Below are positions 1 to 64,000 of a DNA stretch of 64,000 bases, piece by piece (position 1 is the stretch's first letter; every line of letters starts with the position of its first letter). Source of the stretch: Anaerolineae bacterium (GTDB lineage: Bacteria > Chloroflexota > Anaerolineae > Anaerolineales > Villigracilaceae); contig JAJPIZ010000007.1 in NCBI GenBank assembly GCA_021324435.1, positions 1 to 64,000 on the forward strand. Direction: 5' to 3'. The position numbers and the translations under genes were made by a program. The notes under the pieces were generated by a model. The model saw only the letters and a program-made list of their open reading frames with translations, did not search any database and was not told the DNA's origin.

Positions 1-1
1 C

Positions 2-265
2 GAGCATCTCGACAAAATCCCCTTGCCCGCGGTCTACGCGGTCTCTCTCGCCGCGCGCGGAAGACCAAAGCAGAAATTGGAAAAATATATTTCCGAGTGG
101 CGGCACGTCAAGCCGCGCACTACCGGCCATGACTTGAAGAAACTCGGCCTCGAGCCGGGACCGAAATATCAGAAGATTTTATGGCGCCTGCGCGCCGCGT
201 GGCTGGATGGTGCTGTACACTCTAAGGGCGAAGAATTACAATTAATTGAAGTCTTGACAAAGTAA
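2..265 (+). CDS. CCA/A-adding tRNA nucleotidyltransferase, C-terminal fragment
   Basis: The reading frame is open from the window edge, so only the last 87 residues are present. They contain a G-x-DL-x3-GL-x-PGP block (around residues 39-50 of the fragment) followed by a WRLRAAWLDG segment. This is typical of the C-terminal RNA-binding part of class II tRNA nucleotidyltransferases, which add or repair the 3' CCA end of tRNA in the cytoplasm. The catalytic head domain would lie upstream of the window. The assignment rests on this tail motif alone; a related poly(A)-polymerase-like head domain protein cannot be excluded. Confidence 0.6.
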   Translation, partial: EHLDKIPLPAVYAVSLAARGRPKQKLEKYISEWRHVKPRTTGHDLKKLGLEPGPKYQKILWRLRAAWLDGAVHSKGEELQLIEVLTK

Positions 266-310
266 TACTTATCAACTTATCTGCGTTGGTAAATATGCAA
301 GGAGGCAAAC

Positions 311-808
311 ATGCGATTTATCACGGCAATTCTCTTGGCAATCACGGCTTATGTTGGAGTGCTTCTCGTTTTAGGGGCCATTTTTGATTATTTAATGTTC
401 TGTCCCGGTTGGGAAAGGGGGTTTTTATCAGGACTGGAATGGTGGTATCCAATAGCAGTTTTTGTTTCAGTTGTTGTAAATTGGTTTTTGGCAGGATACC
501 AAAAAGATATGTTCATGATAAATGGATCTGGCACGAAATTGTTTGGCCAGACACCGTCCCAGAATGGCTATATTGCTACCAAGTGGATCAGCCTGTTTTG
601 GTTCCCGATTCTTCCAGTGGAATCCTATGAGGTTTTAGCAAAGCAACAATCAGGGATGCAGGCGAACTATACTTTCACGCCACTCGAAGATTTGCACTGG
701 CCTCAAATTATCGTAACCGCAATAAAAGGATATGGAATTCTTTTTAGCATAATAGTCGCTTTTGCAGTATTTTTCAATTTCATTTGTTTCTCGGTCTTCC
801 CGCACTGA
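311..808 (+). CDS. Membrane protein of unknown function
   Basis: A 165-residue protein with a strong Shine-Dalgarno (AAGGAGG, 7 bases before ATG). Hydrophobic segments lie at about residues 1-30, 45-62 and 135-160. The middle holds a conserved-looking G-Y-x-ATKW-x-SLFWFP-x-LPVESY block that resembles the membrane-proximal motif of small uncharacterised bacterial membrane proteins. The stop TGA is directly followed by the ATG of the HisN-like gene, so the two are probably co-transcribed and translationally coupled. I do not recognise a function. The gene is more AT-rich than its downstream neighbour. Confidence 0.75.
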   Translation: MRFITAILLAITAYVGVLLVLGAIFDYLMFCPGWERGFLSGLEWWYPIAVFVSVVVNWFLAGYQKDMFMINGSGTKLFGQTPSQNGYIATKWISLFWFPILPVESYEVLAKQQSGMQANYTFTPLEDLHWPQIIVTAIKGYGILFSIIVAFAVFFNFICFSVFPH

Positions 809-1615
809 ATGAACCTTAGACACTACTATGATTTTGCGACCTCCCTCGCCTACCGTGCCGGCCGCATCACGCTCGGCTATTTCAACACGGGCAGCCGCCC
901 CGATTTCAAAGCGGACGACACTCCTGTCACCGCCGCGGATCGGGCGGCGGAGGAATTCATTCGCGGCGAGATCGAGAAGGCCTATCCCGGCCATGCCATC
1001 ATCGGCGAGGAGTTTGGGGAATCGTTTCCCTCTCTCAGCGGGAGAGGGGTTAGGGGTGAGGGAGAAGAGCCTATACGCTGGATCATTGACCCGATTGACG
1101 GGACCAAGTCCTTCATGCGCGGCGTGCCGCTGTACGCGGTGTTGATCGGATTGGAGATTGATGGTGTGGTGCGAGTCGGCGCGGCCTACTTCCCGGCGCT
1201 GGACGAAATGCTGTGCGCGGCGGACGGCCTCGGCGCATGGTGGAATAGCCGCCGCGCCCACGTCTCGGAGGTGGACTCAATGAAGCAGGCTTGTGTCTGC
1301 TACACCACGTACCACAACTTCGAGAAGCGCGATCTCTCGGTGTGGAAACGTCTCTCCGACGCGGCTTACATGATGCGCGGCTGGTCAGACGCGTATGCGT
1401 ATTTGGCGGTGGCCACCGGCCGCGCCGAGGTGGCGCTCGATCCGTTCATGAAGGTCTGGGACTGCGGTCCGTTCCCGGTTATCTTTCGCGAGGCGGGTGG
1501 ATACTTCGGATCGTGGAGCGGGGAGGAGGGTCACACACACGGGGAGGCGCTGGCTTGTAACGCCGCGCTCCGGCCCGAGGTCCTGAAATTGATGCGGGGC
1601 GAGTCTGGAGATTAA
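809..1615 (+). CDS. Inositol-monophosphatase family phosphatase, histidinol-phosphatase (HisN)-like
   Basis: A 268-residue Mg-dependent phosphatase of the IMPase fold. The metal-binding motifs are present in order: GEE near residue 70, WIIDPIDGT near residue 91, and WDCGP near residue 211. The long aromatic stretch before WD and the REAGG after it fit HisN-type histidinol-phosphatases (histidine biosynthesis, histidinol phosphate to histidinol) better than myo-inositol phosphatases, but substrate cannot be fixed from sequence. An unusual feature is a short insert just after GEE, encoded by a palindromic repeat at 1026-1061. It adds about a dozen Ser/Gly/Arg/Glu residues between two conserved motifs. 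Confidence 0.8.
   Translation: MNLRHYYDFATSLAYRAGRITLGYFNTGSRPDFKADDTPVTAADRAAEEFIRGEIEKAYPGHAIIGEEFGESFPSLSGRGVRGEGEEPIRWIIDPIDGTKSFMRGVPLYAVLIGLEIDGVVRVGAAYFPALDEMLCAADGLGAWWNSRRAHVSEVDSMKQACVCYTTYHNFEKRDLSVWKRLSDAAYMMRGWSDAYAYLAVATGRAEVALDPFMKVWDCGPFPVIFREAGGYFGSWSGEEGHTHGEALACNAALRPEVLKLMRGESGD
1026..1061 (+). repeat. Palindromic repeat inserted in frame in the HisN-like gene
   Basis: The arms CCCTCTC (1028-1034) and GAGAGGG (1042-1048) form a hairpin, followed by GTTAGGGGTGAGGG. The complementary strand reads CCCTCACCCCTAAC, a sequence style familiar from dispersed bacterial repeats that encode LTPNPSPAERG-like peptides. A related copy lies inside prmC at 43934-43983. Here the element is translated and keeps the frame. 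Confidence 0.65.
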
Positions 1616-1621
1616 CTAATT

Positions 1622-1721
1622 TGTCACCCTGAGCATAGCGAAGGGTCTCGCCGCTTCGCGGCGGGATTCTTCACTCCGGAGCCTGCGCTGAGCGCAGTCG
1701 AAGCGGTCGTTCAGAATGACA
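1622..1721. repeat. Dispersed inverted repeat, TGTCACCCTGAGC family, copy 1
   Basis: About 100 bases bounded by TGTCA and TGACA, with an inner GCCGC-GCGGC hairpin and the phrases AAGGGTCTC and GGGATTCTTC. The same order of blocks is found in the opposite orientation at 53291-53368, so these are two copies of one family. It fills the gap between the HisN-like gene and the DUF2726 gene. Confidence 0.8.
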
Positions 1722-1740
1722 AGTCATTACTAATCAGCAG

Positions 1741-1746
1741 TATAAT
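1741..1746 (+). promoter_or_regulatory. Consensus -10 box for leaderless DUF2726 gene
   Basis: A perfect TATAAT ends 6 bases before the ATG at 1753, so transcription would start at or next to the start codon. No Shine-Dalgarno is visible. A candidate -35 (ATGACA, 1716-1721, 19-base spacer) is formed by the end of the adjacent repeat element. Confidence 0.6.
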
Positions 1747-1752
1747 TTGGGC

Positions 1753-2370
1753 ATGGCGGATCGCTCATCCATCAAATTGGGAATTTCCATCCAACCGCAA
1801 GACAAGTCGCTCCCGTATCGTTTGCGTGAGCACTTTCTTTCAACGCCGGAGGTCGCACTGTATCAAACGTTGAAAGAGATGGCGGGAGATCGCTACATCG
1901 TTTTTGCCAAGGTTGCGCTGAACGACATTTTCCTGATCGTGCGCCCGAACGAAAACGTGCATTACTTCAATAAAATCTTTCGCAAGCATGTGGACTTTCT
2001 GCTATGCAATCCACGTTCGCTGAAGCCGGAGATCGGCATCGAACTCGTCAAGCCGATTTCCAAAAGCGAGACGCGCGCCAACGATCAATTCATGGAAGAC
2101 TTGTTTCTCGCCGCGGGCCTGCCGCTGGTGCATATTCCGTCCAGCGAACATTACGAGATTTCAGATATCATCTCACTCTTCCAATTGGCGATTACAAAAG
2201 CAAAGAAGAACGGACACTCCGCGAAGATTTCGCAAGACTCGGTGCCTATGTGCCCGGTGTGCGGAAAGATGATGGTGCTTCGCACGCATCGTTCCGGACC
2301 TCGGGCCGGCCAGCTGTACTACGGCTGTATTGATAACCCGCGCTGTCCCGGCACGGTGGCGGCGAACTAA
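1753..2370 (+). CDS. DUF2726 protein with C-terminal topoisomerase-type zinc finger
   Basis: A 205-residue protein. The N-terminal two thirds match the DUF2726 pattern (nuclease-like fold with LYQTLKEM, then KVALNDI, and later a conserved AAGLPLVHIP stretch), which is often linked to restriction-endonuclease-like domains. The C-terminus has four cysteines, CPVC and a later C-x5-C, in the style of the C4 zinc finger of topoisomerase I, suggesting DNA binding. ATG at 1753 was chosen over the TTG two codons upstream because the -10 box sits 6 bases before it. It is monocistronic, ended by a strong terminator. The exact role is unknown. Confidence 0.75.
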   Translation: MADRSSIKLGISIQPQDKSLPYRLREHFLSTPEVALYQTLKEMAGDRYIVFAKVALNDIFLIVRPNENVHYFNKIFRKHVDFLLCNPRSLKPEIGIELVKPISKSETRANDQFMEDLFLAAGLPLVHIPSSEHYEISDIISLFQLAITKAKKNGHSAKISQDSVPMCPVCGKMMVLRTHRSGPRAGQLYYGCIDNPRCPGTVAAN

Positions 2371-2403
2371 TTTTGTACACGAATAAACACAAATTTGCAT
2401 GAA

Positions 2404-2446
2404 GGATAAAAAACTCCCGACGATCACTATCGGGAGTTTTTTATCC
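2404..2446. terminator. Bidirectional intrinsic terminator
   Basis: A perfect 17-base stem (2404-2420 with 2430-2446) and a 9-base loop; A-tract on one side and T-tract on the other let it work in both directions. It separates the converging DUF2726 gene and DCC-family gene. Confidence 0.9.
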
Positions 2447-2483
2447 AATTATGGAATTCGTGGATTGGTCCCAGCCAAAATCG

Positions 2484-2900
2484 CTATAAGAATCTGGACT
2501 GTAAATCTTTGGTCGAGACCATACACACATCCGTCCTTCCGAACCATTTGTAGCGATTTCTTGCAATCCAGTCATAGATCGAATCGAGGATCATTTCCGG
2601 CAACACCAATCCGATCCGCGAGAGGATCGGCCACGGCATGGACAACCTGCTCGCGATTTTTAGCGCGGCTTTTGATTTGTAATACGGTGTTCCATGCTCA
2701 ATATAGACTACCGTGTCGAGGAAATTTTCAGGCAATTTGCACCATTTCAAGAGCTCTTTTCCCGCGTCGGATTGCGCCCAGGCAAATTTATAAATCCTGT
2801 TTTTGTCTCGCTTCACGACAAAAGAAACAGACCATGAACATAAATTGCATACCCCGTCGAACAAAATGATTTTTGAGTTGAGAATTTCATCCTGATTCAT
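2484..2900 (-). CDS. DCC-family (DUF393) thiol-disulfide oxidoreductase-like protein
   Basis: A 138-residue protein with the family signature DGVCNLC close to the N-terminus, where the two cysteines form the CxxC-like redox pair. The family is thioredoxin-like and usually of unknown substrate. The start ATG at 2900 overlaps the stop of the upstream NAD(P)-binding gene (ATGA arrangement), so it is the last gene of the four-gene unit headed by the GbsR-like regulator. A longer frame beginning further upstream would run into the neighbouring gene and is not supported. The redox motif suggests a role in thiol or membrane-stress homeostasis, but this is inference. Confidence 0.85.
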   Translation of the reverse strand: MNQDEILNSKIILFDGVCNLCSWSVSFVVKRDKNRIYKFAWAQSDAGKELLKWCKLPENFLDTVVYIEHGTPYYKSKAALKIASRLSMPWPILSRIGLVLPEMILDSIYDWIARNRYKWFGRTDVCMVSTKDLQSRFL

Positions 2901-3802
2901 TGATAATGCCTTTTCAATTCCGACGCGTACTTCATGCCGACGCGGTCTTTGTTCGCTTCCAGCCAATCTGCGAAGCGGGTTTTGCAAGTCGGCGGGTCTT
3001 TTGATACAAGCAGGTTTGCCATCAAGCCGTCCACTTCTTCAGGCGTGAGCAGGACATCTCCTAAAAATAAACTCAAGAATTGGGCCGCCCAAAGCACCAG
3101 CCGCGGCGGCAGGAAAATCAACGGTCGTTTCGCGCCGATCTTTTCTCCAATTAATTCCACCATTTCTTTGAACGTGAAGATGTCCGGGCCGACGGCATCC
3201 ATAATCGAATTCCCTTTTTCGTAAACGGCTTTCACCGCCAAATCTGCCACATCTTCGACGCAGACGGGTTGCAGTTTATAACCACCATCGCCGGGCAGGG
3301 CAAAGGCGGGGAAACGCCGCATGAGGAACGCGATGTTGTTGATCAGAATATCTTCCGCGCCGACTAACACCGTCGGGCGAAGGATTGCGTATGACATTCC
3401 CGATTCGATCACCGCCTTTTCGTTGGCGGCCTTGCCCCAGAAATAGGGCAGGGAGGAATCCGCTGACGGGTTGGTGATGCTGATGTGAACCATCCGCTTC
3501 ACGCCCGCCGCCTGCGCGGCATTGACAAGTTTGCGTGTGTTCTCGACGGCACGCGGCTGGGTGTTTGCGCCTTTATCGAAGCGCACCCAGTAGGTGTTGA
3601 CCAAAACGTCAGCGCCTTTGAGCGATTCGATCAGCCTGCGCTCATCCTTGAAGTCCAGCGGAAAGGCTTTGACTTGTCCATTGAAAGGATCAGGGCGATT
3701 CGGATGCCCGGTCAGCGTGACGACCTCTTCGCCGCGCGTCAACAATCGTTGCGTGATGTATTTGCCGGAATATGAAAATGAGCCGGTGACTGCAATTTTC
3801 AT
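2897..3802 (-). CDS. NAD(P)-binding Rossmann-fold protein (NmrA/atypical SDR type)
   Basis: A 301-residue protein starting MKIAVTGSFSYSGKYI, a GxxxxG-type dinucleotide-binding loop variant (T-G-S-F-S-Y-S-G), followed by a beta-strand and later PVCVEDVADL, as in atypical short-chain dehydrogenases of the NmrA/NDUFA9-like group. The catalytic YxxxK is not evident, so it may sense or bind NAD(P)H rather than catalyse. The ATG at 3802 overlaps the stop of the 39-residue membrane protein gene, and its own stop overlaps the DCC gene, showing tight translational coupling. Substrate unknown. Confidence 0.8.
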   Translation of the reverse strand: MKIAVTGSFSYSGKYITQRLLTRGEEVVTLTGHPNRPDPFNGQVKAFPLDFKDERRLIESLKGADVLVNTYWVRFDKGANTQPRAVENTRKLVNAAQAAGVKRMVHISITNPSADSSLPYFWGKAANEKAVIESGMSYAILRPTVLVGAEDILINNIAFLMRRFPAFALPGDGGYKLQPVCVEDVADLAVKAVYEKGNSIMDAVGPDIFTFKEMVELIGEKIGAKRPLIFLPPRLVLWAAQFLSLFLGDVLLTPEEVDGLMANLLVSKDPPTCKTRFADWLEANKDRVGMKYASELKRHYQ

Positions 3803-3918
3803 TTTGTCTCTGTCTTGTTTGGCTTTGGCGTAACTAGGGTGATGAAGGAAACGATGATCGCGGAACAAATCAGAAATGTCAGTGCAATCTCAGTCAAAAA
3901 AGAAACAATGATATTCAT
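3799..3918 (-). CDS. Small single-pass membrane protein (39 aa)
   Basis: A 39-codon gene starting MNIIVSFLTEIALTF, with one hydrophobic helix covering about residues 3-30 and a short charged tail (PKPNKTETK). A Shine-Dalgarno GGAGTG lies 3 bases before the ATG. Its TGA overlaps the ATG of the NAD(P)-binding gene in an ATGA, and it begins 9 bases after the stop of the regulator gene. This packing argues that it is a real gene in spite of its size. Function unknown; the context suggests a membrane anchor or a small regulatory subunit for the downstream products. Confidence 0.65.
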   Translation of the reverse strand: MNIIVSFLTEIALTFLICSAIIVSFITLVTPKPNKTETK

Positions 3919-3927
3919 GTTCACTCC

Positions 3928-4458
3928 TTACTTTAAGATGGATAAAACTTTCTGGACGGTTGTTGTTCCCAAGCTGTCCAACTTTGCCACGGCGCGTGAC
4001 AACGTATCAATCGCGTCGAAGAAATCCTGTAAAGCCTGCACCCGTTCGAGCAGGAATTTCCGTTCCGCCTCCTCCATGGACCCTTTGGCGGCCCGCAGTT
4101 TCTCGAGCGTTTCCCGCACGGACCGCACCGCGTTGTCGAACTCGCGGTTCTGCCGTTCGCCGAGGATGGAACGAATCGCCTTGTAGAAATCCGTCTCGGC
4201 CACGTAGTAATCTTTGCGGTCGCCCAGTTTGGTGGAGCGATGGACCAGTCCCATGCGGGCCAGGGCGCGCACATTCGTGCTGACCGCGCCTTTGGTGTGT
4301 CCACTTTGCGCAACAAGTTCATCCAGGGAGAGCGGGGTGGGGGAAAGATACAAGATGGCAAACACCGCACCGACTCCTTTTGGGAGCCCCCAGAAGTGGC
4401 TGATGTGACTCAGCCCCTCGGTAAAGCCCTGTTTGATTTGGGTGAGTTCTTTGGTCAT
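3928..4458 (-). CDS. GbsR/MarR-type winged-helix transcriptional regulator
   Basis: A 176-residue regulator. The winged-helix region spans about residues 25-105 (LSLDELVAQSGHTKGAVSTNVRALARMGLV, then a GDRKDYYVAE wing), followed by a long helical C-terminus that would make the dimer. The SHFWGLPKGVGAVFA opening is characteristic of the GbsR family, in which known members repress choline or glycine-betaine genes. No betaine genes are adjacent here, so the ligand is open. The gene heads an operon with a 39-residue membrane protein, an NAD(P)-binding protein and a DCC thiol protein. A palindromic operator lies at its own promoter, so it is probably autorepressed. Confidence 0.85.
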   Translation of the reverse strand: MTKELTQIKQGFTEGLSHISHFWGLPKGVGAVFAILYLSPTPLSLDELVAQSGHTKGAVSTNVRALARMGLVHRSTKLGDRKDYYVAETDFYKAIRSILGERQNREFDNAVRSVRETLEKLRAAKGSMEEAERKFLLERVQALQDFFDAIDTLSRAVAKLDSLGTTTVQKVLSILK

Positions 4459-4525
4459 AGTTTTTGCCTTGTTTACGCTTCGACTACCTGGCGCACTCAG
4501 TGTAAATCGTGGTTAATTTAGAATG

Positions 4526-4573
4526 TTTAGTAAAAACTAAATGAAATATATAATAAAATGTTTGGCTTGTCAA
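4526..4573 (-). promoter_or_regulatory. Promoter and operator of the GbsR-like operon
   Basis: Read on the minus strand: -35 TTGACA (4573-4568), 17-base spacer, -10 TATATT (4550-4545). Directly downstream is a perfect inverted repeat TTTAGT-AAAA-ACTAAA (4526-4541), which covers the expected transcription start. A repressor bound there would block the promoter. The operator style (TTTAGT/ACTAAA) is like known GbsR/MarR sites. The rest of the 4459-4634 gap holds nothing else recognisable. Confidence 0.8.
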
Positions 4574-4634
4574 GGACAAAAAATCCGCCGCGAGCTGGCG
4601 GCAGATCAGGGCTTGAAAGTGAAATTTTGATTTT

Positions 4635-5198
4635 CTATTGGCCTGGAAACAGCGCTTGCATGACCTCTTCGCCGTTCATCCCGGGATTCAATTTCTTGTA
4701 CTCAGAAATGTGAATATTGAAAATGCGCTGGTCTTCTTTCATCTTGAAAGTAATTTGCACGACCCCATCCTGTCCGCCGGGCACGAGGCCCCGCGGAAAC
4801 GCATCCAGTGTTTTCATTACGGCAATCAGCCAATTGCCCAGTTCCTTTTTGTCTTTCAGGTTTTTTACCATGACGGTCACATAAAAATCGGTCTCCATTG
4901 CGCCGAATTCTGTGTGACCGTCCGCATAGACGCAATCCTCGCCATAAGCCTGAGCGCTTCCCGATGCTTCGGGTTGAAGAGTTTTGACGGCTTTGTCCAC
5001 TTTTTCAGAAATTTCAGGCAGGGCGTGATATGCCCAGACATAATAACAGCCCTCATAGGTGGGAGCGATGATCGGCGTTTCCGTTGCGAGTGAATATGCA
5101 TCCGGCGTTTCATCGTCAACGGGCAGTGTTGTTGAAGTCTGCGCGATCGAACTGCAGGCTGTTAAGAAGAGCAAGGTGAGGAGAATGAAAATCCGCAT
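4635..5198 (-). CDS. Lipoprotein of unknown function
   Basis: A 187-residue protein beginning MRIFILLTLLFLTACSS, a clear lipobox signal peptide (L-T-A-C). The mature part has two further cysteines (YEGCYYVWAYHALPEISEKV and YGEDCVYADG) that could form a disulfide, and a mixed alpha/beta region without known motif. ATG at 5198 is chosen because the signal peptide starts there; an upstream in-frame start would add a non-signal leader. It is next to, and probably co-transcribed with, the FecR-like lipoprotein gene. It would sit on the outer face of the cytoplasmic membrane. Confidence 0.8.
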   Translation of the reverse strand: MRIFILLTLLFLTACSSIAQTSTTLPVDDETPDAYSLATETPIIAPTYEGCYYVWAYHALPEISEKVDKAVKTLQPEASGSAQAYGEDCVYADGHTEFGAMETDFYVTVMVKNLKDKKELGNWLIAVMKTLDAFPRGLVPGGQDGVVQITFKMKEDQRIFNIHISEYKKLNPGMNGEEVMQALFPGQ

Positions 5199-5199
5199 C

Positions 5200-6015
5200 T
5201 TATCCGCCGGGAGGCGATTCGTCGGTTGGAGCCTCATCGGGTGGCGACGCTTCATCTGTTGGAGGCTCATCTGTGGGCATCTCCTCCTCGATGGGTTCGG
5301 GGCTGGGCAACCACTCCGGCGAGCCGTTCTCGAAGAATTCCTGCGCGTCCGGGTTCTCGTTCACCCATTGTTGAATTTCCTCTTCGCTCATTTGCTCGGC
5401 ATCGGAGGGCGCTTGATCTTCCTCGATGGTTGATTCTTGTCCATCGGTCAATTCAACCTCGCCTTGATCGTTTTCCAAAGAACAATGTCCTTCAAGACAG
5501 GAAGCTTGGAGTTTCTTTGCGTTGGGATCATAGTTCACACCGAGCAAGCTCCCGCGCACTGATGCGACGCCCGAAGGCGTTTCCACTTGCAGACTGCCGC
5601 CTTTCAGCAAGACCCAGATCTGACCGAAATCGAGTTTTATGCGAGTTGCCGATTTACCGTCTTGGTCTATGTCGAGCGCAGTGACTGTGTACAGCGAATT
5701 CGGGCCAACGCGCACAATGGTCCCATCTGATAGAAGATCGACGCGAGCCCGGCTGTTGTCGCCTGTCTTCACTGAATCACCGACGGATAATTTCATGCCA
5801 TTCTGCGCGGCTGTAAAGTCCGCGCTTTGTCCCAAACGAACGCTGACTTCGTTGCTGATCTCATTGACGGTCGCTTGCCGAGGCGAAGAGGAAAGCGGAT
5901 TTGACGCGGGCCCGCTTCCAGTCGAGGCGGGAGGCGGAACGCTTTGTCCGGTTCCGCAGGCCGCCAGCAATAAACTTGCCAACAAAATCAGGTGCGTCAA
6001 TAAGTTTTTATTCAT
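5200..6015 (-). CDS. FecR-domain lipoprotein
   Basis: A 271-residue protein with signal peptide and lipobox (LLLAACG), a FecR-type beta-rich domain at about residues 50-165 (VRLGQSADF, GDSVKTGDNSRARVDLLSDGT, GQIWVLLKG, TPSGVASVRGS), and a low-complexity acidic tail rich in Pro, Glu, Asp and Thr. FecR domains of this kind occur in cell-surface and extracytoplasmic proteins, not only in ferric citrate signalling; no ECF sigma factor is adjacent. It is divergent from feoA-feoB, so an iron link is possible but not shown. It shares an operon with the next lipoprotein. Confidence 0.85.
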   Translation of the reverse strand: MNKNLLTHLILLASLLLAACGTGQSVPPPASTGSGPASNPLSSSPRQATVNEISNEVSVRLGQSADFTAAQNGMKLSVGDSVKTGDNSRARVDLLSDGTIVRVGPNSLYTVTALDIDQDGKSATRIKLDFGQIWVLLKGGSLQVETPSGVASVRGSLLGVNYDPNAKKLQASCLEGHCSLENDQGEVELTDGQESTIEEDQAPSDAEQMSEEEIQQWVNENPDAQEFFENGSPEWLPSPEPIEEEMPTDEPPTDEASPPDEAPTDESPPGG

Positions 6016-6045
6016 TCATGCCTCAGATATATTTTACCTAATTTT

Positions 6046-6062
6046 TATCGAAAATCACGATA
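6046..6062. promoter_or_regulatory. Short inverted repeat in the fecR-like/feoA divergent region
   Basis: TATCG-AAAATCA-CGATA, a perfect 5-base inverted repeat with a 7-base spacer, lies between the divergent FecR-like and feoA genes. It could be an operator for a metal-responsive regulator; it does not match the classical Fur box. Short arms make chance occurrence possible. Confidence 0.3.
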
Positions 6063-6136
6063 TTTAGACCTTTGAGCGAGGACGATTATCACTTATTCTC
6101 GCGCGTCCATCAAGTTATAACCGCACCGGAGACCTT

Positions 6137-6373
6137 ATGCGGCTGTCGGACGCGCCACTCAATAAAATTGTAAAGGTGATCGGGGTTGAAGAGAGCAATC
6201 TTCAATTAAAGTTGAGTCAATATGGTTTGTTCAAAGGCGATTGCTTGCGTGTCATTCGATCCGCGCCTTTGGACGGGCCGTTGCTGATCGAGGTCAATGG
6301 CCGCACGTTCGCGCTGGGTCGTCGCGTGGCGAAAAAAGTTTTAGTGGAGGAAGTGTCATGCGAGTCGCATTGA
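6137..6373 (+). CDS. feoA: Ferrous iron transport protein A (FeoA)
   Basis: A 78-residue SH3-like protein (MRLSDAP, GLFKGDCLRVIRSAP, GPLLIEVNGRTFALGRRVA). It matches FeoA, the small cytoplasmic partner of the FeoB ferrous iron transporter. A GGAG-like ribosome binding site lies upstream. Its 3' end overlaps the feoB start by 16 bases, which supports coupled translation of a FeoA-FeoB unit. No FeoC follows. Confidence 0.9.
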   Translation: MRLSDAPLNKIVKVIGVEESNLQLKLSQYGLFKGDCLRVIRSAPLDGPLLIEVNGRTFALGRRVAKKVLVEEVSCESH

Positions 6374-8061
6374 TCGGCCAGCCTAATTGCGGCAAGAGTA
6401 CGCTCTTCAATCAGGTCGCGGGATACAAAGCTGAGACCGGCAACTTCAGTGGCACTACAGTGACTTATACCGAGAGTCGCGTGCGCGTGGGTGGTGAAGT
6501 GATCGAGTTGGTGGATCTGCCCGGCGCATACACGTTGGCCGGTTTAAGCCCTGCCGAGCGTGAAGCCGCGCGCTACCTCAACTCACGCGATGTGGATGTG
6601 ATCATCAACGTGGCAGACTCGACTCATCTGGCCTCGGCTCTTGATCTGACCCTGGAACTGCTTCTGTTAAACAAGCCTTTGATCCTGTCTCTCAACATGA
6701 TGGACGACGCGGCGCGTTCGGGTCTGCGGATTGACGGGGAAGGGCTGTCATGTGAACTTGGCATCCCAGTCATGCCATTGATCGCAAGCAAGGGGCGCGG
6801 CGTGAAGCAATTGTTTTTGAAAGCGCTGGAGTTGGGAAGGTCGAAGAATGGACATAGAAAGAATATCGAGCCGAACTCCGATGCCGCGCAACGGCATTTA
6901 CTGGCTGGCGCGCTTGCGAATCGCTTTGTGACGCGCGGCGAACGCCGCCTCACCTGGCGCGATCAACTCGACGATGTTCTGCTTCATCCCGTTTGGGGAT
7001 ATGCGATTCTCCTGCTCGTCTTATATTTGTTTTTTCAGGCTGTCTATGGGATCGGGAAATTGGTTGAGCCGCCCGTGCTGGCGTTTTTCGACGCGCTGAC
7101 GAAATCCCTGCTCGCGCCGCTTGCCAAAGGATCGTTTCTATTTGAAATTCTGCTGGGCATCATGCAGGGCGTCGCGGCGGGCGTGGCGATTGTTCTGCCG
7201 TATCTGACACCTTTTCTGTTTGGGCTTGGATTATTGGAAGATATTGGTTATCTGCCGCGCGTGGCGTTCATGATGGACGCTCTCATGCATCGCATTGGCT
7301 TGCATGGCAAAGCCATCGTACCGTTTATTCTCGGTTACGGATGCAATGTTCCGGCGGTGATGTCCACGCGCACGCTCGAGGAGCCGCGCGACCGTTATCT
7401 GGCCGCGGCGTTGGCGACTCTTGTCCCTTGCGCGGCGCGGTTGGCTGTCGTGTTTGGCTTGGTTGCGTTCTATCTTGGACCGGTGGCCGCGTTTGTTTTG
7501 TATCTTTTCAACCTGGTTGTGATTGCTTTGGTCGGGCGCGTCCTGTCGAAACTTATGCCGGAAGACACGCCCGGCTTGATCCTCGAAATGCCGACCTATC
7601 GCGTGCCCACGCTCAAAAACGTGACCAGCAAAGTCTGGTTCCGCGTACGCGAGTTTATCGTTGAGGCCTGGCCTGCGCTGATTGTGGGAAGCGCAGTGCT
7701 GGCCACGCTAAATTTCTTTCATGTGGCTGGCATCTTCGATTTATTGGTTCGCCCGATCACGTGGATGCTCGGCCTGCCCTCCAAAGTGGGTGTGCCGCTG
7801 ATTTTTGGAATCTTGCGCAAGGAATTGTCGCTGGTGATGTTAAGTCAGGCCCTGGGGAGTACGAATTTTGCCTCCATGCTGACCATAACCCAAATGGTCG
7901 TGTACGCGACCTTTGTGATGTTCTACATTCCGTGCCTTGCCACGCTGGCCGCGCTACGCCGCGAACTTGGAACGCGCGCCATGCTGGTCATCGCCGCGCT
8001 GACGATTGTGGTCGCGTTGGCCGCGTCGTTGTTGGTGAGGATCGTGGCGTTAATATTGTAG
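6358..8061 (+). CDS. feoB: Ferrous iron transport protein B (FeoB)
   Basis: A 567-residue transporter. The N-terminal G domain has G1 GQPNCGKST (about residues 7-15), G3 DLPG and the NMMD base-recognition motif. From about residue 205 on there are many membrane helices, with the two family gate motifs GYGCNVPAVMSTRTLE and IPCLATLAALRRELG. It moves Fe(II) across the cytoplasmic membrane. The protein is shorter than the approximately 770 residues of E. coli FeoB; the linker between the G domain and the first helix looks reduced. Start at 6358 is set by a GGAGG 6-7 bases upstream and by the G1 motif near the N-terminus. Confidence 0.93.
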   Translation: MRVALIGQPNCGKSTLFNQVAGYKAETGNFSGTTVTYTESRVRVGGEVIELVDLPGAYTLAGLSPAEREAARYLNSRDVDVIINVADSTHLASALDLTLELLLLNKPLILSLNMMDDAARSGLRIDGEGLSCELGIPVMPLIASKGRGVKQLFLKALELGRSKNGHRKNIEPNSDAAQRHLLAGALANRFVTRGERRLTWRDQLDDVLLHPVWGYAILLLVLYLFFQAVYGIGKLVEPPVLAFFDALTKSLLAPLAKGSFLFEILLGIMQGVAAGVAIVLPYLTPFLFGLGLLEDIGYLPRVAFMMDALMHRIGLHGKAIVPFILGYGCNVPAVMSTRTLEEPRDRYLAAALATLVPCAARLAVVFGLVAFYLGPVAAFVLYLFNLVVIALVGRVLSKLMPEDTPGLILEMPTYRVPTLKNVTSKVWFRVREFIVEAWPALIVGSAVLATLNFFHVAGIFDLLVRPITWMLGLPSKVGVPLIFGILRKELSLVMLSQALGSTNFASMLTITQMVVYATFVMFYIPCLATLAALRRELGTRAMLVIAALTIVVALAASLLVRIVALIL

Positions 8062-8089
8062 CAGAGGCACAGCGTCGCTGTGCCTCTGC
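8061..8089. terminator. Hairpin between feoB and the M20 amidohydrolase gene
   Basis: GCAGAGGCACAGCG and CGCTGTGCCTCTGC form a near-perfect stem in the short gap between converging genes. There is no strong T-tract, so efficiency as a terminator is uncertain. Confidence 0.6.
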
Positions 8090-8096
8090 GGGGCTT

Positions 8097-9287
8097 CTAT
8101 TTCAACATATCCGCGGCCGCGGCGGCCATGAGCGCCGAGCCGCGTATCAACGCTTCTTCATCGAAATCGAATTTCGGGTGATGATGACCGTAATCGAGAT
8201 GCTTCTCTTTGTTGTTCGAGCCGATGAAAAAATAACATCCCGGAACTTTTTCCTGCATGAAAGCCATGTCTTCCGCGCCCATCGTCAGATAGGACGAGGT
8301 ATCAAGTTGGGAATCAGGCAGGAGGTCCCGCGCGGTGCGCTGGACACTGGCCGCGACCTCGTCATTGTTGATGACCGCGGGCGTGACGCGTTGCATGTTG
8401 ATCTCGACCTTGCATCCCATTGTTTCCGCGACGCCGCGTACGATTTGATCGAATCGTTCCAGGACCTTTTTGCGGACGTCCAAATCGAAGGTGCGGATCG
8501 TACCCGTCAACTCCGCCTCCTGCGGGATGACGTTGAACGCGGTGCCCGAATGAACTGTCGTCACGCTGACCACCGCAGACTGTAACGGCGCGACATTGCG
8601 CGATACAATGGTTTGAAGGGCGGTGATGATGTGAGCCGCAGTCATGATTGGGTCAATTGTCGTGTAGGGCGCCGCGCCGTGCCCGCCTTTGCCAATTAGT
8701 TTGATCGTGAATTGTTCCGCGCCGGCCATCACCGGACCTTTTGCCACGCCAACCCAGCCTACAGGCTTTTCATTCCAAAGGTGCATCGAAAGTGTATGAT
8801 CTACTTTCGGGCCATCCAGCACGCCATCGCGGATCATCATTTGCGCGCCGCCCATCTCTTCGCCATTATAGCCTTCCTCGGAGGGCTGGAAACAGAACTT
8901 GATCGTGCCCGCGAGTTCGTTGCGATGTTTGTGGAGGATTTTCGCGACTGTGAGTCCCATGGCCGTGTGGCCGTCGTGTCCGCAGGCGTGCATCACTCCG
9001 TGATTCTCTGAAGCGTATTCTGCGCCTGTGTCCTCCACGATGGGGAGCGCGTCCATGTCGAAGCGGAGGAGGATGGTTGGGCCGGGCTTTGATCCTTCGA
9101 GCAGACCGACCACGCCGGTCTTCCCGACTCCTTTTGTGACCTCGAGGCCGAGCGACTCAAGTTCCTTGGCCACAATTCCGCCCGTGCGGACCTCGTGAAA
9201 GCCGAGTTCGGGGTGGATGTGAAAGTCGCGGCGCATGGATTGTGTGTAGGTAAAAAGCGATTTGGCTTCCTGTAAAAAGTCAGTCAT
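8097..9287 (-). CDS. M20-family amidohydrolase (N-acyl-amino-acid or hippurate hydrolase type)
   Basis: A 396-residue metallo-amidohydrolase. Family motifs are visible in order: RRDFHIHPELGF at about residue 19, DMDALP near residue 77, ACGHDGH near residue 100 (metal ligands Cys/His), QPSEEG near residue 134, and HHHPKFDFDEEAL near the C-terminus. This pattern is typical of the M20D group that cleaves N-acyl amino acids, hippurate or indole-3-acetyl conjugates. The exact substrate is not determined. The start ATG overlaps the stop of the upstream hydrolase gene, so it belongs to the same transcript. Confidence 0.9.
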   Translation of the reverse strand: MTDFLQEAKSLFTYTQSMRRDFHIHPELGFHEVRTGGIVAKELESLGLEVTKGVGKTGVVGLLEGSKPGPTILLRFDMDALPIVEDTGAEYASENHGVMHACGHDGHTAMGLTVAKILHKHRNELAGTIKFCFQPSEEGYNGEEMGGAQMMIRDGVLDGPKVDHTLSMHLWNEKPVGWVGVAKGPVMAGAEQFTIKLIGKGGHGAAPYTTIDPIMTAAHIITALQTIVSRNVAPLQSAVVSVTTVHSGTAFNVIPQEAELTGTIRTFDLDVRKKVLERFDQIVRGVAETMGCKVEINMQRVTPAVINNDEVAASVQRTARDLLPDSQLDTSSYLTMGAEDMAFMQEKVPGCYFFIGSNNKEKHLDYGHHHPKFDFDEEALIRGSALMAAAAADMLK

Positions 9288-9874
9288 GCTTCCTCCGGGT
9301 TGAATTGTCCGTTTCCGTGTGCGGGAAATATCTTTATGATCTTGTGCCGGTAGATTCTATCCCAACTTTCTTTCGTCACATGGTCTTTCTCTGTGACAAG
9401 AAAGCGCGGCGGCAGGTCGCCAGTGAAAGCAAGCCCCTCATCCAGAATCAATGTGACATGATCGTCGCTGTGGCCGGGGGTTGGGATGATCTCGCCTGAG
9501 AGTCCGAGGCCTGCAAGGAACTCTCTGCTTTCAGAAAATTTCAACAACAGATTTCCTCCCTCGCTGATCTCGGTAAAACCGAGATTTTTCGGTCTCAGAA
9601 AATCTGCCATCGCCTGCGGAAAACCGATCTGACTTTCCATCAAGATCAGTTTTGCGCCGCGTTCTTTTAATTCTTGAACGGCTCCGGCATGGTCCATGTG
9701 AAAGTGCGTGACGAGGATGTAGCGGATTTCTTCCGGCGCGACACCTTTGCGCTTGAATACTGCAAGGAATTCGGGAAACATTCCCGGCCAGCCACAGTCA
9801 ATCAGCAATTTGCCGTTTTTGATGTCCAGCGCGTAATAATTGGTTGAACGATATCCGAGGTTGAGGATGTTCAT
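9284..9874 (-). CDS. Metallo-beta-lactamase-fold hydrolase
   Basis: A 196-residue protein with the MBL metal motif THFHMDHAG near residue 56, the downstream PTPGHSDDH and FTGDLPP blocks, and a final FPAHGNG. It is a cytoplasmic binuclear metal hydrolase of the glyoxalase-II-like group; substrate unknown. ATG at 9874 is chosen because the frame upstream runs through an interspersed repeat (9884-9977) and lacks family similarity. The stop overlaps the amidohydrolase start (ATGA). Confidence 0.88.
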   Translation of the reverse strand: MNILNLGYRSTNYYALDIKNGKLLIDCGWPGMFPEFLAVFKRKGVAPEEIRYILVTHFHMDHAGAVQELKERGAKLILMESQIGFPQAMADFLRPKNLGFTEISEGGNLLLKFSESREFLAGLGLSGEIIPTPGHSDDHVTLILDEGLAFTGDLPPRFLVTEKDHVTKESWDRIYRHKIIKIFPAHGNGQFNPEEA

Positions 9875-9883
9875 GATTACGAC

Positions 9884-9977
9884 GTCATTGCGAGGGCAGT
9901 GCACTTCTGCCCGAAGCAATCTCGTTTCTGTTTGGCAGAGATTGCTTCGTCGGGAAAAGCGCCCTCCTCGCAATGAC
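9884..9977. repeat. Dispersed inverted repeat, GTCATTGCGAGG family, copy 1
   Basis: Outer arms GTCATTGCGAGG (9884-9895) and CCTCGCAATGAC (9966-9977) and inner arms GAAGCAATCTC and GAGATTGCTTC make a two-level palindrome of 94 bases. A related longer copy lies at 49944-50102. It separates the PIG-L and MBL-fold genes. Confidence 0.8.
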
Positions 9978-9978
9978 A

Positions 9979-10707
9979 TTATGTGTACTTCACCACGCGG
10001 AATTTTTCTTCGTAGCGAGGGTTCTCGTCCGTGCTGTCTTCGGTGTGGCGAGACTTCATGCGCTCTTTGAATTTCTCCACGTCGCCGATCTGCGTTTTAT
10101 GATTCAGCAAGGCCTGAAGTTTAATCGGCCAGGTTTCAGTCACATCCAGAGTGGTATTCGGCTGGCTGGTCAGCGAGCACCAGATTTCTTTCGGCATGTG
10201 CGGCTGGTAGCCTTCGGCGAGCAATTCGGGAAAGAAGACCGGACTGCCCGCGGCGGGGAAAACGGCGTCAAGCACAACCTGACCCGCGGCGCGATGATCG
10301 GGGTGGTTGAGTCCGTAACTGGCGAATAAATTTTGGGGATCACAAGTGACGAGAATGTCCGGCTTCATCTTGCGAATCACGCGGACGATCTCGCGGCGTA
10401 GATCGAGGTCTGGGACGAGGTATCCGTCCGGACGGTCCAGGAAATGAACGGCCTTCACACCGATCACATCTGCCGCGGCGCGCTGTTCATCGTGCCGAAT
10501 GCGGCATAGTTCGTCGGTGGTCATATCAGCAGCGGTTGAGTCGTTGAACCCTTTATCGCCGCAGGTCAGCAAATAATAATTGATCGTGTGTCCGGCTTTG
10601 GCCCAGCGCGCGAGAGTTGCGCCGCAGAAAAATTCAGGGTCGTCGGGATGTGCAAGAACGACGAGGATGTTCTTGGTGTCTTCCCAGTTTTCAGGTTGGA
10701 GAGTCAT
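9979..10707 (-). CDS. PIG-L/LmbE-family deacetylase
   Basis: A 242-residue enzyme with the zinc-binding AHPDD motif near residue 20 and a distal NHPDHRAAG near residue 136. Family members remove acetyl groups from N-acetylglucosamine-type substrates, including thiol precursors (BshB, MshB) and glycolipids. No other thiol biosynthesis gene is adjacent, so the substrate is not inferred further. The gene ends next to a palindromic repeat. Confidence 0.88.
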   Translation of the reverse strand: MTLQPENWEDTKNILVVLAHPDDPEFFCGATLARWAKAGHTINYYLLTCGDKGFNDSTAADMTTDELCRIRHDEQRAAADVIGVKAVHFLDRPDGYLVPDLDLRREIVRVIRKMKPDILVTCDPQNLFASYGLNHPDHRAAGQVVLDAVFPAAGSPVFFPELLAEGYQPHMPKEIWCSLTSQPNTTLDVTETWPIKLQALLNHKTQIGDVEKFKERMKSRHTEDSTDENPRYEEKFRVVKYT

Positions 10708-10763
10708 GTTCTTCGCGAATTACAGATTATGTAACGATAATGCGCGATGCGTAATTCGTAAGG

Positions 10764-11681
10764 CTAATTGACTTTACGGGCTTTTCCGCACGTGCATCCG
10801 CCGCCTTCGTGACGATCACACGGCGCTTCGGATTTACGTCGCAGAGCTTCGAGTTCATCCCACGGCTGGATTTCTTCGCGATCGAAAGTAAACCATTGCG
10901 CGCGCTCTTCCGTCTCGATGGCCACGACCACTTTATTCGTCATGGGCAAAACGTCCACAACTTTGCCCTCGCCTTTGGGTGTGACCACGCGTTTGTTGCG
11001 TTTCGGCAATTGCTTGCGCGCCTCGACGTATTGCTCGTATTCGTAAATGAGACAGCAACGCAGGCGTCCGCACATGCCGGTGATTTCATTGGGCGTGAGC
11101 GAGATGCCTTGCTCTTTTGCCATCTTGATCGAGATGGGACTGAAATCGGTCAGGAATTTGGAACAACAGCGCGTTTCAAGTCCGCAGGCGCCCATGCCGC
11201 CAAGGAGTTTCGCCACATCGCGCGGACCGATCTGTCGCATCTCCACTTGCGAGGTGGGATACAACGCCTGCATGTCTTTTTTCAACGATTTGAGATCGGG
11301 CTTGTCATCGGTCTCCGTGTTGAACAGAAAAGCCAGGCGCGAACCGTCGTAGTTATACTCTGCCGCGACGATCTTGACGCCTTCGAGTTTCAACTCGGCG
11401 GCGCGGGCGCGGCAGTTGATCATGGCTTCGGTCTGTTTGGATTGCCAGGACTGTTGGAGCAAAAGGTCGCGCGGGGTGGCGCGGCGTTCCACGGCTTTCC
11501 ATCCACCCTCGGGCTGGGGAGGCGCTTCCTTTAGGATTTGAACGACTTCGCCGAGATGTTTGCCGCGTGCAGTATCCACGATGACATGCTCGCCCGTTTT
11601 TGCATCCGGGACAGCGCGGGAGTCGAAGTGGTAAATTTTTCCGATTTTGGTAAAACGTACACCGATAATAGTGGGTTGCAT
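10764..11681 (-). CDS. PSP1-domain protein (YaaT-like)
   Basis: A 305-residue protein starting MQPTIIGVRFTKIGKIYHF, with the PSP1 core (FLFNTETDDKPDLKSLKKD, then GMCGRLRCCLIYEYEQY) and a cysteine-rich tail (CDRHEGGGCTCGKA). Bacillus YaaT, the best known relative, helps assemble the YlbF-YmcA complex that binds RNase Y and carries [4Fe-4S] clusters; the conserved Cys groups fit Fe-S binding. ATG at 11681 follows a -10 box by 7 bases; an upstream in-frame extension is unlikely. Other Y-complex partners are not in this window. Confidence 0.85.
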   Translation of the reverse strand: MQPTIIGVRFTKIGKIYHFDSRAVPDAKTGEHVIVDTARGKHLGEVVQILKEAPPQPEGGWKAVERRATPRDLLLQQSWQSKQTEAMINCRARAAELKLEGVKIVAAEYNYDGSRLAFLFNTETDDKPDLKSLKKDMQALYPTSQVEMRQIGPRDVAKLLGGMGACGLETRCCSKFLTDFSPISIKMAKEQGISLTPNEITGMCGRLRCCLIYEYEQYVEARKQLPKRNKRVVTPKGEGKVVDVLPMTNKVVVAIETEERAQWFTFDREEIQPWDELEALRRKSEAPCDRHEGGGCTCGKARKVN

Positions 11682-11688
11682 GGAGGCA

Positions 11689-11694
11689 ATTATA
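11689..11694 (-). promoter_or_regulatory. -10 box for leaderless PSP1 gene
   Basis: TATAAT on the minus strand ends 7 bases before the ATG at 11681. The intervening TGCCTCC offers no ribosome binding site, so the transcript would be leaderless or nearly so. No good -35 is seen. Confidence 0.55.
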
Positions 11695-11793
11695 CCGTAG
11701 AGGAGAGAGCGGGGAGTAGAGACCAGGGAAAACACAAGACCTGACAGACTTTCATCCATCAGGTCTTACTACTTTCTATTCTCTCTCTTCTCC

Positions 11794-12873
11794 TCACTCA
11801 ACAATATTGATCGGCAATTCGTTCTTCCCGCCCAACGCGGCGATGGAAATCTGCGCGGCGACTTTTTGAGCGATCTCTGTTAGCGCGAGAGCCACCGGCG
11901 AATCGGGGTGCGATACAACGACGGGCTTGCCGCTGTCGCCACCGATTCGCACGTTTTGGTCAATTGGAATTTTGCCGAGGAACGGAGTCTGTGTGGCTTG
12001 CGCCAGTTGCTCACCGCCGCCGGAACCGAAGATGTCCATGCGCGTGCCATCGGGCAGATCGAGATATGACATGTTTTCGATCACACCCAAAATCGGCACT
12101 TCCAGTGTGCGGAACATTTGCAGTCCGCGGCTGGCGTCTTCGAGCGAAACCAATTGCGGCAGAGTCACAATGATCGCGCCGCTGAGGGGCAGGGCCTGGG
12201 CCAAAGACAGAGCCGCGTCGCCGGTGCCCGGCGGCAGGTCCACGATGAGATAATCGAGTTCGCCCCATTCCACGTCGCCGAGAAATTGTCGAATCGCCGA
12301 GTTCAACATCGGGCCGCGCCAAATCAGCGGCTGTCCCGGCTTCACCAGCAGGCCCATCGAAATCATCTTGAGTCCATAGGCTTGCGCGGGGACAAGTTTG
12401 TTGCCAACGGGCGGCGGGAGTTTTTCAACGCCGAGCATGGTGGGCGTGTTCGGGCCGTAAATGTCCGCGTCCATCAGGCCGACGCGCGCGCCGCTCTTCG
12501 CCAGCGCCACCGCGATGTTGACCGCGATCGTGGACTTGCCGACTCCGCCTTTGCCTGAGCCGACTGCGATGGCGTTGCGGATCGGCATATTGACCAGCCC
12601 GCGCATGCGGCCATCGTTGGGCACATCCGACTCCAGCCGCATCTCCACGGACTTTACGCCGGGCACCGCTAAAACGGCCTGCCGCGCCTCTTTTTCGATT
12701 TGCCCGCGTAACGGACAGGCCGGCGTGGTCAGCATCACCACGAATGAGACCTTGTCTCCGCTGATCTCCAAATTGCGGATCATGTTCAGCGTGACGAGGT
12801 CCTGGTGAAGTTCCGGCTCCTGCACTTTGCTGAGCGCGGCGAGGATGGATTCTTTTGTAAGTTTATCTGCCAT
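11794..12873 (-). CDS. Mrp/ApbC-type P-loop ATPase (Fe-S carrier family)
   Basis: A 359-residue protein. An N-terminal MIP18/DUF59 domain (about residues 5-85, with TTPACP) is followed by the deviant Walker A GSGKGGVGKST at about residues 105-115 and DLPPGTGD. Family members carry or insert [4Fe-4S] clusters in the cytoplasm. Unusually, the ENMSY segment is followed by LDLPDGTRMDIFG, without the CxxC that normally bridges the cluster between two subunits, so the Fe-S carrier role is in doubt. It is downstream of nuoI on the same strand, about 97 bases away, and could serve complex I maturation. Confidence 0.88.
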   Translation of the reverse strand: MADKLTKESILAALSKVQEPELHQDLVTLNMIRNLEISGDKVSFVVMLTTPACPLRGQIEKEARQAVLAVPGVKSVEMRLESDVPNDGRMRGLVNMPIRNAIAVGSGKGGVGKSTIAVNIAVALAKSGARVGLMDADIYGPNTPTMLGVEKLPPPVGNKLVPAQAYGLKMISMGLLVKPGQPLIWRGPMLNSAIRQFLGDVEWGELDYLIVDLPPGTGDAALSLAQALPLSGAIIVTLPQLVSLEDASRGLQMFRTLEVPILGVIENMSYLDLPDGTRMDIFGSGGGEQLAQATQTPFLGKIPIDQNVRIGGDSGKPVVVSHPDSPVALALTEIAQKVAAQISIAALGGKNELPINIVE

Positions 12874-12922
12874 TATTTTTTACCGAATAATATTTCGCGC
12901 TAAGCGGAAGGCGAAGCCTGTA

Positions 12923-12965
12923 GTCGAAGCGCCCTTCGACTGCGCTTCGCTCCGCTCAGCGCGAT
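12923..12965. repeat. Short GC-rich palindromic repeat
   Basis: GTCGAAGCGC followed by GCGCTTCG-type arms and CGCTCAGCGCG in the gap between nuoI and mrp. The vocabulary (TTCGACTGCGCTTCGCTCCGC) is that of dispersed intergenic repeats seen elsewhere in the window. It may hinder or end the nuo transcript before mrp. Confidence 0.4.
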
Positions 12966-12970
12966 GGTTG

Positions 12971-13573
12971 TTAACTCGCGGCTTCGGCTTTCGCGGCTTT
13001 TGCCGCTTCCTTGGCTTTGCGTTCTTCTTCGTTGCGTGCGTAGTTCAACGGGCGGATGCTTTTGTAGTATGAAGCGGGTTTGAGCAACTGCTCCATATTG
13101 AATACATTGCGCTTGTACGAGGCGATCTCATAATCATGGTCCATGATGATCGCATCGAACGGACAATATTCCGCGCAGAAGCCGCAGTTCATGCAGATGT
13201 CCGCGTCAATAAAGAATTCGGTCGGCTCCGGGATGGGGCGGCCTGTTTGAGGGTCGTTGGAGCGAACGATCCAAATGCACTGCGGCGGGCAGACTTTTGC
13301 ACAAATCCCGCAGGATGTACAGCGAATTTCCTTCTTTCCATCTGCGCCTTCATCGTAAACCAGAAACGGCACATAACGGAATTCTTCCGGCACCGGCAAT
13401 TTTTCTTCGGGATACTGCACGGTGAAGATGCCGCGTCCTTTTGCGCTGGAACGATGGGCAATGCCCTCATCATTGTAGTAGCGGCGTCCCCACCAGGCGA
13501 TGTCATCAAGATAAGTATCAACGAAACGTTTGAGCGTTACGCCGAGACCTTTGAGTATTCCTTTGCCATACAT
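12971..13573 (-). CDS. nuoI: NADH-quinone oxidoreductase subunit I
   Basis: A 200-residue ferredoxin-like subunit with two 4Fe-4S motifs, CTSCGICAKVCP near residue 80 and CMNCGFCAEYCP near residue 120, as in NuoI, which carries clusters N6a and N6b in the connecting part of complex I. The N-terminal LKGLGVTLKRFVDTY matches the family's membrane-associated helix. The C-terminus is an Ala/Lys-rich tail of about 20 residues. It directly follows nuoCD (17 bases). Confidence 0.93.
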   Translation of the reverse strand: MYGKGILKGLGVTLKRFVDTYLDDIAWWGRRYYNDEGIAHRSSAKGRGIFTVQYPEEKLPVPEEFRYVPFLVYDEGADGKKEIRCTSCGICAKVCPPQCIWIVRSNDPQTGRPIPEPTEFFIDADICMNCGFCAEYCPFDAIIMDHDYEIASYKRNVFNMEQLLKPASYYKSIRPLNYARNEEERKAKEAAKAAKAEAAS

Positions 13574-13590
13574 AATCTATTCTCCGTATT

Positions 13591-15330
13591 CTACCGGTCG
13601 AGTTCGCCGAGCACGATGTCAATCACGCCGAGGATCGCCACAAAATCCGCGATCTTCTGTCCAACGCACATCTTCTCCAGCGCGGTGATGTTGATGAAGG
13701 ATGGGGCGCGCACGTGGTAGCGCCATGGGTTTGGCTTGCCGGTGGAAATGATGTAGAAGCCGAGTTCGCCCTTCGGCGCTTCGATGCGGCCGTAGGATTC
13801 GCCTGCCGGGACGCGCACCTGATACTGCGGCTTGCCGGTCATCACCGGACCTTCGGGCATTTGCTTGAGCGCCTGTTGCAAAATGCGGACCGATTGGCGA
13901 ATCTCGTCGAGACGGATGAGATAGTTATCATACAGGTCGCCATTGTGACGCAGGGCTACATCGAAATCGAAGCGGTCGTAGATGCCATAAGGTTGGGCGC
14001 GGCGGACATCGTATGGAATTCCCGCAGCGCGCAGGACCGGCCCCGTGATCGAATAGTTGATCGCGTCCTCGCCGTTGATCACTTTGACGCCCTTCATGCG
14101 CGAGACCAACACCTCGTTCTCCGTCAGGAAGCGATCGAACTCATCCGCTTTGCGCGGGATGCGGTCCTCGACGAGATCGCGGATTTTCTCGAAGACGCCC
14201 GCCGGAAGGTCCCGCGCGACGCCGCCGAAGCGGTGATAGTTGCACATCATGCGTGTGCCGGAGGTCGCTTCGAAAATGTCGAGAATCAATTCGCGTTCCT
14301 CAAAGGCATACAGCGCGGGTGTGAAGAACGTGCCGAGGTCGTTGAGCAACATGCCGATCAGAATCAAGTGGTTCTGAATGCGGCTGAGTTCCGCCATGAT
14401 CACGCGCAAATATTCGGCGCGCTCGGGCGGTTTGACGCCCATGAGTTTTTCGACGGCCAGCGAATAGCCCCAGTTGTTGCTCATCGAATTGAAGTAATCC
14501 AAGCGGTCGGTGAAGGGCATGTTCTGGAGGAAAGTGTTGCGCTCGCCGATCTTTTCGTGATTGCGATGCAGGTAACCCATCACAGGCTTGAGGCCGATGA
14601 CAGTTTCGCCATCCAGCACTACCGCGGCGCGGAATACGCCGTGTGTGGAGGGATGTTGGGGGCCCATGTTGACAATTACATGATCCGTTTTGAGGCCGTT
14701 TTTATCCGTGGTCTGATATTTTGCCAACGCGCCATACAACGCCGCTTCGCCATCGAACGTTATCTTTTCAGGATCAAAGCCTTGCGGGAATCGCAGATTA
14801 TCTTTGTACGGATTTTTATCTTCGGCGCTGAGGAATTTGCCGTCCGGCCAGCGGCTCTTGAACGGTTTGTTATCTTCTTCGTAGAAAGGCTCGTGCCAAT
14901 CCTTGCGCAACGGATGGCCATCGAATCCTTCCCACATCAGGATGCGGCGCAGGTCGGGATGGTTTGTAAATTTGATGCCGTACAGATCGAAAATCTCGCG
15001 TTCTTGAAATTCCGCACCGGGCCAAATGGGAGTAACGGATGGGACTTCAATCGGGTCCACGCGCGGCACCTGGACTTTGAAGAAAATTCCGGGCCCGCCG
15101 GTGGTTCGATACGCGTTGTAAACGACTTCCATTTTGTCGGGGAAATAGTCCACGCCGGTGACGTGTGAAAGCAGATCGAAGCCGAATTCATCGCGCAAAG
15201 TTGTCGCGACTTCAACCAAGTTCTCTTTGTTGACGATCCAGCCGCTGTAGCCGGGACGGGTATCAGCGGTGACGGCGCCGGGAAAACGCGCCGCAAGGTC
15301 AAGGGTCTCAGTGTGAACGAGGGTAGCCAT
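13591..15330 (-). CDS. nuoCD: NADH-quinone oxidoreductase fused subunits C and D
   Basis: A 579-residue fusion. The N-terminal part (about 1-160) is the 30-kDa NuoC domain, with [10 protein letters not shown] and the HPDLRRILM and GHPLRKDW motifs; a linker of about 50 residues leads to the 49-kDa NuoD domain starting at [11 protein letters not shown] near residue 220, with later [12 protein letters not shown]. The product is part of the quinone-reduction module at the membrane interface. NuoC-NuoD fusions are known from enterobacteria and several other lineages; the one here is intact. A GGAG lies before the ATG, and nuoB is immediately upstream. Confidence 0.93.
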
Positions 15331-15338
15331 GTTGACTC

Positions 15339-16025
15339 CTATGCCTCTTCCGCTGGGGACGATGTCGCCTCAACGGCTTCAGCAGGTTTCTCCCCTGCGG
15401 GGACGGCGCGCGAAGCGAGTCGTTTGATCTCATCGTAACGGCGCGGGTCCATGATGTCTGGACCGAGAACGGGGACCGGGATCTGAACCGTGTCTGCGCC
15501 TTTGCGATACCAGCGGACTTTGCGGATGGACTGTTTATCAATCTTCTCTTGCAGTTTGATCAACCCCGCGATCAGCGCCTGGGGGGTGGGAGGGCAACCC
15601 GGAACATAGACATCTACCGGAATGAATTTGTCCACGCCTGCTACCACGTTGTAGCCCTCCTTGAAAGGCCCGCCGCCTGAAGCGCACGCGCCCATTGCCA
15701 TCACGTATTTCGGTTCCGGCATCTGGTTGTACAGGCGCACGATGCTCGGCACCATTTTCTTGGTGACGGTTCCGGCCACGATCATCAAATCGCTTTGACG
15801 CGGGCTGGGACGCATGACTTCCATTCCGAAGCGGGCGAGGTCGTAGCGGGAGGCTTGCGCCGCGATCATTTCGATGGCGCAACATGCCAGCCCGAACATC
15901 AGCGGCCAGACCGATGAGCGGCGTCCCCAATTGTAGAGGCGGTCAATCGTCGTGATGCTGACCGCGTGAGCCAGGTCATCCGGAATTTCGTAACCCGGAG
16001 AGTTTAACTCTTTGTTATCTGTCAT
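15339..16025 (-). CDS. nuoB: NADH-quinone oxidoreductase subunit B
   Basis: A 228-residue subunit with the N2 cluster ligands: the double cysteine in GLACCAIEM (about residue 48), GACASGGG near residue 118 and GCPPTPQ near residue 145. N2 passes electrons to quinone. The C-terminus has an extra Ala/Glu/Pro-rich tail. The start overlaps the end of iscX by 11 bases, and nuoCD follows after 8 bases. NuoA is not present next to it, unlike in most nuo operons. Confidence 0.93.
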
Positions 16026-16224
16026 GGATCAACTCCTCAAACCATTCTTGATAGATTGCTGAAAGGATGTCGTCGTTGCAAAGAGCGGGATCATCCTCGA
16101 ATTCCTGAAGTTTCAACGTCCAGTCATAAATTTGTTGCAAGGTCACATCTGCGATGTTTATATCTGGATGCAGACGTTTCAACTCTAAAGCGATGGCGTA
16201 CGAAGTTTCCCAATTGAGGGTCAT
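16015..16224 (-). CDS. iscX: Fe-S cluster assembly protein IscX
   Basis: A 69-residue acidic protein that matches IscX (YfhJ) over its whole length: [49 protein letters not shown], and W-x-EE near the end. IscX binds the cysteine desulfurase IscS and iron and tunes the rate of cluster assembly. In proteobacteria it closes the isc operon; here it lies between an aldehyde dehydrogenase gene (ATGA overlap) and nuoB (11-base overlap), in a four-to-five-gene unit whose other products hold many Fe-S clusters. Confidence 0.88.
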
Positions 16225-17699
16225 TCTTCTCGATTGTCAATCTGCGCGCGTTGCAGTTTGCCGGAATAATCCACATAAATGGATTTCCATTCGGTGAACA
16301 ATTCCAACGCGGCCTGTCCGGCTTCGCGGTGGCCGTTGCCGGTGCCGCGCACGCCGCCAAACGGAAATTGAATCTCTGCGCCGGTGGTGCCGTGATTGAT
16401 GTAAACCAGCCCGGTAAAAATATCGCGCATGGCAGTGAAGGCGCGGTTGACATCCTGCGTGAAGATCGAAGTCGAGAGTCCATACTTTGAGCGATTGTTG
16501 ACTTGAATGGCTTCTTCGAGCGTATTGACTTCGATGATCGAAAGCACTGGACCGAAAATCTCTTCCGCCTCCAGCGTGGACCCGGGCCGGACTCCGTCAA
16601 ATAAAGTGGGTGTGTAGAAAAAGCCTTTCCCGTTTACGTCCGCGACCGACGCGCCAACCAACGCCCGCGCGCCTTCCTTTTGTCCAATCTGCACGAAGTT
16701 GTGAATTCGCTCCAGCGCAGTCTTGTTGATGACGGGACCAACTTCCACGTTTGGATCAAGCCCGTTACCGAGGGTCAGTTTCCTGGTCCGCGCCAGAAGC
16801 GCTTCTTTGAGTTTGGGCGCAATCCCTTTTTGGACGATAAGTCTGCTGGCCGCGGTGCACCGCTGACCGGTCGTCCCGAACGCGGCCCACAGGGTCGCGT
16901 CGGTCACGAGTTCGAGATGGGCATCGTCCAAAACAATGATGGCATTTTTGCCGCCCATCTCTAGCGAAACTTTTTTGTTGAGCCGTCCCGCGGCTTCCGC
17001 GATGGCGCGGCCGGTCGCGGTCGAGCCGGTGAACGAAAGCACGCGCACGCCGGGGTGATCCACGAGGGCCTTGCCCACGTCCGCGCCGGGCGCGAGCAAA
17101 AGGTTGAACACACCCGCGGGCAGGCCGGCCTCTTCAAACACTTTGACGAACGCGGCGGAGATGGCAGGTGTCTCGGGCGAGGGTTTCCAGATGATGGTAT
17201 TGCCCGCGACCAATGCCGGAAAAATTTTCCACGACGGAACGGCGATAGGAAAATTCCAAGGCGTGATGATTCCGGCCACGCCGGATGGATCGCGCACGGC
17301 CATTCCAAATTTATTTGGCATTTCCACGGGGGCGGTATAACCGAGCAGACGACGTCCCTCGCCGCCCATGAAGTAAGCCATGTCAATTGCTTCCTGCACA
17401 TCGCCGCGCGCTTCCGCGATGACTTTGCCCATATCCTGCGTGAGCAGGCGGGCAAGTTCTTCTTTCTTCTGTTTTAATAAATCACCAATTTTAAAGAGCA
17501 ATTCACCGCGCAGAGGAGCGGGCGTGAGCCGCCAGGATTCGAACGCGTCGGTTGCGGCCTGAACGGCAGCTTCCACATCAGCCACATCGGCCGCATGGAT
17601 TTGGGCAATGACTTCTTCATTAGCCGGGTTGATTGCGTCGAAGGTCTTGCCGCCCCGTCCCTTGACCCATTTTCCGCCGATGTAGTTCTGGAATTCCAT
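16221..17699 (-). CDS. NAD(P)-dependent aldehyde dehydrogenase
   Basis: A 492-residue ALDH-superfamily enzyme. Catalytic residues are in place: the glutamate in LEMGGKN near residue 257 and the cysteine in TTGQRCTAAS near residue 290; TPWNFPIAVPSWK marks the cofactor-binding region. The general look (EEIFGPVLSIIE; GVRGTGNGHREAG) fits the group that includes alpha-ketoglutarate semialdehyde and other C5 semialdehyde dehydrogenases. The substrate is not determined. It is the first gene of the iscX-nuoB-nuoCD-nuoI unit and faces a SufR-like regulator across a divergent promoter. Confidence 0.9.
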   Translation of the reverse strand: MEFQNYIGGKWVKGRGGKTFDAINPANEEVIAQIHAADVADVEAAVQAATDAFESWRLTPAPLRGELLFKIGDLLKQKKEELARLLTQDMGKVIAEARGDVQEAIDMAYFMGGEGRRLLGYTAPVEMPNKFGMAVRDPSGVAGIITPWNFPIAVPSWKIFPALVAGNTIIWKPSPETPAISAAFVKVFEEAGLPAGVFNLLLAPGADVGKALVDHPGVRVLSFTGSTATGRAIAEAAGRLNKKVSLEMGGKNAIIVLDDAHLELVTDATLWAAFGTTGQRCTAASRLIVQKGIAPKLKEALLARTRKLTLGNGLDPNVEVGPVINKTALERIHNFVQIGQKEGARALVGASVADVNGKGFFYTPTLFDGVRPGSTLEAEEIFGPVLSIIEVNTLEEAIQVNNRSKYGLSTSIFTQDVNRAFTAMRDIFTGLVYINHGTTGAEIQFPFGGVRGTGNGHREAGQAALELFTEWKSIYVDYSGKLQRAQIDNREE

Positions 17700-17751
17700 G
17701 AACTTCCTCTAAAGATTTTGGCTTGTTGTATTTCTGTCGCAAACAGGCTGG

Positions 17752-17827
17752 ATTATAGCACGATGGATTCCAAAGTCAATTGAATTATGCAAAGATATTT
17801 TTGCAAAAATGAAACTAGGAGTATAAT
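17752..17827. promoter_or_regulatory. Divergent promoters and palindrome, SufR-like gene versus ALDH-iscX-nuo operon
   Basis: On the minus strand, TTGACT (17779-17774), a 16-base spacer and TATAAT (17757-17752) form a good promoter for the ALDH operon. On the plus strand, TATAAT (17822-17827) ends 6 bases before the ATG of the regulator, which implies a leaderless mRNA. Between them is a perfect 12-base palindrome TTTTTGCAAAAA (17798-17809), overlapping the likely -35 of the regulator, as expected for an autoregulatory operator. Confidence 0.7.
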
Positions 17828-17833
17828 CACGTC

Positions 17834-18448
17834 ATGCCTGTGACAACTGCCCGTCAGAAAGTGCTTGCTTACCTCAAAAAACAACGCTCTGCCTCGGCGG
17901 TTCAAATTGGCCGCGCCCTAAACATGTCCGCGGCGAATGTGCGGCATCACCTCTCTGTGCTTTTATCGGATGGGCGGATTGTAATGGCTGAAGAAATAAA
18001 AAAAGAGGGGCGCGGCAGACCGGTTAAGTTCTATCGGCTTTCTGAAAGTTTGCTTGGTGATAATCTGGCATTGCTGAGCGATGCAATGCTGAATGAATGG
18101 CTGAGCAATCTCGCTCCCGCCAAACGCGAGGTTGCATTGCGGGCGCTGGCGAAGGCGTTGGTCAGCAAAATTGGGCAAATCAGTTCACAGGTCCCGATTG
18201 CGAAGCGGCTGGCTTGGGTGATCGCGAAGTTGAATGAGTTTCATTATCAATCGCATTGGGAAGCCGGCGTGGAGGGACCGCGCGTCCTGTTTGCTCATTG
18301 CCCCTACGCGGCGATCATCGAGAAGCACCCGGAGTTATGTCGAATGGACGCGGCGATGCTTGTGTCTTCTCTTGGAGGAGAAGATGTCCAACAGATAGCA
18401 AAACTGGAGCGCGGGGGCGCTCCAGCTTGTGTGTTCGTCGTGAAATGA
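17834..18448 (+). CDS. SufR-like winged-helix regulator with cysteine cluster
   Basis: A 204-residue protein. The N-terminal HTH (about residues 5-65, VQIGRALNMSAANVRHHLSVLLSDG, wing with EGRGRPVKFYRLSE) is of the ArsR/DeoR style. The C-terminal part has H-C-P-Y-A near residue 155, C near residue 166 and a final PACVF, the Cys spacing seen in SufR-type regulators that bind an Fe-S cluster and repress suf genes. It is divergent from an operon with iscX and complex I genes, which fits an Fe-S sensing role. The Fe-S binding is inferred, not shown. Confidence 0.75.
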   Translation: MPVTTARQKVLAYLKKQRSASAVQIGRALNMSAANVRHHLSVLLSDGRIVMAEEIKKEGRGRPVKFYRLSESLLGDNLALLSDAMLNEWLSNLAPAKREVALRALAKALVSKIGQISSQVPIAKRLAWVIAKLNEFHYQSHWEAGVEGPRVLFAHCPYAAIIEKHPELCRMDAAMLVSSLGGEDVQQIAKLERGGAPACVFVVK

Positions 18449-18449
18449 T

Positions 18450-19700
18450 TTATCCGCCGAGTTCGGCGGTCAGGGTATCGTAGTAGGTTCCGGCGCCAAA
18501 GCCGTCAATCAGGATGTGGTCGCCCGGCATCAGGTCCGGGAGTTTGCGGAGGAATGCGATCATGTTGGAGGCCGCGCTGACGTTTCCAAATTCGCTCAAC
18601 AGCCAGGGCATCGGGAGAGAAATGCCCTCATTCTGCAAATGTTTTTCTTTCAGTTTGTTGATCTTGTAGTTGGCGTGATGAACGATGGCGACCGCCAGCG
18701 ACTTTCCGGACTCGCCCACTTGCTGAAGTTTTTCCTGATAGGCGCGGTATGCGTCCAGCACAACCTGCACGCCGGTGCGCACGAAGAGTTTGACCATACC
18801 CATCGGTCCTGCCATGACGATAGATGAACCGTTGCTTGGCTCGTGCATCAAACCCGCGATGCGAATGTTCGTAGCGCTCGCTTGCGTTACATCAACGTTT
18901 GTGCCGCTTTGATTTTGGGGCGAATGCGGATAATACATTTGAACTTGCAGAACGCCCTCTTCATCATAGACTTCGCGAGAACTGCCCGCCAGGAATTTCA
19001 TCGTCTGACCGGGAATGATTCCAATTACGCCCGCCGCATTGCCAAACAACTGCAGGGCGTTTGCATCATGCGATGTATTCATGAAGCGGCTCAATCCCTC
19101 GATGCCTCCCACCAGCACTTTTTTGCCATACACTGATTCAGCGATGTTCTGAGAAAGTCGTGCGTTCTCGGGCAGGTCAGGATTCAAGGCCAGATGCAAA
19201 CTGCTGGTTGATCCGTCGCAGGCTTTGTGAACAGCGACTTTCAACGCACGGTCGGGGATACCCGCCGCGTGAGCAATCCGGTCAAGGTAGTCCTCCGTGA
19301 CAGGGGCGCTCATGCCGATTAATATCGCTTCCACTTCAGACGGTTCCCAGCCGCAGGCTCGAGCGGCCTCGCGCAGGAAGCGCGCGCCAACCTCGACTTC
19401 GATCTGCACATTCTGTTCTTTGGAAAGCATGGGGATGTGGTGCCGGTTGACAAATCCCAATTCAGCCAGATTGAGTTGTTCTTCTTTTGAAATCGGACCT
19501 CCCAGCCGTTGTTCGAGCAGAGCGGGCAAGGCTTGATTGTCGTAACTTTCTCCCCATGTTCCGTAAGCGCCTCCTATCCCGACCCTTGAATTGTTCACGC
19601 GCATCAGGCCGAACGGCACGCCGTTGGCGACCTGGATAACGCCTTTCTCGACGCCTGCCTCATCGAAGAAAGATAATCTTTTTGATTCGGTAGTTGACAT
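18450..19700 (-). CDS. 3-oxoacyl-ACP synthase III (FabH-like) family protein
   Basis: A 416-residue thiolase-fold enzyme. The catalytic Cys lies in VHKACDGSTSS (near residue 170), with His in AIVHHANYK and Asn in EFGNVSAAS, forming the Cys-His-Asn triad of KAS III. It is longer than FabH of about 320 residues, which suggests a role outside the standard fatty acid start step, for example special acyl chains or secondary products. Start at 19700 is set by AAGGAAAT upstream. The gene converges on the SufR-like gene with a single-base gap, and an inverted repeat lies upstream. Confidence 0.82.
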   Translation of the reverse strand: MSTTESKRLSFFDEAGVEKGVIQVANGVPFGLMRVNNSRVGIGGAYGTWGESYDNQALPALLEQRLGGPISKEEQLNLAELGFVNRHHIPMLSKEQNVQIEVEVGARFLREAARACGWEPSEVEAILIGMSAPVTEDYLDRIAHAAGIPDRALKVAVHKACDGSTSSLHLALNPDLPENARLSQNIAESVYGKKVLVGGIEGLSRFMNTSHDANALQLFGNAAGVIGIIPGQTMKFLAGSSREVYDEEGVLQVQMYYPHSPQNQSGTNVDVTQASATNIRIAGLMHEPSNGSSIVMAGPMGMVKLFVRTGVQVVLDAYRAYQEKLQQVGESGKSLAVAIVHHANYKINKLKEKHLQNEGISLPMPWLLSEFGNVSAASNMIAFLRKLPDLMPGDHILIDGFGAGTYYDTLTAELGG

Positions 19701-19763
19701 GGGTATTTCCTTTCTTGTTAGTGCGAAACACCCTTCAAGCCTGAAAGTTTCGCAGGCGAAGGA

Positions 19764-19782
19764 TACCACTATTTTTGTGGTA
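19764..19782. promoter_or_regulatory. Inverted repeat upstream of the FabH-like gene
   Basis: TACCAC-TATTTTT-GTGGTA has perfect 6-base arms with a 7-base spacer, placed in the divergent gap between the FabH-like gene and the SH3-type lipoprotein gene. The 3' arm side overlaps a TTTACT/TTTACC region that could serve as -35 for the FabH-like gene (TATCCT 18 bases on). It looks like an operator. Confidence 0.45.
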
Positions 19783-19811
19783 AAGTAAAAAATGAATTTT
19801 CAGGAGGTCTT

Positions 19812-20324
19812 ATGCGCATCTCATACTTCCGCCTCGCGATCGCCCTCGTTGTCCCGCTTCTCTTTTCTGCTTGTAATTTGCCAGGCGCGCCAAAACCGAA
19901 TTCGGATTTTCTGGCTACGTCTGTCGCGGCAACACTGTCAGTGATGCAAACGAACGCGGTCATCCCGCCGACAGCACCGCCGCCAACGGACACAGCAACT
20001 CCGACTCTACCTGCGACCGGCCTTCCGACGATGATTGCGCCCACCCCACAAAATCCGCTCGTAGTGGCCGATGCGCTTTGCTGGGTCGGTCCCGGAAACG
20101 TTTATGAAGTAGTCAGCGCCATCAAAAAGGGGACGCGTGTCGAATTGCTGGGGCGCGGCAGTCTTGCGGGCTGGTGGGTGGTCCGTAACCCGATCTATCA
20201 TGATCCGTGTTGGATCCAGGATAGTTATTTGCAATTTGATCCCGGATACAACCTTTCTGGTTTGCAAATCTTCTATCCGCCTCCCACGCCGACCTTTACT
20301 CCATCGGCAACACCCACACCATAA
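19812..20324 (+). CDS. SH3-type lipoprotein
   Basis: A 170-residue protein with a signal peptide and lipobox (LLFSACN), a Pro/Thr-rich linker (residues 55-85) and a bacterial SH3-like domain (about 90-145, LCWVGPGNVYEVVSAIKKGTRVE, then WWVVRNP and CWIQDSYL), ending in a second Pro/Thr-rich tail. Such surface lipoproteins are numerous in Anaerolineae; ligand unknown. AGGAGG lies 5 bases before the ATG. It is a single-gene unit closed by a strong terminator. Confidence 0.85.
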   Translation: MRISYFRLAIALVVPLLFSACNLPGAPKPNSDFLATSVAATLSVMQTNAVIPPTAPPPTDTATPTLPATGLPTMIAPTPQNPLVVADALCWVGPGNVYEVVSAIKKGTRVELLGRGSLAGWWVVRNPIYHDPCWIQDSYLQFDPGYNLSGLQIFYPPPTPTFTPSATPTP

Positions 20325-20359
20325 AAACAAAGGCGACCCATCTTAGGTCGCCTTTGTTT
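20325..20359. terminator. Bidirectional intrinsic terminator
   Basis: A 14-base perfect stem AAACAAAGGCGACC / GGTCGCCTTTGTTT with a 7-base loop, lying between the converging lipoprotein and TadG-like genes. Confidence 0.88.
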
Positions 20360-20375
20360 GAAAAAAAGTTTGAAC

Positions 20376-21623
20376 TTATTTTGTTAACTCAATCTGTGGG
20401 GCCTGAGTGAATTGATACTGGCTCGTTGGGTTCATTTCGATTTGTGTGTCGCTGGTTCCGCTCAATTCCACCGTATAACCGATCAGTTGGGAGTTCGCTT
20501 TTTGAAGTTGAGAATTGTTTCCATTTACGACAATCGCCGCGCCCGGCATCAGGACTGTTCCAGTGAGTGTGGAGTTGGAATTTCCATTGATCTTCATCGT
20601 ATTGGTGTTGGAAATCGGAGAATAAATCAGAAGGCCGTAAAAGGGAGAACTGGGATCACTGGGCGCTGAGATTTTAATCTCGGAACTGCCGTTCCAGTCA
20701 ATGCCGCCCGATTGCATGACAATCACCACATTGGAGCCGGACAACTTGTCATTTGCATTCATTTTAAAAGTTCCATTGATGCAATAGACACCGGATTGAA
20801 GCGTGGTCACGCCACTGGGCGGGAAGGTCCCGGTATACGTGCCGGCAGTCATCATGTTTCCAGTCTTTGTCGCCGTGCCCGTGCAGGTGGGGTTGGGAAG
20901 GCTGGGAGGCGGGTAAGGCTGTTGCCCTTGATTGCCATTGATGCCGTGGCCATAGGTGTTAATCTGCGGGTTGCCATTCTTGGTGTATCCCGTCGCCACC
21001 ATGCCGATTCCCTGATCGTAGGTTTGAATGTTAGTACTTCCCTGAATATCCAAACCGCAGGTACTGTCGGAATTGGAAAAAATACCCGCACCCCAGATTT
21101 GGAGTTGTGAATTGCCGGAGAATTTAACCGCATCGCAACCGGTTGGCTTAAGCCCCACAATGGCATTGCCATTGTAGTAAGGCCCGCTGACGCCCGGTTT
21201 GGCTCTGGCGATTGCCTCCACTTTATTGGTCACCTGAGGGATTCCTATTACTGGCGCGAAGAACGTCTTGACGTTGGAAGTAATGATGACTTGGATATAA
21301 TCACTATTTCCAGCGTATGGCCCGCTGATGGGCGGATTGTAGATTTCGACATTAGCCTTTGTAGACGAGGAGCCACTGGTAGCGTCCGTATCCACATAAC
21401 CATTGCTGGCGGCGCGACTCAAGCCCGCGTTGGTTAAGCTCTGGTTGTTTAGTTTTGCCAGTGCCGCCGCAAAGGCAGTGGTGTCCGCCGCATTCTGGGC
21501 ATTGCGGCGGTCAGCGTAGGCATTGCCCCCATCAATGGATAGCGCCGTCATCCCCACCAGGGCAATAATCCCAAAGACGATCAGGATCAACGCCTGGCCT
21601 CTTTCAGATTTTTTGGTCAACAT
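20376..21623 (-). CDS. TadG-like pilus-assembly protein with beta-rich C-terminus, paralog 1
   Basis: A 415-residue secreted protein. The N-terminus has the Tad-type motif RGQALILIVFGIIALVGM followed by DGGNAYADRRNAQNAADT, as in TadE/TadG-like putative pilus proteins. A region to about residue 180 with FFAPVIGIPQVTNKVEA is shared with its relatives. The rest is a Gly/Asn/Ser-rich beta-structured segment resembling a right-handed beta-helix or polymer-like domain (SGSNVVIVMQSGGIDWNGS, LTGTVLMPGAAIVVNGN). It is highly similar to the next gene upstream and clearly related to the gene at 27882-29129. Role in Tad-type pili or surface structure is inferred. Confidence 0.75.
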   Translation of the reverse strand: MLTKKSERGQALILIVFGIIALVGMTALSIDGGNAYADRRNAQNAADTTAFAAALAKLNNQSLTNAGLSRAASNGYVDTDATSGSSSTKANVEIYNPPISGPYAGNSDYIQVIITSNVKTFFAPVIGIPQVTNKVEAIARAKPGVSGPYYNGNAIVGLKPTGCDAVKFSGNSQLQIWGAGIFSNSDSTCGLDIQGSTNIQTYDQGIGMVATGYTKNGNPQINTYGHGINGNQGQQPYPPPSLPNPTCTGTATKTGNMMTAGTYTGTFPPSGVTTLQSGVYCINGTFKMNANDKLSGSNVVIVMQSGGIDWNGSSEIKISAPSDPSSPFYGLLIYSPISNTNTMKINGNSNSTLTGTVLMPGAAIVVNGNNSQLQKANSQLIGYTVELSGTSDTQIEMNPTSQYQFTQAPQIELTK

Positions 21624-21739
21624 AAGAATGAATCCTCCTGAATAAGAAAGAAAAATATTTTTAATATTATATCCGCCCTGACTGCAAATGCCTGCACAAT
21701 TTTGAAAGGATAACCAATTTTTACCCTACAATAAAGAAA

Positions 21740-21767
21740 GGGCGGCCGCTTTTCAAAGCGGCCGCCC
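21740..21767. terminator. Hairpin between the two tandem TadG-like genes
   Basis: GGGCGGCCGCTT and AAGCGGCCGCCC form a 12-base stem with a 4-base loop. It follows the upstream TadG-like gene (ending at 21801) and precedes the start of the next, so each paralog may have its own transcript. AAAGAAAG/CTTTCTTT on the exit side gives a weak T-tract. Confidence 0.7.
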
Positions 21768-21800
21768 TCGAATATAGATGTTTTCGATGTATGATTTGAA

Positions 21801-23060
21801 CTATCGTATAAGCTGGACAGTAGGCGGTTGGTTGAACTGAAATTGACTGGTTGGATTCATTTCGATCTGTGTATCACTACTTCCGCTTAATTCCACCGAG
21901 TAGCCGATCAATTGGGAATTTACCTTTTGGAGCTGTGAGTTGTTTCCGTTCACCACAATCGGCGCGGCAGGCATCAGTACTGTACCCGTTAATTCTGAGT
22001 TGGAGCTCCCGTTAATCTGCATGGTGCTGGTGTTGGAAAGTGGGGCATAGATCAAGAGGCCAGCGAAGTCACCCGTGGTAGGAGCGGAGAGATGTAACTC
22101 AGCGCTACCGTTCCAATTGATGTCGCCGGATTGCATGACGATCACCACATTGTTTCCACTCAAGTTTTGACCCGCGTTCAGTTTGAAGCTTCCATTGATA
22201 CAATACACGCCGGATTGCAGGGCGGTTACGCCGCTGGGAGGAAAGGTGCCTGTGTATGAGCCAGCATACATCAAGTTTCCGGCCTTATAGGCAGTACCTG
22301 TGCAGGTTGGGTTGGGCAGATTCGGAGGCGGATACGGTTGCTGGGCCTGGTTCGGGTTAATCCCATAGCCATACGTGTTCACAGTCGGATTTCCGTTTAA
22401 TGTATAGCTGGTCGCTACCATATTGATTCCGGAATCATAGGTCTGCACGTTTGTGCTCCCTTGAATGTCAAGGCCGCACGAATCGCTCGAATTGGAAAAA
22501 ATACCAGCGTTCCAGATTTGCAATTGTGCATGACCAGAGAATTCAACCGCGTCACAGCCGGTTTGTTTAAGGCCCACGATGGCGGCTCCGCCGTAATAAG
22601 GTCCGGTATAGCCCGGCTTTGCCCATGCAACTGCCTGTACCTTGTTTGTGATTTGTCGAACGCCAATTACCGGCGCAAAATAGGTCCTGACGTTCGAGGT
22701 AATGATGACTTGGATATATTGGGTCTTATCTGCGCCGCTTGGGAGGTTGCAACTTGCACTTGCATTATCACAACGATATACCTCAACGTTGGCTCTCGAT
22801 GAGGAAGAACCGCCGGTGGGATCAGTATCAACATAGCCATTGCTGGCGGCGCGAGCGAGGGCCGCGTCGCTGTAATTTTGACTCTTGATCTTGGCCAGCG
22901 CGGCGGCCAAGACGGAAGTGTCCGCCGCATTTTGTGCATTGCGACGGTCAGAATAGGCGTTGCCGCCATCAATCGAGAGGGCGGTCAGACCAACCAACGC
23001 CACAATCGCGAAAACAATTATGATCAACGCTTGTCCTTTTTCGCGTTTTTTGCTGAACAT
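21801..23060 (-). CDS. TadG-like pilus-assembly protein with beta-rich C-terminus, paralog 2
   Basis: A 419-residue tandem duplicate of the gene downstream (20376-21623), sharing nearly the whole layout: KGQALIIIVFAIVALVG leader, DGGNAYSDRRNAQNAADTS, YFAPVIGVRQITNKVQ, and the same beta-rich C-terminal repeats. It differs by a Cys-containing insert near residue 95 (YRCDNASASCNL). An AGGAGAT site precedes the ATG. The pattern of an N-terminal secretion segment with a long Asn/Gly-rich tail suggests a surface-exposed structural protein. Confidence 0.75.
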   Translation of the reverse strand: MFSKKREKGQALIIIVFAIVALVGLTALSIDGGNAYSDRRNAQNAADTSVLAAALAKIKSQNYSDAALARAASNGYVDTDPTGGSSSSRANVEVYRCDNASASCNLPSGADKTQYIQVIITSNVRTYFAPVIGVRQITNKVQAVAWAKPGYTGPYYGGAAIVGLKQTGCDAVEFSGHAQLQIWNAGIFSNSSDSCGLDIQGSTNVQTYDSGINMVATSYTLNGNPTVNTYGYGINPNQAQQPYPPPNLPNPTCTGTAYKAGNLMYAGSYTGTFPPSGVTALQSGVYCINGSFKLNAGQNLSGNNVVIVMQSGDINWNGSAELHLSAPTTGDFAGLLIYAPLSNTSTMQINGSSNSELTGTVLMPAAPIVVNGNNSQLQKVNSQLIGYSVELSGSSDTQIEMNPTSQFQFNQPPTVQLIR

Positions 23061-23272
23061 GGTTATCTCCTTTCAGACGAAGTTCACCTGGAATACGCGC
23101 AATAGTAATGCCTGCATTCTAGGCTATTGCGGCACTTATGTCTGTCAGGAATCCTTGATAAGAATTATCAAGGCTGTAAGGTTGGGGAAAAGATTCTAAA
23201 ACCCGCCAGTTCTATGTGTATCTAGTCGGACTATTAAGAAATATTCCTGATATGGCCGCGGAACTGTGTGTA

Positions 23273-23902
23273 TTACTCCCCCGGTATCAGCCCGTACTTT
23301 ATTGCGAGGCGAACCAGTTCGGGCAGGTTTTGCGCGCCCAATTTTTCCATGATGCGGCTTCGATAGGTCTCCACTGTTTTTGGGGAGAGATTTAACTTCC
23401 GGGCAATCACGGCGCTGGTTGCGCCCGAGACGGTGAGTTGCAAGACTTCACGCTCGCGCGAGCTGAGCGATTCGAAGGGACTGCGCTTGTCGTGGCGCAA
23501 CGTCAGGTTGTCTGCGATCTTTGGGCTGATATAGCGCCGGCTTTCTTTCACGGCGCGCACTGCCTCGACCACTTCCTCTCCTGCAGATTCTTTTAGCAGG
23601 TAACCTGTTGCCCCGGCTTGCAATGCGCGATGCACGTGTTCTGAGTCGGAATGGACGGAGAGAATAATTACTTTGATTTGCGGCGCTTTTTGAGTCAGGA
23701 CCTGTGTTGCGTCAACCCCGTTCAATTCGGGCATTGTGATATCCATGAGAACAACGTCGGGTTGGGCCAAAATAATCCCGTCCAGTGCCGAGCGACCATC
23801 GGCAGATTCGCCTACCACGCAAATATCCTTGTGAAGTTCCAACAGGGCGCGCAAACCGTCTCGCAGAATCCGCTGATCGTCAACGAGATAGACGTTGATC
23901 AT
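23273..23902 (-). CDS. NarL/FixJ-family response regulator
   Basis: A 209-residue regulator: receiver domain (about 1-120) with acidic pocket DD near residue 8, phospho-acceptor Asp in VVLMDITMPELNG near residue 54, and Lys in YLLKES; LuxR-type HTH at 145-205 (LSSREREVLQLTVSGATSAVIARKLNLSPKTVETYRSRIMEKLG). It is the partner of the sensor kinase directly upstream, with which it shares an ATGA overlap. Target genes are not known; the flanking Tad-like genes are candidates. Confidence 0.92.
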   Translation of the reverse strand: MINVYLVDDQRILRDGLRALLELHKDICVVGESADGRSALDGIILAQPDVVLMDITMPELNGVDATQVLTQKAPQIKVIILSVHSDSEHVHRALQAGATGYLLKESAGEEVVEAVRAVKESRRYISPKIADNLTLRHDKRSPFESLSSREREVLQLTVSGATSAVIARKLNLSPKTVETYRSRIMEKLGAQNLPELVRLAIKYGLIPGE

Positions 23903-25620
23903 GTCTGTTTCGCCATTCGCAGGATGATCTTTGTGCCAGCCTTCGGAGCCGATTGGACTTCGAGTGTAGCGTCAAGGGCGCGGGCGCGTTCGCGCATGAT
24001 GGCAAGTCCCCAATGTGACATTTCGGTGGAAAGGCCCTGCGGATCAAAGCCAACACCGTTGTCGCTGATCGTCATCCTCAAACACTCCTTATCCTCGCTA
24101 ATCTCGATATCCACCTTCGTCGCATTCGCGTATTTGGCCACGTTACTTAGTGCCTCCTGCACGATGCGAAACAAGCCAACCTCCGCCTGCGCCGACAAAC
24201 GGTCCGCGTTGGCTCTCCGATCGTGGACATTTACTCGCAGGTTGGTCCGTTGGGCAAACTGCTCACCGTACCATGCCAACGCGGGGATCAAGCCGTAATG
24301 CTCCAGCATAGGTGGGAGAAAATCTGCCATGACGTTTCGCATCCGTGCGACGGTTTCCTCGACGAGTTGGCTTGTGTCGGCAAGGCGTAATTTCATGCCG
24401 TCTGGAGAGTTCTCAGGGAGCAGTTCGCGCAATAGCGAGAGGTTCAGGTTTATTGCTGTCAGGTTTTGACCAACGCCGTCGTGCAATTCCTGCGCCAAAC
24501 TCCGAATTTGCTTTTCGTGCATTTCAGCCATCTGCCGCGACAATGCGCTTAACTCCGCAGTACGCTCGCGAACCTTCGCCTCAAGCTCTAACGTCCGTTG
24601 TTGAGCCGCCATTGATTCTGCCTGATAGCGCTTTAACAATTGTTGTCGCCAAATCAACGCAAGACCCAGGCCCGTGTAAAAAACAACCGTCCCTGCGACA
24701 ATGACAGTCCGCCCAAAGTAGACGCGGATCGAATCGTACATGTCGGTAGCGCTTGTCTGTGTTATCAGAATCCACCCTTCCGGGATTGCGCGAACAACGG
24801 CAATCATCGCGATGCCTTGATGGTCCGTGCTCTCGATCGTTCCGGTCTGCGCCAATGCCGCTTTTACCTCCAGCGTTCCGGTCTGCTCTAACGGGATTTG
24901 CAAACCCAATGCCGCCTCGGGACTGAACGGCAGGGGACTTAGGATAGCCACCCGATCGCCTTCACGCCGCTCAAGAAAAGTCTGTGTTGCAGGCGTGGGC
25001 GCGATTTCTTTTGTCAAAGCCGGATACAATCGCACCTGCGGGTCAACTCGCAGAACAATGAAACCAACAACAAGATTTGCATTCACAACTGGAATGACCA
25101 CGGCAAGATACGCACGTTTCGAGTCGGAAGCGCGATAAAAATCAACAAATACCGTCTGTTTGCTTTTCAGGGCCTCCGAAATTTTTTCTACAACGGCTGG
25201 CGCGGGCGCCGAGCTTTCCGCAGGAACGGAAAACAACATCTGTCCTTGCAGGTTCAGCAACTGAATTCCGTCAATCTCGTCGCGGCGTTGATATGCTTCC
25301 AACTCATCGCGAACGCGTGCCCGCGCTTTTGTATCGTTTGGGTTTTGGAGATACGCCGAGGCGCCTTTCGCAAACGCCTCATTCCCATAAATCGTGTCCG
25401 CGTAATCCAGCAGATTCTTGTGCCACTCGTTCACTGCATCCGCTTTGGCATTCGCGACCATGGATAGCCAGTGCTCAGTATCCGCACGCGATTGCGCCTC
25501 ATAGCCGCGATATGACTTGTAGCCGACGGCGCCGATCGCTGTCGTGAGGAATAGAAAGAACACAACGACGAGAATCAGCGTGCGGCGCTGTTGCTCGGCG
25601 TATTGACTGGTTGTATTCAT
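23899..25620 (-). CDS. Sensor histidine kinase, HisKA_3 (NarX/DesK-like) type
   Basis: A 573-residue kinase. One TM helix at about residues 14-34, an extracytoplasmic sensor domain of some 260 residues (no family recognised with certainty; it looks like a Cache-like domain), a second TM near residue 305-325, a coiled-coil with the HisKA_3 motif SLAQELHDGVGQNL (phospho-acceptor His near residue 384), and a HATPase domain with DNGVGFDP. It phosphorylates the NarL-type regulator encoded just downstream. Signal unknown. Confidence 0.88.
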   Translation of the reverse strand: MNTTSQYAEQQRRTLILVVVFFLFLTTAIGAVGYKSYRGYEAQSRADTEHWLSMVANAKADAVNEWHKNLLDYADTIYGNEAFAKGASAYLQNPNDTKARARVRDELEAYQRRDEIDGIQLLNLQGQMLFSVPAESSAPAPAVVEKISEALKSKQTVFVDFYRASDSKRAYLAVVIPVVNANLVVGFIVLRVDPQVRLYPALTKEIAPTPATQTFLERREGDRVAILSPLPFSPEAALGLQIPLEQTGTLEVKAALAQTGTIESTDHQGIAMIAVVRAIPEGWILITQTSATDMYDSIRVYFGRTVIVAGTVVFYTGLGLALIWRQQLLKRYQAESMAAQQRTLELEAKVRERTAELSALSRQMAEMHEKQIRSLAQELHDGVGQNLTAINLNLSLLRELLPENSPDGMKLRLADTSQLVEETVARMRNVMADFLPPMLEHYGLIPALAWYGEQFAQRTNLRVNVHDRRANADRLSAQAEVGLFRIVQEALSNVAKYANATKVDIEISEDKECLRMTISDNGVGFDPQGLSTEMSHWGLAIMRERARALDATLEVQSAPKAGTKIILRMAKQT

Positions 25621-25638
25621 TTATTCTGTTATTTGATT

Positions 25639-27480
25639 CTACTCCACCGTTACGCTCTTGGCGAGATTTCGAGGTTGATCCACGTCCAGTCCGCGCAGAG
25701 CGGCAATGTGATAGGCCAGCAATTGCAGAGGCAAAACCGTCACAACCGGGGATAACATCCACGGCGCTTCCGGAACCCAGAAAACGTGATCTGCCATGCC
25801 GCGGACAAGTTCGTCTCCGTCCGTGGCGACCGCGACCACCATGCCGCCCCTCGCCTTGGCCTGCTGGATCTGGGAGATCATCTTCTCATGCCATGGATCT
25901 TTCGGCGCGAGGCATACTACCGGCATGTTTGCGTCAATCAATGCAATAGGGCCGTGCTTCATTTCGCCCGCAGGATACCCTTCGGCGTGAATGTAGGAAA
26001 TCTCCTTCAATTTCAGTGCGCCCTCATAGGCAATCGGCATGTTAATGCCGCGCCCCAAATACAGACAATCGCGGATATCTTTCAGCGTACGCGCTACCTT
26101 TTCGACCTCCGATTCTCGATCCAATGTGCGGCTGACGAGATCGGTCACGAGCCTCAAATCTGCGACCAGTGACTTGCGAGTCTTTTCATTAATCGCGCCG
26201 CGCAGATCGGCCAGCAGAATTGCCAGCATGTACTGGTCAATCAACGGCGCGGTAAAAGCCTTGGTCGAGGCCACTCCGATTTCAGGTCCTGTTTGCATCG
26301 AGATGAATCCGTCCGCGATACGCATGGCCTGTGATCCAATCACATTAACAATGCTCCACACCGTCGCGCCTTTACGCCGGCCTTCCTCCATCGCGGCAAG
26401 TGTATCTGCGGTTTCGCCGGATTGGCTGATGGCAAGCACGACTGTTTTATCGTTGATGATCGGGTCGCTGTATCGGAACTCGGAGCCAATCACCACTTCG
26501 ACCGGCACGCGCGCAATCTTTTCGATCAGATATTTGCCGACCATGCCCGCATACGCGGCAGTGCCGCAGGCCGTGATATAGATTTTTTCGATTTTGTTTG
26601 CAAGTTCTTTGGTCAGCCTCAGATCGGGCAAACGGATCTCGCCGCGCCCGAAATCTACGCGGCCTGCCAGCGTATCGGTCACCGCCCGGGCCTGTTCGTG
26701 GATTTCTTTCTGCATAAAGTGGCGGAACTCGCCTTTCTCCGCCGCCACAGGGTCCCACGAAACAGAATGAACTTGCGGCTCGATCTTTGTGCCTTCGATA
26801 GTTTCGACTTGAACGTTATCGCGTGTCACTACAGCCATTTGCCGCGATTCCAGAAAGATCACATTGCGCGTGTGCTCCATGATGGCGGGCGTGTCGCTGG
26901 CCAAATAATTTTCATTGTCGCCCAAACCAATCACTACGCCGCCTGCATTGCCGATGCGCGCCGTCACGATTTTATCAGGCTCATCCGCGCTCATCAGTAC
27001 GACTACGTTCGCGCCTTGAATTTGTTTGAAAGCGGCACGCGCGGCCTCTATCAAATCAAGCCCCGTCGCGAGGTAATGCTCAACGAGATGCACGATGGTC
27101 TCGGTGTCGGTGTCCGACTCAAATTTGACTCCCTCTGCGGTCAATTCATCTTTCAATTCGAGGAAATTTTCGACGATGCCGTTTTGCACAACGACGACGC
27201 GTTTGGTCTGGCCGAGATGCGGATGCGCATTGCGCGCAGACGGCGCGCCGTGCGTTGCCCAGCGCGTGTGACCAATGCCGGGCGCGCCGTTGATCGGCGA
27301 CTTGCTGACCAGATCGGCCAATTGAGATAACTTGCCCGCGTCTTTCCGGACCTCAAGCTGGCCGCCGTTAAACACAGCGATGCCGGCTGAGTCATAGCCG
27401 CGGTATTCCAGCCGTTTCAGGCCGTTGAGGATGATCGGCGTCGCGTCACGCGGCCCGATATATCCGACAATTCCACACAT
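25639..27480 (-). CDS. glmS: Glutamine-fructose-6-phosphate aminotransferase (isomerizing)
   Basis: A 613-residue enzyme that makes glucosamine-6-phosphate from fructose-6-phosphate and glutamine, the first step of amino sugar and peptidoglycan precursor synthesis. It starts MCGIVGYIG, where Cys becomes the glutaminase nucleophile after Met removal; TRWATHG and the two SIS domains (SQSGETADT, GRGINMPIAYEGALKLKE) follow, and it ends in DQPRNLAKSVTVE. GGAGG lies 5 bases before the ATG at 27480. Longer in-frame translation would read through a structured leader and is not real. Regulation by the ribozyme in its leader is likely. Confidence 0.95.
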   Translation of the reverse strand: MCGIVGYIGPRDATPIILNGLKRLEYRGYDSAGIAVFNGGQLEVRKDAGKLSQLADLVSKSPINGAPGIGHTRWATHGAPSARNAHPHLGQTKRVVVVQNGIVENFLELKDELTAEGVKFESDTDTETIVHLVEHYLATGLDLIEAARAAFKQIQGANVVVLMSADEPDKIVTARIGNAGGVVIGLGDNENYLASDTPAIMEHTRNVIFLESRQMAVVTRDNVQVETIEGTKIEPQVHSVSWDPVAAEKGEFRHFMQKEIHEQARAVTDTLAGRVDFGRGEIRLPDLRLTKELANKIEKIYITACGTAAYAGMVGKYLIEKIARVPVEVVIGSEFRYSDPIINDKTVVLAISQSGETADTLAAMEEGRRKGATVWSIVNVIGSQAMRIADGFISMQTGPEIGVASTKAFTAPLIDQYMLAILLADLRGAINEKTRKSLVADLRLVTDLVSRTLDRESEVEKVARTLKDIRDCLYLGRGINMPIAYEGALKLKEISYIHAEGYPAGEMKHGPIALIDANMPVVCLAPKDPWHEKMISQIQQAKARGGMVVAVATDGDELVRGMADHVFWVPEAPWMLSPVVTVLPLQLLAYHIAALRGLDVDQPRNLAKSVTVE

Positions 27481-27629
27481 GGGATCCTCCGATTTAGATA
27501 AAAAGATAATCAGATGAATAGAGACTAGTCTCTGCTCTCTATTTCTCTGAATTGCCATCCTTTGCGTTTTTATCCGCGCAATTGCTCGCGCGGCTTTGTG
27601 GCAAAGTTGTTTTCGGAGGGAAAGGGGAT

Positions 27630-27768
27630 CGGGCCTGGCTGGCCCGGAGGGCTTCCGCTGAACTTTCGATTTTCTCAACCGTATTGGTTGATTAACTCCA
27701 TCTTGCGATGGAGAACCCTCGTCCTCGTCATCCATTGCTGTTTGGAAAACAACAATGGATCATGCGCT
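27630..27768 (-). ncRNA. glmS ribozyme (glucosamine-6-phosphate-activated, self-cleaving)
   Basis: Read on the minus strand in the glmS leader. The 5' part has ATA|GCGC (predicted cleavage between 27768 and 27767), then P1 ATCCATTG/CAATGGAT (27753-27760 and 27730-27737), then the invariant TGACGAGG (27730-27723), P3 GAGGG/CCCTC (27716-27720 with 27647-27651), ATCGA (27670-27666), GCGGAAGCC and the P4 hairpin CGGGCC/GGCCCG (27630-27646). Order and sequence follow the known glmS ribozyme. Two additional hairpins sit inside P3, one of them with a GCAA tetraloop (27696-27713; 27676-27690). Position 5 is A where C is usual, with matching change in the pairing strand. Confidence 0.85.
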
Positions 27769-27826
27769 ATTCTTTCCCGGGTAAATTTGTTGAGCACCTC
27801 CTTGAGAGGAATTTTTGCAGGGCGAA

Positions 27827-27832
27827 ATTATA
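27827..27832 (-). promoter_or_regulatory. -10 box of the glmS transcript
   Basis: TATAAT on the minus strand, giving a predicted start near 27820 and a leader of about 340 bases that holds the ribozyme. Also in this leader, between ribozyme and start codon, are hairpins CCGCGC/GCGCGG (27574-27593) and a perfect 14-base palindrome AGAGACTAGTCTCT (27520-27533). The -35 is weak. Confidence 0.5.
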
Positions 27833-27881
27833 ACCGATTAAACGAGAGCCGGCTCGAGGTCCGACCCGACGCGATTTTCGC

Positions 27882-29129
27882 TTATTTTGTAAATTGGATT
27901 TCGGGCATGGTCAGCGCGTCGTAGTTTTGGTCGTCAATATACCGCATGACGATATTGCTATTGCCGTCCACGTCAATGGTATATCCGATAATCTGGCTAT
28001 GAAACCCATAATCGGAGTCGTTTCCTTTGATTCGAATCTGTGCGCCCGGCGCAAGGATCGTTCCTCGAATTGAAGAGTCTTCATTGGCATTGAGGGCAAG
28101 ATAATGTGTATTCTCCGCGGGCTGATATATTAGCAGGCCTGCTAGATCGCCGCTTTTGGGAGCAGAGAGATTGATTGTTGCATTGCCGGCAAATTGGACT
28201 CTGCCGTGTTCGATTTTGAAAACTACGCCATTGCCCTTGAGTTCACGGTTATCCGTGACGATGAAATCCGAGTTTAGGCAGTAGACGCCGCTCCCAAGAG
28301 TATCAACGCCGGGCGGAGGGAAAATATCATCCCAATATCCCGAGGTCATGCTATGGCCATCTTCTGAGATCTCTGCGGGTTGATTGCATCCCATTTTGGG
28401 CATATAGAAGGGAGGAGGATATGGCATTTGCGGAACGTTGGTGATCGGCGGATAGGGAGTGAGCAACTTGGGTTTCTGAATGGACGCGCCGCCAACGATC
28501 AGAATTTGCCCGCCATTGATGCGGATACTCCCGCTTCCCTGTTCAATGAGCGCACAAGTGGCGTTGTTTGAATTGACGAAGATGCCGCCCCCGCCAATGT
28601 CTAATGTGGCCTCTGCATGAATCCAAAATGCTTTGTTGTTGTCGCAATCGCTGGTCGGAGCGAGGCTGACAACCATTGCCCCGCCCAAAATTGGTTGATA
28701 AGTGGGCGTCTTGGTACGCGAGACGGCTTCGACTTTGTTTGTGATTTGGGGGATACCTACCACTGTTGCAAAGTATGTTCTTGTGAAGGATGTAATCTGG
28801 ACCTGGATGTATTCGATATCGCCTTTGTATGTTCCGCTGATGGGGGGGCTGGATACCAGGACTATATTTGTGATTCCGTCGTTGTTGTAGCCGTTCCTCG
28901 CAGCCGATGCGTAAACGGCATTCACCCACGTTGCATTATTATTATTGATCCGCGCTATCGCTCCAGCGAGCGCGGCGGCGTCCGCGGCATTTTGAGCGCG
29001 CCGCCGTTCGGCCAGCGCGTTGCCGCCGTCTATTGAGAGTGCGGTAACCCCCACCAGCGCGACAATCCCCAAAACGATGATGATTAACGCCTGTCCGCGA
29101 TGTGTATGTTTGGTGTCTATCACAAGCAA
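27882..29129 (-). CDS. TadG-like pilus-assembly protein, paralog 3
   Basis: A 415-residue relative of the two tandem TadG-like proteins: HRGQALIIIVLGIVALVGVTAL leader, DGGNALAERRRAQNAADAAALAGA, YFATVVGIPQITNKVEA, and a C-terminal beta-rich part (GNGVVFKIEHGRVQFAGN, GTILAPGAQIRIKGN). The middle section differs and contains its own cysteines. It follows the TadE-like gene by 11 bases and ends the prepilin operon, so it is probably exported or assembled with those pilins. The ends of the proteins (MPEIQFTK here, PQIELTK in paralog 1) are alike. Confidence 0.75.
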   Translation of the reverse strand: MLVIDTKHTHRGQALIIIVLGIVALVGVTALSIDGGNALAERRRAQNAADAAALAGAIARINNNNATWVNAVYASAARNGYNNDGITNIVLVSSPPISGTYKGDIEYIQVQITSFTRTYFATVVGIPQITNKVEAVSRTKTPTYQPILGGAMVVSLAPTSDCDNNKAFWIHAEATLDIGGGGIFVNSNNATCALIEQGSGSIRINGGQILIVGGASIQKPKLLTPYPPITNVPQMPYPPPFYMPKMGCNQPAEISEDGHSMTSGYWDDIFPPPGVDTLGSGVYCLNSDFIVTDNRELKGNGVVFKIEHGRVQFAGNATINLSAPKSGDLAGLLIYQPAENTHYLALNANEDSSIRGTILAPGAQIRIKGNDSDYGFHSQIIGYTIDVDGNSNIVMRYIDDQNYDALTMPEIQFTK

Positions 29130-29140
29130 AACTTTTCAGG

Positions 29141-29596
29141 CTATGTGCAGATGGGCGATAAAATAGTATCGGTGATTATCGCGCGCAAAGGGATGGTCTG
29201 TGTGCCGAGGATGCGGCCTAGAAACGGCATAATGATCGGATAGTTATAGGCCACCATTACCTGGATTGCGTTTGTCGAACCGTTTGTGGTTCCCTGGCAT
29301 GCTTCTCCGATGATGCTTATGGATACAAAGACCTTGCTTTCATCCGCTAAATTCACGGGAGTGCTGGATGCCTGACGCACCCGTTGAGTTATGCCATCAT
29401 AATTTGTGGGATTGATTGAGCCATACAGGGCGCCTTCCTGCGCGGCATCGCGCAAAGCGGTATAGGAGAAGAAGGCCATGCCAAAATCTACAGCACCAGC
29501 CAGGAGTAACAGGATGACAGTCAGGCTGACGGCCAGTTCAACCAGGCTTTGGCCGCGTTGCGCGGACCGAATGAGTGGGCGTTTAATTATTTTCAT
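29141..29596 (-). CDS. TadE-family pilin-like protein
   Basis: A 151-residue protein with the TadE N-terminus (QRGQSLVELAVSLTVILLLLAGAVDFG), where the Gly-Gln / Glu+5 pattern resembles the prepilin cleavage site handled by a prepilin peptidase. The rest is a short periplasmic domain with two cysteines. Tad minor pilins initiate pilus assembly. It sits between the TadE-Ig protein (12 bases) and TadG-like paralog 3. Confidence 0.82.
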   Translation of the reverse strand: MKIIKRPLIRSAQRGQSLVELAVSLTVILLLLAGAVDFGMAFFSYTALRDAAQEGALYGSINPTNYDGITQRVRQASSTPVNLADESKVFVSISIIGEACQGTTNGSTNAIQVMVAYNYPIIMPFLGRILGTQTIPLRAIITDTILSPICT

Positions 29597-29608
29597 TCTT
29601 TCTCTCCG

Positions 29609-32167
29609 CTATGGCAGTTGACCGGAGTTGTTCGAATCCAGAACAGGACATCCATCTTCTGCGAAGGTGACCAAGATTCTTTCGGTGCCATTGACCGAGT
29701 AACTCTTGCTGAATGATACATTCAAGAGTTTATTGCTTCCTGCAGTGAGGGTCACAGGTCCGCTGAATGAGATGAACAAGGCTGGTGAACCGGAGGCAGA
29801 ACCATTCCAGATTGACGAGCCGCCGTACGTCAGGTTTGTAATAGTCTGGCTGGGTGCGGTATTGTAGTAGATTTGAATCTGCGAAATCGTGATTGTTGCG
29901 GTTGGGCTGTAATTGAAGACCGTCATACTAAACGGGGATGTCAATAAAGAACTATGGCGCGGGTCACACGCTACCGGCTGAGTTATCGTAACGGTGGCCG
30001 AGGCTGTGGCGGTATTGGTGTCCGAATTGCCTGCTCTCGCTTTTGCGGTTGCGTTGTTTGTAACGAAGCCTGCGATAACGTCCGCCGCGGTGATTATGTA
30101 GGTTGATGTGCAAGTTGTCGAGCCGCCAACAGGAATTGGACTGACGGCGCCCGCGCAGGATACAGTGATTGTAACGCCTTTATCTGTCACGTCCGTCACC
30201 GTGAATTGCTGAGAGAGAGGTGTGTTGCCGGTGTTCTTCAAAGTATATGTATATGTAATGGATTGCCCAGCCATACTGGCAGTGCTCGGGCTTGCGGTCT
30301 TTTGCAAAGAGAGGCGCGGCGAGTTATATGTGATCACAGTTGTGGAGGCCTGGTTTGAACTGGTTGTCAGACTTCCGCTTACCGCGGTTGCAACCGCATG
30401 GTCAATGACTGAACCGTTTACATCAATATCTGTTTGTGTAATGGTGTAGCTCCCCGTGCAGGTCGTGGATGCGCCGGGCGCCAACGGGCTGGTCGCGGCA
30501 GAACAGTTAACCGGTGAGACCTTGTCGTCAGTCACTGCAAACGGACTTTTAAGGGTAGTGTTTCCAGAGTTTTGAAGAGTATAAGTATAGTTCACTACCG
30601 TGCCGGCAGTGGTAGCTACATTCGGAGATGCAACTACAGTCAAAGTGATCTGAGGCGTTTGTGTCACAGTAATGCTTGTGTTCTCTGTGTTGGATATAAC
30701 AGTAGTGGACCCGCTCTTGGCAGTCGCGCTTACCGTTGTTTGAATAACGCCCGCGTCCACGTCTGCTTGCGTTGTAACATATGTGCCCGTACAGGATGTT
30801 GTGGCTCCCGCCGCAAGCGGGCTGGTCGCGCCTGAACAATTGATGCTTGTCACTTTGCTGTCGGTGATGGTGTATGGTGCGGTCAGCGAGGAGGATGTCG
30901 TATTTTTTAGATTGTAAGTGTAGGTGATGGTCTGGTTGATACCCGTGGCGATCAACGGTGAGGCCGTGACTGTAAGGTAAATTGGCTCGGTCACTACTGT
31001 CGCGCTGACAGGTCCGGCATTGATTGTCTGAGTGTTAAATTTCGCGGTGGCGCTGGCGGTATTTGTCACCGCGCCGGCGGTGACATCGGCGGCAGTAATT
31101 GTGTAGTTTGCGGTACAGTTGCCAGAGGCATTCGGGGCAAGCGATGAACCGATGGCAGAACAATTAACGCCTGAAATTTTGTTGTCTGTTACAGTGAAGG
31201 GAGAAGTGAGGGTGACATTGCCTGTATTCTTCAATGTATAAGTATAGGTAACAACCTGACCGTTACCAGCCGATAGTGTAGATGGCGTCTTGGTAATGGT
31301 CATACTAGGCGATTGTATAGCAGTAATCGTTGTAGTCACTACATACGAGGTATAAGAGCTCGCAGAAGCCGTGGCATTGCTGGTCACGGAACCGCTGTTG
31401 AGGTCCGCCTGGGTGATGGTATAAGAACCGGAGCAGGTCGTGCTGGCGCCAGGCGGCAATGGACTTGTGGCGCCCGAACAGTTGATACTCCCGACTTTAT
31501 CATCCGTGATTGTATACGGCTTACTGATGTCGGATGTGCCGGTGTTTTGAATCGAATACGTGTATGTAATGACCTGCCCGGCAGTCGTGTAAGTGGTGCT
31601 GGAGGTGGAGACGGTTAGAATGATGCCGCCGCTACCGGCCCATGTTTGAGGCGGGGCAGTCACCCCGATTGCAATGCTCGCTATCATGGTTCGTGAGCTC
31701 GATGAGCGAATTGTAAAAGGCCCAAATGGGACGAGAGGCACAATGGGCGCGTATTGTGTTGAGACTTGCACTTTGATGCGGTATCCGTTCTGGATGCTGG
31801 ACAGTGGACAGCTGTTTCCACCCGCGACTGTTATCGGCTGATAGTTGTTGCTTGGGTCGAGGCCTCCATCATAAGAGATTACGATATCCGAGTCTTTAAA
31901 TGCCTGGATAAACCCTACACTCTTGGCCGCGGCCCGAATCCCGGCGCAATCTTGGTAATAGGGAGTCCCTGAACCATTCACGCCAGTTGCCGCGCCGTAA
32001 CGCACGGCTTGACGGGCGGCTGTGACCACCGAAGCATAAATGAACAACAAGCGTCCAGCTTCGATTAATCCATAAACGACCAGCAGCAGCACTGGCAAAG
32101 CCAAGGCAAATTCCACCATGGCCTGGGCGGTAGATTTCTTCTTTGATTTGTGAAAAAGTTTGAACAT
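29609..32167 (-). CDS. TadE-like protein fused to five Ig-like (DUF11/DUF7507-type) repeats
   Basis: An 852-residue protein. Residues 1-45 carry a TadE/prepilin-type leader (KKKSTAQAMVEFALALPVLLL). A pilin-like domain of about 150 residues follows. Then five repeats of some 110 residues, each opening with TYTY-x-LKNTG and closing with PGASTTC-x-GSYTIT-x-AD, the style of DUF11/DUF7507 Ig-like domains in adhesins, and a last domain of about 110 residues. ATG at 32167 keeps the leader short; a GTG at 32212, right after the prepilin peptidase stop, is an alternative. The likely role is a pilus-tip or surface adhesin. Composition is Thr/Ser rich. Confidence 0.75.
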   Translation of the reverse strand: MFKLFHKSKKKSTAQAMVEFALALPVLLLVVYGLIEAGRLLFIYASVVTAARQAVRYGAATGVNGSGTPYYQDCAGIRAAAKSVGFIQAFKDSDIVISYDGGLDPSNNYQPITVAGGNSCPLSSIQNGYRIKVQVSTQYAPIVPLVPFGPFTIRSSSSRTMIASIAIGVTAPPQTWAGSGGIILTVSTSSTTYTTAGQVITYTYSIQNTGTSDISKPYTITDDKVGSINCSGATSPLPPGASTTCSGSYTITQADLNSGSVTSNATASASSYTSYVVTTTITAIQSPSMTITKTPSTLSAGNGQVVTYTYTLKNTGNVTLTSPFTVTDNKISGVNCSAIGSSLAPNASGNCTANYTITAADVTAGAVTNTASATAKFNTQTINAGPVSATVVTEPIYLTVTASPLIATGINQTITYTYNLKNTTSSSLTAPYTITDSKVTSINCSGATSPLAAGATTSCTGTYVTTQADVDAGVIQTTVSATAKSGSTTVISNTENTSITVTQTPQITLTVVASPNVATTAGTVVNYTYTLQNSGNTTLKSPFAVTDDKVSPVNCSAATSPLAPGASTTCTGSYTITQTDIDVNGSVIDHAVATAVSGSLTTSSNQASTTVITYNSPRLSLQKTASPSTASMAGQSITYTYTLKNTGNTPLSQQFTVTDVTDKGVTITVSCAGAVSPIPVGGSTTCTSTYIITAADVIAGFVTNNATAKARAGNSDTNTATASATVTITQPVACDPRHSSLLTSPFSMTVFNYSPTATITISQIQIYYNTAPSQTITNLTYGGSSIWNGSASGSPALFISFSGPVTLTAGSNKLLNVSFSKSYSVNGTERILVTFAEDGCPVLDSNNSGQLP

Positions 32168-32212
32168 ATAGCACCCTATATAATCGAGGCCTGCTTCAGG
32201 GTAAGGAGCCAC

Positions 32213-32998
32213 TTATGGAACCACGTGGACAATCCAGTTGGGCAGGAAAAGGATGAAGAATGCACTTGCGATGAAAAATGGACCATAAGGCATAAAAACC
32301 ATCAAGGCCTGCTTTCTATATCGTTGAGATATAACCAGTACCAGGATCAATACTATACCGATCATACCTCCGAGTAAAATACCAAGCAATAACCCGAACC
32401 ATATAAAAGGCCAGCCTAGGACAAACCCAAGAATACCGGATAGTATCACGTCGCCAGCTCCCAATGCTTCTTCATCGTCCGTTTCCAATCCCTGTGCTTT
32501 GAGGCGGCGCGCTCTGAATTTTGAGAAAAGCACCCCGAGGTAATATAAGGTCAACATGATCGCAAACCCGGCCAAGCCGCCTAATAGCGTAGGAACAACC
32601 CCGTTGATCCAGAGTCCGATGAAAAGTCCGAGAAGAGCGCCAACAATGCTGGTGGGGTGGAGGATGAGTCGGTGTTCGATGTCTATCACAAAGACCACTG
32701 CAAAATATGTCAGCAACGCCATGCCCAGCACGTAACCCATCCGATGTGGATGGATCCATGTATAAAGGCTTATGGTAATCATGATCCCTTGAACGATCCA
32801 CGGGCGAGGCCCGCGCGGGTGCCCGCAATTAAGGCACTTGCCAAACAACAAATAAGATCCAATCGGATATTCGCGGCCGCATTTAATGCACGCAGGACGC
32901 GAGAATCGCCGCGTGACGGGGAGGACGTCCGCCAAATAATTAATAATCCAGCCGCTGAACAATCCGGCTAGAATCGGAACGAGTAGGACACTTGTCAT
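32213..32998 (-). CDS. Prepilin peptidase (A24, TadV/PilD type)
   Basis: A 261-residue membrane protease. The N-terminal Cys4 zinc motif is present (CIKCG and CLNCG, near residues 37-67), and both catalytic aspartates: VVFVIDIEHRL near residue 122 and GAGDVIL near residue 198. It has about eight TM helices. It removes leader peptides of type IV or Tad pilins and heads the operon with the two TadE-like proteins and TadG-like paralog 3. ATG at 32998 is chosen because a TATAAT lies 9 bases before it and the upstream extension is not family-like. A long loop between helices has an acidic insert. Confidence 0.88.
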   Translation of the reverse strand: MTSVLLVPILAGLFSGWIINYLADVLPVTRRFSRPACIKCGREYPIGSYLLFGKCLNCGHPRGPRPWIVQGIMITISLYTWIHPHRMGYVLGMALLTYFAVVFVIDIEHRLILHPTSIVGALLGLFIGLWINGVVPTLLGGLAGFAIMLTLYYLGVLFSKFRARRLKAQGLETDDEEALGAGDVILSGILGFVLGWPFIWFGLLLGILLGGMIGIVLILVLVISQRYRKQALMVFMPYGPFFIASAFFILFLPNWIVHVVP

Positions 32999-33007
32999 CT
33001 CATTATC

Positions 33008-33013
33008 ATTATA
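33008..33013 (-). promoter_or_regulatory. -10 box of the prepilin operon
   Basis: TATAAT on the minus strand ends 9 bases before the ATG of the prepilin peptidase gene, leaving at most a leader of 2-3 bases. Confidence 0.5.
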
Positions 33014-33115
33014 GTCCAAACAGGTTTGAAGTGTATCTGTGTAAGCCAATTGTAATGTGCTTGGCGAATCGGTTAATCTGCCTTACAATCCTGTCAGATT
33101 TCCCTGGAGATGAAA

Positions 33116-34396
33116 ATGGAAGAATTTATTATCGAAGGCGGCGCGCCGTTGCGCGGTGAGCTTGTACCCGCTGGAAATAAAAATGCGGCCCTGCCTCTTC
33201 TGGCCGCCTGTCTTTTGACGGATGAGCCGATTGTCTTGCATAACGTACCTCAGATTCGAGACGTATTGGACATGCGCCGCCTTGTGGAAAGCCTCGGCGC
33301 ACAAGTCGAAGATTTGGATACAAACACATGGCGCATCGTTACCCGGACCCTGAAGCCTGCCGACCTCGACCCAGACCTTTGTCGGCGCATTCGGGCTTCG
33401 ATACTTTTAGCCGGGCCGGTGACTGCCCGCGCAGGCGGACTCCGCCTGCCGCCGCCCGGCGGCGATGTTATTGGCCGCCGTCGGCTGGACACACACATCT
33501 TTGCTTTACAAGCGCTCGGCGCAAAGGTCACTTATGACCGTGTTTTTGATTTTGACTCTCGCGGCTTGAAAGGCGCGGAGATTTTGTTGGATGAAGCCAG
33601 TGTGACTGCAACAGAAAACGCGGTGATGGCGGCGGTAACGGCAACAGGAAAGACTATTATCCATAACGCCGCGTCCGAGCCGCATATTCAGGAATTGTGC
33701 TACTTCTTGAATAGATTGGGCGCGCAGATAGATGAGATCGGTTCCAACACACTTCATATAACTGGCGTGCCTCATTTGCATGGCGGGGAATATACGATTG
33801 GCCCGGATTATCTTGAAGTGATTAGTTTCGCGGGCGCCGCGGCGATAACACACGGCGAGATTCGAATTCGCGATGCAGGCGTGAAGTATTTGGAAATGAT
33901 CGCGCAGGCCTTCCGGCGCTTGGGAGTAGGGTGGCAGGTGGAAGGAGATGATATCCTCATCGGGCCTGAGCAATCGCTGAAAGTTGTACCTGACTTGGAT
34001 GGCGCCATCCCCGAGATCAAAACCAACGTTTGGCCCGCCTACCCGACAGATTTGATCAGCATCGCCATCACGGTGGCAACACAAGCAGAAGGCTCGGTGT
34101 TGTTCCACGATTGGATGTATTCGGGCCGCATGTATTTTACAGACAAGCTTGTAGGAATGGGGGCCCGTATCATTTTGTGCGACCCGTATCGCTGCCTCGT
34201 TCAAGGGCCGACTCAGTTGTACGGTGAGAAACTCGAAAGCCCGGATATTCGCGCCGGCATGGCTCTTCTTCTCGCCGCGTTAGCCGCCAGGGGCACTTCA
34301 ATAATCCGCAACATCAGCCAGATTGATCGTGGCTATGAAAATGTAGAGTCTAAACTGAGAGCTTTAGGCGCAAAGATTGAGCGTATAAAAGAATAA
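33116..34396 (+). CDS. murA: UDP-N-acetylglucosamine 1-carboxyvinyltransferase
   Basis: A 426-residue enzyme that transfers enolpyruvate from PEP to UDP-GlcNAc, the first committed step of peptidoglycan synthesis. It has PAGNKNAALP with the substrate Lys22, and the EPSP-synthase-like repeats. The fosfomycin-target loop reads PPPGGDVIG, so Asp117 replaces the Cys115 of E. coli; the enzyme should be insensitive to fosfomycin. The second ATG (33116) is preferred because GGAG lies 6 bases before it. The first ATG (33110) overlaps that site. A TACAAT box (33084-33089) lies upstream. Confidence 0.93.
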   Translation: MEEFIIEGGAPLRGELVPAGNKNAALPLLAACLLTDEPIVLHNVPQIRDVLDMRRLVESLGAQVEDLDTNTWRIVTRTLKPADLDPDLCRRIRASILLAGPVTARAGGLRLPPPGGDVIGRRRLDTHIFALQALGAKVTYDRVFDFDSRGLKGAEILLDEASVTATENAVMAAVTATGKTIIHNAASEPHIQELCYFLNRLGAQIDEIGSNTLHITGVPHLHGGEYTIGPDYLEVISFAGAAAITHGEIRIRDAGVKYLEMIAQAFRRLGVGWQVEGDDILIGPEQSLKVVPDLDGAIPEIKTNVWPAYPTDLISIAITVATQAEGSVLFHDWMYSGRMYFTDKLVGMGARIILCDPYRCLVQGPTQLYGEKLESPDIRAGMALLLAALAARGTSIIRNISQIDRGYENVESKLRALGAKIERIKE

Positions 34397-34486
34397 AATA
34401 TTGCCAAAATCAAAAAAAGAAGGGTGCTTGTGAACTGCATCTTGTAAACAAGACATAAAACGAGAAAGCCCCTGCGATCTAACTGG

Positions 34487-34515
34487 ACAGACACCTGAGT
34501 TGATATGGTGTCTGT
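34487..34515. terminator. Hairpin downstream of murA
   Basis: ACAGACACC / GGTGTCTGT with an 11-base loop, followed by TTGGCTTTT. It could end the murA transcript, or be the end of the decayed IS3-like element that follows. The remaining gap 34397-35219 is AT-rich and holds only the two relics listed next and no intact gene. Confidence 0.5.
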
Positions 34516-34631
34516 TTGGCTTTTAAAAATTCAATCTCTCAAAATCGGGCTCGCCTCTTGATAACCAGCCCGTAAAATCATACCAAGGATAAGTGGAAAA
34601 ATTCGGCAAAATAGAGCCGGGAGAGATCCAG

Positions 34632-34736
34632 ATGAAGACGATGAAGTTTTCGGAAAGACAGATTGTGAACATCCTAAAGGATGCCGAGGTAGACATTGCG
34701 CTGGAAGAACTGGTTCATCAGCATTCTCGAGGCTAA
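34632..34736 (+). pseudogene. IS3-family transposase OrfA relic
   Basis: 34 codons, MKTMKFSERQIVNILKDAEV and on, match the N-terminal HTH of IS3-type OrfA (usual form K-x-RF-x-EEQI-x-x-ILKEAE, then LCRKH). The frame stops early, and no further OrfA or OrfB is found, so this is a remnant of an insertion. Confidence 0.65.
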
Positions 34737-34737
34737 T

Positions 34738-35039
34738 TGATTCTTGGTAGGTCTCTTTTGAATAGCCAATAAATGTTTCTATAACTTTTCTGTATTTTTG
34801 CTCCTGTAGTATCACGACATCCGAAAAATTGTCCTCAACGACTTTTTGATTGTCTGGAACAAAAATGTCCTGTCCTATCTTCGCAATAAATCCTCTTTTT
34901 TCATTCGACTCAGGATGGATATCATTGGGTGATAAGGAATTGATAGGACAAATTCCTTTTCAAAATCTTTTCTAATTGGAGGTACATCAATAATTCTGTC
35001 GGTATCAACGAACACTCGCAACAAATATTCTTTCGATGG
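34738..35039 (-). pseudogene. Broken gene fragment of unknown function
   Basis: Translated on the minus strand, two frames join into one coherent sequence: KEYLLRVFVDTDRIIDVPPI up to about 34930, then after a one-base frameshift EKRGFIAKIGQDIFVPDNQK and VVILQEQKYRKVIETFIGYS. It lacks a start codon and is cut off by the IS3 relic. The sequence is AT-rich compared with neighbours, which suggests an acquired gene. I do not recognise the family. Confidence 0.5.
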
Positions 35040-35219
35040 TTAACCCTGTTCCATGATTGGTTAATAAACAGCGCGCCCACTTCGGATTATTTCTGTTTGT
35101 GTTGGGTTTGCCGGAACCTGCACCGCGTCCGACTCATGGATGCCGCGTCACTTCATTTCCAACAGCGCATGTGCCGTAAAGCGATAAGCAGTGATGGGAG
35201 GTAAGGGCATAATCTCATT

Positions 35220-35732
35220 TCACCACCTGTCCCAATGCACAATCTCCTCCAGCTCGCGCCGTCCGCCCTTCTTCGGCGCGGCGGTTAACTTCGCCTCGTC
35301 CGCGGGGTAGCCGAACGAGATCGCGATCCGCAAATGCCATTCGGGAGGGAAGCCCAAGATCGCGCGCGCCTTCTCTGGTTCATAAATAGATGCGATGCAC
35401 GAACCGACTCCCAACTCCCACGCCGCGAGTTGCATGTACGCCGCACACTGACCGGCGTCGAACAAATCCTGAAACTTGCCTTCGGGGTTGGGCGTGAGAA
35501 TCGCGACGCCCATCGCCGCGCCCGCCAGATGCCCCGCGTACGTGCCGGTCTCGGAGAGAGCCTTGAGGATGGCTTTGTCGCGCATGGCGATGAAATGCCA
35601 TCCCTGCTCATTTTTGGATGATTGCGAACGCCGCCCCGCGTTCAAGATGGCGCGAACCACCTCCTCGGGCAAAGGCTTGTCTTGAAACTTTCGCACCGCG
35701 CGCTTCAATCGAATTGCATCAGATACATTCAT
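35220..35732 (-). CDS. Nitroreductase-family protein
   Basis: A 170-residue FMN-dependent oxidoreductase: RLKRAVRKFQDKPLPEE at the N-terminus, AGRRSQSSKNEQGWHFI for the FMN region, ELGVGSCI and a C-terminal SFGYPADEAK. The length is that of the small nitroreductase/dehydropteridine-reductase-like group. Substrate is unknown. It is a single gene on the minus strand. Confidence 0.85.
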   Translation of the reverse strand: MNVSDAIRLKRAVRKFQDKPLPEEVVRAILNAGRRSQSSKNEQGWHFIAMRDKAILKALSETGTYAGHLAGAAMGVAILTPNPEGKFQDLFDAGQCAAYMQLAAWELGVGSCIASIYEPEKARAILGFPPEWHLRIAISFGYPADEAKLTAAPKKGGRRELEEIVHWDRW

Positions 35733-35884
35733 TTACAGCCTCACCTTCCAACGCGAATGTCGCCAATGAGCGAATATCTCGAATATTTTTCCCTTCGCGG
35801 AATTCGTTTATTCGCACTATTCGCGTTAAATCTTTTATCTTTTCTCCGTGCTCTCTTTGTATCGGTGGCTAATGTCTCACCGAG

Positions 35885-35890
35885 TATAAT
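35885..35890 (+). promoter_or_regulatory. -10 box for leaderless membrane protein gene
   Basis: TATAAT ends 7 bases before the ATG at 35898, with no ribosome binding site between. It fixes that ATG as the start rather than the longer open frame. Confidence 0.55.
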
Positions 35891-35897
35891 TCATCCG

Positions 35898-36332
35898 ATG
35901 GACAATGCGCCCTCGCTTCGACAATACCTCACCTCCTCCCTCATCCTCATCTTCCTCGGCTGGGGCGGACTTGCCTTGCTCATCTTCGTTTTTGCTGTGC
36001 CTCCATTTGTTTGGGCGCGCTGGGGATTCTTCGCACTGTGGCTGATCGCCCTCACCGGCACGGCGCTTCCCATCGCATATTTTTTCAACCTGCGTTTTCC
36101 CTCCGATCCACCTGCCGAGCCGAGTGCCATTGTTCGTCAGGCGTTGTGGGTTGGCATTTACGGCGCGACCCTCGCATGGCTTCAGCTTGGTCATTTGGTC
36201 ACGCTCTGGGTTTGGATGGGCCTGGCGGGCGGCCTGATTGCCATTGAATATCTCATCCGACTGCGCGAGCGCGCCCGCTGGCATCCTCCGATTCCCGATG
36301 ACGACGATTCTTCAGAATATCCCTTCGGTTGA
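35898..36332 (+). CDS. Four-helix membrane protein of unknown function
   Basis: A 144-residue protein with hydrophobic helices at about residues 12-35, 40-60, 80-105 and 108-118, and a charged C-terminal tail (DDDDSSEYPFG). Its last 35 bases overlap the start of selA in another frame, so the two genes are coupled. I see no known motif. It is likely a small integral membrane protein of an Anaerolineae-specific family. Confidence 0.65.
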   Translation: MDNAPSLRQYLTSSLILIFLGWGGLALLIFVFAVPPFVWARWGFFALWLIALTGTALPIAYFFNLRFPSDPPAEPSAIVRQALWVGIYGATLAWLQLGHLVTLWVWMGLAGGLIAIEYLIRLRERARWHPPIPDDDDSSEYPFG

Positions 36333-37662
36333 GCAACTTTTGCAGACCGAGCGCGCGATGGAATTGATCGCGGCGTATGGCCGTCCGTTGACCTTGGACG
36401 CGCTTCGTTCTACGCTGGATGAAACCCGCGCCCGCATCAAAACCGGACTTCAATCGGTCGCCCCCGAAATGGATTTGATCCTGTCCCACGCCGAATCCCA
36501 TTTATCCGCGTGGACGAAGCCGACTCTCCAACCGGTCATCAACGCCACCGGCGTGATTCTGCATACCAACCTCGGACGCGCGCCGCTCTCGAATGCCGCC
36601 ATTCAGGCCATGACCGAAGCCGCGCGCAATTATTCAAATCTTGAATTTGATTTGGAGACCGGCAAGCGCGGCTCGCGTCTGATCCATGCCGAAGATGTTT
36701 TGAAGAAATTGCTGGGTGTCGAAGCCGCGGTTGTGGTCAATAACAATGCTTCAGCAGTTTTACTGGCTTTGTCTGCGCTCGCCGCAAAAAAACAAGTTGT
36801 CATTGCTCGCTCACAGTTGGTCGAGATCGGCGGCGGATTCCGCGTGCCAGATGTGATGAAGCAATCGGGTGCGAAACTTGTTGAAGTGGGCACAACCAAC
36901 AAAGTGCGACTCTCTGATTACAAAGATGAACTGGCCGACGCGGTGCTGGTCATGCGTGCGCATCGTTCCAACTTCAAGATGATCGGTTTCACCGAAGAGC
37001 CTGCGCTGGAAAAAATCGTCGAAGCCGCGCATAAAGCCGGCGTGCCTGTTGTGGATGATCTCGGCTCAGGCGCGTTGCTCGACACTGCAAAATATGGCCT
37101 CGCCCACGAACCGACCGTGCAGGAATCCCTCGCGGCAGGCGTGGATGTGGTCTGTTTTTCCGGTGATAAACTACTTGGCGGCCCCCAAGCGGGAATCATC
37201 GTTGGAAAAACAGAATTGATTGCGAAAATCAAGAAGCATCCCTTGGCCCGCGCCGTGCGCGCCGATAAAATCTGCCTCGCGGGAATCACAGCCACGCTTC
37301 TGCATTATCTGAAAGACGAGGCCGAGCGCGAGATTCCCATTTGGAAGATGATCTCTCAGCCGTTGGACGAGGTCAAGGCTCGAGCCGAGAAATGGGCGCG
37401 TGAACTGGGAGCCGGTCAAGCGTCCGCGAGTGAAGCGACGGTTGGCGGCGGAAGTCTGCCCGGCGAATCGTTCCCGTCTTGTGGTTTATCCTTGAATGTA
37501 AAGAGTCCGGATAAATTTTTGAAAAAATTGCGCGAACAGAATCCGCCCGTCATCGCCCGCGCCGAGAATGATAAAATCCTTTTCGATCCACGTACCGTTT
37601 TGCCAGAGCAAGATCACTCACTACTCTCTGTTCTCCACTCTCTATTATCGGAGCAAAAATGA
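36298..37662 (+). CDS. selA: L-seryl-tRNA(Sec) selenium transferase
   Basis: A 454-residue PLP enzyme that turns Ser-tRNA(Sec) into Sec-tRNA(Sec) with selenophosphate. The N-terminus (NIPSVEQLLQTERAMELIA) and the NATGVILHTNLGRAPLS block are typical of SelA. The PLP lysine is in CFSGDKLLGGPQAGI near residue 288. The cell must then read UGA as selenocysteine somewhere; selB, selD and tRNA-Sec are not in this window, and no UGA-containing gene was recognised here. Start at 36298 is placed by SelA similarity; the upstream frame would overlap the membrane protein further. The stop overlaps the M24 gene start (ATGA). Confidence 0.92.
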   Translation: MTTILQNIPSVEQLLQTERAMELIAAYGRPLTLDALRSTLDETRARIKTGLQSVAPEMDLILSHAESHLSAWTKPTLQPVINATGVILHTNLGRAPLSNAAIQAMTEAARNYSNLEFDLETGKRGSRLIHAEDVLKKLLGVEAAVVVNNNASAVLLALSALAAKKQVVIARSQLVEIGGGFRVPDVMKQSGAKLVEVGTTNKVRLSDYKDELADAVLVMRAHRSNFKMIGFTEEPALEKIVEAAHKAGVPVVDDLGSGALLDTAKYGLAHEPTVQESLAAGVDVVCFSGDKLLGGPQAGIIVGKTELIAKIKKHPLARAVRADKICLAGITATLLHYLKDEAEREIPIWKMISQPLDEVKARAEKWARELGAGQASASEATVGGGSLPGESFPSCGLSLNVKSPDKFLKKLREQNPPVIARAENDKILFDPRTVLPEQDHSLLSVLHSLLSEQK

Positions 37663-38879
37663 AATCGGACCTCGACGCCCTCATGCAAGCCAAGAAACTC
37701 GATGCGATCATTGTGCTCGGCAATGCCGAACACAACCCGCCCATGTATTATTTCACGGGCGGCGGACACATCAGCAACGGCGCGCTGTTTAAAAAAGTTG
37801 GACAAGAACCGGTGTTGTATTGCAACGCGATGGAACGTGCTGAGGCCGCTAAAAGCGGACTGAAAGTGATTCCCCTGCGAACCGGCGCGGTGGATGTGCT
37901 CACCAAACAGCCGAAAGATTTGTTTGACGAGCAAGGCCTTGCTTCAGGCCGCGTTGGTTTGTATGGCACGTTGGACGCCGGCGACCTTGTGGTGATGACC
38001 GGCGCGATCAAAAAAGCGTTTCCTGAAGTTGAAATTGTCGGCGAGCCAAAAGAAGAGTCGATCTTCATGTATGCGATGGAGACCAAAGACAAGGCCGAGG
38101 TCGAGCGCATCCGCAAGATGGGCAAGATCACGACCGAGGTCGTCGGTATGGTCGCGAAATATTTAATGGAGCGTGATGTGCGCGCCGATGAAGTTTTGTT
38201 GAAAGAAGATGGCGCGCCGCTCACGATTGGAGATGTCAAAGGCAAAATCTCTTTGTGGCTGGCCGAGCGCGGCGCGGCGGATGTGGAAGGTTGTATCTTT
38301 GCCATCGGCAAAGATGCGGGTATCCCGCATTCCGTTGGCACGCCCGATGATCTGATGCGCCTTGGCCAAACCATTGTCTTCGATATTTTCCCCGCTGAAG
38401 CGGGCGGCGGGTACTTCTACGATTTCACGCGCACATGGAGCCTCGGCTATGCCACGCCCGAGGCACAAAAACTTTACGATGAAGTGCAAAGCGTTTACAA
38501 CAAAGTCATTGACAACCTCGATCTCAACGTTGGCTTCAAGGAATATCAAAAACTGGTCTGCGATGAGTTCAATAAGAATGGACACAAGACTCCCATGCAT
38601 AATGAAGGTGTGCTCGAAAACGGTTATGTCCACTCGCTCGGTCACGGCCTCGGCCTCAATGTCCACGAAAGACCCTGGAGTCGTCACAATGTTTCGGATG
38701 ACAATATCCTGAAGCCCGGCGTGGTCATTACGATTGAACCGGGATTGTATTATCCTGAAAAAGGCATGGGCGCGCGTATCGAAGATTCGTACTGGGTGAG
38801 GCCGGATGGCAAAATAGAATTGCTCGCTGAATATCCGTACGATTTTGTCCTGCCGATGAAGAAGTGGAGGAAGAAATAG
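37659..38879 (+). CDS. M24-family metallopeptidase (Xaa-Pro dipeptidase-like)
   Basis: A 406-residue protein with an N-terminal creatinase-type domain and a pita-bread catalytic domain. Metal ligands expected for M24 are seen in VFDIFPAEAGGGYFYDFTRTW, SLGHGLGLNVHERP (His), ITIEPGLYYP (Glu) and GARIEDSYWV (Glu). It is a cytoplasmic aminopeptidase/prolidase-like enzyme; exact specificity is not set. The first ATG overlaps the selA stop, so both share a transcript. Confidence 0.88.
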   Translation: MKSDLDALMQAKKLDAIIVLGNAEHNPPMYYFTGGGHISNGALFKKVGQEPVLYCNAMERAEAAKSGLKVIPLRTGAVDVLTKQPKDLFDEQGLASGRVGLYGTLDAGDLVVMTGAIKKAFPEVEIVGEPKEESIFMYAMETKDKAEVERIRKMGKITTEVVGMVAKYLMERDVRADEVLLKEDGAPLTIGDVKGKISLWLAERGAADVEGCIFAIGKDAGIPHSVGTPDDLMRLGQTIVFDIFPAEAGGGYFYDFTRTWSLGYATPEAQKLYDEVQSVYNKVIDNLDLNVGFKEYQKLVCDEFNKNGHKTPMHNEGVLENGYVHSLGHGLGLNVHERPWSRHNVSDDNILKPGVVITIEPGLYYPEKGMGARIEDSYWVRPDGKIELLAEYPYDFVLPMKKWRKK

Positions 38880-38919
38880 CATCGCTTCTTTTCCCGACCC
38901 TTTTGCGGCCTCCGTTGAA

Positions 38920-39726
38920 ATGATTCATCTTAAGTCTGCCAGCGTTCGCGAGTTCAACGAGCGGGATGCCGTTGTCTTTCCATTTTATTTGGATGTGGTC
39001 AAATCCCTGCGCGAGATGGAATTTTCCTCGCCCGTGACTTTTTTCGTAGGAGAAAACGGTTCCGGCAAATCCACTATTATGGAGACGCTCGCCTGCGCCA
39101 TCAACTCGGTCGCGGTTGGAAGCGAAAGCGTCAAGACCGATAAGACTCTGGCCGCGGTCCGGAAGCTTTCCATGTATTTTCGCTTGGCATGGACCAAGCG
39201 CACACATAAAGGCTTCTTTCTGCGCGCCGAGGATTTCTTTGGTTATGCCAAGAAGATGAAACAAACTCAGGAAGAACTTCAACGCGAATTAGAGAACGTC
39301 GAAGGCGAATACCAAGGACGCTCAAAGTTGGCCGCGGACTTGGCGCGCATGCCTTATGCAAGTGAACTGAGCGCAATCCAACGCCGCTACGGTGATGGGC
39401 TTGATACTCACTCGCACGGCGAAAGTTTCATGACCTTGTTCCAAACTCGCTTTGTGCCCAACGGTCTGTATCTGCTTGACGAACCGGAAGCCGCGCTCTC
39501 TCCCAGCCGGCAGTTGACCTTTATCGCCGCGCTGAAGCAAATGGTCGAGCAGAATTCGCAATTCATCATTGCCACGCATTCGCCGATCATCCTGGCTTTT
39601 CCGGATGCAACCATCCTGAGTTTTGAGGGCGGCCAGATTCAAGAAGTAAAATATAGGCAACTCGAACATGTGAAGCTGACGAAAGATTTCTTGAACAGCC
39701 CCGAATCTTTTCTGCGATATTTATGA
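38920..39726 (+). CDS. AAA-type ATPase, SMC/Rad50-like head
   Basis: A 268-residue single-domain ATPase: Walker A GENGSGKST near residue 43, a short coiled-coil (KKMKQTQEELQRELENVEGE), a signature region HSHGESF, Walker B LYLLDEPEAALSP near residue 189 and THSPI for the switch His. The type resembles stand-alone ATPases predicted to act in defence or DNA metabolism, but no nuclease or toxin partner is next to it. Function unknown; it may belong with the M24-selA unit (40-base gap). Confidence 0.8.
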   Translation: MIHLKSASVREFNERDAVVFPFYLDVVKSLREMEFSSPVTFFVGENGSGKSTIMETLACAINSVAVGSESVKTDKTLAAVRKLSMYFRLAWTKRTHKGFFLRAEDFFGYAKKMKQTQEELQRELENVEGEYQGRSKLAADLARMPYASELSAIQRRYGDGLDTHSHGESFMTLFQTRFVPNGLYLLDEPEAALSPSRQLTFIAALKQMVEQNSQFIIATHSPIILAFPDATILSFEGGQIQEVKYRQLEHVKLTKDFLNSPESFLRYL

Positions 39727-39759
39727 AAGAACATATTCTTCAAATTGAAAGAGGTTTTT

Positions 39760-41781
39760 ATGTATTGGAGTAGAACTGGAAATGTAGTTGACATATTAGT
39801 TTATTTTGCTATCTCACTTGGATGGGTAGTGGGTGGCTGGTTTTCAGTTTCTCAAAGTATGCGTTTTCATAAGCGCGAGAAATTCATTGCTGGCATTTCC
39901 TTTGGGCTGTTATTCTATATTCTTATCAGTAATGGGTTTGCACATTTCTTGCCGACCTATCTGGCTTTTGTCTTGGCTTCACTTGCCGTTCTAATGTTAG
40001 GGCTATGGCTTGCTGGAAAACCAATTCATTTTCCTTTTCGGTGGAATAGTCGCGGGGTGTGGTTTCAAATTGCTTCACTACTCATAATGACAGCACTGTT
40101 TACTCTTATGATGCGAGGTCTTGGAATCGGAGATGATTATGCACATCTTCCTTTGGTTTCAACTATGGCTGCAGGCGATATCCCCCCTCATTACTCGATA
40201 TTTCCTAGTGTGTTTTTACCATATCATTATGGCTTAGATCTATTGGCTTCTAGTATGGTCCGAGTCGCGGGAATGTTTCCGTGGAGCGCATGGGATGTGA
40301 GCCGAGCGTTTGTCGCAGGCTTGACTTTACTTTGTGGTTGGCTCTGGTTCCGGAGAGTGACACGGAGTTGGGTGGCGACTACCTTGAGTATAATTCTCTT
40401 CGCATTTGGAATGGGTACGCGTTGGCTGATGACATTACTTCCTTCATCATGGCTTGCTAATGTTTCCTCGGCCGTTCAAATTATAGGTTCATCAAGTGAT
40501 ACAGGCCATACATTGGCTGAAGCTCTTTTTAGACCCTGGCAGATTTCGGGCGGCCCCCCCATTCCAATTCCATATGCGTTTGCTAATGGGATTTTTACTC
40601 CTTTGATTTTCAACTGGGGCGGGTCTTCGTCATTGCCTCGCTTGGCCATAATGCTTATCCTTTTACTGTCAGGAAGACGATCTTTAAAAACGAACGATGT
40701 TTTTTTGTTGGTTAGCGCCTCTTTGTCGTTGGCGTTAAGTGCTGAACACATTTTTATCCTGATCAATCTGGGAATCGGTTTGGCCTCCTTGATTATGATA
40801 TTTCGACAAGGGAAAGGAATCCGATATCGCTTATTGACTTTTCCAGGTCAGTTTTTATTAATGTTGTTGGTTATCTTGGCGTTAGCTAGCGTTCAAGGGG
40901 GGGTTATCACTGAATTGTTTAGATCCTATTTCACAAACATCCAAGGGGTCGGTGCTGCAGCTCGAAGCAATTTTTCGCTTCGGTGGCCACCTGAGTTTTT
41001 TGACGCGCATTTGGGAGCTCTGTCAGTGCTCAACTGGCGCCAGACAATTGTATTACTTGCGGAGTGTGGTCCCGTTCTACTGTTATTTCCCTTGATAGTT
41101 TTTCGAATGCATGCCGACCTCAAGCACTATCGGCCTGTTGAGCTTGGCCTGGGAATTTCTACATTGCTCGGCGTTTTGATTCCAACTTTTGTTCAGTATG
41201 GTGTGCCAAGAGATATTGTTCGCTTAACAGGCTTTGGCTTAGGTGCTTGGGTGATTTTGGCCATCCAACCGCTTTGGTCACTATTTAGGCGCGCTTCTTT
41301 TTGGAGAAGAGCCGGTATTGGTTTAGGTTATATCATTACTATATTCGGTGGTCTTGTCTTGTTCGCTTATCAATCTACGGCGATATCTCGACCGCAGATT
41401 TCAGATGATTTCAGTAGCCTGGATACTCGGATGAGTAAAGCCTACTGGAATCAACTTGATAAGCAAACGGTTGTTTTTGGACCCGTAGGGTATCGCATTC
41501 AGGCCTTGTTTGGCCGTTTTTCTATTACGCAAATCGATGGACGGATACTCGACGCTTTTGTACCGTATTTAGAAGAGCCAGATTTATATGCCCTATACAA
41601 GCTTGGTGTTAGATATATTTATATTGATAAAAACTATTGGGATTCTCTCGGGCCGGGACATCAGCAGGCTCTTTTTCTACCATGTGCACATGTCATGAAA
41701 CGAATGGAAAAATATAATAGCGTCACTAAAGAACTTTCCGATTTTCGTATCTTGATTGATATTAGAGCTTGTACACAATAA
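39760..41781 (+). CDS. Large polytopic membrane protein, GT-C-like
   Basis: A 673-residue protein with about 12-14 membrane helices. A GDDYAHLP motif after an early helix (near residue 125) recalls the catalytic acidic loop of GT-C glycosyltransferases, and the long C-terminal soluble tail (from about residue 550) with repeated Tyr/Asp is also seen in such enzymes. The likely role is transfer of a sugar from a polyprenyl carrier, but this is inference. GAGG lies before the ATG at 39760. The base composition is clearly more AT-rich than the flanking genes, which suggests horizontal transfer. Its stop TAA is directly followed by the ATG of tsaD. Confidence 0.65.
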   Translation: MYWSRTGNVVDILVYFAISLGWVVGGWFSVSQSMRFHKREKFIAGISFGLLFYILISNGFAHFLPTYLAFVLASLAVLMLGLWLAGKPIHFPFRWNSRGVWFQIASLLIMTALFTLMMRGLGIGDDYAHLPLVSTMAAGDIPPHYSIFPSVFLPYHYGLDLLASSMVRVAGMFPWSAWDVSRAFVAGLTLLCGWLWFRRVTRSWVATTLSIILFAFGMGTRWLMTLLPSSWLANVSSAVQIIGSSSDTGHTLAEALFRPWQISGGPPIPIPYAFANGIFTPLIFNWGGSSSLPRLAIMLILLLSGRRSLKTNDVFLLVSASLSLALSAEHIFILINLGIGLASLIMIFRQGKGIRYRLLTFPGQFLLMLLVILALASVQGGVITELFRSYFTNIQGVGAAARSNFSLRWPPEFFDAHLGALSVLNWRQTIVLLAECGPVLLLFPLIVFRMHADLKHYRPVELGLGISTLLGVLIPTFVQYGVPRDIVRLTGFGLGAWVILAIQPLWSLFRRASFWRRAGIGLGYIITIFGGLVLFAYQSTAISRPQISDDFSSLDTRMSKAYWNQLDKQTVVFGPVGYRIQALFGRFSITQIDGRILDAFVPYLEEPDLYALYKLGVRYIYIDKNYWDSLGPGHQQALFLPCAHVMKRMEKYNSVTKELSDFRILIDIRACTQ

Positions 41782-42810
41782 ATGCCAATCCTTCCCTCTG
41801 CCCGCATCCTTGCTATTGAAACATCCTGCGATGAAACCGCCTGCGCGATCCTCGAAAACGGACGCGCCCTTCTTGGCTCCACGGTTGCCTCGCAAATGGA
41901 TATTCACGCGCGCTACGGCGGCGTCTTCCCGGAAGTTGCTTCGCGTCAGCACGTGCTTTCGATCATTCCCGTGGTGGAAGAGGCACTTTCAAAATCTCAT
42001 CTCACGCTCAATGACATTGATGCGATCGCGGTGACACGCGGCCCTGGCCTGGCTGGTTCGTTGGTGGTCGGCATGAACGCCGCGAAGGGGCTGGCGCTCG
42101 GCATGAGTCTTCCGTTGATCGGCGTCAATCATCTTGAGGGTCACCTCTATTCGGCGTGGGTCCATAATGCAGGCGAATCAGTTCCCGAGGAACCGCAATT
42201 TCCGCTGATGGTTTTGCTTGTATCAGGCGGACATACAGAATTGGATTTGATGACCGATCATTTGACGTATAAACGCCTCGGCTCCACCCTGGACGATGCG
42301 GCGGGTGAGGCCTTCGACAAAGTCGCGCGCCTATTGGCACTCCCGTATCCCGGCGGCCCGTCCGTTCAGCGCGCCGCGGAAGACGGCGACCCAATGCGAT
42401 TCAACTTTCCACGCGCCTGGCTGGAGGGGACGTGGGATTTTTCATTTAGCGGAATCAAGACCGCAGTCCTGCGCGAGACGAAGGCGTATGAAACGAAAGG
42501 TCGCTCATTGCCCGTTCCCGATCTGGCCGCTTCATTTCAAGCCGCGGTCGTGGACGTCTTGTTCAATAAAACGATGCGCGCCGCGCGTGAATTCAAAGCG
42601 AAGGAAATCATCGTGGCAGGAGGCGTTTCGGCCAATCGCGCCCTGCGTCAGGCGTTTCAAAATCAAAAGGAATTCAAAGTCCACATTCCTCCGCTGTGGC
42701 TGTGTACAGACAATGCGGCGATGATCGCCGCGGCGGGCTACTATCGTTTTGCGCTGGGACACACATCTCCGTTGGATATGGATGTCCAGCCAACCTGGCC
42801 ATTGCGTTGA
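41782..42810 (+). CDS. tsaD: tRNA N6-adenosine threonylcarbamoyltransferase
   Basis: A 342-residue ASKHA-fold enzyme that transfers the threonylcarbamoyl group to A37 of ANN-decoding tRNAs. Motifs: AIETSCDETA, RGPGLAGSLVVG, and HLEGHLYSAW with the metal-binding His pair. A C-terminal SANRALRQAF and TDNAAMIAAAGY follow. It begins on the base after the stop of the GT-C-like gene. The tsaC gene lies convergently just downstream, so two t6A pathway genes are neighbours. Confidence 0.95.
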   Translation: MPILPSARILAIETSCDETACAILENGRALLGSTVASQMDIHARYGGVFPEVASRQHVLSIIPVVEEALSKSHLTLNDIDAIAVTRGPGLAGSLVVGMNAAKGLALGMSLPLIGVNHLEGHLYSAWVHNAGESVPEEPQFPLMVLLVSGGHTELDLMTDHLTYKRLGSTLDDAAGEAFDKVARLLALPYPGGPSVQRAAEDGDPMRFNFPRAWLEGTWDFSFSGIKTAVLRETKAYETKGRSLPVPDLAASFQAAVVDVLFNKTMRAAREFKAKEIIVAGGVSANRALRQAFQNQKEFKVHIPPLWLCTDNAAMIAAAGYYRFALGHTSPLDMDVQPTWPLR

Positions 42811-42822
42811 CCACGAACCACA

Positions 42823-42863
42823 AACGGCGGACGATAGAGGACAGTGGTCTATCGTCCGCCGTT
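42823..42863. terminator. Strong hairpin between tsaD and tsaC
   Basis: A perfect 16-base stem (42823-42838 with 42848-42863) and 9-base loop, followed on the plus strand by CGTTT. A second hairpin ACCCAAA / TTTGGGT lies at about 42873-42892. Both suit ending of the converging tsaD and tsaC transcripts. The rest of the gap up to 43011 holds nothing recognisable. Confidence 0.8.
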
Positions 42864-43011
42864 CGTTTAAAAACCCAAACCGCGTTTTGGGTCGGCCCTG
42901 ACCCTTGCGCGGTTTGTTGAGGAGAATGCAACTGCTATTATATTCAGTGAACTAAAAGCAGTCTGAACAATACCTAAAAATTGGATGAGAGTTTTTTGGT
43001 CTTGTTCGGGG

Positions 43012-43629
43012 CTATCGGAGGGCAGACTCGATCTCTATCAAAGTAATCGGACCTTCGCGGAGAATCTCCGGTCTTCCTTTTGTGCAATCTACCAACGTGG
43101 ATGGGATACCGCCCGGCGTCTTGCCGCCATCCAGAATCAGTTCAATCCTTCTGCCGAGTTGAGAAAACACTTCCTCGGCAGTTGACGGACTTTGTTGGCC
43201 TGAGATGTTGGCGGAAGTGACAGCCATTGGTCCCGCGGCGCGGAGCAAAGCGCGTGCTGTCACGTGATCAGGCACGCGTACGCCGACGGTGTTCGTGGCG
43301 GAAACAGATTCGGGAAGAGTCGGCAACTTGGGAACGACCAGAGTCAAAGGTCCCGGCCAGAAGCGGTCGGCTAATTGTCGCGCCATGTTTGGAATGTCCG
43401 ATGCAACTTTGTCGAGGTCGAGCGCATCACCGAGTAAAACAGGTATCGCTTTTTCAACAGGGCGATCCTTCGCTGCGTAAATCGATTCAACGGCTTTGCC
43501 ATCGAAGGCCAGCGCGCCGACACCATAAACGGTGTCCGTTGGAAACGCGACCAACCCACCTGCGCGCAAGATGTCCACTGCGCGCTGGATCGAATCGGGT
43601 GAATTAGCAGAAATAATCTGTGTGTTCAT
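43012..43629 (-). CDS. tsaC: L-threonylcarbamoyladenylate synthase
   Basis: A 205-residue Sua5/YrdC/YwlC-type enzyme that makes threonylcarbamoyl-AMP from Thr, bicarbonate and ATP. Family motifs: GGLVAFPTDTVYGVGA near residue 25, the K-RP region (YAAKDRPVEKAIPVL), PGPLTLV and SANISGQQSP. It is a single-domain form without the Sua5 tail. The start overlaps prmC's stop (ATGA), giving the common prfA-prmC-tsaC order. Confidence 0.93.
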   Translation of the reverse strand: MNTQIISANSPDSIQRAVDILRAGGLVAFPTDTVYGVGALAFDGKAVESIYAAKDRPVEKAIPVLLGDALDLDKVASDIPNMARQLADRFWPGPLTLVVPKLPTLPESVSATNTVGVRVPDHVTARALLRAAGPMAVTSANISGQQSPSTAEEVFSQLGRRIELILDGGKTPGGIPSTLVDCTKGRPEILREGPITLIEIESALR

Positions 43630-44519
43630 GTTGGCAATTGAATTTCGAGCAGACGGTCGCGTCCGGTCAAATCTTGATGAAGATGCATCTCTGCTTCGCT
43701 GAATGTGTCATACGCGAGTGAGAGGATGGATGTGCCGCGAGTGGCTTCGATCTCAAGCAACATGCGTCCGCCGGGAGCAAGCCAATCGGGCGCAAGGTGA
43801 AATAATTTTCGGAAAGGATCGAGGCCATCTGGGCCGCCGTCGAGGGCGAGGGCCGGTTCGCGGCCATAGACCGGAAGGCTGTGTAATTTTTCGGTGGGAA
43901 TGTAGGGCAGGTTGGCACAGATGAGATCGAAGGCCCTCACTTCCAACCCCTCTCCGGTCAGGAGAGGGGCAACGGGATGAGGGAGGATATCGCATTCGAC
44001 GAAATCTATTTTATGTTCAAGATGATATTTCAGCGCGTTGCGGCGCGCGACCTCCAGCGCGGCGCGCGAAAGGTCAGTGGCGAGGATGTGAACATCGGGG
44101 ACATGAACCGCAATGGAAACCGCGATACAACCGGACCCTGTGCCGACATCTGCAATGGCGCGGCGTTCCGGTGAAGCCTGCAACCAGATAATCGCCTTTT
44201 CCACAAGCAATTCTGTTTCGGGGCGCGGAATCAAAACATCCGGCGTGACGATGAGGTCAAGATCGAAGAACCCCCAATGACCGAGGATGTAGGGAAGCGG
44301 AATGCCGGCCTCGAGGCGCGCAATGGATTCTTCAAGGGCGGCCAGCTGAGGGGCGGAAAGATGCGCTTCAGGATGCGCGAGAATCCATGTGCGCGGCTTG
44401 TCCAGGATATGCGCGAGCAAAACCGACGCGTCGAGTTGAGGCCAATCGCTTTTGAGGCCCGGCGCGATGGCCGTGATCAATTCGCCAAGACTCATTTCTA
44501 ATTTTGGTTGAGTGTTCAT
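43626..44519 (-). CDS. prmC: Release factor N5-glutamine methyltransferase
   Basis: A 297-residue SAM-dependent methyltransferase that methylates the GGQ glutamine of release factors. SAM motif DVGTGSGCIAVSIA is near residue 128. The substrate motif reads ANLPYIP rather than the canonical NPPY; the second Pro is kept but the first is Leu. Directly before it is an insert of about 14 residues (PHPVAPLLTGEGLEV) encoded by a palindromic repeat at 43934-43983. The gene follows prfA, with a hairpin in the gap, and overlaps tsaC. Confidence 0.9.
   Translation of the reverse strand: MNTQPKLEMSLGELITAIAPGLKSDWPQLDASVLLAHILDKPRTWILAHPEAHLSAPQLAALEESIARLEAGIPLPYILGHWGFFDLDLIVTPDVLIPRPETELLVEKAIIWLQASPERRAIADVGTGSGCIAVSIAVHVPDVHILATDLSRAALEVARRNALKYHLEHKIDFVECDILPHPVAPLLTGEGLEVRAFDLICANLPYIPTEKLHSLPVYGREPALALDGGPDGLDPFRKLFHLAPDWLAPGGRMLLEIEATRGTSILSLAYDTFSEAEMHLHQDLTGRDRLLEIQLPT
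43934..43983 (-). repeat. Palindromic repeat inserted in frame in prmC
   Basis: CCCCTCTCC (43947-43955) and GGAGAGGGG (43961-43969) form a hairpin flanked by CCCTCACTTCCAA and GGATGAGGG. The elements are of the same family as the one at 1026-1061 (CCCTCACCCCTAACCCCTCTCC). Translated residues lie between the SAM-binding core and the NLPY motif. Confidence 0.7.
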
Positions 44520-44527
44520 GCGAATAA

Positions 44528-44562
44528 AAAACGTAAAGCGCAGGCGTTGCGTTTTACGTTTT
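44528..44562 (-). terminator. Hairpin between prfA and prmC
   Basis: AAAACGTAAAGCGCA pairs with TGCGTTTTACGTTTT (one G-T pair), loop of 5 bases. On the minus strand it ends in TTTT-rich sequence, so it may act as a terminator or attenuator inside the prfA-prmC-tsaC unit. Confidence 0.6.
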
Positions 44563-44582
44563 CACTCTGTTGCGCGGACGAA

Positions 44583-45662
44583 TTATTCATCATCTTCGTC
44601 GGCGCCTGCCGCGGCCAGCCTGTCGGCTTCATCGCGCGTCGAAAGTTCTTCGATGAATTGATCAATCGCGCCATCCATCACCGCGGGCAGATTGTAACTG
44701 GAGACGCCGATGCGGTGATCCGTGACGCGGTTCTGCGGATAATTGTACGTGCGAATCTTTTCGGACCGTTCGCCGGTTCCGACTTGCGAGCGGCGGTCGG
44801 CTTCCAACTCGGCGCGGCGTTTGGCTTCTTCGATTTCATAAAGCCGGGCGCGCAAGATGCTCAGGGCGCGCAATTTGTTTTGCAATTGCGAACGTTCATC
44901 CTGGCACGTGACAATCATGCCCGTGGGTTTGTGATAGATGCGTACGGCGGTGGAGTTCTTCTGCACGTTCTGCCCGCCCGCGCCTGATGAGCGATAGACT
45001 TCGATCTCGATGTCGGAATCCGGAATGTCAATTTCCACATCGTCCACTTCGGCCAGCACGACCACGGTGGCGGTTGACGTGTGGATGCGTCCCTGCGCTT
45101 CGGTGGCGGGGACGCGTTGCACGCGGTGCACGCCCGATTCATATTTCAATTTTGAGTAGGCGCCTTTGCCGCGAATTTCAAAGATTACTTCTTTGTATCC
45201 GCCCACGCCAATGGCGTTCTCCGAAAGGATTTCCGTTTTCCAGCGCTGGCTTTCGGCATAGCGCGTGTACATACGGAACAAGTCCGCGGCGAAGATGGCG
45301 GCTTCGTCACCGCCCGCGCCGGCGCGGATTTCCACGATGACGTTCTTCTCATCGCGCGGGTCTTTCGGCACAAGCAGACCCTTGATCTCTTTTTCGAGCG
45401 CTTCGATTTTCGGACCGAGTTCCGCGACATCCGCTTGAGCCAACGCGACCAATTCCGGGTCTTCACCGGACTCGATGATGGCTCTGGCTTCCTCGAGGCT
45501 TTTCATTGCCTGACGGTATTCACGCGCCCTGGCGACGATCTGTTCCAAATCCACGCGCTCTTTGTTGATCTCGCCCGCGCGCTGATAGTTTGAACCGACC
45601 TCCAGCAATTCATGGCCGAGTTGTTCGTAGCGTTGTTCGATTCCCTTTAATTTATCGAGCAT
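44583..45662 (-). CDS. prfA: Peptide chain release factor 1
   Basis: A 359-residue class I release factor that ends translation at UAA and UAG. The catalytic motif reads GAGGQNVQKNS (GGQ), and the codon-recognition region is VQRVPATEAQGRIHTST with P-A-T for stop codon reading, as in RF1. The C-terminus is acidic (GADEDDE). It precedes prmC, its own methylase. A TATAAT on the minus strand near 45750 suggests a promoter with an 80-base leader. Confidence 0.95.
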   Translation of the reverse strand: MLDKLKGIEQRYEQLGHELLEVGSNYQRAGEINKERVDLEQIVARAREYRQAMKSLEEARAIIESGEDPELVALAQADVAELGPKIEALEKEIKGLLVPKDPRDEKNVIVEIRAGAGGDEAAIFAADLFRMYTRYAESQRWKTEILSENAIGVGGYKEVIFEIRGKGAYSKLKYESGVHRVQRVPATEAQGRIHTSTATVVVLAEVDDVEIDIPDSDIEIEVYRSSGAGGQNVQKNSTAVRIYHKPTGMIVTCQDERSQLQNKLRALSILRARLYEIEEAKRRAELEADRRSQVGTGERSEKIRTYNYPQNRVTDHRIGVSSYNLPAVMDGAIDQFIEELSTRDEADRLAAAGADEDDE

Positions 45663-45772
45663 GTTTTCTCTTTCACCACGAAGGAAACAAAGGGCACGAA
45701 GAAAAAAACTTAGTGGCCTTTGTGTCTAAGTTTCTACGGCGGCGCAATTATACCAGCGACCAAAATGCGACC

Positions 45773-45826
45773 GCGCAAAATCGAGCCGACGAATCCGCCG
45801 ACCCCGACCAGGAAGAATTTATTCAA
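45773..45826 (-). pseudogene. Possible crcB/fluC N-terminal relic
   Basis: Eighteen codons on the minus strand read LNKFFLVGVGGFVGSILR, which closely matches the start of the fluoride channel CrcB/FluC (LLVG-x-GG-x-x-G-x-x-LR). After this the match is lost, and the frame runs into the prfA promoter region. It follows directly on the stop of the small 40-residue protein gene. The match is short, so chance cannot be ruled out. Confidence 0.4.
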
Positions 45827-45827
45827 G

Positions 45828-45950
45828 TTAGAACTTTGCGAAGAGCGACAACACCACGGATAATACGATGATCAGCGAAAAAATGATCATCATAATTTGG
45901 CCCGCACTGGGACGATTCGATTTCTTGCCTTGTGTCTTGCCTTTTGCCAT
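45828..45950 (-). CDS. Small single-pass membrane protein (40 aa)
   Basis: A 40-codon gene: a basic, Lys/Gly-rich N-terminus (MAKGKTQGKKSNRPS) followed by one TM helix (MMIIFSLIIVLSVVLSLFA). The start lies 3 bases after the stop of the CheY-like gene, so it is probably co-transcribed with it and uvrC. The layout (positive N-terminus, then TM) is like small membrane anchors or SecE-like pieces. Function unknown. Confidence 0.6.
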   Translation of the reverse strand: MAKGKTQGKKSNRPSAGQIMMIIFSLIIVLSVVLSLFAKF

Positions 45951-45953
45951 TTT

Positions 45954-46340
45954 TTACAACAAACCTTTCTGATGTTTCTGGAAGGCCGCGTTCAGCGCCT
46001 TCTCCAATTCTTCGATCGTGACCGGCTTCGAGATATAACCGTCCGCGCCGAGCGCCATGGCTTTATCCACGGTCACTTCCGCGGCCTCGGTGGAAAGCAT
46101 AATGACCGGCAGGGTCTTCCACTCCGCGCGGCGGCGCAGGAATTCCAGCATATCCAGCCCGCTGACTTCGGGCATGTTGATATCGAGGAGCATCAAGTCC
46201 GGCTGGCCGCCGGCCAGCAACGCCTGAGCCGCGGAGCGCGCGTTCAAATGACCGGTCACGTCGCAGTCGAGCAGTTTCAACATCAACTGCACGGCATGGA
46301 TCATTTCTTCATCATCATCTACAACCCAGATTTTTTTCAT
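45954..46340 (-). CDS. CheY-like single-domain response regulator
   Basis: A 128-residue receiver: VVDDDEE with the acidic pocket, phospho-acceptor Asp in LMLLDINMPEVSG near residue 53, Thr/Ser in MLSTE, and Lys in YISKPV. There is no output domain, so it would act by protein contacts. The start overlaps the stop of uvrC (ATGA) and the small membrane protein follows; no kinase is nearby. Confidence 0.9.
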   Translation of the reverse strand: MKKIWVVDDDEEMIHAVQLMLKLLDCDVTGHLNARSAAQALLAGGQPDLMLLDINMPEVSGLDMLEFLRRRAEWKTLPVIMLSTEAAEVTVDKAMALGADGYISKPVTIEELEKALNAAFQKHQKGLL

Positions 46341-48205
46341 TCCAAATGCGCCTTGATGGATTGAGCCGCGTTCTCCGGCACGACCGCTTTGAGCTCCTCG
46401 ATGCTCGCTTCTCTAATCTTATCAATCGAACCGAAATGTAACAAGAGGGCTTTGCGGCGCGTCGGGCCGATGCCGGGGATGGAATCCAACTGCGAAGCCA
46501 GTCCCAGTTTCGAGCGTTTCTTGCGATGCGCGGTGATGCCATAGCGATGCGCCTCATCACGGATGCGTTGCACAAGATACAGTCCCTGCGAATGACGCGG
46601 CAACATCAGTGAGTCAGATTTGTTCGGGAAGAAAATTTCCTCCTGTTGCTTTGCGAGGCCGACGATGGGGACTTTGCCGAACAATTCGAATTTTTCAAGG
46701 ACGCTCACCGCGCGTCCGAGTTGACCCTTGCCGCCGTCAATGATGATCAGATCGGGCAGGAAGGAAAACGACGCGTCTGGCTTGGACCCGGGAGCGGATT
46801 CCGCTTGCTGGCTTCCCTGCCATCTGCGGAATCGCCGCGTCAACATTTCTTCCATCGAGGCGAAGTCATCCGGCGCGCCGACCACGCTCTCGATGTTGAA
46901 CTTGCGATACAAACTTTTCGCAGGCACGCCCTGCTCGAACACCACCATCGCGCCGACGATGGCCGTGCCTTGTGTGTTCGAGATGTCATAGCATTCGATG
47001 CGATTCGGCGGCGCGGGCAGTTGCAACGCAGACTGTAACTCGGCCAGCGCCTGCTCCTGCTTGTGCGAATCGGCCTGCCATTGCGCGCGTAAAGCCTGCA
47101 AAGTTTCCGCGGCGTTCTCCGAAGCCATTTGCACCAACTCGTGCGGCTGTCCTTCTTTCGGCACGAAGAATTCCACTTTCTCGCCGCCGCGTTTGGTTCT
47201 CATCCACTGGCTGATGATCTTGGCTTCTTCGATCTCGATTTCCTGCGGCAACATGACCTGCTGGGGAATGGTTGCGGCTTCGGTGTAGAACTGTTTGACG
47301 AATTGCGCCATCACTTCTGTGTCAGCGGTGTCTTCGGTGCCTTCAAGGATAAAGTATTCGCGTCCGATCAATTTGCCGCCGCGGATGAAGAAGATTTGCA
47401 CGCAGGCCTCGCCGTCCGAGCGGGCCATGGCGAGGACATCAGAATCTTTGTAGTCGGTAGCAAAAACAACTTTCTGTCTTTCAATGACGGATTGTATCGC
47501 TTTGAGTTGATCGCGCAACGCGCCGGCCCGTTCAAAGCGCATCTCGTCCGACGCTTTCTGCATTTCATTTTGCAAACGCGTCATGATCTCTTCGCTGTGT
47601 CCGCTGAGGAAAGCCATCAGATCGGAAATCATTTGACGGTATCCGGCCTGGTTGATGGCTCCAATGCATGGCGCGGCGCACAGTTTGATGTCAAAGTAAA
47701 GACACGCTCGTTTATCCTGGCCGGTGATGTCGCGGTCGCAGGTCAAATAGGGGAAGATTCGGCGAAGCACATCCAGAGTCTGATACACGGCCCAGGCCGA
47801 GGTGTACGGACCGAAATAGCGCGAGCCATCCTCGACCATCTGCCGTGTCACGGTGACTTTGGGAAAGGGGTCGGCCCAATGGATTTTGATGTAGGGATAG
47901 CGCTTGTCGTCTTTGAGGCGGATGTTGTACTTCGGGCGATGCTTCTTGATGAGGTTCATCTCGAGGATCAGCGCTTCGAGTTCTGACCCGACCACGATCC
48001 ATTCGATATCTGCGATCTCGCGTACGAGGCGTCGCGTTTTGGCGTCATGACCCGCATCCGCGTGGAAATACGACCGCACGCGGTTCTTGAGATTGATGGC
48101 CTTGCCCACGTAAACAATCGTGCCTTCTGTGTTGCGGTAAATATAACAACCGGGCTTGGTTGGGAGCGTGGCAAGAATACCTTTGATGTGTTCGGCAATT
48201 TCCAT
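46337..48205 (-). CDS. uvrC: Excinuclease ABC subunit C
   Basis: A 622-residue nucleotide excision repair endonuclease. The GIY-YIG domain is at the N-terminus (KPGCYIYRNTEGTIVYVGKA), a UvrB-binding UVR region in the middle, the RNase H-like second nuclease (ECYDISNTQGT, LIIDGGKGQL) and a C-terminal helix-hairpin-helix (DSIPGIGPTRRKALL). ATG at 48205 is chosen because the GIY-YIG spacing and a -10 box 8 bases upstream support it. The stop overlaps the receiver gene. Confidence 0.94.
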   Translation of the reverse strand: MEIAEHIKGILATLPTKPGCYIYRNTEGTIVYVGKAINLKNRVRSYFHADAGHDAKTRRLVREIADIEWIVVGSELEALILEMNLIKKHRPKYNIRLKDDKRYPYIKIHWADPFPKVTVTRQMVEDGSRYFGPYTSAWAVYQTLDVLRRIFPYLTCDRDITGQDKRACLYFDIKLCAAPCIGAINQAGYRQMISDLMAFLSGHSEEIMTRLQNEMQKASDEMRFERAGALRDQLKAIQSVIERQKVVFATDYKDSDVLAMARSDGEACVQIFFIRGGKLIGREYFILEGTEDTADTEVMAQFVKQFYTEAATIPQQVMLPQEIEIEEAKIISQWMRTKRGGEKVEFFVPKEGQPHELVQMASENAAETLQALRAQWQADSHKQEQALAELQSALQLPAPPNRIECYDISNTQGTAIVGAMVVFEQGVPAKSLYRKFNIESVVGAPDDFASMEEMLTRRFRRWQGSQQAESAPGSKPDASFSFLPDLIIIDGGKGQLGRAVSVLEKFELFGKVPIVGLAKQQEEIFFPNKSDSLMLPRHSQGLYLVQRIRDEAHRYGITAHRKKRSKLGLASQLDSIPGIGPTRRKALLLHFGSIDKIREASIEELKAVVPENAAQSIKAHLE

Positions 48206-48213
48206 TGCAGGCA

Positions 48214-48219
48214 ATTTTA
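48214..48219 (-). promoter_or_regulatory. -10 box for near-leaderless uvrC
   Basis: TAAAAT on the minus strand ends 8 bases before the uvrC ATG at 48205; no ribosome binding site lies between. Confidence 0.4.
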
Positions 48220-48310
48220 CTCGTATCTATAATCGGCTATAAGTGTTTTGGGTTATTGTAATAGATTGCATTTTATGTTATAAGATACAATATTCAAAAG
48301 GAGGTCTCGT

Positions 48311-48625
48311 ATGAATTGGAAGGATTTTCTAAGTTTCCGTAAAATGATTACGCCGTTAATCATCCAAGTGTTGTTTTGGATTGGCGTGGTCGTAAGTATC
48401 ATCTGGGGACTCATTGTAATGTTCGGAGGATTGGCGTCCGGCATTGGCCTTAGCCAATACGGCGGCAATGGCGTGGGCGCTATATTGGGCAGTCTGTGTG
48501 CGGGCCCGATCGTCATCGTATTAGGCATATTGTTCTCGAGAATTTATGCCGAACTGCTCATCTTGTTCTTCCGCATGAATGACAACTTGAATGACATCAA
48601 GGACGAACTGCAAAAGCCGAAATAA
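48311..48625 (+). CDS. DUF4282 membrane protein
   Basis: A 104-residue protein: WKDFLSFRKMITPLIIQVLFWIGVV opens the family, with a second membrane helix at about residues 60-80 and an LFFRMNDNLNDIKDEL tail, all typical of DUF4282. A strong AAGGAGG lies 6 bases before the ATG. It is a single gene between divergent uvrC and pncC, ended by a clear terminator. Function unknown. Confidence 0.85.
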   Translation: MNWKDFLSFRKMITPLIIQVLFWIGVVVSIIWGLIVMFGGLASGIGLSQYGGNGVGAILGSLCAGPIVIVLGILFSRIYAELLILFFRMNDNLNDIKDELQKPK

Positions 48626-48655
48626 TCTCACCTATAAATATAACATTATCTGCCA

Positions 48656-48683
48656 AAAACCTCCCGCATTTGCGGGAGGTTTT
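48656..48683 (+). terminator. Intrinsic terminator after the DUF4282 gene
   Basis: AAAACCTCCCGCA / TGCGGGAGGTTTT with a 2-base centre, followed by TTTT; the pncC -10 box starts 4 bases later. Confidence 0.88.
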
Positions 48684-48686
48684 GCT

Positions 48687-48692
48687 TATAAT
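48687..48692 (+). promoter_or_regulatory. -10 box for leaderless pncC
   Basis: TATAAT ends 7 bases before the ATG at 48700. An earlier in-frame ATG at 48691 overlaps the box, so 48700 is the better start. Confidence 0.5.
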
Positions 48693-48699
48693 GCTGGGC

Positions 48700-49182
48700 A
48701 TGACAAAATTGGAAAATATGATTGGTGATCTGCTTCGCGCGCGGGGATTGAAACTGGCGACCGCCGAATCGTGCACCGGCGGATTGATTGCCAATCGCAT
48801 CACCGACGTGCCCGGCTCATCGGATTATTTTCTCGGCGGCGTGACGGCCTACGCGTACGAAGCAAAAGTTGCATTGCTTGGTGTCTCATGGGAAACCCTC
48901 AAAGCGCATGGCGCGGTCAGCCGCGAAACGGTGTTGGAGATGGCGCGCGGCGTGCGCAAGGCCCTGAGCGCGGACGTGGCAATCTCGGTCAGCGGCATCG
49001 CCGGACCCGGAGGCGGCTTGCCCAACAAACCGGTTGGCACCACCTGGTTCGGGCTTTCCGCGCCAGATGGGGAGTGGGCGTATCTCCGTCAATTCGATGG
49101 CGACCGCATTCAGAATAAATCCTTCGCCGCGGACACTGCGTTACAAATTCTCATTGATTATTTGGATGGAAACCTAAAATGA
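48700..49182 (+). CDS. pncC: Nicotinamide-nucleotide amidase (CinA C-terminal domain)
   Basis: A 160-residue stand-alone CinA_C domain: TAESCTGGLIANRITDVPGSS near residue 24 and SGIAGPGGG near residue 105, including the catalytic Ser. It deamidates NMN to NaMN in pyridine nucleotide recycling. The N-terminal MoCF part of full-length CinA is absent. The stop overlaps the start of the nucleosidase gene (ATGA), so they are co-translated. Confidence 0.9.
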   Translation: MTKLENMIGDLLRARGLKLATAESCTGGLIANRITDVPGSSDYFLGGVTAYAYEAKVALLGVSWETLKAHGAVSRETVLEMARGVRKALSADVAISVSGIAGPGGGLPNKPVGTTWFGLSAPDGEWAYLRQFDGDRIQNKSFAADTALQILIDYLDGNLK

Positions 49183-49934
49183 AAATTGCAGTGATCGTTT
49201 CTGCAGATGCTGAGTGGCGCGTGGTCAAGCCATTGTTCCCAAACGTGAAATTTGAACAATCACCCTTCGGTGAGTTCTCTACCTTGACACCCTTCGGCGT
49301 TGCTCAGGGCAGGCCTGACACGTTGCACATGACGCTCTTTCACGGTGGCTGGGGAAAAATCTCTGCGGCGGCCAGCGCGCAATATGTAATTGATCGCTTC
49401 CAACCGGACCTGTTGGTGAATCTCGGAACCTGTGGCGGATTCGAAGGCCGCACACTTGCGCCTGGCGCAAGTGCAGGTGTCGAACGCGGGACGATCATCC
49501 TGGCCGAAAAAACAATCGTGTATGACATCATCGAGCAGATGACGGATCCCGACGAGGCCATCGAGCATTACTCCACCGAATTGGATTTATCCTGGTTGCC
49601 GCGCATCCTGCCGTTCCCGGTCTTACGCGGACTGTTGGTTTCCGGTGACCGCGACATTGTGCTGGATGACATCCCCATGCTCGTCAAAAAATTCGGCGCA
49701 GTTGCGGCAGATTGGGAATCAGGAGCTATTGCCTGGGTCGCAAAGAAGAACCGAACGCGTGCGTTAATTCTGCGCGGGGTCAGCGATTTGGTCAGCAGTG
49801 AGGGCGACGAGACCTACGGAAATTACGAGTTGTTCATCCAGCGTGCAAGCGAGATCATGAAGAAACTGTTCGGGCAACTGCCGAAATGGATCGAGGCAAT
49901 CGAAAAAGTAGAGCAGGGGTATCGAGGGTATTAA
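49179..49934 (+). CDS. MTA/SAH nucleosidase-like phosphorylase-family protein
   Basis: A 251-residue protein of the PNP/UDP phosphorylase family, MTAN type: MKIAVIVSADAEW start, GGWGKISAAASAQYVIDRF, LGTCGGFEG, a VVSGDRD-like LLVSGDRDI and a DWESGAIAWVA near residue 181 with the purine-binding Glu. It probably cleaves adenine from MTA or SAH. Two unusual inserts are present: STLTPFGVAQGRPDT (near residue 38) and TLAPGASAG (near residue 92). Both are encoded by repeat-like or palindromic DNA and lie in exposed loops. Confidence 0.8.
   Translation: MKIAVIVSADAEWRVVKPLFPNVKFEQSPFGEFSTLTPFGVAQGRPDTLHMTLFHGGWGKISAAASAQYVIDRFQPDLLVNLGTCGGFEGRTLAPGASAGVERGTIILAEKTIVYDIIEQMTDPDEAIEHYSTELDLSWLPRILPFPVLRGLLVSGDRDIVLDDIPMLVKKFGAVAADWESGAIAWVAKKNRTRALILRGVSDLVSSEGDETYGNYELFIQRASEIMKKLFGQLPKWIEAIEKVEQGYRGY
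49289..49320 (+). repeat. Repeat-derived segment in frame in the nucleosidase gene
   Basis: ACCCTTCGGCGTTGCTCAGGG and the bases after it, up to the GCCTGACA, are translated as TPFGVAQGRPD. The CCCTTCG...GCTCAGGG vocabulary is that of the dispersed repeats at 1622-1721 and 53291-53368. Confidence 0.55.
49453..49473. repeat. Perfect inverted repeat in the nucleosidase gene
   Basis: CACTTGCGCC-T-GGCGCAAGTG, a 10-base perfect palindrome with a 1-base centre, codes for the TLAPGASA insert just after the conserved LGTCGGFEG motif. Confidence 0.55.
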
Positions 49935-49943
49935 TCTCGTCAT

Positions 49944-50102
49944 GTCGTTGCGAGCCGCTTCCTGAGCTTGCCGTCTTGCATGATTTGCTTGGCAAATCAC
50001 ATGCCGCCGATGCTCGCGGCACGAACGGTGTCGAAGGAAGCGGCGAAGCAATCTCCTCGACGATGGAGGAGATTGCTTCGGGAAGAGCGCCCTCGCAACG
50101 AC
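49944..50102. repeat. Dispersed inverted repeat, GTCATTGCGAGG family, longer copy
   Basis: Outer arms GTCGTTGCGAG (49944-49954) and CTCGCAACGAC (50092-50102); inner palindrome GAAGCAATCTCCTC / GGAGGAGATTGCTTC. It is a longer relative of the element at 9884-9977 and fills the gap between the nucleosidase and serpin genes. Confidence 0.8.
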
Positions 50103-50111
50103 GTTGGATGA

Positions 50112-51389
50112 TTATTCTGCGGGGTTGAGCACACGTCCCATGAACAAAATCTGGCCGGTGTGCAGGTCGCGAATGACAAAGATAAATGGGCGGTCAATGA
50201 TGAGCGTGTGATCGAAGACGAGCGCGGCGGTAGTCCGCATGAAAACGCCGGTGGCCGCGGCGGCCTCAGTGCCTTTTTCATCCACCGCGACAAACGCCTT
50301 GTGAATTACATCGCTGATGTAGAGGTCTTTCTTGCCGGTCATGCCGGAGAAATCAGCGTTGTTTGAGTCGAACGCATTTGACATGCCGAGGGATTTGAGC
50401 GTGTCGTTGAGACCGAATTCACTCGTGTAAGTAAACTTTGGAAGGCCCAGCGAGACTGAGGCGGGTTGCATGTTGTTGATGATGTCATCCAACTTCTTCG
50501 CAGATAGCGATGACTCGAACGCGCTAAAATTGCCTTGATCGGGGACAAAGATGTCCATGGCGGCGGTCCCACCGCTGTACGCCAACTCGATAGCCTGATA
50601 ACCGTCTTCGCTCGCGTAGGGCAGGCCAAAAAAATCAGATTTCATCATCTTGACCTGTGTCTGCGAGCCGTCCAGCAAATTGAAGTTCGCATCGGACGTG
50701 TCGTTCGGATCGAACTGCACCTCCCAGTCTGCTTTGAAGTAAATGGCGTTGACCAGCACCATGCGCGTGTAAGCGTCCAACGCGCCCTGTGGAATTAAAT
50801 CCTTGATCTTGTCTTTCGTCTGGCCACTGACCCAATTGTTGATGTCTTTGCGCGCAGCTTCAAATTGATTGACGAAATCGGCGAGATGAATCCCTGCGCC
50901 GTAGTTGCGCGCCAGCAAATCGAGATAATCCTGCTGAAAGGAATAAGTCTGTTCGGCCCATACGGCGTTGGCGATGTTCAACTGCAAGGGTTGCGCGTCT
51001 TTGGATTGCGCTTTGCCGCTCTCCATCAGACTCAAATCCAGCGCGTCGAAGGCGGGGTGCAGTTTGGATGGGTCGAGGTCGAAGTGCAGGGTCCTTGCCA
51101 TCTGTGACTCGGTCTCACCGCGCGCGCCGCCGTAGGTCATGGCCAGGGCGAGGGAAATGCTGTACGGAGACAGGATCAGGTTTCCGTCGGAGGAATGAAG
51201 CGCCTGGTAAAGGTCAAGGGCGAAGGCGTTGTTCCCGTCTACCAGTTTGGCAAGATCATCGCTCGAGGCGGATGGGTTTTTCTCGCGTTGGAAATTGGAT
51301 TTGGCAAGATTGGCCGATGGCACAGGTCCGCAGGCCGCGAACAAGAGTGCGGCCACGACCAGCGTGAACAGAAGTTGCATGAGTTTCAT
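50112..51389 (-). CDS. Serpin (serine protease inhibitor) lipoprotein
   Basis: A 425-residue protein with lipobox signal peptide (LLFAACG) and a full serpin fold: NLILSPYSISLALAMTYGGA, TRMVLVNAIYFKADWE, and the hinge DEKGTEAAAATGVFM before the reactive centre, then DRPFIFVIRD. The hinge is rich in Ala as in inhibitory serpins, so it is probably an active inhibitor held on the outside of the membrane. The reactive-site P1 residue lies in the MRTTAALV stretch but cannot be fixed. Start at 51389 is set by GGAGG. Serpins are uncommon in bacteria. Confidence 0.92.
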   Translation of the reverse strand: MKLMQLLFTLVVAALLFAACGPVPSANLAKSNFQREKNPSASSDDLAKLVDGNNAFALDLYQALHSSDGNLILSPYSISLALAMTYGGARGETESQMARTLHFDLDPSKLHPAFDALDLSLMESGKAQSKDAQPLQLNIANAVWAEQTYSFQQDYLDLLARNYGAGIHLADFVNQFEAARKDINNWVSGQTKDKIKDLIPQGALDAYTRMVLVNAIYFKADWEVQFDPNDTSDANFNLLDGSQTQVKMMKSDFFGLPYASEDGYQAIELAYSGGTAAMDIFVPDQGNFSAFESSLSAKKLDDIINNMQPASVSLGLPKFTYTSEFGLNDTLKSLGMSNAFDSNNADFSGMTGKKDLYISDVIHKAFVAVDEKGTEAAAATGVFMRTTAALVFDHTLIIDRPFIFVIRDLHTGQILFMGRVLNPAE

Positions 51390-51543
51390 GTCTACCTCCA
51401 TGGGTGATCTCCTGCGAGGACGATGCTCATCTCAGATTGTTCCTGCGCCGTCACGATTTTTTCTTGACGGAGGTAAGGGATGTCTTTATCATATCGCCTT
51501 ATGTTTATTCCTGCCTGAGAATTTTCGGTAACATACATCTTCA

Positions 51544-53199
51544 ATGCGAAAGGTTTTGGATTTTATGAGCATCGAAACAGCCGCGCCGAAAAGCCGCGGC
51601 CTGGAACAAAAATGGAAAGTGTTGATCTCCGTGATGTTCGGCATCTTCATGATCATTTTGGATGCCACGGTTGTGAACATTGCGTTTCCTACTTTGCGGC
51701 GTGAATTTGGCGCCAGCCTGGCGGACGCCCAATGGGTGTTGAGCATCTATGTTTTGTCACTGGGCATCACCACCCCGGTCTCCGGTTTTCTTGCGGATCG
51801 TTTCGGGATCAAACGCGTGTATCTGCTTGGACTTGGGTTGTTCACCCTGGGGTCGCTCCTGTGCGGCCTCGCTCCCTCTCTTGGACTTTTGATCGCGGCG
51901 CGTGCCCTGCAGGGATTCGGCGGCGGAATTGCGCAACCGCTTGGACCCGCGCAACTCTTCCGCGCCTTTCCACCAAAAGAGCAGGGCAGGGCGCTCGGCA
52001 TCTTCGGTATCGCGTTGGTCGTTGCGCCCGCGCTGGGACCGATCCTCGGCGGTTGGTTGGTAGACTTGAATATCTGGCGGGCGATCTTCTTCATCAATGT
52101 GCCGATTGGAATCCTCGGCGTGTTCCTCGGCTCGCGCTTTTTGTTGGATTACCGCGTCGAACGTCGGCCGCGCTTCGATCCGCTTGGGTTGATCACAGCC
52201 ATGGCCGGTTTTGGTTCCGTGTTGTACGCCGCCTCGATTGCGGAGAATGATGGCTGGACCGGTTCCACGACCTTGATGTTCCTCGGCTTCGGCGTTTTGA
52301 TGCTGATTGTCCACACGTTGATCGAGTTGTATGTGGCCAAAGAGCCGATGATGAATCTGCGACTCTTCGCGCACCCGACCTTTTTGAATGCCGCGCTGGT
52401 TGGCTATATCGCGACGGTGGCTTTGTTCGGCGCGGAGTTTCTGATGCCGATCTATCTGCAAGCCTTCCGCGGGCGCACTGCGCTGGACACAGGCATCATC
52501 CTGCTGGGAGTAGCGGCCACCTCGGCTCTTGCCACGCCGACAGCGGGGAGGCTGTACGACAAAATTGGTCCACGCCTCATCATGGTGACCGGATTCATCG
52601 TGTTGTGTATCAACACCTGGCAGTTGGCGTTGATTCAAAGCACGACACCGATTTCGTACATCGTCTTCCTGCTGGCCCTGCGCGGATTGGCTGTTGGCCT
52701 GACTCTTCAAACTTCGTACGTCACCGCGCTCGGAAGCATTCCGCTGGACATGCTTCCGCGTGGATCCTCTCTGTTGAACAGCACCCGCTTCGTGGTCCAG
52801 GCGGTTGCGGTAGCCTCGCTGGCGACGATTCTGGTCAGCACGCTTTCAGCAGACATCAAAGCGCAACAACAAACCATGCAGGAGCAAACGATCGCCAGCA
52901 CGACTCCGTTTGGTGTGTGTGAGACGCCGGGCGTCGCGTCACAGGATAATCTGCCGCCCGGCATGGAGGCTTCGCTGAAGTCCATGCCTCCGCAAGCCGC
53001 GCAGGCGGCCAAGGCCAATGTTTTGGCGATGTTGAATAAAACCTGCGACGAATCGATGAAAGGCTTTGAAGCCTCGTATCGCATCACGTTCTATGCTTCG
53101 ATCGGCGCATTGATTCTCTCGGCGTTCCTCCCCGGCTGGCCCGCCAAGTGGGGCGGACGCGGCTCGACGGAAATGCCGCTGCCTCCGATGGAGGAATAA
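51544..53199 (+). CDS. DHA2-family (EmrB/QacA-type) drug:H+ antiporter
   Basis: A 551-residue MFS protein with 14 predicted helices. Motif A is LADRFGIKRVYLLG, motif C GPILGGW (with APALGP), and the first helix has LDATVVNIAFPTL, all DHA2 features. It would expel drugs or toxic lipophilic compounds. The last loop before helix 14 is long (about 70 residues) and holds two cysteines. A second in-frame ATG at 51568 is a possible start; the upstream ATG at 51544 is given because it lies closest to a TAACAT box. It is monocistronic, ending at a strong terminator. Confidence 0.85.
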   Translation: MRKVLDFMSIETAAPKSRGLEQKWKVLISVMFGIFMIILDATVVNIAFPTLRREFGASLADAQWVLSIYVLSLGITTPVSGFLADRFGIKRVYLLGLGLFTLGSLLCGLAPSLGLLIAARALQGFGGGIAQPLGPAQLFRAFPPKEQGRALGIFGIALVVAPALGPILGGWLVDLNIWRAIFFINVPIGILGVFLGSRFLLDYRVERRPRFDPLGLITAMAGFGSVLYAASIAENDGWTGSTTLMFLGFGVLMLIVHTLIELYVAKEPMMNLRLFAHPTFLNAALVGYIATVALFGAEFLMPIYLQAFRGRTALDTGIILLGVAATSALATPTAGRLYDKIGPRLIMVTGFIVLCINTWQLALIQSTTPISYIVFLLALRGLAVGLTLQTSYVTALGSIPLDMLPRGSSLLNSTRFVVQAVAVASLATILVSTLSADIKAQQQTMQEQTIASTTPFGVCETPGVASQDNLPPGMEASLKSMPPQAAQAAKANVLAMLNKTCDESMKGFEASYRITFYASIGALILSAFLPGWPAKWGGRGSTEMPLPPMEE

Positions 53200-53211
53200 G
53201 AATCGAGCAAC

Positions 53212-53239
53212 ACGCCGCTGATGAGTCAGCGGCGTTTTT
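53212..53239 (+). terminator. Intrinsic terminator of the DHA2 gene
   Basis: ACGCCGCTGA-TGAG-TCAGCGGCGT followed by TTTT; a classical rho-independent terminator. Confidence 0.92.
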
Positions 53240-53290
53240 GTTTGATGAAAGAAAATACTTCAAGGAAGAGTGTTTAGCATTGAGGGTACA

Positions 53291-53368
53291 TGTCATTCTG
53301 AGGGAGCGAAGCGACTGAAGAATCCCGCCGAAAAGCGGCGGAGACCCTTCGCTTCGCTCAGGGTGACA
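53291..53368. repeat. Dispersed inverted repeat, TGTCACCCTGAGC family, copy 2
   Basis: TGTCATTCTGAGG ... CAGGGTGACA with an inner CCGCCG-AAAAG-CGGCGG hairpin. The reverse complement lines up block for block with 1622-1721. Confidence 0.82.
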
Positions 53369-53401
53369 CCTAGTTGTGTGTTTGAATTTAAGAACTCCGG
53401 T

Positions 53402-54010
53402 TCACGGCAAAATGCTGATTTTGATCTGGCCCGTTGTTTTAGGAAGACCACAGCCCGGCGCGACCAGCACTTTCAAGATGTCGTAATCCGTCCCTTTGGG
53501 CGGAGAATAGATGAGGTCGCATGTATCTGCTCCGTCCAACGCCCCATCGTTGAGGGATTGCCACGCGCAACTGGCGCTCCCCGGTGTGACCAATGCCTCG
53601 ATGGATGTGTAGGAGCCGCGCGCCAGCGAGAGCGTGTCGCCGGATGAGATCGTCACGATTGCTCGTCCCTGCCGCGTGATGCGAAAGCCGCTCAAAATGG
53701 ATTTATGCCCGTTTGCAAAGCCCATCAGCGGGGAATATGGATACGATCCAAGCCACCACGCAAGGACAATCGACGCGAGAAATATTGAAATCGAGATGCC
53801 AAGTTGTTTGATTGATAGCTTGGCAAGAATGATTGCCAGGACGTTTAGGATCAAGGCAATGCAAAGCGCAAAGATAAGAGGCCGGGCAAGAGGATGGATG
53901 CAATCAAGCGCGGGCAGAGGAAGAAAATGAAGAACAAACCAGAACAGGCAGATCAAGATGACATTGCAAAGGATCAAATTCAATAGATTGAGATGGGAAA
54001 GAGCTTTCAT
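53402..54010 (-). CDS. Membrane-anchored protein of unknown function
   Basis: A 202-residue protein with three hydrophobic helices (about residues 8-30, 42-65 and 70-90) followed by a soluble domain of about 110 residues containing four cysteines, two near CAWQSL and TCDLIYSPP. I do not recognise the family. Start at 54010 is the first ATG after the metG terminator region; longer frames would include that terminator. It lies downstream of metG but behind a strong terminator, so its expression is presumably separate. Confidence 0.6.
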   Translation of the reverse strand: MKALSHLNLLNLILCNVILICLFWFVLHFLPLPALDCIHPLARPLIFALCIALILNVLAIILAKLSIKQLGISISIFLASIVLAWWLGSYPYSPLMGFANGHKSILSGFRITRQGRAIVTISSGDTLSLARGSYTSIEALVTPGSASCAWQSLNDGALDGADTCDLIYSPPKGTDYDILKVLVAPGCGLPKTTGQIKISILP

Positions 54011-54036
54011 TTTTTTGTTGGGTCGAAGAAAAAAAC

Positions 54037-54070
54037 ACAAAATCGGATGTGGCCTGACATCCGATTTTGT
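54037..54070 (-). terminator. Intrinsic terminator of metG
   Basis: ACAAAATCGGATGT / ACATCCGATTTTGT, 14-base stem plus flanking pairs and a 6-base loop; on the minus strand it is followed by a run of T. Confidence 0.92.
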
Positions 54071-54072
54071 GT

Positions 54073-55908
54073 TCACCTTCCTAGTTTTGCTCTTTCTTCC
54101 TCGACAATCTTTTCTTCCAGTTTCTTGAACAGCGGCTTAGGCTCATTGAGTTTCGCGCCCGGTTTCAACTCGCTGGGCTTCCACGCTTCGACTGCGGGTC
54201 TCGATACATCCTTCGGATTACTCGACCCTCCGCTCAGCGCGGACGGGCGGTAAAGCAACACCTTATGTGTTCCAAGCGAGTCGGACACATCTTCGGTGAA
54301 TTGCTCGCCGAAGAGCGGAGTCTCGTATCCGAAGAACTCATGCAACTTCTGAGACGAGAATGGCAGGAACGGCGCGAACAAAATTTTCAGCGAGTCAATC
54401 GCTTTCAGCGCGGTGTAGATGGTCAGCGCGGCTTCGGCTTTGTTCTGTTTGATGGTCGTCCATGGCGCGGTCTGATCGAGATATTGATTGACCAGCGAGG
54501 CGAGTCGCAGGGCTTCCTGCAACGCGGCGCGCAGATGCACGGCTTCGAGTTCGCTGCCCACAGACTCGAATCCCTCGTCTATGGCGGAGAGCAGGCTGAG
54601 GTCCGAGGGACGAAGCGCTTTCAAATCCACATCGGGCACGCGCCCGTCCCACGTCCGAAAACAGAACGAGAGCACACGGTTGGCAAGATTGCCCCAGGTC
54701 GCCACCAGTTCGTTGTTGTTGCGCGCCACGAACTCGTTCCAATCCCAATCGCTGTCTTTGTTCTCCGGCATGTTGATCGTCAGATAATAACGCAGGGCAT
54801 CCGCGTCGTAACGCGACAGCGCGTCGAGTCCCCACACCGCCCAGTTGCGCGAGCCGCTGATCTTCTGCCCTTCGAGATTCATAAACTGATTGGCCGGCAC
54901 ATCGTAAGGCAACGTGAGGGGGACCGGCTCGCCTGCGAAGATTTCCATGAACGCGCTTCCCGCGCCCATGAGTTCCGCGGGCCACTGCGACGTGTGAAAG
55001 AAGATGTTATCTTTGCCGATGAAGTGATATTGCTTCGCTTTGGGATTCGTCCACCAATCGCGCCACGCGTCGTTCCGCCCCGAAATCTGCGCCCACTCGA
55101 TGGGGGCGGAGAGGTAGCCGATGACGGCCTCGAACCAAACATAAATGCGCTTTCCCGCTTCCGTCCAGCCTTCAACCGGAACCGGAACGCCCCAATCGAG
55201 GTCACGTGTAATGGAGCGCGGCTTGAGTCCTTCGCTTTCGATCTTGCCCAGCGACTCGCCGAGCACGGTCTCGCGCATGTGCGGAGCGCGCTCTTTTAGA
55301 AATTTTTTTACATCCGGTTCGAGTTTCGAGAGATCGAGATAGAAATGTTCCGTGTCGCGCAGTTCGAGCGCGCCGTCGCCGGTCTTGGCGCGCGGGTTGA
55401 TCAACTTCTCCGGCTCGAGCACGTTGCCGCAGTTATCGCATTGATCGGAGCGCGCGCCCTCGAAGCCGCAGATGTAACAGGTCCCTTCCACGTAGCGGTC
55501 GGGCAGGAATTTATTGGCGCTGGGCGAAAACCATTGCTTGCTGAACTGCTTGAAAAGGTATCCGTTCTTTTGCAAAGCGAGGAACATGCTCTGCGAAACT
55601 TTGAAATGATTCTCCGTGTGCGTGGACGTGAACAGGTCATAAGTGATGCCGTAGCCTTTGAAGACTTCGAGGAAACTTTCATGATACTTCTTGTAAACTT
55701 CCTCGACGGGCTTTCCTTCTTTATCCGCCGCGAGCACGACGGGCGTGCCGTGCGCATCCGTGCCGCTGACCATCAGAACGTTGTTGCCTTTGAGGCGATG
55801 ATAGCGCGCGACGATGTCACCGGGCAGGTGCGAGCCGGTGATATTGCCAACGTGAATCTCGGCGTTGGAATACGGCCAGGCAATGGCGATCAAGATGTTT
55901 TCAGGCAT
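54073..55908 (-). CDS. metG: Methionine-tRNA ligase
   Basis: A 611-residue class I synthetase. HIGH-like region AEIHVGNITGSHL near residue 17, zinc knuckle C-x2-C ... C-x2-C (CYICG and CDNCG), and a KMSKS position that reads KISGSRNW, so the second lysine is replaced. The C-terminal half has the anticodon-binding helices. The extra region SALSGGSSNPKDVSRPAVEA near the C-terminus is encoded by the repeat at 54184-54243. There is no C-terminal EMAP/Trbp111 domain. GGAGG lies 5 bases before the ATG at 55908. Its leader carries a terminator-like hairpin. Confidence 0.93.
   Translation of the reverse strand: MPENILIAIAWPYSNAEIHVGNITGSHLPGDIVARYHRLKGNNVLMVSGTDAHGTPVVLAADKEGKPVEEVYKKYHESFLEVFKGYGITYDLFTSTHTENHFKVSQSMFLALQKNGYLFKQFSKQWFSPSANKFLPDRYVEGTCYICGFEGARSDQCDNCGNVLEPEKLINPRAKTGDGALELRDTEHFYLDLSKLEPDVKKFLKERAPHMRETVLGESLGKIESEGLKPRSITRDLDWGVPVPVEGWTEAGKRIYVWFEAVIGYLSAPIEWAQISGRNDAWRDWWTNPKAKQYHFIGKDNIFFHTSQWPAELMGAGSAFMEIFAGEPVPLTLPYDVPANQFMNLEGQKISGSRNWAVWGLDALSRYDADALRYYLTINMPENKDSDWDWNEFVARNNNELVATWGNLANRVLSFCFRTWDGRVPDVDLKALRPSDLSLLSAIDEGFESVGSELEAVHLRAALQEALRLASLVNQYLDQTAPWTTIKQNKAEAALTIYTALKAIDSLKILFAPFLPFSSQKLHEFFGYETPLFGEQFTEDVSDSLGTHKVLLYRPSALSGGSSNPKDVSRPAVEAWKPSELKPGAKLNEPKPLFKKLEEKIVEEERAKLGR
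54184..54243 (-). repeat. Repeat-derived segment in frame in metG
   Basis: CTTCGACTGCGGGTCTCGAT ... ACTCGACCCTCCGCTCAGCG uses the vocabulary of dispersed repeats (CTTCGACTGCG, CTCCGCTCAGCG). It is translated as about 20 residues between THKVLLYRP and WKPSELKPG, two segments that would be contiguous in a typical enzyme of the family. Confidence 0.65.
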
Positions 55909-55940
55909 TCGTGCCTCCGTGGCTAACAAATGAACGTTAT

Positions 55941-56047
55941 TCGCTATTCGAGAATCGAGATTCGGGACCCTCAGCCGATTCCCGATTACCGAATCTCGAA
56001 TATCGGCTTTTGAAAAAACAAAAGGCCGTCCGCGTTGCTGGACAGCC
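55941..56047 (-). promoter_or_regulatory. Structured leader of metG with terminator-like hairpin
   Basis: On the minus strand, GGCTGTCC / GGACGGCC (56047-56040 and 56031-56024) is followed by TTTTGTTTTTT, an intrinsic terminator. It may end the GT87-like gene, or act as attenuator for metG. Next comes a long hairpin with arms CGAGATTCGG / CCGAATCTCG in the 55941-56005 stretch. No T-box or SAM riboswitch consensus was recognised. The remainder of the gap up to 56159 has a hairpin ATGGACA/TGTCCAT and a polypyrimidine tract. Confidence 0.55.
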
Positions 56048-56159
56048 TCTCGTGAAGACAGGCAGAGCTAACGCTCATCCCGGGCGCGGCAAGGCATGGA
56101 CATAGGCATCGTGTCCATTGCGGAGCGGGGGAGCGGGAAAGAGCGCGGAATCATGGGCG

Positions 56160-57386
56160 TTATTTTACTACAAGAGGTGTTCCTGTGCTTTTAGCGGTTT
56201 CGCTGGATGGTTTTCGCATCAGCCACAGGCACATGCCCAGCGTTAGCAGAGTCGTGACAATGCTCAACAGGTCTTTGTGAGTGTAGGCTTGAACGGTCAG
56301 CGCGATGAATGCCAGCGCGTCCAGAACGATCAGGAAGACGAAGGATCGAAGATAGGATTTGGTTCTCTCCACCAGCGTGCCTGCGATCCACGTGATGGGA
56401 ATGATATAAGGCAGTTGGTCATACGACCAAAGATAAATGGTAGATACGAATCCCAGCGGGATGATGACATTGAACGCCTCCCAGGCGGTGAGCCGAGCGC
56501 GATTCCGCCAGAGATAGTACGCGCCAAGTCCCAGGGCGAGCAGAGTTCCGGCAGTACCGAGAGTCCAGGTGCAGATCATGTTTTGACCGCATACGAGAAA
56601 AGCAAAACTGAAAACGTTGGATTGCGCACCGAGAGTCAAGTCCAAAAGATGTTCGCTCGAACCGCCAAATTTTGTGAGCCAGAGGGGATCGCGGAGAATC
56701 CAAATGGTCAGCAGAGTCAACCCGCCCAGAACAATCCCCGCGATGGATTTCCAATTGCGCTTTGCGATGAACCAGATTCCAGCCAGGGCGAGGAGCGCGA
56801 GACCTTGAGGCGGCTTCAACATAGTCAATGAAAGCATCATCCCAGCCGGGAGCGGTCTCTCTTTTTCCAGAAGCAGAATGGTCATTAAAATTGCCAGCAA
56901 GGCAATCGCGCCGAGCGCCCCCACTTGCAGTGTCAAATAAACAGGTCCAAAAAAGGACGCGAACACCACCAGAGGCAGGAAGAGCAGTCTCTCGGAACGA
57001 TCCGGCCAGTGATTCAGCAAGGCGTAGATAGTCGCGGCCATGGCGATTTGCGTGACCATCTGCCACGCGAAATAAGCCTGACCGAGAGGGAACAATCCCA
57101 GCGGAGCCATCAAGTACATCAAGGGGAGGGGATATTGAAGAATTCTGCTGGGCTGGTAGGTCGCGCCAAACGCGTCGAAGTTCCCCAGCCATTGACTCGA
57201 GTCATATGGATTTTCCCCCGTCCACACCATGTGACCGGAGAGCCAGAAACTGAAGAAGTTGGAGTTGAGATAATCCTGATGCCGATAATTTTGCAAGGCT
57301 TTGTATGCAAAGCCAACACCCAGCAAAAGGGCGACGAGCGCAGACAGCGCGGTTTTCAGAATCGGATTTTGGCGGGTGGTCATCAT
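56160..57386 (-). CDS. DUF2029/GT87-like membrane glycosyltransferase
   Basis: A 408-residue protein with about ten helices. The order NSNFFSFWLSGHMVWTGENPYD near the N-terminus, then QYPLPLMYLMAPLG and QVGALGAI, is that of GT87-type mannosyltransferase-like proteins, which use polyprenyl-phosphate sugars. It would modify glycolipids or glycans in the membrane. ATG at 57386 is preferred; a start further upstream would add a polar segment. It is transcribed away from the hybrid kinase gene. Confidence 0.8.
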   Translation of the reverse strand: MMTTRQNPILKTALSALVALLLGVGFAYKALQNYRHQDYLNSNFFSFWLSGHMVWTGENPYDSSQWLGNFDAFGATYQPSRILQYPLPLMYLMAPLGLFPLGQAYFAWQMVTQIAMAATIYALLNHWPDRSERLLFLPLVVFASFFGPVYLTLQVGALGAIALLAILMTILLLEKERPLPAGMMLSLTMLKPPQGLALLALAGIWFIAKRNWKSIAGIVLGGLTLLTIWILRDPLWLTKFGGSSEHLLDLTLGAQSNVFSFAFLVCGQNMICTWTLGTAGTLLALGLGAYYLWRNRARLTAWEAFNVIIPLGFVSTIYLWSYDQLPYIIPITWIAGTLVERTKSYLRSFVFLIVLDALAFIALTVQAYTHKDLLSIVTTLLTLGMCLWLMRKPSSETAKSTGTPLVVK

Positions 57387-57545
57387 GGGATTCTCAGCTG
57401 GAGTCTGGTTTAGTTTAAGTGCCGGAGGAGTCTTTGTCAATGCAATGAACGCGCCGCCTTACAATGGCGTCATTCAACTGCAATCTCCATGCAAAGCCCC
57501 GTGTGCTACACTTTGAAAAATGTGTTCCGGCTTCCGGAGGCTTTC

Positions 57546-60488
57546 ATGAACTGGCTTAAGAATCGAACAGTCTATCGTTATGCCATGATCGGTTTTCTGG
57601 GCGGGATTGGATTTCTGGTGCTCGGAACCTGGCTCGAATTCAGCAAACAACACCTGCCTTACACGATCTGGTCTTTCTTTTACATGCAACGGACCCAGCC
57701 TCTGATCTGGACGGTGGATATGGCCCCGCTGGTTCTGGCTTTTATGGCTGGTATGATCGGGAACCAGAAAAGTCTGTCTGCTGTGATCAGCCAGAGCAAG
57801 AGGGAATGGGAAACGATCTTCGATTCATTCTCCGACCTGATTTTTGTCACCGATGCGGATGGACGCATCCTGCGCTGTAATCATGCCGTGATAGATCGTT
57901 TGAATACTACCTTTGCCAACATCATTGGTAAATTACTTTCGGATGTGTTGGCCCAGGGCCATCCGGGTGGGAGGGACGATTTTCAGAAGATTGGGAAGGA
58001 ATATTCGTGGTTCGGCAGGCTGTACGATGCTTCCGTGCGCCCGATCCAGGTCGAGGGAGCAGAGCCGCAGAATCTGTTTATCCTGCATGATGTTACTGAT
58101 CGTCAACAGGCCGAGACGGAAATCAAACGTGAAAAGCGTTATTTCGAGTCTCTGGTGGAGAACAGCCCAGTCGCGATCGTTGTTTTGAACAATGAAGAAA
58201 AAATCGTTTCGATCAACCCGGCGTTCGAGCAGTTGTACGGCTATAAAAAACATGAGGTGACGGGGGTATTGCTCGATACTCTGATCACCACCGAAGAGAC
58301 GCGGCAGGAGGCCGCGCAATACACACAGATCGTGATGAAGGAGGCGATCCATCGCATCGGCAAACGCCGCCGCAAAGACGGCTCGCTGGTGGACGTTGAG
58401 ATCTTCGGCGTGCCTGTTATCGTCAATGGGGAGAAGTCCGGCGCGCTCGCCATGTATCACGATATTTCCGAACTGGTCCGCGCCCGTCGTGAAGCGGAAG
58501 AAGCCAGCCGCGCCAAGAGTGAATTTCTCGCCAACATGAGTCATGAAATCCGCACGCCGATGAACGGTGTGATCGGAATGATCGAATTGACGCTGGATAC
58601 GCAACTGACCAGCGAACAGCGCGACTATTTGCAGATTTCGTTGCAAAGCGCCGAAGCATTGTTGACTCTACTAAACGACATTCTTGATTTTTCAAAGATC
58701 GAAGCCAAGAAACTCGAACTGGAAAATATCAATTTCAATCTTCGCACGACGGTTGAGGATGTGGCCTACATGCTTGCCAAACGCGCACAGGACAAGGGAC
58801 TTGAAATGGCCTGTCTCATTCATCCGGATTTGGACACGGATCTGCGCGGGGACCCGAGCCGGGTGCGCCAAATTTTAGTGAATCTCGTCGGGAACGCGCT
58901 CAAGTTCACACATCAAGGCGAGATCGTGGTCCATGCTGTGCCCATCTCACAAACCGATACGGAAGCAGTGATCCGCTTCTCTGTACAGGATACCGGCATC
59001 GGCATCCCGCCGGAACGGCAGGCCAGCATCTTTGAACGCTTCACACAGGCCGATGGTTCGACCACGCGCAAATACGGCGGGACGGGCCTTGGTCTCACCA
59101 TCTGCAAACAACTGGTCGAGGCCATGGGCGGAGAGATTGGCGTTGATAGCACGCCCGGCGTTGGGAGCACCTTCTGGTTCACGATCAAATTTGAAAAGCA
59201 ACCTGCTTCAAAAGCGCGCGGCACCGCGCCTCTTGATTTACGGCCCGTTGATCTCAAAAGCCTGCGCGTCTTGGGCGTGGATGATAACGCGACCAACCGC
59301 ATGATTCTCAGCAAGATGGTCGAGGGATTTGGCTGTCGAATTGACATGGTTGCCAGCGGCGCAAAGGCGCTGGAAGCCCTCCAAAACGCGCATCGTTCGA
59401 ACGATCCGTATCGCATCGTATTGCTGGATATGCAAATGCCCGGCATGGATGGCGAGCAGGTCGCGCAGGCCATCATCAGCAATAAGAACAATCGAGACAC
59501 AAAGATCATTATTCTCACCTCCATCGGCCATCGCGGTGACGCGGCGCGGCTGGAAGCCTTGGGATGTTCGGGGTATCTGCTCAAACCGGTTAAACAACAC
59601 ATGCTTTATGAAGCGCTGGTCGCCGTTCTTGGAGCCAAACAGGAAGAGACTCCAAAATTGATCACACGGCATCTGCTCGCGGAACAGAAACGCGCCGGCC
59701 TGCGAATCTTGCTGGCAGAAGATAATCCCATCAATCAGAAACTGGCTGTGATTCTTTTGCAAAAGGCTGGTTATGTGGTGGATACAGTGGACAATGGACA
59801 ACAGGCGCTCGAACAATTGAAGCAGGCTCCATACAATGCCGTCCTGATGGATGTTCAAATGCCGGAGCTGGACGGCTTCGAGGCTACACAACAGATTCGC
59901 AAATCAGAAAAGGGAGGTCAGCACATTCCGATCATCGCCATGACCGCTCATGCTCTCAAAGGCGACCGCGAGCGCTGTCTTGCGGCCGGCATGGATGATT
60001 ATGTTTCCAAGCCGCTCGAGCCGCAGTTTCTTTTGTCTGTACTAGAGCGCTGGATTCAGCCTGCTGAAGAAACAGAGCCTGCCTTGACGTTTGAGATTCC
60101 CAAAGGAGAACCTGCAATGGATGCAACCTCCGCTTCCAGCCGGGACGAAAGGCCGCTCGACCTCGATTCGGCTTTACATCGCTTTGAGAATGACCGCGCC
60201 TTCTTCACCGAGATGTGCGCCGAATTCATGACAAGCCTCACGGTGCGGCTCAATGAACTGCGCGCGGCTTTGAAAGCCAACGACGCCGGCGCGCTTGGCC
60301 GACTCGCGCACAACCTCAAAGGAGTCTCTGCCAACTTTTCCGCAGGGCCGCTCTCGCACCTTGCATTGGAACTTGAGATGTGCGGCAAGAATGAAGACTT
60401 GTCCGATGCGCCTGTGCTCCTCGATAAACTGGAGGCCGAAGCGCAACATTTGAAAGAGTTCCTCTCCAAAGAGAAAATATTGGTGTGA
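57546..60488 (+). CDS. Hybrid sensor histidine kinase with two PAS, two receivers and an HPt domain (BarA-like)
   Basis: A 980-residue protein. Two TM helices (about 13-30 and 55-72), PAS (90-185) and a second PAS (200-310), HisKA with H333 in ANMSHEIRTPMNG, HATPase (QDTGIGI, GGTGLGL; to about 550), receiver 1 (574-695; Asp 628 in LLDMQMPG), receiver 2 (719-835; Asp 769 in LMDVQMPELDG) and an HPt domain at the end (His 922 in RLAHNLKG). The full phosphorelay is within one chain; the final partner is not adjacent. A GGAGG 5 bases before ATG at 57546 fixes the start. Confidence 0.92.
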   Translation: MNWLKNRTVYRYAMIGFLGGIGFLVLGTWLEFSKQHLPYTIWSFFYMQRTQPLIWTVDMAPLVLAFMAGMIGNQKSLSAVISQSKREWETIFDSFSDLIFVTDADGRILRCNHAVIDRLNTTFANIIGKLLSDVLAQGHPGGRDDFQKIGKEYSWFGRLYDASVRPIQVEGAEPQNLFILHDVTDRQQAETEIKREKRYFESLVENSPVAIVVLNNEEKIVSINPAFEQLYGYKKHEVTGVLLDTLITTEETRQEAAQYTQIVMKEAIHRIGKRRRKDGSLVDVEIFGVPVIVNGEKSGALAMYHDISELVRARREAEEASRAKSEFLANMSHEIRTPMNGVIGMIELTLDTQLTSEQRDYLQISLQSAEALLTLLNDILDFSKIEAKKLELENINFNLRTTVEDVAYMLAKRAQDKGLEMACLIHPDLDTDLRGDPSRVRQILVNLVGNALKFTHQGEIVVHAVPISQTDTEAVIRFSVQDTGIGIPPERQASIFERFTQADGSTTRKYGGTGLGLTICKQLVEAMGGEIGVDSTPGVGSTFWFTIKFEKQPASKARGTAPLDLRPVDLKSLRVLGVDDNATNRMILSKMVEGFGCRIDMVASGAKALEALQNAHRSNDPYRIVLLDMQMPGMDGEQVAQAIISNKNNRDTKIIILTSIGHRGDAARLEALGCSGYLLKPVKQHMLYEALVAVLGAKQEETPKLITRHLLAEQKRAGLRILLAEDNPINQKLAVILLQKAGYVVDTVDNGQQALEQLKQAPYNAVLMDVQMPELDGFEATQQIRKSEKGGQHIPIIAMTAHALKGDRERCLAAGMDDYVSKPLEPQFLLSVLERWIQPAEETEPALTFEIPKGEPAMDATSASSRDERPLDLDSALHRFENDRAFFTEMCAEFMTSLTVRLNELRAALKANDAGALGRLAHNLKGVSANFSAGPLSHLALELEMCGKNEDLSDAPVLLDKLEAEAQHLKEFLSKEKILV

Positions 60489-60496
60489 TCAAAAAC

Positions 60497-60526
60497 AACG
60501 CCCCCTGAATTTCAAGGGGACGTTTT
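60497..60526. terminator. Bidirectional terminator between the hybrid kinase and DUF177 genes
   Basis: AACG-C-CCCCT ... AGGGG-A-CGTT with one internal mismatch and T-tract on the plus side; separates converging genes. Confidence 0.75.
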
Positions 60527-61033
60527 CTATAGGAGTTTCTTTAGCGCCGAGAAAGGCGATTCGTCCTCCTGCGGACGATGGCCGCAATCGCGAATGTTCA
60601 AGTCCTGCCCGCAGACGGGACACAGACCCTTGCAATCTGGCCTGTGCAATGGATTGATGGGGACTTCGAGCAGGGCATACTCGCGCAGAAGCGGCTCGAG
60701 GTCAATATGTGCATCTTCGGGAACGATCAATCCCGAATCGCTCACAGACCTTTCATCGAACGCATACAACTCGGTGATTTGCCATGTTAGTGAATGATCG
60801 AAGACCTTAAGACAGCGCACGCATTCGAGCGCGGTCTCGCCCGAAAATTTCCCGGTGACCAGCAGACCCTGCGGCGTGCGCCCGACGTGAGCCGCGCCGG
60901 AGAATCCGTGCAATTCAAGATCGTCTTCGAGTTTGACCTTTTCAAATTCAAAGGGGAATTCGTGGCTGTCGCCGACTTCCTCGTGGATGATGAAGCCGAC
61001 GTTAAGACGAAACGGCTTTCTAGGGTTTGGCAT
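60527..61033 (-). CDS. DUF177 (YceD) protein
   Basis: A 168-residue protein: GLLVTGKFSGETALECVRCLKVF, then LLREYALLEVPINPLHRPDCKGLCPVCGQDLN with the family's zinc-like Cys pairs. YceD helps 23S rRNA accumulation in E. coli. It is normally followed by rpmF, but no L32 gene is here; a terminator follows directly. The gene closes the tatD-polyprenyl synthase unit, 29 bases after the unknown 116-residue gene. Confidence 0.88.
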   Translation of the reverse strand: MPNPRKPFRLNVGFIIHEEVGDSHEFPFEFEKVKLEDDLELHGFSGAAHVGRTPQGLLVTGKFSGETALECVRCLKVFDHSLTWQITELYAFDERSVSDSGLIVPEDAHIDLEPLLREYALLEVPINPLHRPDCKGLCPVCGQDLNIRDCGHRPQEDESPFSALKKLL

Positions 61034-61062
61034 TTTACTTTATGTATATTTGAATACACAAA

Positions 61063-61413
61063 TTACTTTTCGTTGGCTTGTTTGATTTTCTCTTTAATGC
61101 GATCTAATATTGCTGTGTCGACATTTTCAATAACTGTAATGACCATTTCAGTGATCATGCTAACTTTGGTTAGTTCTTCTCGTAAGTTTGAAACAGGCAA
61201 ATTGCTTGTTGAACTCTCCATATTATTGCGAAGAGTTTCAAGGACTTCGTCAATTTTGCGCGAAACATTGCTTTCCATTTCGCTGAGCGGCTGATCTGTA
61301 ACCTGCTTTTTCCTCAGAATGTAGAACTTAGTCGCATTTAGACAAGCGTCCATAAACCCAAACTCACTGAATGAAAGATGAAGGGTTATTGGTTTGTTTG
61401 GTGACTCTGCCAC
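61063..61413 (-). CDS. Coiled-coil-rich protein of unknown function
   Basis: A 116-residue protein starting at GTG (MAESPNKPITLHLSF). The C-terminal two thirds are helical and charged (ETLRNNMESSTSNLPVSNL, KEKIKQANEK), with no membrane segment or known motif. It is AT-rich compared with both neighbours and lies between a polyprenyl synthase gene (16 bases) and DUF177 (29 bases). GGGAGAG before the GTG acts as ribosome binding site. It could be a lineage-specific insertion in an otherwise conserved operon. Confidence 0.6.
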   Translation of the reverse strand: MAESPNKPITLHLSFSEFGFMDACLNATKFYILRKKQVTDQPLSEMESNVSRKIDEVLETLRNNMESSTSNLPVSNLREELTKVSMITEMVITVIENVDTAILDRIKEKIKQANEK

Positions 61414-61429
61414 GTTACACTCTCCCTTC

Positions 61430-62395
61430 TTAAACCTTTCGATCTACAATGAACTTGGCCAGGTTTTCCAATGCTTCACGTTCGGGGCTTGGGTCGAAAC
61501 TTTCAAGTGTTTGCAACGCGTTCTCAACATGCCGGCTGGCTTCGCTCATTGACTTTTTCACCGCGTCCGTTTTGCGGATGGATTCAACGAGACGGTTCAT
61601 TTTCTCTTCATTTGCCCAGCCGCCCTCCGGCAGGGATTTGACATCTTCGTCAGTGGGATGAGCCTCAGCGTAATAAATAGCCGGAAGCGTCACGAGTCCG
61701 TTCAAGAGGTCCGAACCGACCGGCTTGCCGACTGTGGCCTGTTCGCCCGTATAGTCCAGAATATCGTCCACAATCTGAAACGCGATGCCGGTTTCGTATC
61801 CAAAGCCGCGCATCGCTTCGACCGTCACATCATCCGCCGGGCTGATCATGGCCGCGGCGCGGCTGGTCATTTCAAACAGCGAGGCGGTCTTGGCATAGAT
61901 GCGCTGGAAGTAATTTTCGCGGCTGATGACGCCGCGGCTGGAAAACATTTGGGTCAACTCACCATTGACGATGATGGCGAGCGTCTCCGCAAATAAATTC
62001 ATCAAAGGAAGATGATCGGTCTCGGCGGCAAGTTTGGCGGCGCGCGCAAATAAAAAGTCACCGGTGAGAACCGTGGCGGCAGGCGACCAGCGCGCGTTGA
62101 GCGTGGGCATCCCGCGGCGCAGAAGGGCGCCATCAATCAAATCATCATGGACAAGGGTCGCGGTGTGAAGTAATTCCACCGAGGCGCCGAGGGTGACGAG
62201 TTTGTCTTCGGGCGCGCCCAGCATGTTTCCAACGAGCAGGCCAAGGGTCGGCCTGATGCGTTTGCCTCCCGCGGCCAAAATTTGTTCGAACGCGGCGCGC
62301 AAGTCCGGGTGACGATCATCTGCCTGTGCGTGCAGGCAGGCCTCAACGAGTTGAAGTTGTTGTTGAACGGGCGAAAGGAAGGTGACGTTATTCAA
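61430..62395 (-). CDS. Polyprenyl diphosphate synthase
   Basis: A 321-residue trans-prenyltransferase. GGKRIRP is near residue 52, the first aspartate-rich motif VHDDLIDGALLRRGMPT near residue 90, and the second VDDILDYTG near residue 215. It makes a long-chain prenyl diphosphate (C30-C45) for quinones; the product length is not fixed by sequence. TTG at 62395 is the start, with GGAGAG upstream and overlap of the tatD stop by 8 bases. It follows tatD in a unit with two further small genes. Confidence 0.9.
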   Translation of the reverse strand: MNNVTFLSPVQQQLQLVEACLHAQADDRHPDLRAAFEQILAAGGKRIRPTLGLLVGNMLGAPEDKLVTLGASVELLHTATLVHDDLIDGALLRRGMPTLNARWSPAATVLTGDFLFARAAKLAAETDHLPLMNLFAETLAIIVNGELTQMFSSRGVISRENYFQRIYAKTASLFEMTSRAAAMISPADDVTVEAMRGFGYETGIAFQIVDDILDYTGEQATVGKPVGSDLLNGLVTLPAIYYAEAHPTDEDVKSLPEGGWANEEKMNRLVESIRKTDAVKKSMSEASRHVENALQTLESFDPSPEREALENLAKFIVDRKV

Positions 62396-63224
62396 CGGTC
62401 TCTCCCCAGGAAAGGAGCCGCGCCGCGTTGCTGGTGGTGACTGCAGCGACCTCCTGCGGGGTGGTGGATTTTATTTCTGCAATTTTATCAGCAATATGGG
62501 CAACAAAGGCAGGTTCGTTGCGTTTTCCGCGGTGAGGCACAGGTGTGAGGAATGGGGCGTCGGTTTCGATCAGCAGGCGCTCCAACGGCAGTTGGCTAAA
62601 GATGTTTCGTTTTTCGTCCGCATTTTTGTAGGTGATCGGCCCAGTTACACCGATGTAAAAGTTCAACGCCAGCGCCTTTTGCGCGGTTTCGAGATTCCCA
62701 TTGAAGGAATGAAACACGCCGGGTCGTTCCGCGAGCGGATTGTTTTGCGCGCGCAATCCGCTTTGCCACTTGGTGATGATTTCAAGCAAATCCTGCGACG
62801 CCTCGCCAAACCATGCGTCATTCTCCTCGCGCATATGAATGATGACAGGTTTGTTGGTTTCTTCGGCGAAAGCCAGTTGACGTTTCAAGGCTTCACGCTG
62901 AAAGCCACGTTTGTCTTTTTCTTCGACCCAGTAATAATCGAGTCCGATCTCGCCGACGGCTACGACTTTTGGATGCTTTGCCAATTCGCGGACTTCGCCA
63001 AAAGTCTGTTCCGAGAATTTTTCCAGATCTGTGGGATGGAATCCAACCGCCGCGTAGATCATCGGATTCGATTCTGCCAGCCTCACCGCGTCTTTACTGG
63101 ACTTATGGTCTAGCCCCGGCACGAGGATGCGGATCAGCCCTGCATCCTTCGCGCGCCGAATCACCGCCTGGCGGTCTTCGTCAAATTTGCCGTAATCAAG
63201 GTGACAATGGGTGTCGGTAAGCAT
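62388..63224 (-). CDS. tatD: TatD-family DNase/hydrolase
   Basis: A 278-residue TIM-barrel metallohydrolase with the family motifs TDTHCHLD near residue 3, VAVGEIGLDYYW near residue 92, HMREENDAW for the third metal site and LLIETDAPFLTPVPHRGKRNEP near residue 220. TatD proteins are 3'-5' exonucleases or related phosphodiesterases. It opens the unit with the polyprenyl synthase. Confidence 0.92.
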   Translation of the reverse strand: MLTDTHCHLDYGKFDEDRQAVIRRAKDAGLIRILVPGLDHKSSKDAVRLAESNPMIYAAVGFHPTDLEKFSEQTFGEVRELAKHPKVVAVGEIGLDYYWVEEKDKRGFQREALKRQLAFAEETNKPVIIHMREENDAWFGEASQDLLEIITKWQSGLRAQNNPLAERPGVFHSFNGNLETAQKALALNFYIGVTGPITYKNADEKRNIFSQLPLERLLIETDAPFLTPVPHRGKRNEPAFVAHIADKIAEIKSTTPQEVAAVTTSNAARLLSWGETVE

Positions 63225-63317
63225 GGACTCTACGGGTAAGCGCTGGAATTATAGCGTTGAAGGAATGCGATGTCACATGTCCAATTTCATATAGATTGGG
63301 TACAAATTGTCCTGTTA

Positions 63318-63349
63318 ATTTAAATCCTGCCGAGCGGCAGGATTTAAAT
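63318..63349. terminator. Intrinsic hairpin between phosphohexomutase and tatD genes
   Basis: ATTTAAATCCTGCC-GAGC-GGCAGGATTTAAAT, a perfect 14-base stem with a 4-base loop. On the minus strand, TTGAGCAATTCC leads in and GGAC follows, so the exit T-tract is short. Confidence 0.7.
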
Positions 63350-63367
63350 GGAATTGCTCATCCAAAA

Positions 63368-64000
63368 CTATTTGAGACCCGCAATTTTCAATCCATCTTG
63401 CAGGATAGCCTGTACTTTGTCCTGATGCGTGGTTTCGCAATAGACGCGCATGATCGGCTCGGTGCCGCTGAAACGGATCAACAGCCAGCCGCCATCTTCG
63501 AGTTTGAACTGAAAGCCGTCCACCGTGACCAATTCGGTGACCTTCAATCCGCCGATGGTCTTCGGGTTGGCCTTGAGAATAGCCTCTTCGCGCGATTTTC
63601 GGTCGCCGCTGAACGGCGTGTCAATGCGGTCATAATAATGCGCGCCGACTTTTGCGAAAAGCATCTTCAATAGTTGAGTCGGCTTCTTGCCTGTGCGAAC
63701 CATAAAATCCAACATGTATAGCCCGGCCAGGATTCCGTCGCGCTCCGGCACATTCCCACGGAACGCGTATCCGCCGCTCTCTTCGCCGCCGATCATGGCA
63801 TTCGTTTCCATCATCTTCGGCGCGACATATTTGAATCCAACACCGGTCTCGTAAACAGGCACATTGTAAAGTTGTCCGAGTTTGTTCAGCATAGTGGTCG
63901 TCGAAAGCGTTTTGACAATCGCGCCGCGCTCGCCGCGAATTTCCAGCAAATAATATGCAAGCAGGGCATACACGCGCAATTGATTGATGAACTGGCCTTT
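63368..64000 (-). CDS. Phosphoglucomutase/phosphomannomutase, C-terminal part
   Basis: The 5' end of the gene lies beyond the window; 210 residues are visible. [31 protein letters not shown] and the C-terminal phosphate-binding [14 protein letters not shown] match alpha-D-phosphohexomutases, which exchange 1- and 6-phosphates of glucose or mannose. The sugar-binding loop GEESGG is intact. The N-terminal phosphoserine domain is not in view, so gluco- versus mannomutase is open. Confidence 0.9.

Follow-up and report, generated by a model that had tools for sequence, protein, structure and literature searches.

The glmS leader of this Anaerolineae genome raises the question whether a ribozyme of the glmS class is located there, and what its unusual parts and its relatives add to that class. 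To our knowledge, glmS ribozymes are almost always located before glmS. The preliminary description of the locus had proposed a glmS ribozyme whose P3 region is expanded, and a genome that is likely from the Chloroflexota.

The ribozyme in the glmS leader

A cmscan of the whole window (the entire stretch of 64,000 nt that was analysed) returned RF00234, the glmS family, as the sole Rfam match over threshold. The match lies at 27779-27550 (-), covers model positions 1-167 and scores 49.9 bits (gathering score 37, E-value 1.4e-8). It bears out both the proposal and the check suggested with it, an Infernal run of RF00234 on the minus strand. The downstream gene, with its ATG at 27480, is glmS (TIGR01135, 773.2 bits versus a cut-off of 418), and the element is located in its leader. 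The extent originally given, 27768-27630, does lie within the element but is too short, the true span being about 27779 to 27550 (-). The parts of the leader are the following:

27827-27832 (-): candidate promoter -10 element TATAAT (sequence)
27772-27778 (-): P0 5' strand GGGAAAG, 5' of the cleavage site (pairs with 27618-27624)
27767-27768 (-): predicted cleavage site, A-1 (27768) / G1 (27767) (RF00234 alignment)
27761-27766 (-): P2.2 5' strand C2 G3 C4 A5 U6 G7, with a proposed A5 bulge and U6-A53 pair
27730-27760 (-): P1 hairpin (RF00234 alignment, covariation, fold)
27723-27729 (-): core segment GACGAGG (invariant columns in the alignment of relatives)
27716-27720 (-): P3 5' strand GAGGG (RF00234 alignment, covariation)
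27696-27713 (-): extra hairpin 1, 7 bp, GCAA loop (covariation)
27675-27691 (-): extra hairpin 2, 6 bp, length variable among relatives (covariation)
27666-27670 (-): AUCGA, P2.1 cofactor-pocket strand (sequence; role according to the available part of PMC7125110)
27656-27660 (-): P2.2 3' strand C52 A53 G54 C55 G56 (CAGCG) (comparison of relatives)
27647-27651 (-): P3 3' strand CCCUC (RF00234 alignment, covariation)
27630-27646 (-): P3.1 hairpin, 6 bp (comparison and fold)
27618-27624 (-): P0 3' strand CUUUCCC, after P3.1 (comparison and fold)
27613-27619 (-): possible anti-Shine-Dalgarno CCUCCGA, overlapping P0 by two bases (pairing tests)
27560-27606 (-): P4 domain with GCAA tetraloop (RF00234 alignment, fold)
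27486-27492 (-): UCGGAGG, including the glmS Shine-Dalgarno GGAGG (27490-27486) (sequence, pairing tests)
25639-27480 (-): glmS, 613 aa (TIGR01135, 773.2 bits)

Around glmS, the window also encodes paralogous proteins (20376-21623, 21801-23060 and 27882-29129 (-)) that share a GQALI...VALVG start and, named by eye, are predicted to be secreted or pilus-assembly-like.

Alignment and sequence place the cleavage-site GCGC, P1, P3, AUCGA and P4 in the order that had been described. The A-1/G1 site (AUA before the cut, GCGCAUG after it) is accompanied by the invariant GACGAGG, AUCGA and GCGG segments, and P1, P3, P3.1, P4 and a pseudoknotted P2.2 with A5 bulged can all be formed. A model-free fold of the minus strand recovers P1, P3 with two additional hairpins, P3.1, P4 and a further helix, P0, at -88.9 kcal/mol, whereas shuffles average -61.4 (z -6.0; none of 200 shuffles equal). 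The core residues and A-1 are conserved over 188 relatives, A-1 being A in 188/188. As the core, the pseudoknot strands, P3.1 and P4 are present, the window element is placed in the known class. Judged from its sequence, it is a Chloroflexota glmS ribozyme whose P3 is expanded; it belongs to a known family and carries additions outside the Rfam model. By analogy with that family, we are highly confident that this copy would cleave with GlcN6P.

The two extra hairpins lie where the preliminary description had put them, between the P3 5' strand and AUCGA, and the 7-bp stem with a GNRA tetraloop is hairpin 1 (27713-27696). Across 28 of 30 loci (L015 and L027 omitted), 95.0% of the cells in P1, P3 and both hairpins are paired, with a covariation score of 0.654 versus 0.228 for shuffled alignments (0/500) and at most 0.199 with slid partners; both sides change in 6/7 pairs of hairpin 1 and in 6/6 of hairpin 2. 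Two pairs that RNAalifold placed in this alignment, 18-84 and 19-83, are incompatible with P2.2 and were excluded.

A covariance model of the core and both hairpins, without P0 and P3.1 (R1), has matches in 268 of 300 genomes from the window's order and in 114 of 400 sampled from the phylum, order members included. Among the source genome and 60 relatives, RF00234 matches 39 of the 61 genomes at E 0.001, and only 16 of them exceed its gathering score. Other families of the phylum also have a short form that is hairpin-free (13/188 sequences); just one hairpin is present in L002, and hairpin 2 is missing from L010. By these comparisons, the expansion is modular, and is not peculiar to the source genome but usual in the order. 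Strong covariation in both hairpins, together with their regular presence in the order, marks them as parts of the ribozyme, not accidents.

For the statistics that follow, 204 R1 matches in three sets (101, 98 and 5) were reduced to 198 tabulated ones (194 distinct) by leaving out a partial hit in L179 and the set of five. The analyses of P0 and P2.2 each comprise 188 usable sequences, with differing membership. Classes are defined by position 4, which is C in class 1 and any other base in class 2. Forms shorter than 90 nt were held apart or left out in the class statistics (P2.2, P0, hairpin loop, Shine-Dalgarno, terminator), and all these counts ignore relatedness. Hairpin 1 has a GNRA loop in 56/93 class-1 and 68/79 class-2 relatives, and a CUAA-type linker is common in it. 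Four class-2 copies (L086, L087, L092 and L198) seem to have a repeat-like sequence (ATTGCTT...GCAATGACA) inserted in the P1 loop. These four and L027 at first seemed to lack the cleavage site, a reading that was rejected; a candidate 5' strand lies upstream, beyond the P1-loop insert.

P2.2 register, helix P0 and the Shine-Dalgarno sequence

In the available part of PMC7125110, from which our numbering of P2.2 is taken, the helix has C2-G56, a bulge at position 6 and the pair G7-C52, and an inward shift of the bulge is inferred from rescue (double) mutants of a core construct. That position 5 of the window copy departs from the usual base, as had been pointed out, is correct; it is not a weakness, because U6 can pair with A53 when A5 is bulged. 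Among 188 relatives, positions 5 and 6 covary with 53. G53 always goes with C5 (22/22), and the 166 sequences with A53 have U6 in 153 cases and U5 in one more, leaving 12 in which neither 5 nor 6 is U and a standard pair is missing. The window combines C4 A5 U6 with A53, which permits the U6-A53 pair, and we propose that its bulge is shifted from 6 to 5. Non-C4 sequences of the form GCG-G/A-CUG permit C5-G54 and U6-A53, i.e. a bulge at 4. These natural registers match those proposed for the mutants of PMC7125110, in which position 5 or 4 is bulged and 6 pairs with 53. The mutants were double changes made in the laboratory in a core construct, whereas ours are natural sequences sorted by gene, which provide independent support for the mutant-based proposal made there.

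Helix P0 spans the cleavage site. In the window, GGGAAAG (27778-27772), 5' of the cut, pairs with CUUUCCC (27624-27618); the RF00234 consensus leaves the 5' positions unpaired, and the helix is missing from the Rfam model. In class 1, P0 reaches at least 7 bp in 64/96 sequences, versus 26% of mismatched pairs and 6.0% of shuffles, and compensated variants occur (CGGGAAGC/GCUUCCCG, GGAGGGA/UCCCUCC, GGGAUGUU/GACAUCCC). Class 2 stands little above mismatched pairs (at least 7 bp in 33/79 versus 21%, at least 5 bp in 77/79 versus 90%) because the P0 sequence itself is conserved. The short hairpin-free forms lend P0 no support (2/13 versus 8%), and it is absent from the minimum-energy fold of one glnA leader, L096, a fold that beats shuffles only moderately (z -2.8; 2/200 as good). 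P0 may tie the 5' fragment to the ribozyme body and thereby hold the 5' product after cleavage.

Many class-1 leaders have CCUCC right after P0, complementary to the glmS Shine-Dalgarno sequence. CCUCC and a GGAGG before a glmS-like start are both present in 47/97 class-1 sequences. With kinship ignored, two bases flanking the motifs on one side can pair in 24 of the 47 versus 14.3 after permutation (0/5000), and one base in 30 versus 25.3 (25/5000). Three bases give no signal in these 47 leaders (7 versus 6.7), and the opposite flank of the Shine-Dalgarno motif does not covary. The window pairs CCUCCGA (27619-27613) with UCGGAGG (27492-27486). We compared full leaders with leaders starting at G1 in ViennaRNA, without pseudoknots. 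The mean pairing between Shine-Dalgarno and anti-Shine-Dalgarno rises from 0.413 to 0.657 when the 47 leaders start at G1 (an increase exceeding 0.1 in 23 leaders, a decrease in 2), and in the window only from 0.87 to 0.99. The Shine-Dalgarno sequence is mostly closed in both states (unpaired 0.178 and 0.102, respectively). A Shine-Dalgarno:anti-Shine-Dalgarno helix in class-1 leaders is thus supported; that its closure is coupled to cleavage is a tentative suggestion, and we would consider it doubtful for now.

Hexamers resembling a -10 element are found 50-69 nt upstream of A-1 in 43/94 class-1 leaders, and 30-49 nt upstream in 45/78 class-2 leaders, both raw counts without background control.

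Non-C4 ribozymes and their genes

R1 detected a second copy in the source genome (G000:C51:34422-34567 (-), 62.4 bits), which the RF00234 search of that genome, reporting the window copy only, did not return. Copies fetched from 20 genomes revealed a distinct form, mostly GGAGAA-nn-A before the cut and GCGGCUG after it, in which position 26 is free to vary, one base is added between G7 and P1, and both hairpins are present. A pattern of ACGAGG and hairpin 1, in which position 4 is not involved, has at least 80 loci over GTDB contigs. Among the matches listed, these are mostly labelled Anaerolineales, Anaerolineaceae or unresolved Chloroflexota, cultured carriers are Longilinea arvoryzae, Bellilinea caldifistulae and Levilinea saccharolytica, and two loci, L169 (Chryseobacterium) and L188, lie outside the phylum. 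R1 gave no match in L169 or L197. A near-identical pattern occurs in 132/300 genomes of the order, and a reversed control pattern had none among the matches listed for the same 300.

The non-C4 ribozymes have the P1, P2.2 and P3 helices and the UCG strand of the cofactor pocket (79/79); in place of GCGC they have GCGG, GCGA or GCGU. Six such loci were scanned with RF00234, representing five distinct ribozymes, as L096 and L209 (Bellilinea caldifistulae) carry the same one. None reached the gathering score: L101 scored 35.0 bits and L215 31.5 bits, and L082, L096, L176 and L209 had no match at E 0.01. We therefore file the class only as a diverged relative, not as a member of RF00234. It falls short of the family in score (for these six) and in C4, and retains the fold and the core. 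In 39 of 40 chosen loci directly before glnA (L208 omitted for length), 97.2% of cells are paired and the covariation is 0.434 versus 0.177 shuffled (0/500) and at most 0.127 slid; C5-G54 fails in 5/39, the GCGU forms.

Gene contexts were assigned by blastp with four reference proteins, over a reach of up to 4 kb. Of the 194 distinct ribozymes, 189 are classifiable (110 C4, 79 non-C4), the remaining five being misframed by P1-loop inserts. Where position 4 is C, glmS is the first recognised gene in 107/110 cases; the exceptions are L080, L188 and L168, which is cut short. In L080, a DegT/DnrJ/EryC1 aminotransferase (37-1326 (-)) stands behind the ribozyme instead of glmS. In L188, on a contig labelled Candidatus Bipolaricaulota (transfer or misbinning), a C4 ribozyme of class-1 type (4107-4334 (-); RF00234, 38.1 bits) precedes a GTPase/SIS-domain protein.

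Among the non-C4 ribozymes, glmS comes first in 0/79, and glnA follows directly or behind an ada-type gene in 59/79 (42 and 17, respectively). Another 8 have an ada-type gene alone within reach, and 12 have no recognised gene. Five of these 12 end within 700 nt. In six (L181, L144, L202, L150, L203 and L191), the downstream product contains a common stretch (YHRYHI..., SRPC-YG-FSGP-GGF; by eye), and the two of these examined lie just over the Glu_synthase PF01645 cut-off of 20.4 (L181 24.0, L144 26.9). A glutamate-synthase-like protein may thus be a third context, also related to glutamine. An orphan copy, L176 795-908 (Longilinea arvoryzae), has no convincing same-strand gene nearby. The agreement of C4 with glmS was checked for circularity with the class-2 pattern, which ignores position 4: of 12 loci with glmS downstream among the pattern matches listed, ten are tabulated, and all ten have C4.

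In the source genome, the second ribozyme is followed on one strand by an ABM-like protein (below the Pfam cut-off), an AraC/MGMT (ada-like) protein, a gene that we take to be an EamA-like transporter, and glnA, the only TIGR00653 match in this 97%-complete genome. We infer that this cluster is one operon. L140 (G101:C41; ribozymes at 404-513 and 2489-2596) has a GCGA ribozyme, glnA, a GCGC ribozyme and glmS in tandem, which suggests that the classes originated by tandem duplication. Next to the source genome's second ribozyme lies a 6S RNA match (L082 5687-5863 (-), 71.2 bits, gathering score 46.4); in L101, a T-box leader match at 5155-5373 (+) is below its gathering score (68.8 versus 93 bits).

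In 173 leaders with 320 nt downstream, a terminator-like hairpin (strong inverted repeat and U-run) precedes the first gene in 48/77 class-2 and 0/96 class-1 leaders, with a dinucleotide-shuffle expectation of 0.0. No general antiterminator was found upstream of the class-2 terminator when the best complement to its 5' arm was sought in the 48 loci: true sequences averaged a score of 15.27, mismatched ones 14.94 and shuffled ones 14.36. Pairing of GGAAGGGC with AYGCCC in class-2 leaders was noted by eye. A conserved GGAAGG lies about 104 nt after a CCUUCC beside P0 and shortly before the terminator-like hairpin, both motifs occurring in 61/79 class-2 sequences. Their covariation is weak: one flanking base pairs in 47/61 versus 42.5 permuted (85/5000), and two and three bases reach 317/5000 and 1899/5000.

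The class-2 ribozyme could be a self-cleaving attenuator, in which cleavage leads to transcription termination before glnA and amino-sugar feedback on nitrogen assimilation; we consider this unlikely as it stands. The leader would cut itself in the presence of GlcN6P or a new amine ligand, and loss of P0 would free CCCUUCC to capture the conserved GGAAGGGC, whose alternative partner would be the AYGCCC arm of the terminator that follows. An equivalent arrangement in glmS leaders would target the Shine-Dalgarno sequence.

Function, alternatives and relation to known systems

On these data together, the glmS 5' leader very probably contains a glmS ribozyme that cleaves itself in response to GlcN6P and has covarying additions, and a sister class stands before glnA. 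By the known class, GlcN6P would be the catalytic cofactor, the cut would fall at 27768/27767, and the 5'-OH mRNA would then be degraded, probably by RNase J. A protein of the RNase J type (TIGR00649) is over its cut-off in 12/12 genomes tested; this is no specific sign, because the same is true of 9/14 control genomes. The hairpins, the shifted bulge and P0 would stabilise the fold, and loss of P0 after cleavage could favour pairing of the Shine-Dalgarno with its complement, adding translational shut-off to decay.

For the glnA class, with its remodelled junction of P2.2 and P1, the role would most likely be GlcN6P feedback on glutamine synthetase. The enterobacterial enzyme is inhibited by GlcN6P among others, according to the available part of PMC6316151, which makes such feedback on glnA plausible. 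By this analogy, we think it probable that the class senses GlcN6P. Less probable is a changed ligand (e.g. glutamine or another amine), which would make it a new ribozyme specificity. This would fit the lack of C at position 4 (79/79, by definition, though matched by gene context), the relaxation of G26 (28/79 versus 93/97 in class 1) and the extra base between G7 and P1; it fits less well with the invariant UCG strand of the cofactor pocket, and the mutants of PMC7125110 led to the inference that GlcN6P cleavage tolerates a bulge at 4. That the class senses neither is distinctly unlikely.

The glmS leader could also be a degenerate or ligand-independent descendant, with constitutive cleavage or none, any regulation then operating via the Shine-Dalgarno:anti-Shine-Dalgarno helix, which is predicted in the window in both states. 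The modest score (among the 39 genomes with a match, 23 stay under the gathering value) and the unusual base at position 5 could be read in this way. We regard it as improbable, given that the core and A-1 are conserved over 188 relatives, the helices covary, and the change at position 5 is matched at 53. That the extra hairpins are role-less insertions tolerated in a permissive strand is very improbable: hairpin 2 is highly variable in length, one hairpin may be absent (L002, L010) and P1 loops of some class-2 copies (L086, L087, L092, L198) carry inserts, but the hairpins covary strongly in both classes, hairpin 1 commonly keeps its GNRA loop and CUAA-type linker, and both also occur elsewhere in the phylum, in further families and classes.

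The window copy shares with RF00234 the order of segments, A-1/G1, P1, P2.2, P3, P3.1, P4 and the place before glmS. It differs in the two hairpins between P3 and P2.1, the bulge at 5, P0 and the possible anti-Shine-Dalgarno; the glnA class differs in the bulge at 4, the relaxed G26, the extra base before P1 and, often, the terminator-like hairpin. McCown and others reportedly found, in 2011, structural variants of the glmS ribozyme with additional core stems in Deinococcus-Thermus. The glutamine riboswitch is an RNA element of glnA leaders and, like the class described here, stands upstream of a gene of glutamine metabolism; its fold is unrelated, whereas our class is derived from glmS ribozymes, and Rfam scans of seven loci reported no match to the glutamine riboswitch family. 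Our searches of an open-access library listed no title or abstract opening that reports a glnA-linked glmS ribozyme.

The Rfam threshold misses many members here (only 16 of the 39 matching genomes are above it), and a better model would be easy to build. Through P0 and the leader elements next to it, cleavage may act beyond mRNA decay by a route that can be tested. The glnA form is present in cultured Bellilinea and Levilinea strains. If true, a widespread sister branch before glnA would bring the glmS ribozyme class a new target. It would tie cell-wall sugar status to nitrogen assimilation, and would echo the feedback of GlcN6P on the enterobacterial glutamine synthetase enzyme that the accessible part of PMC6316151 describes.
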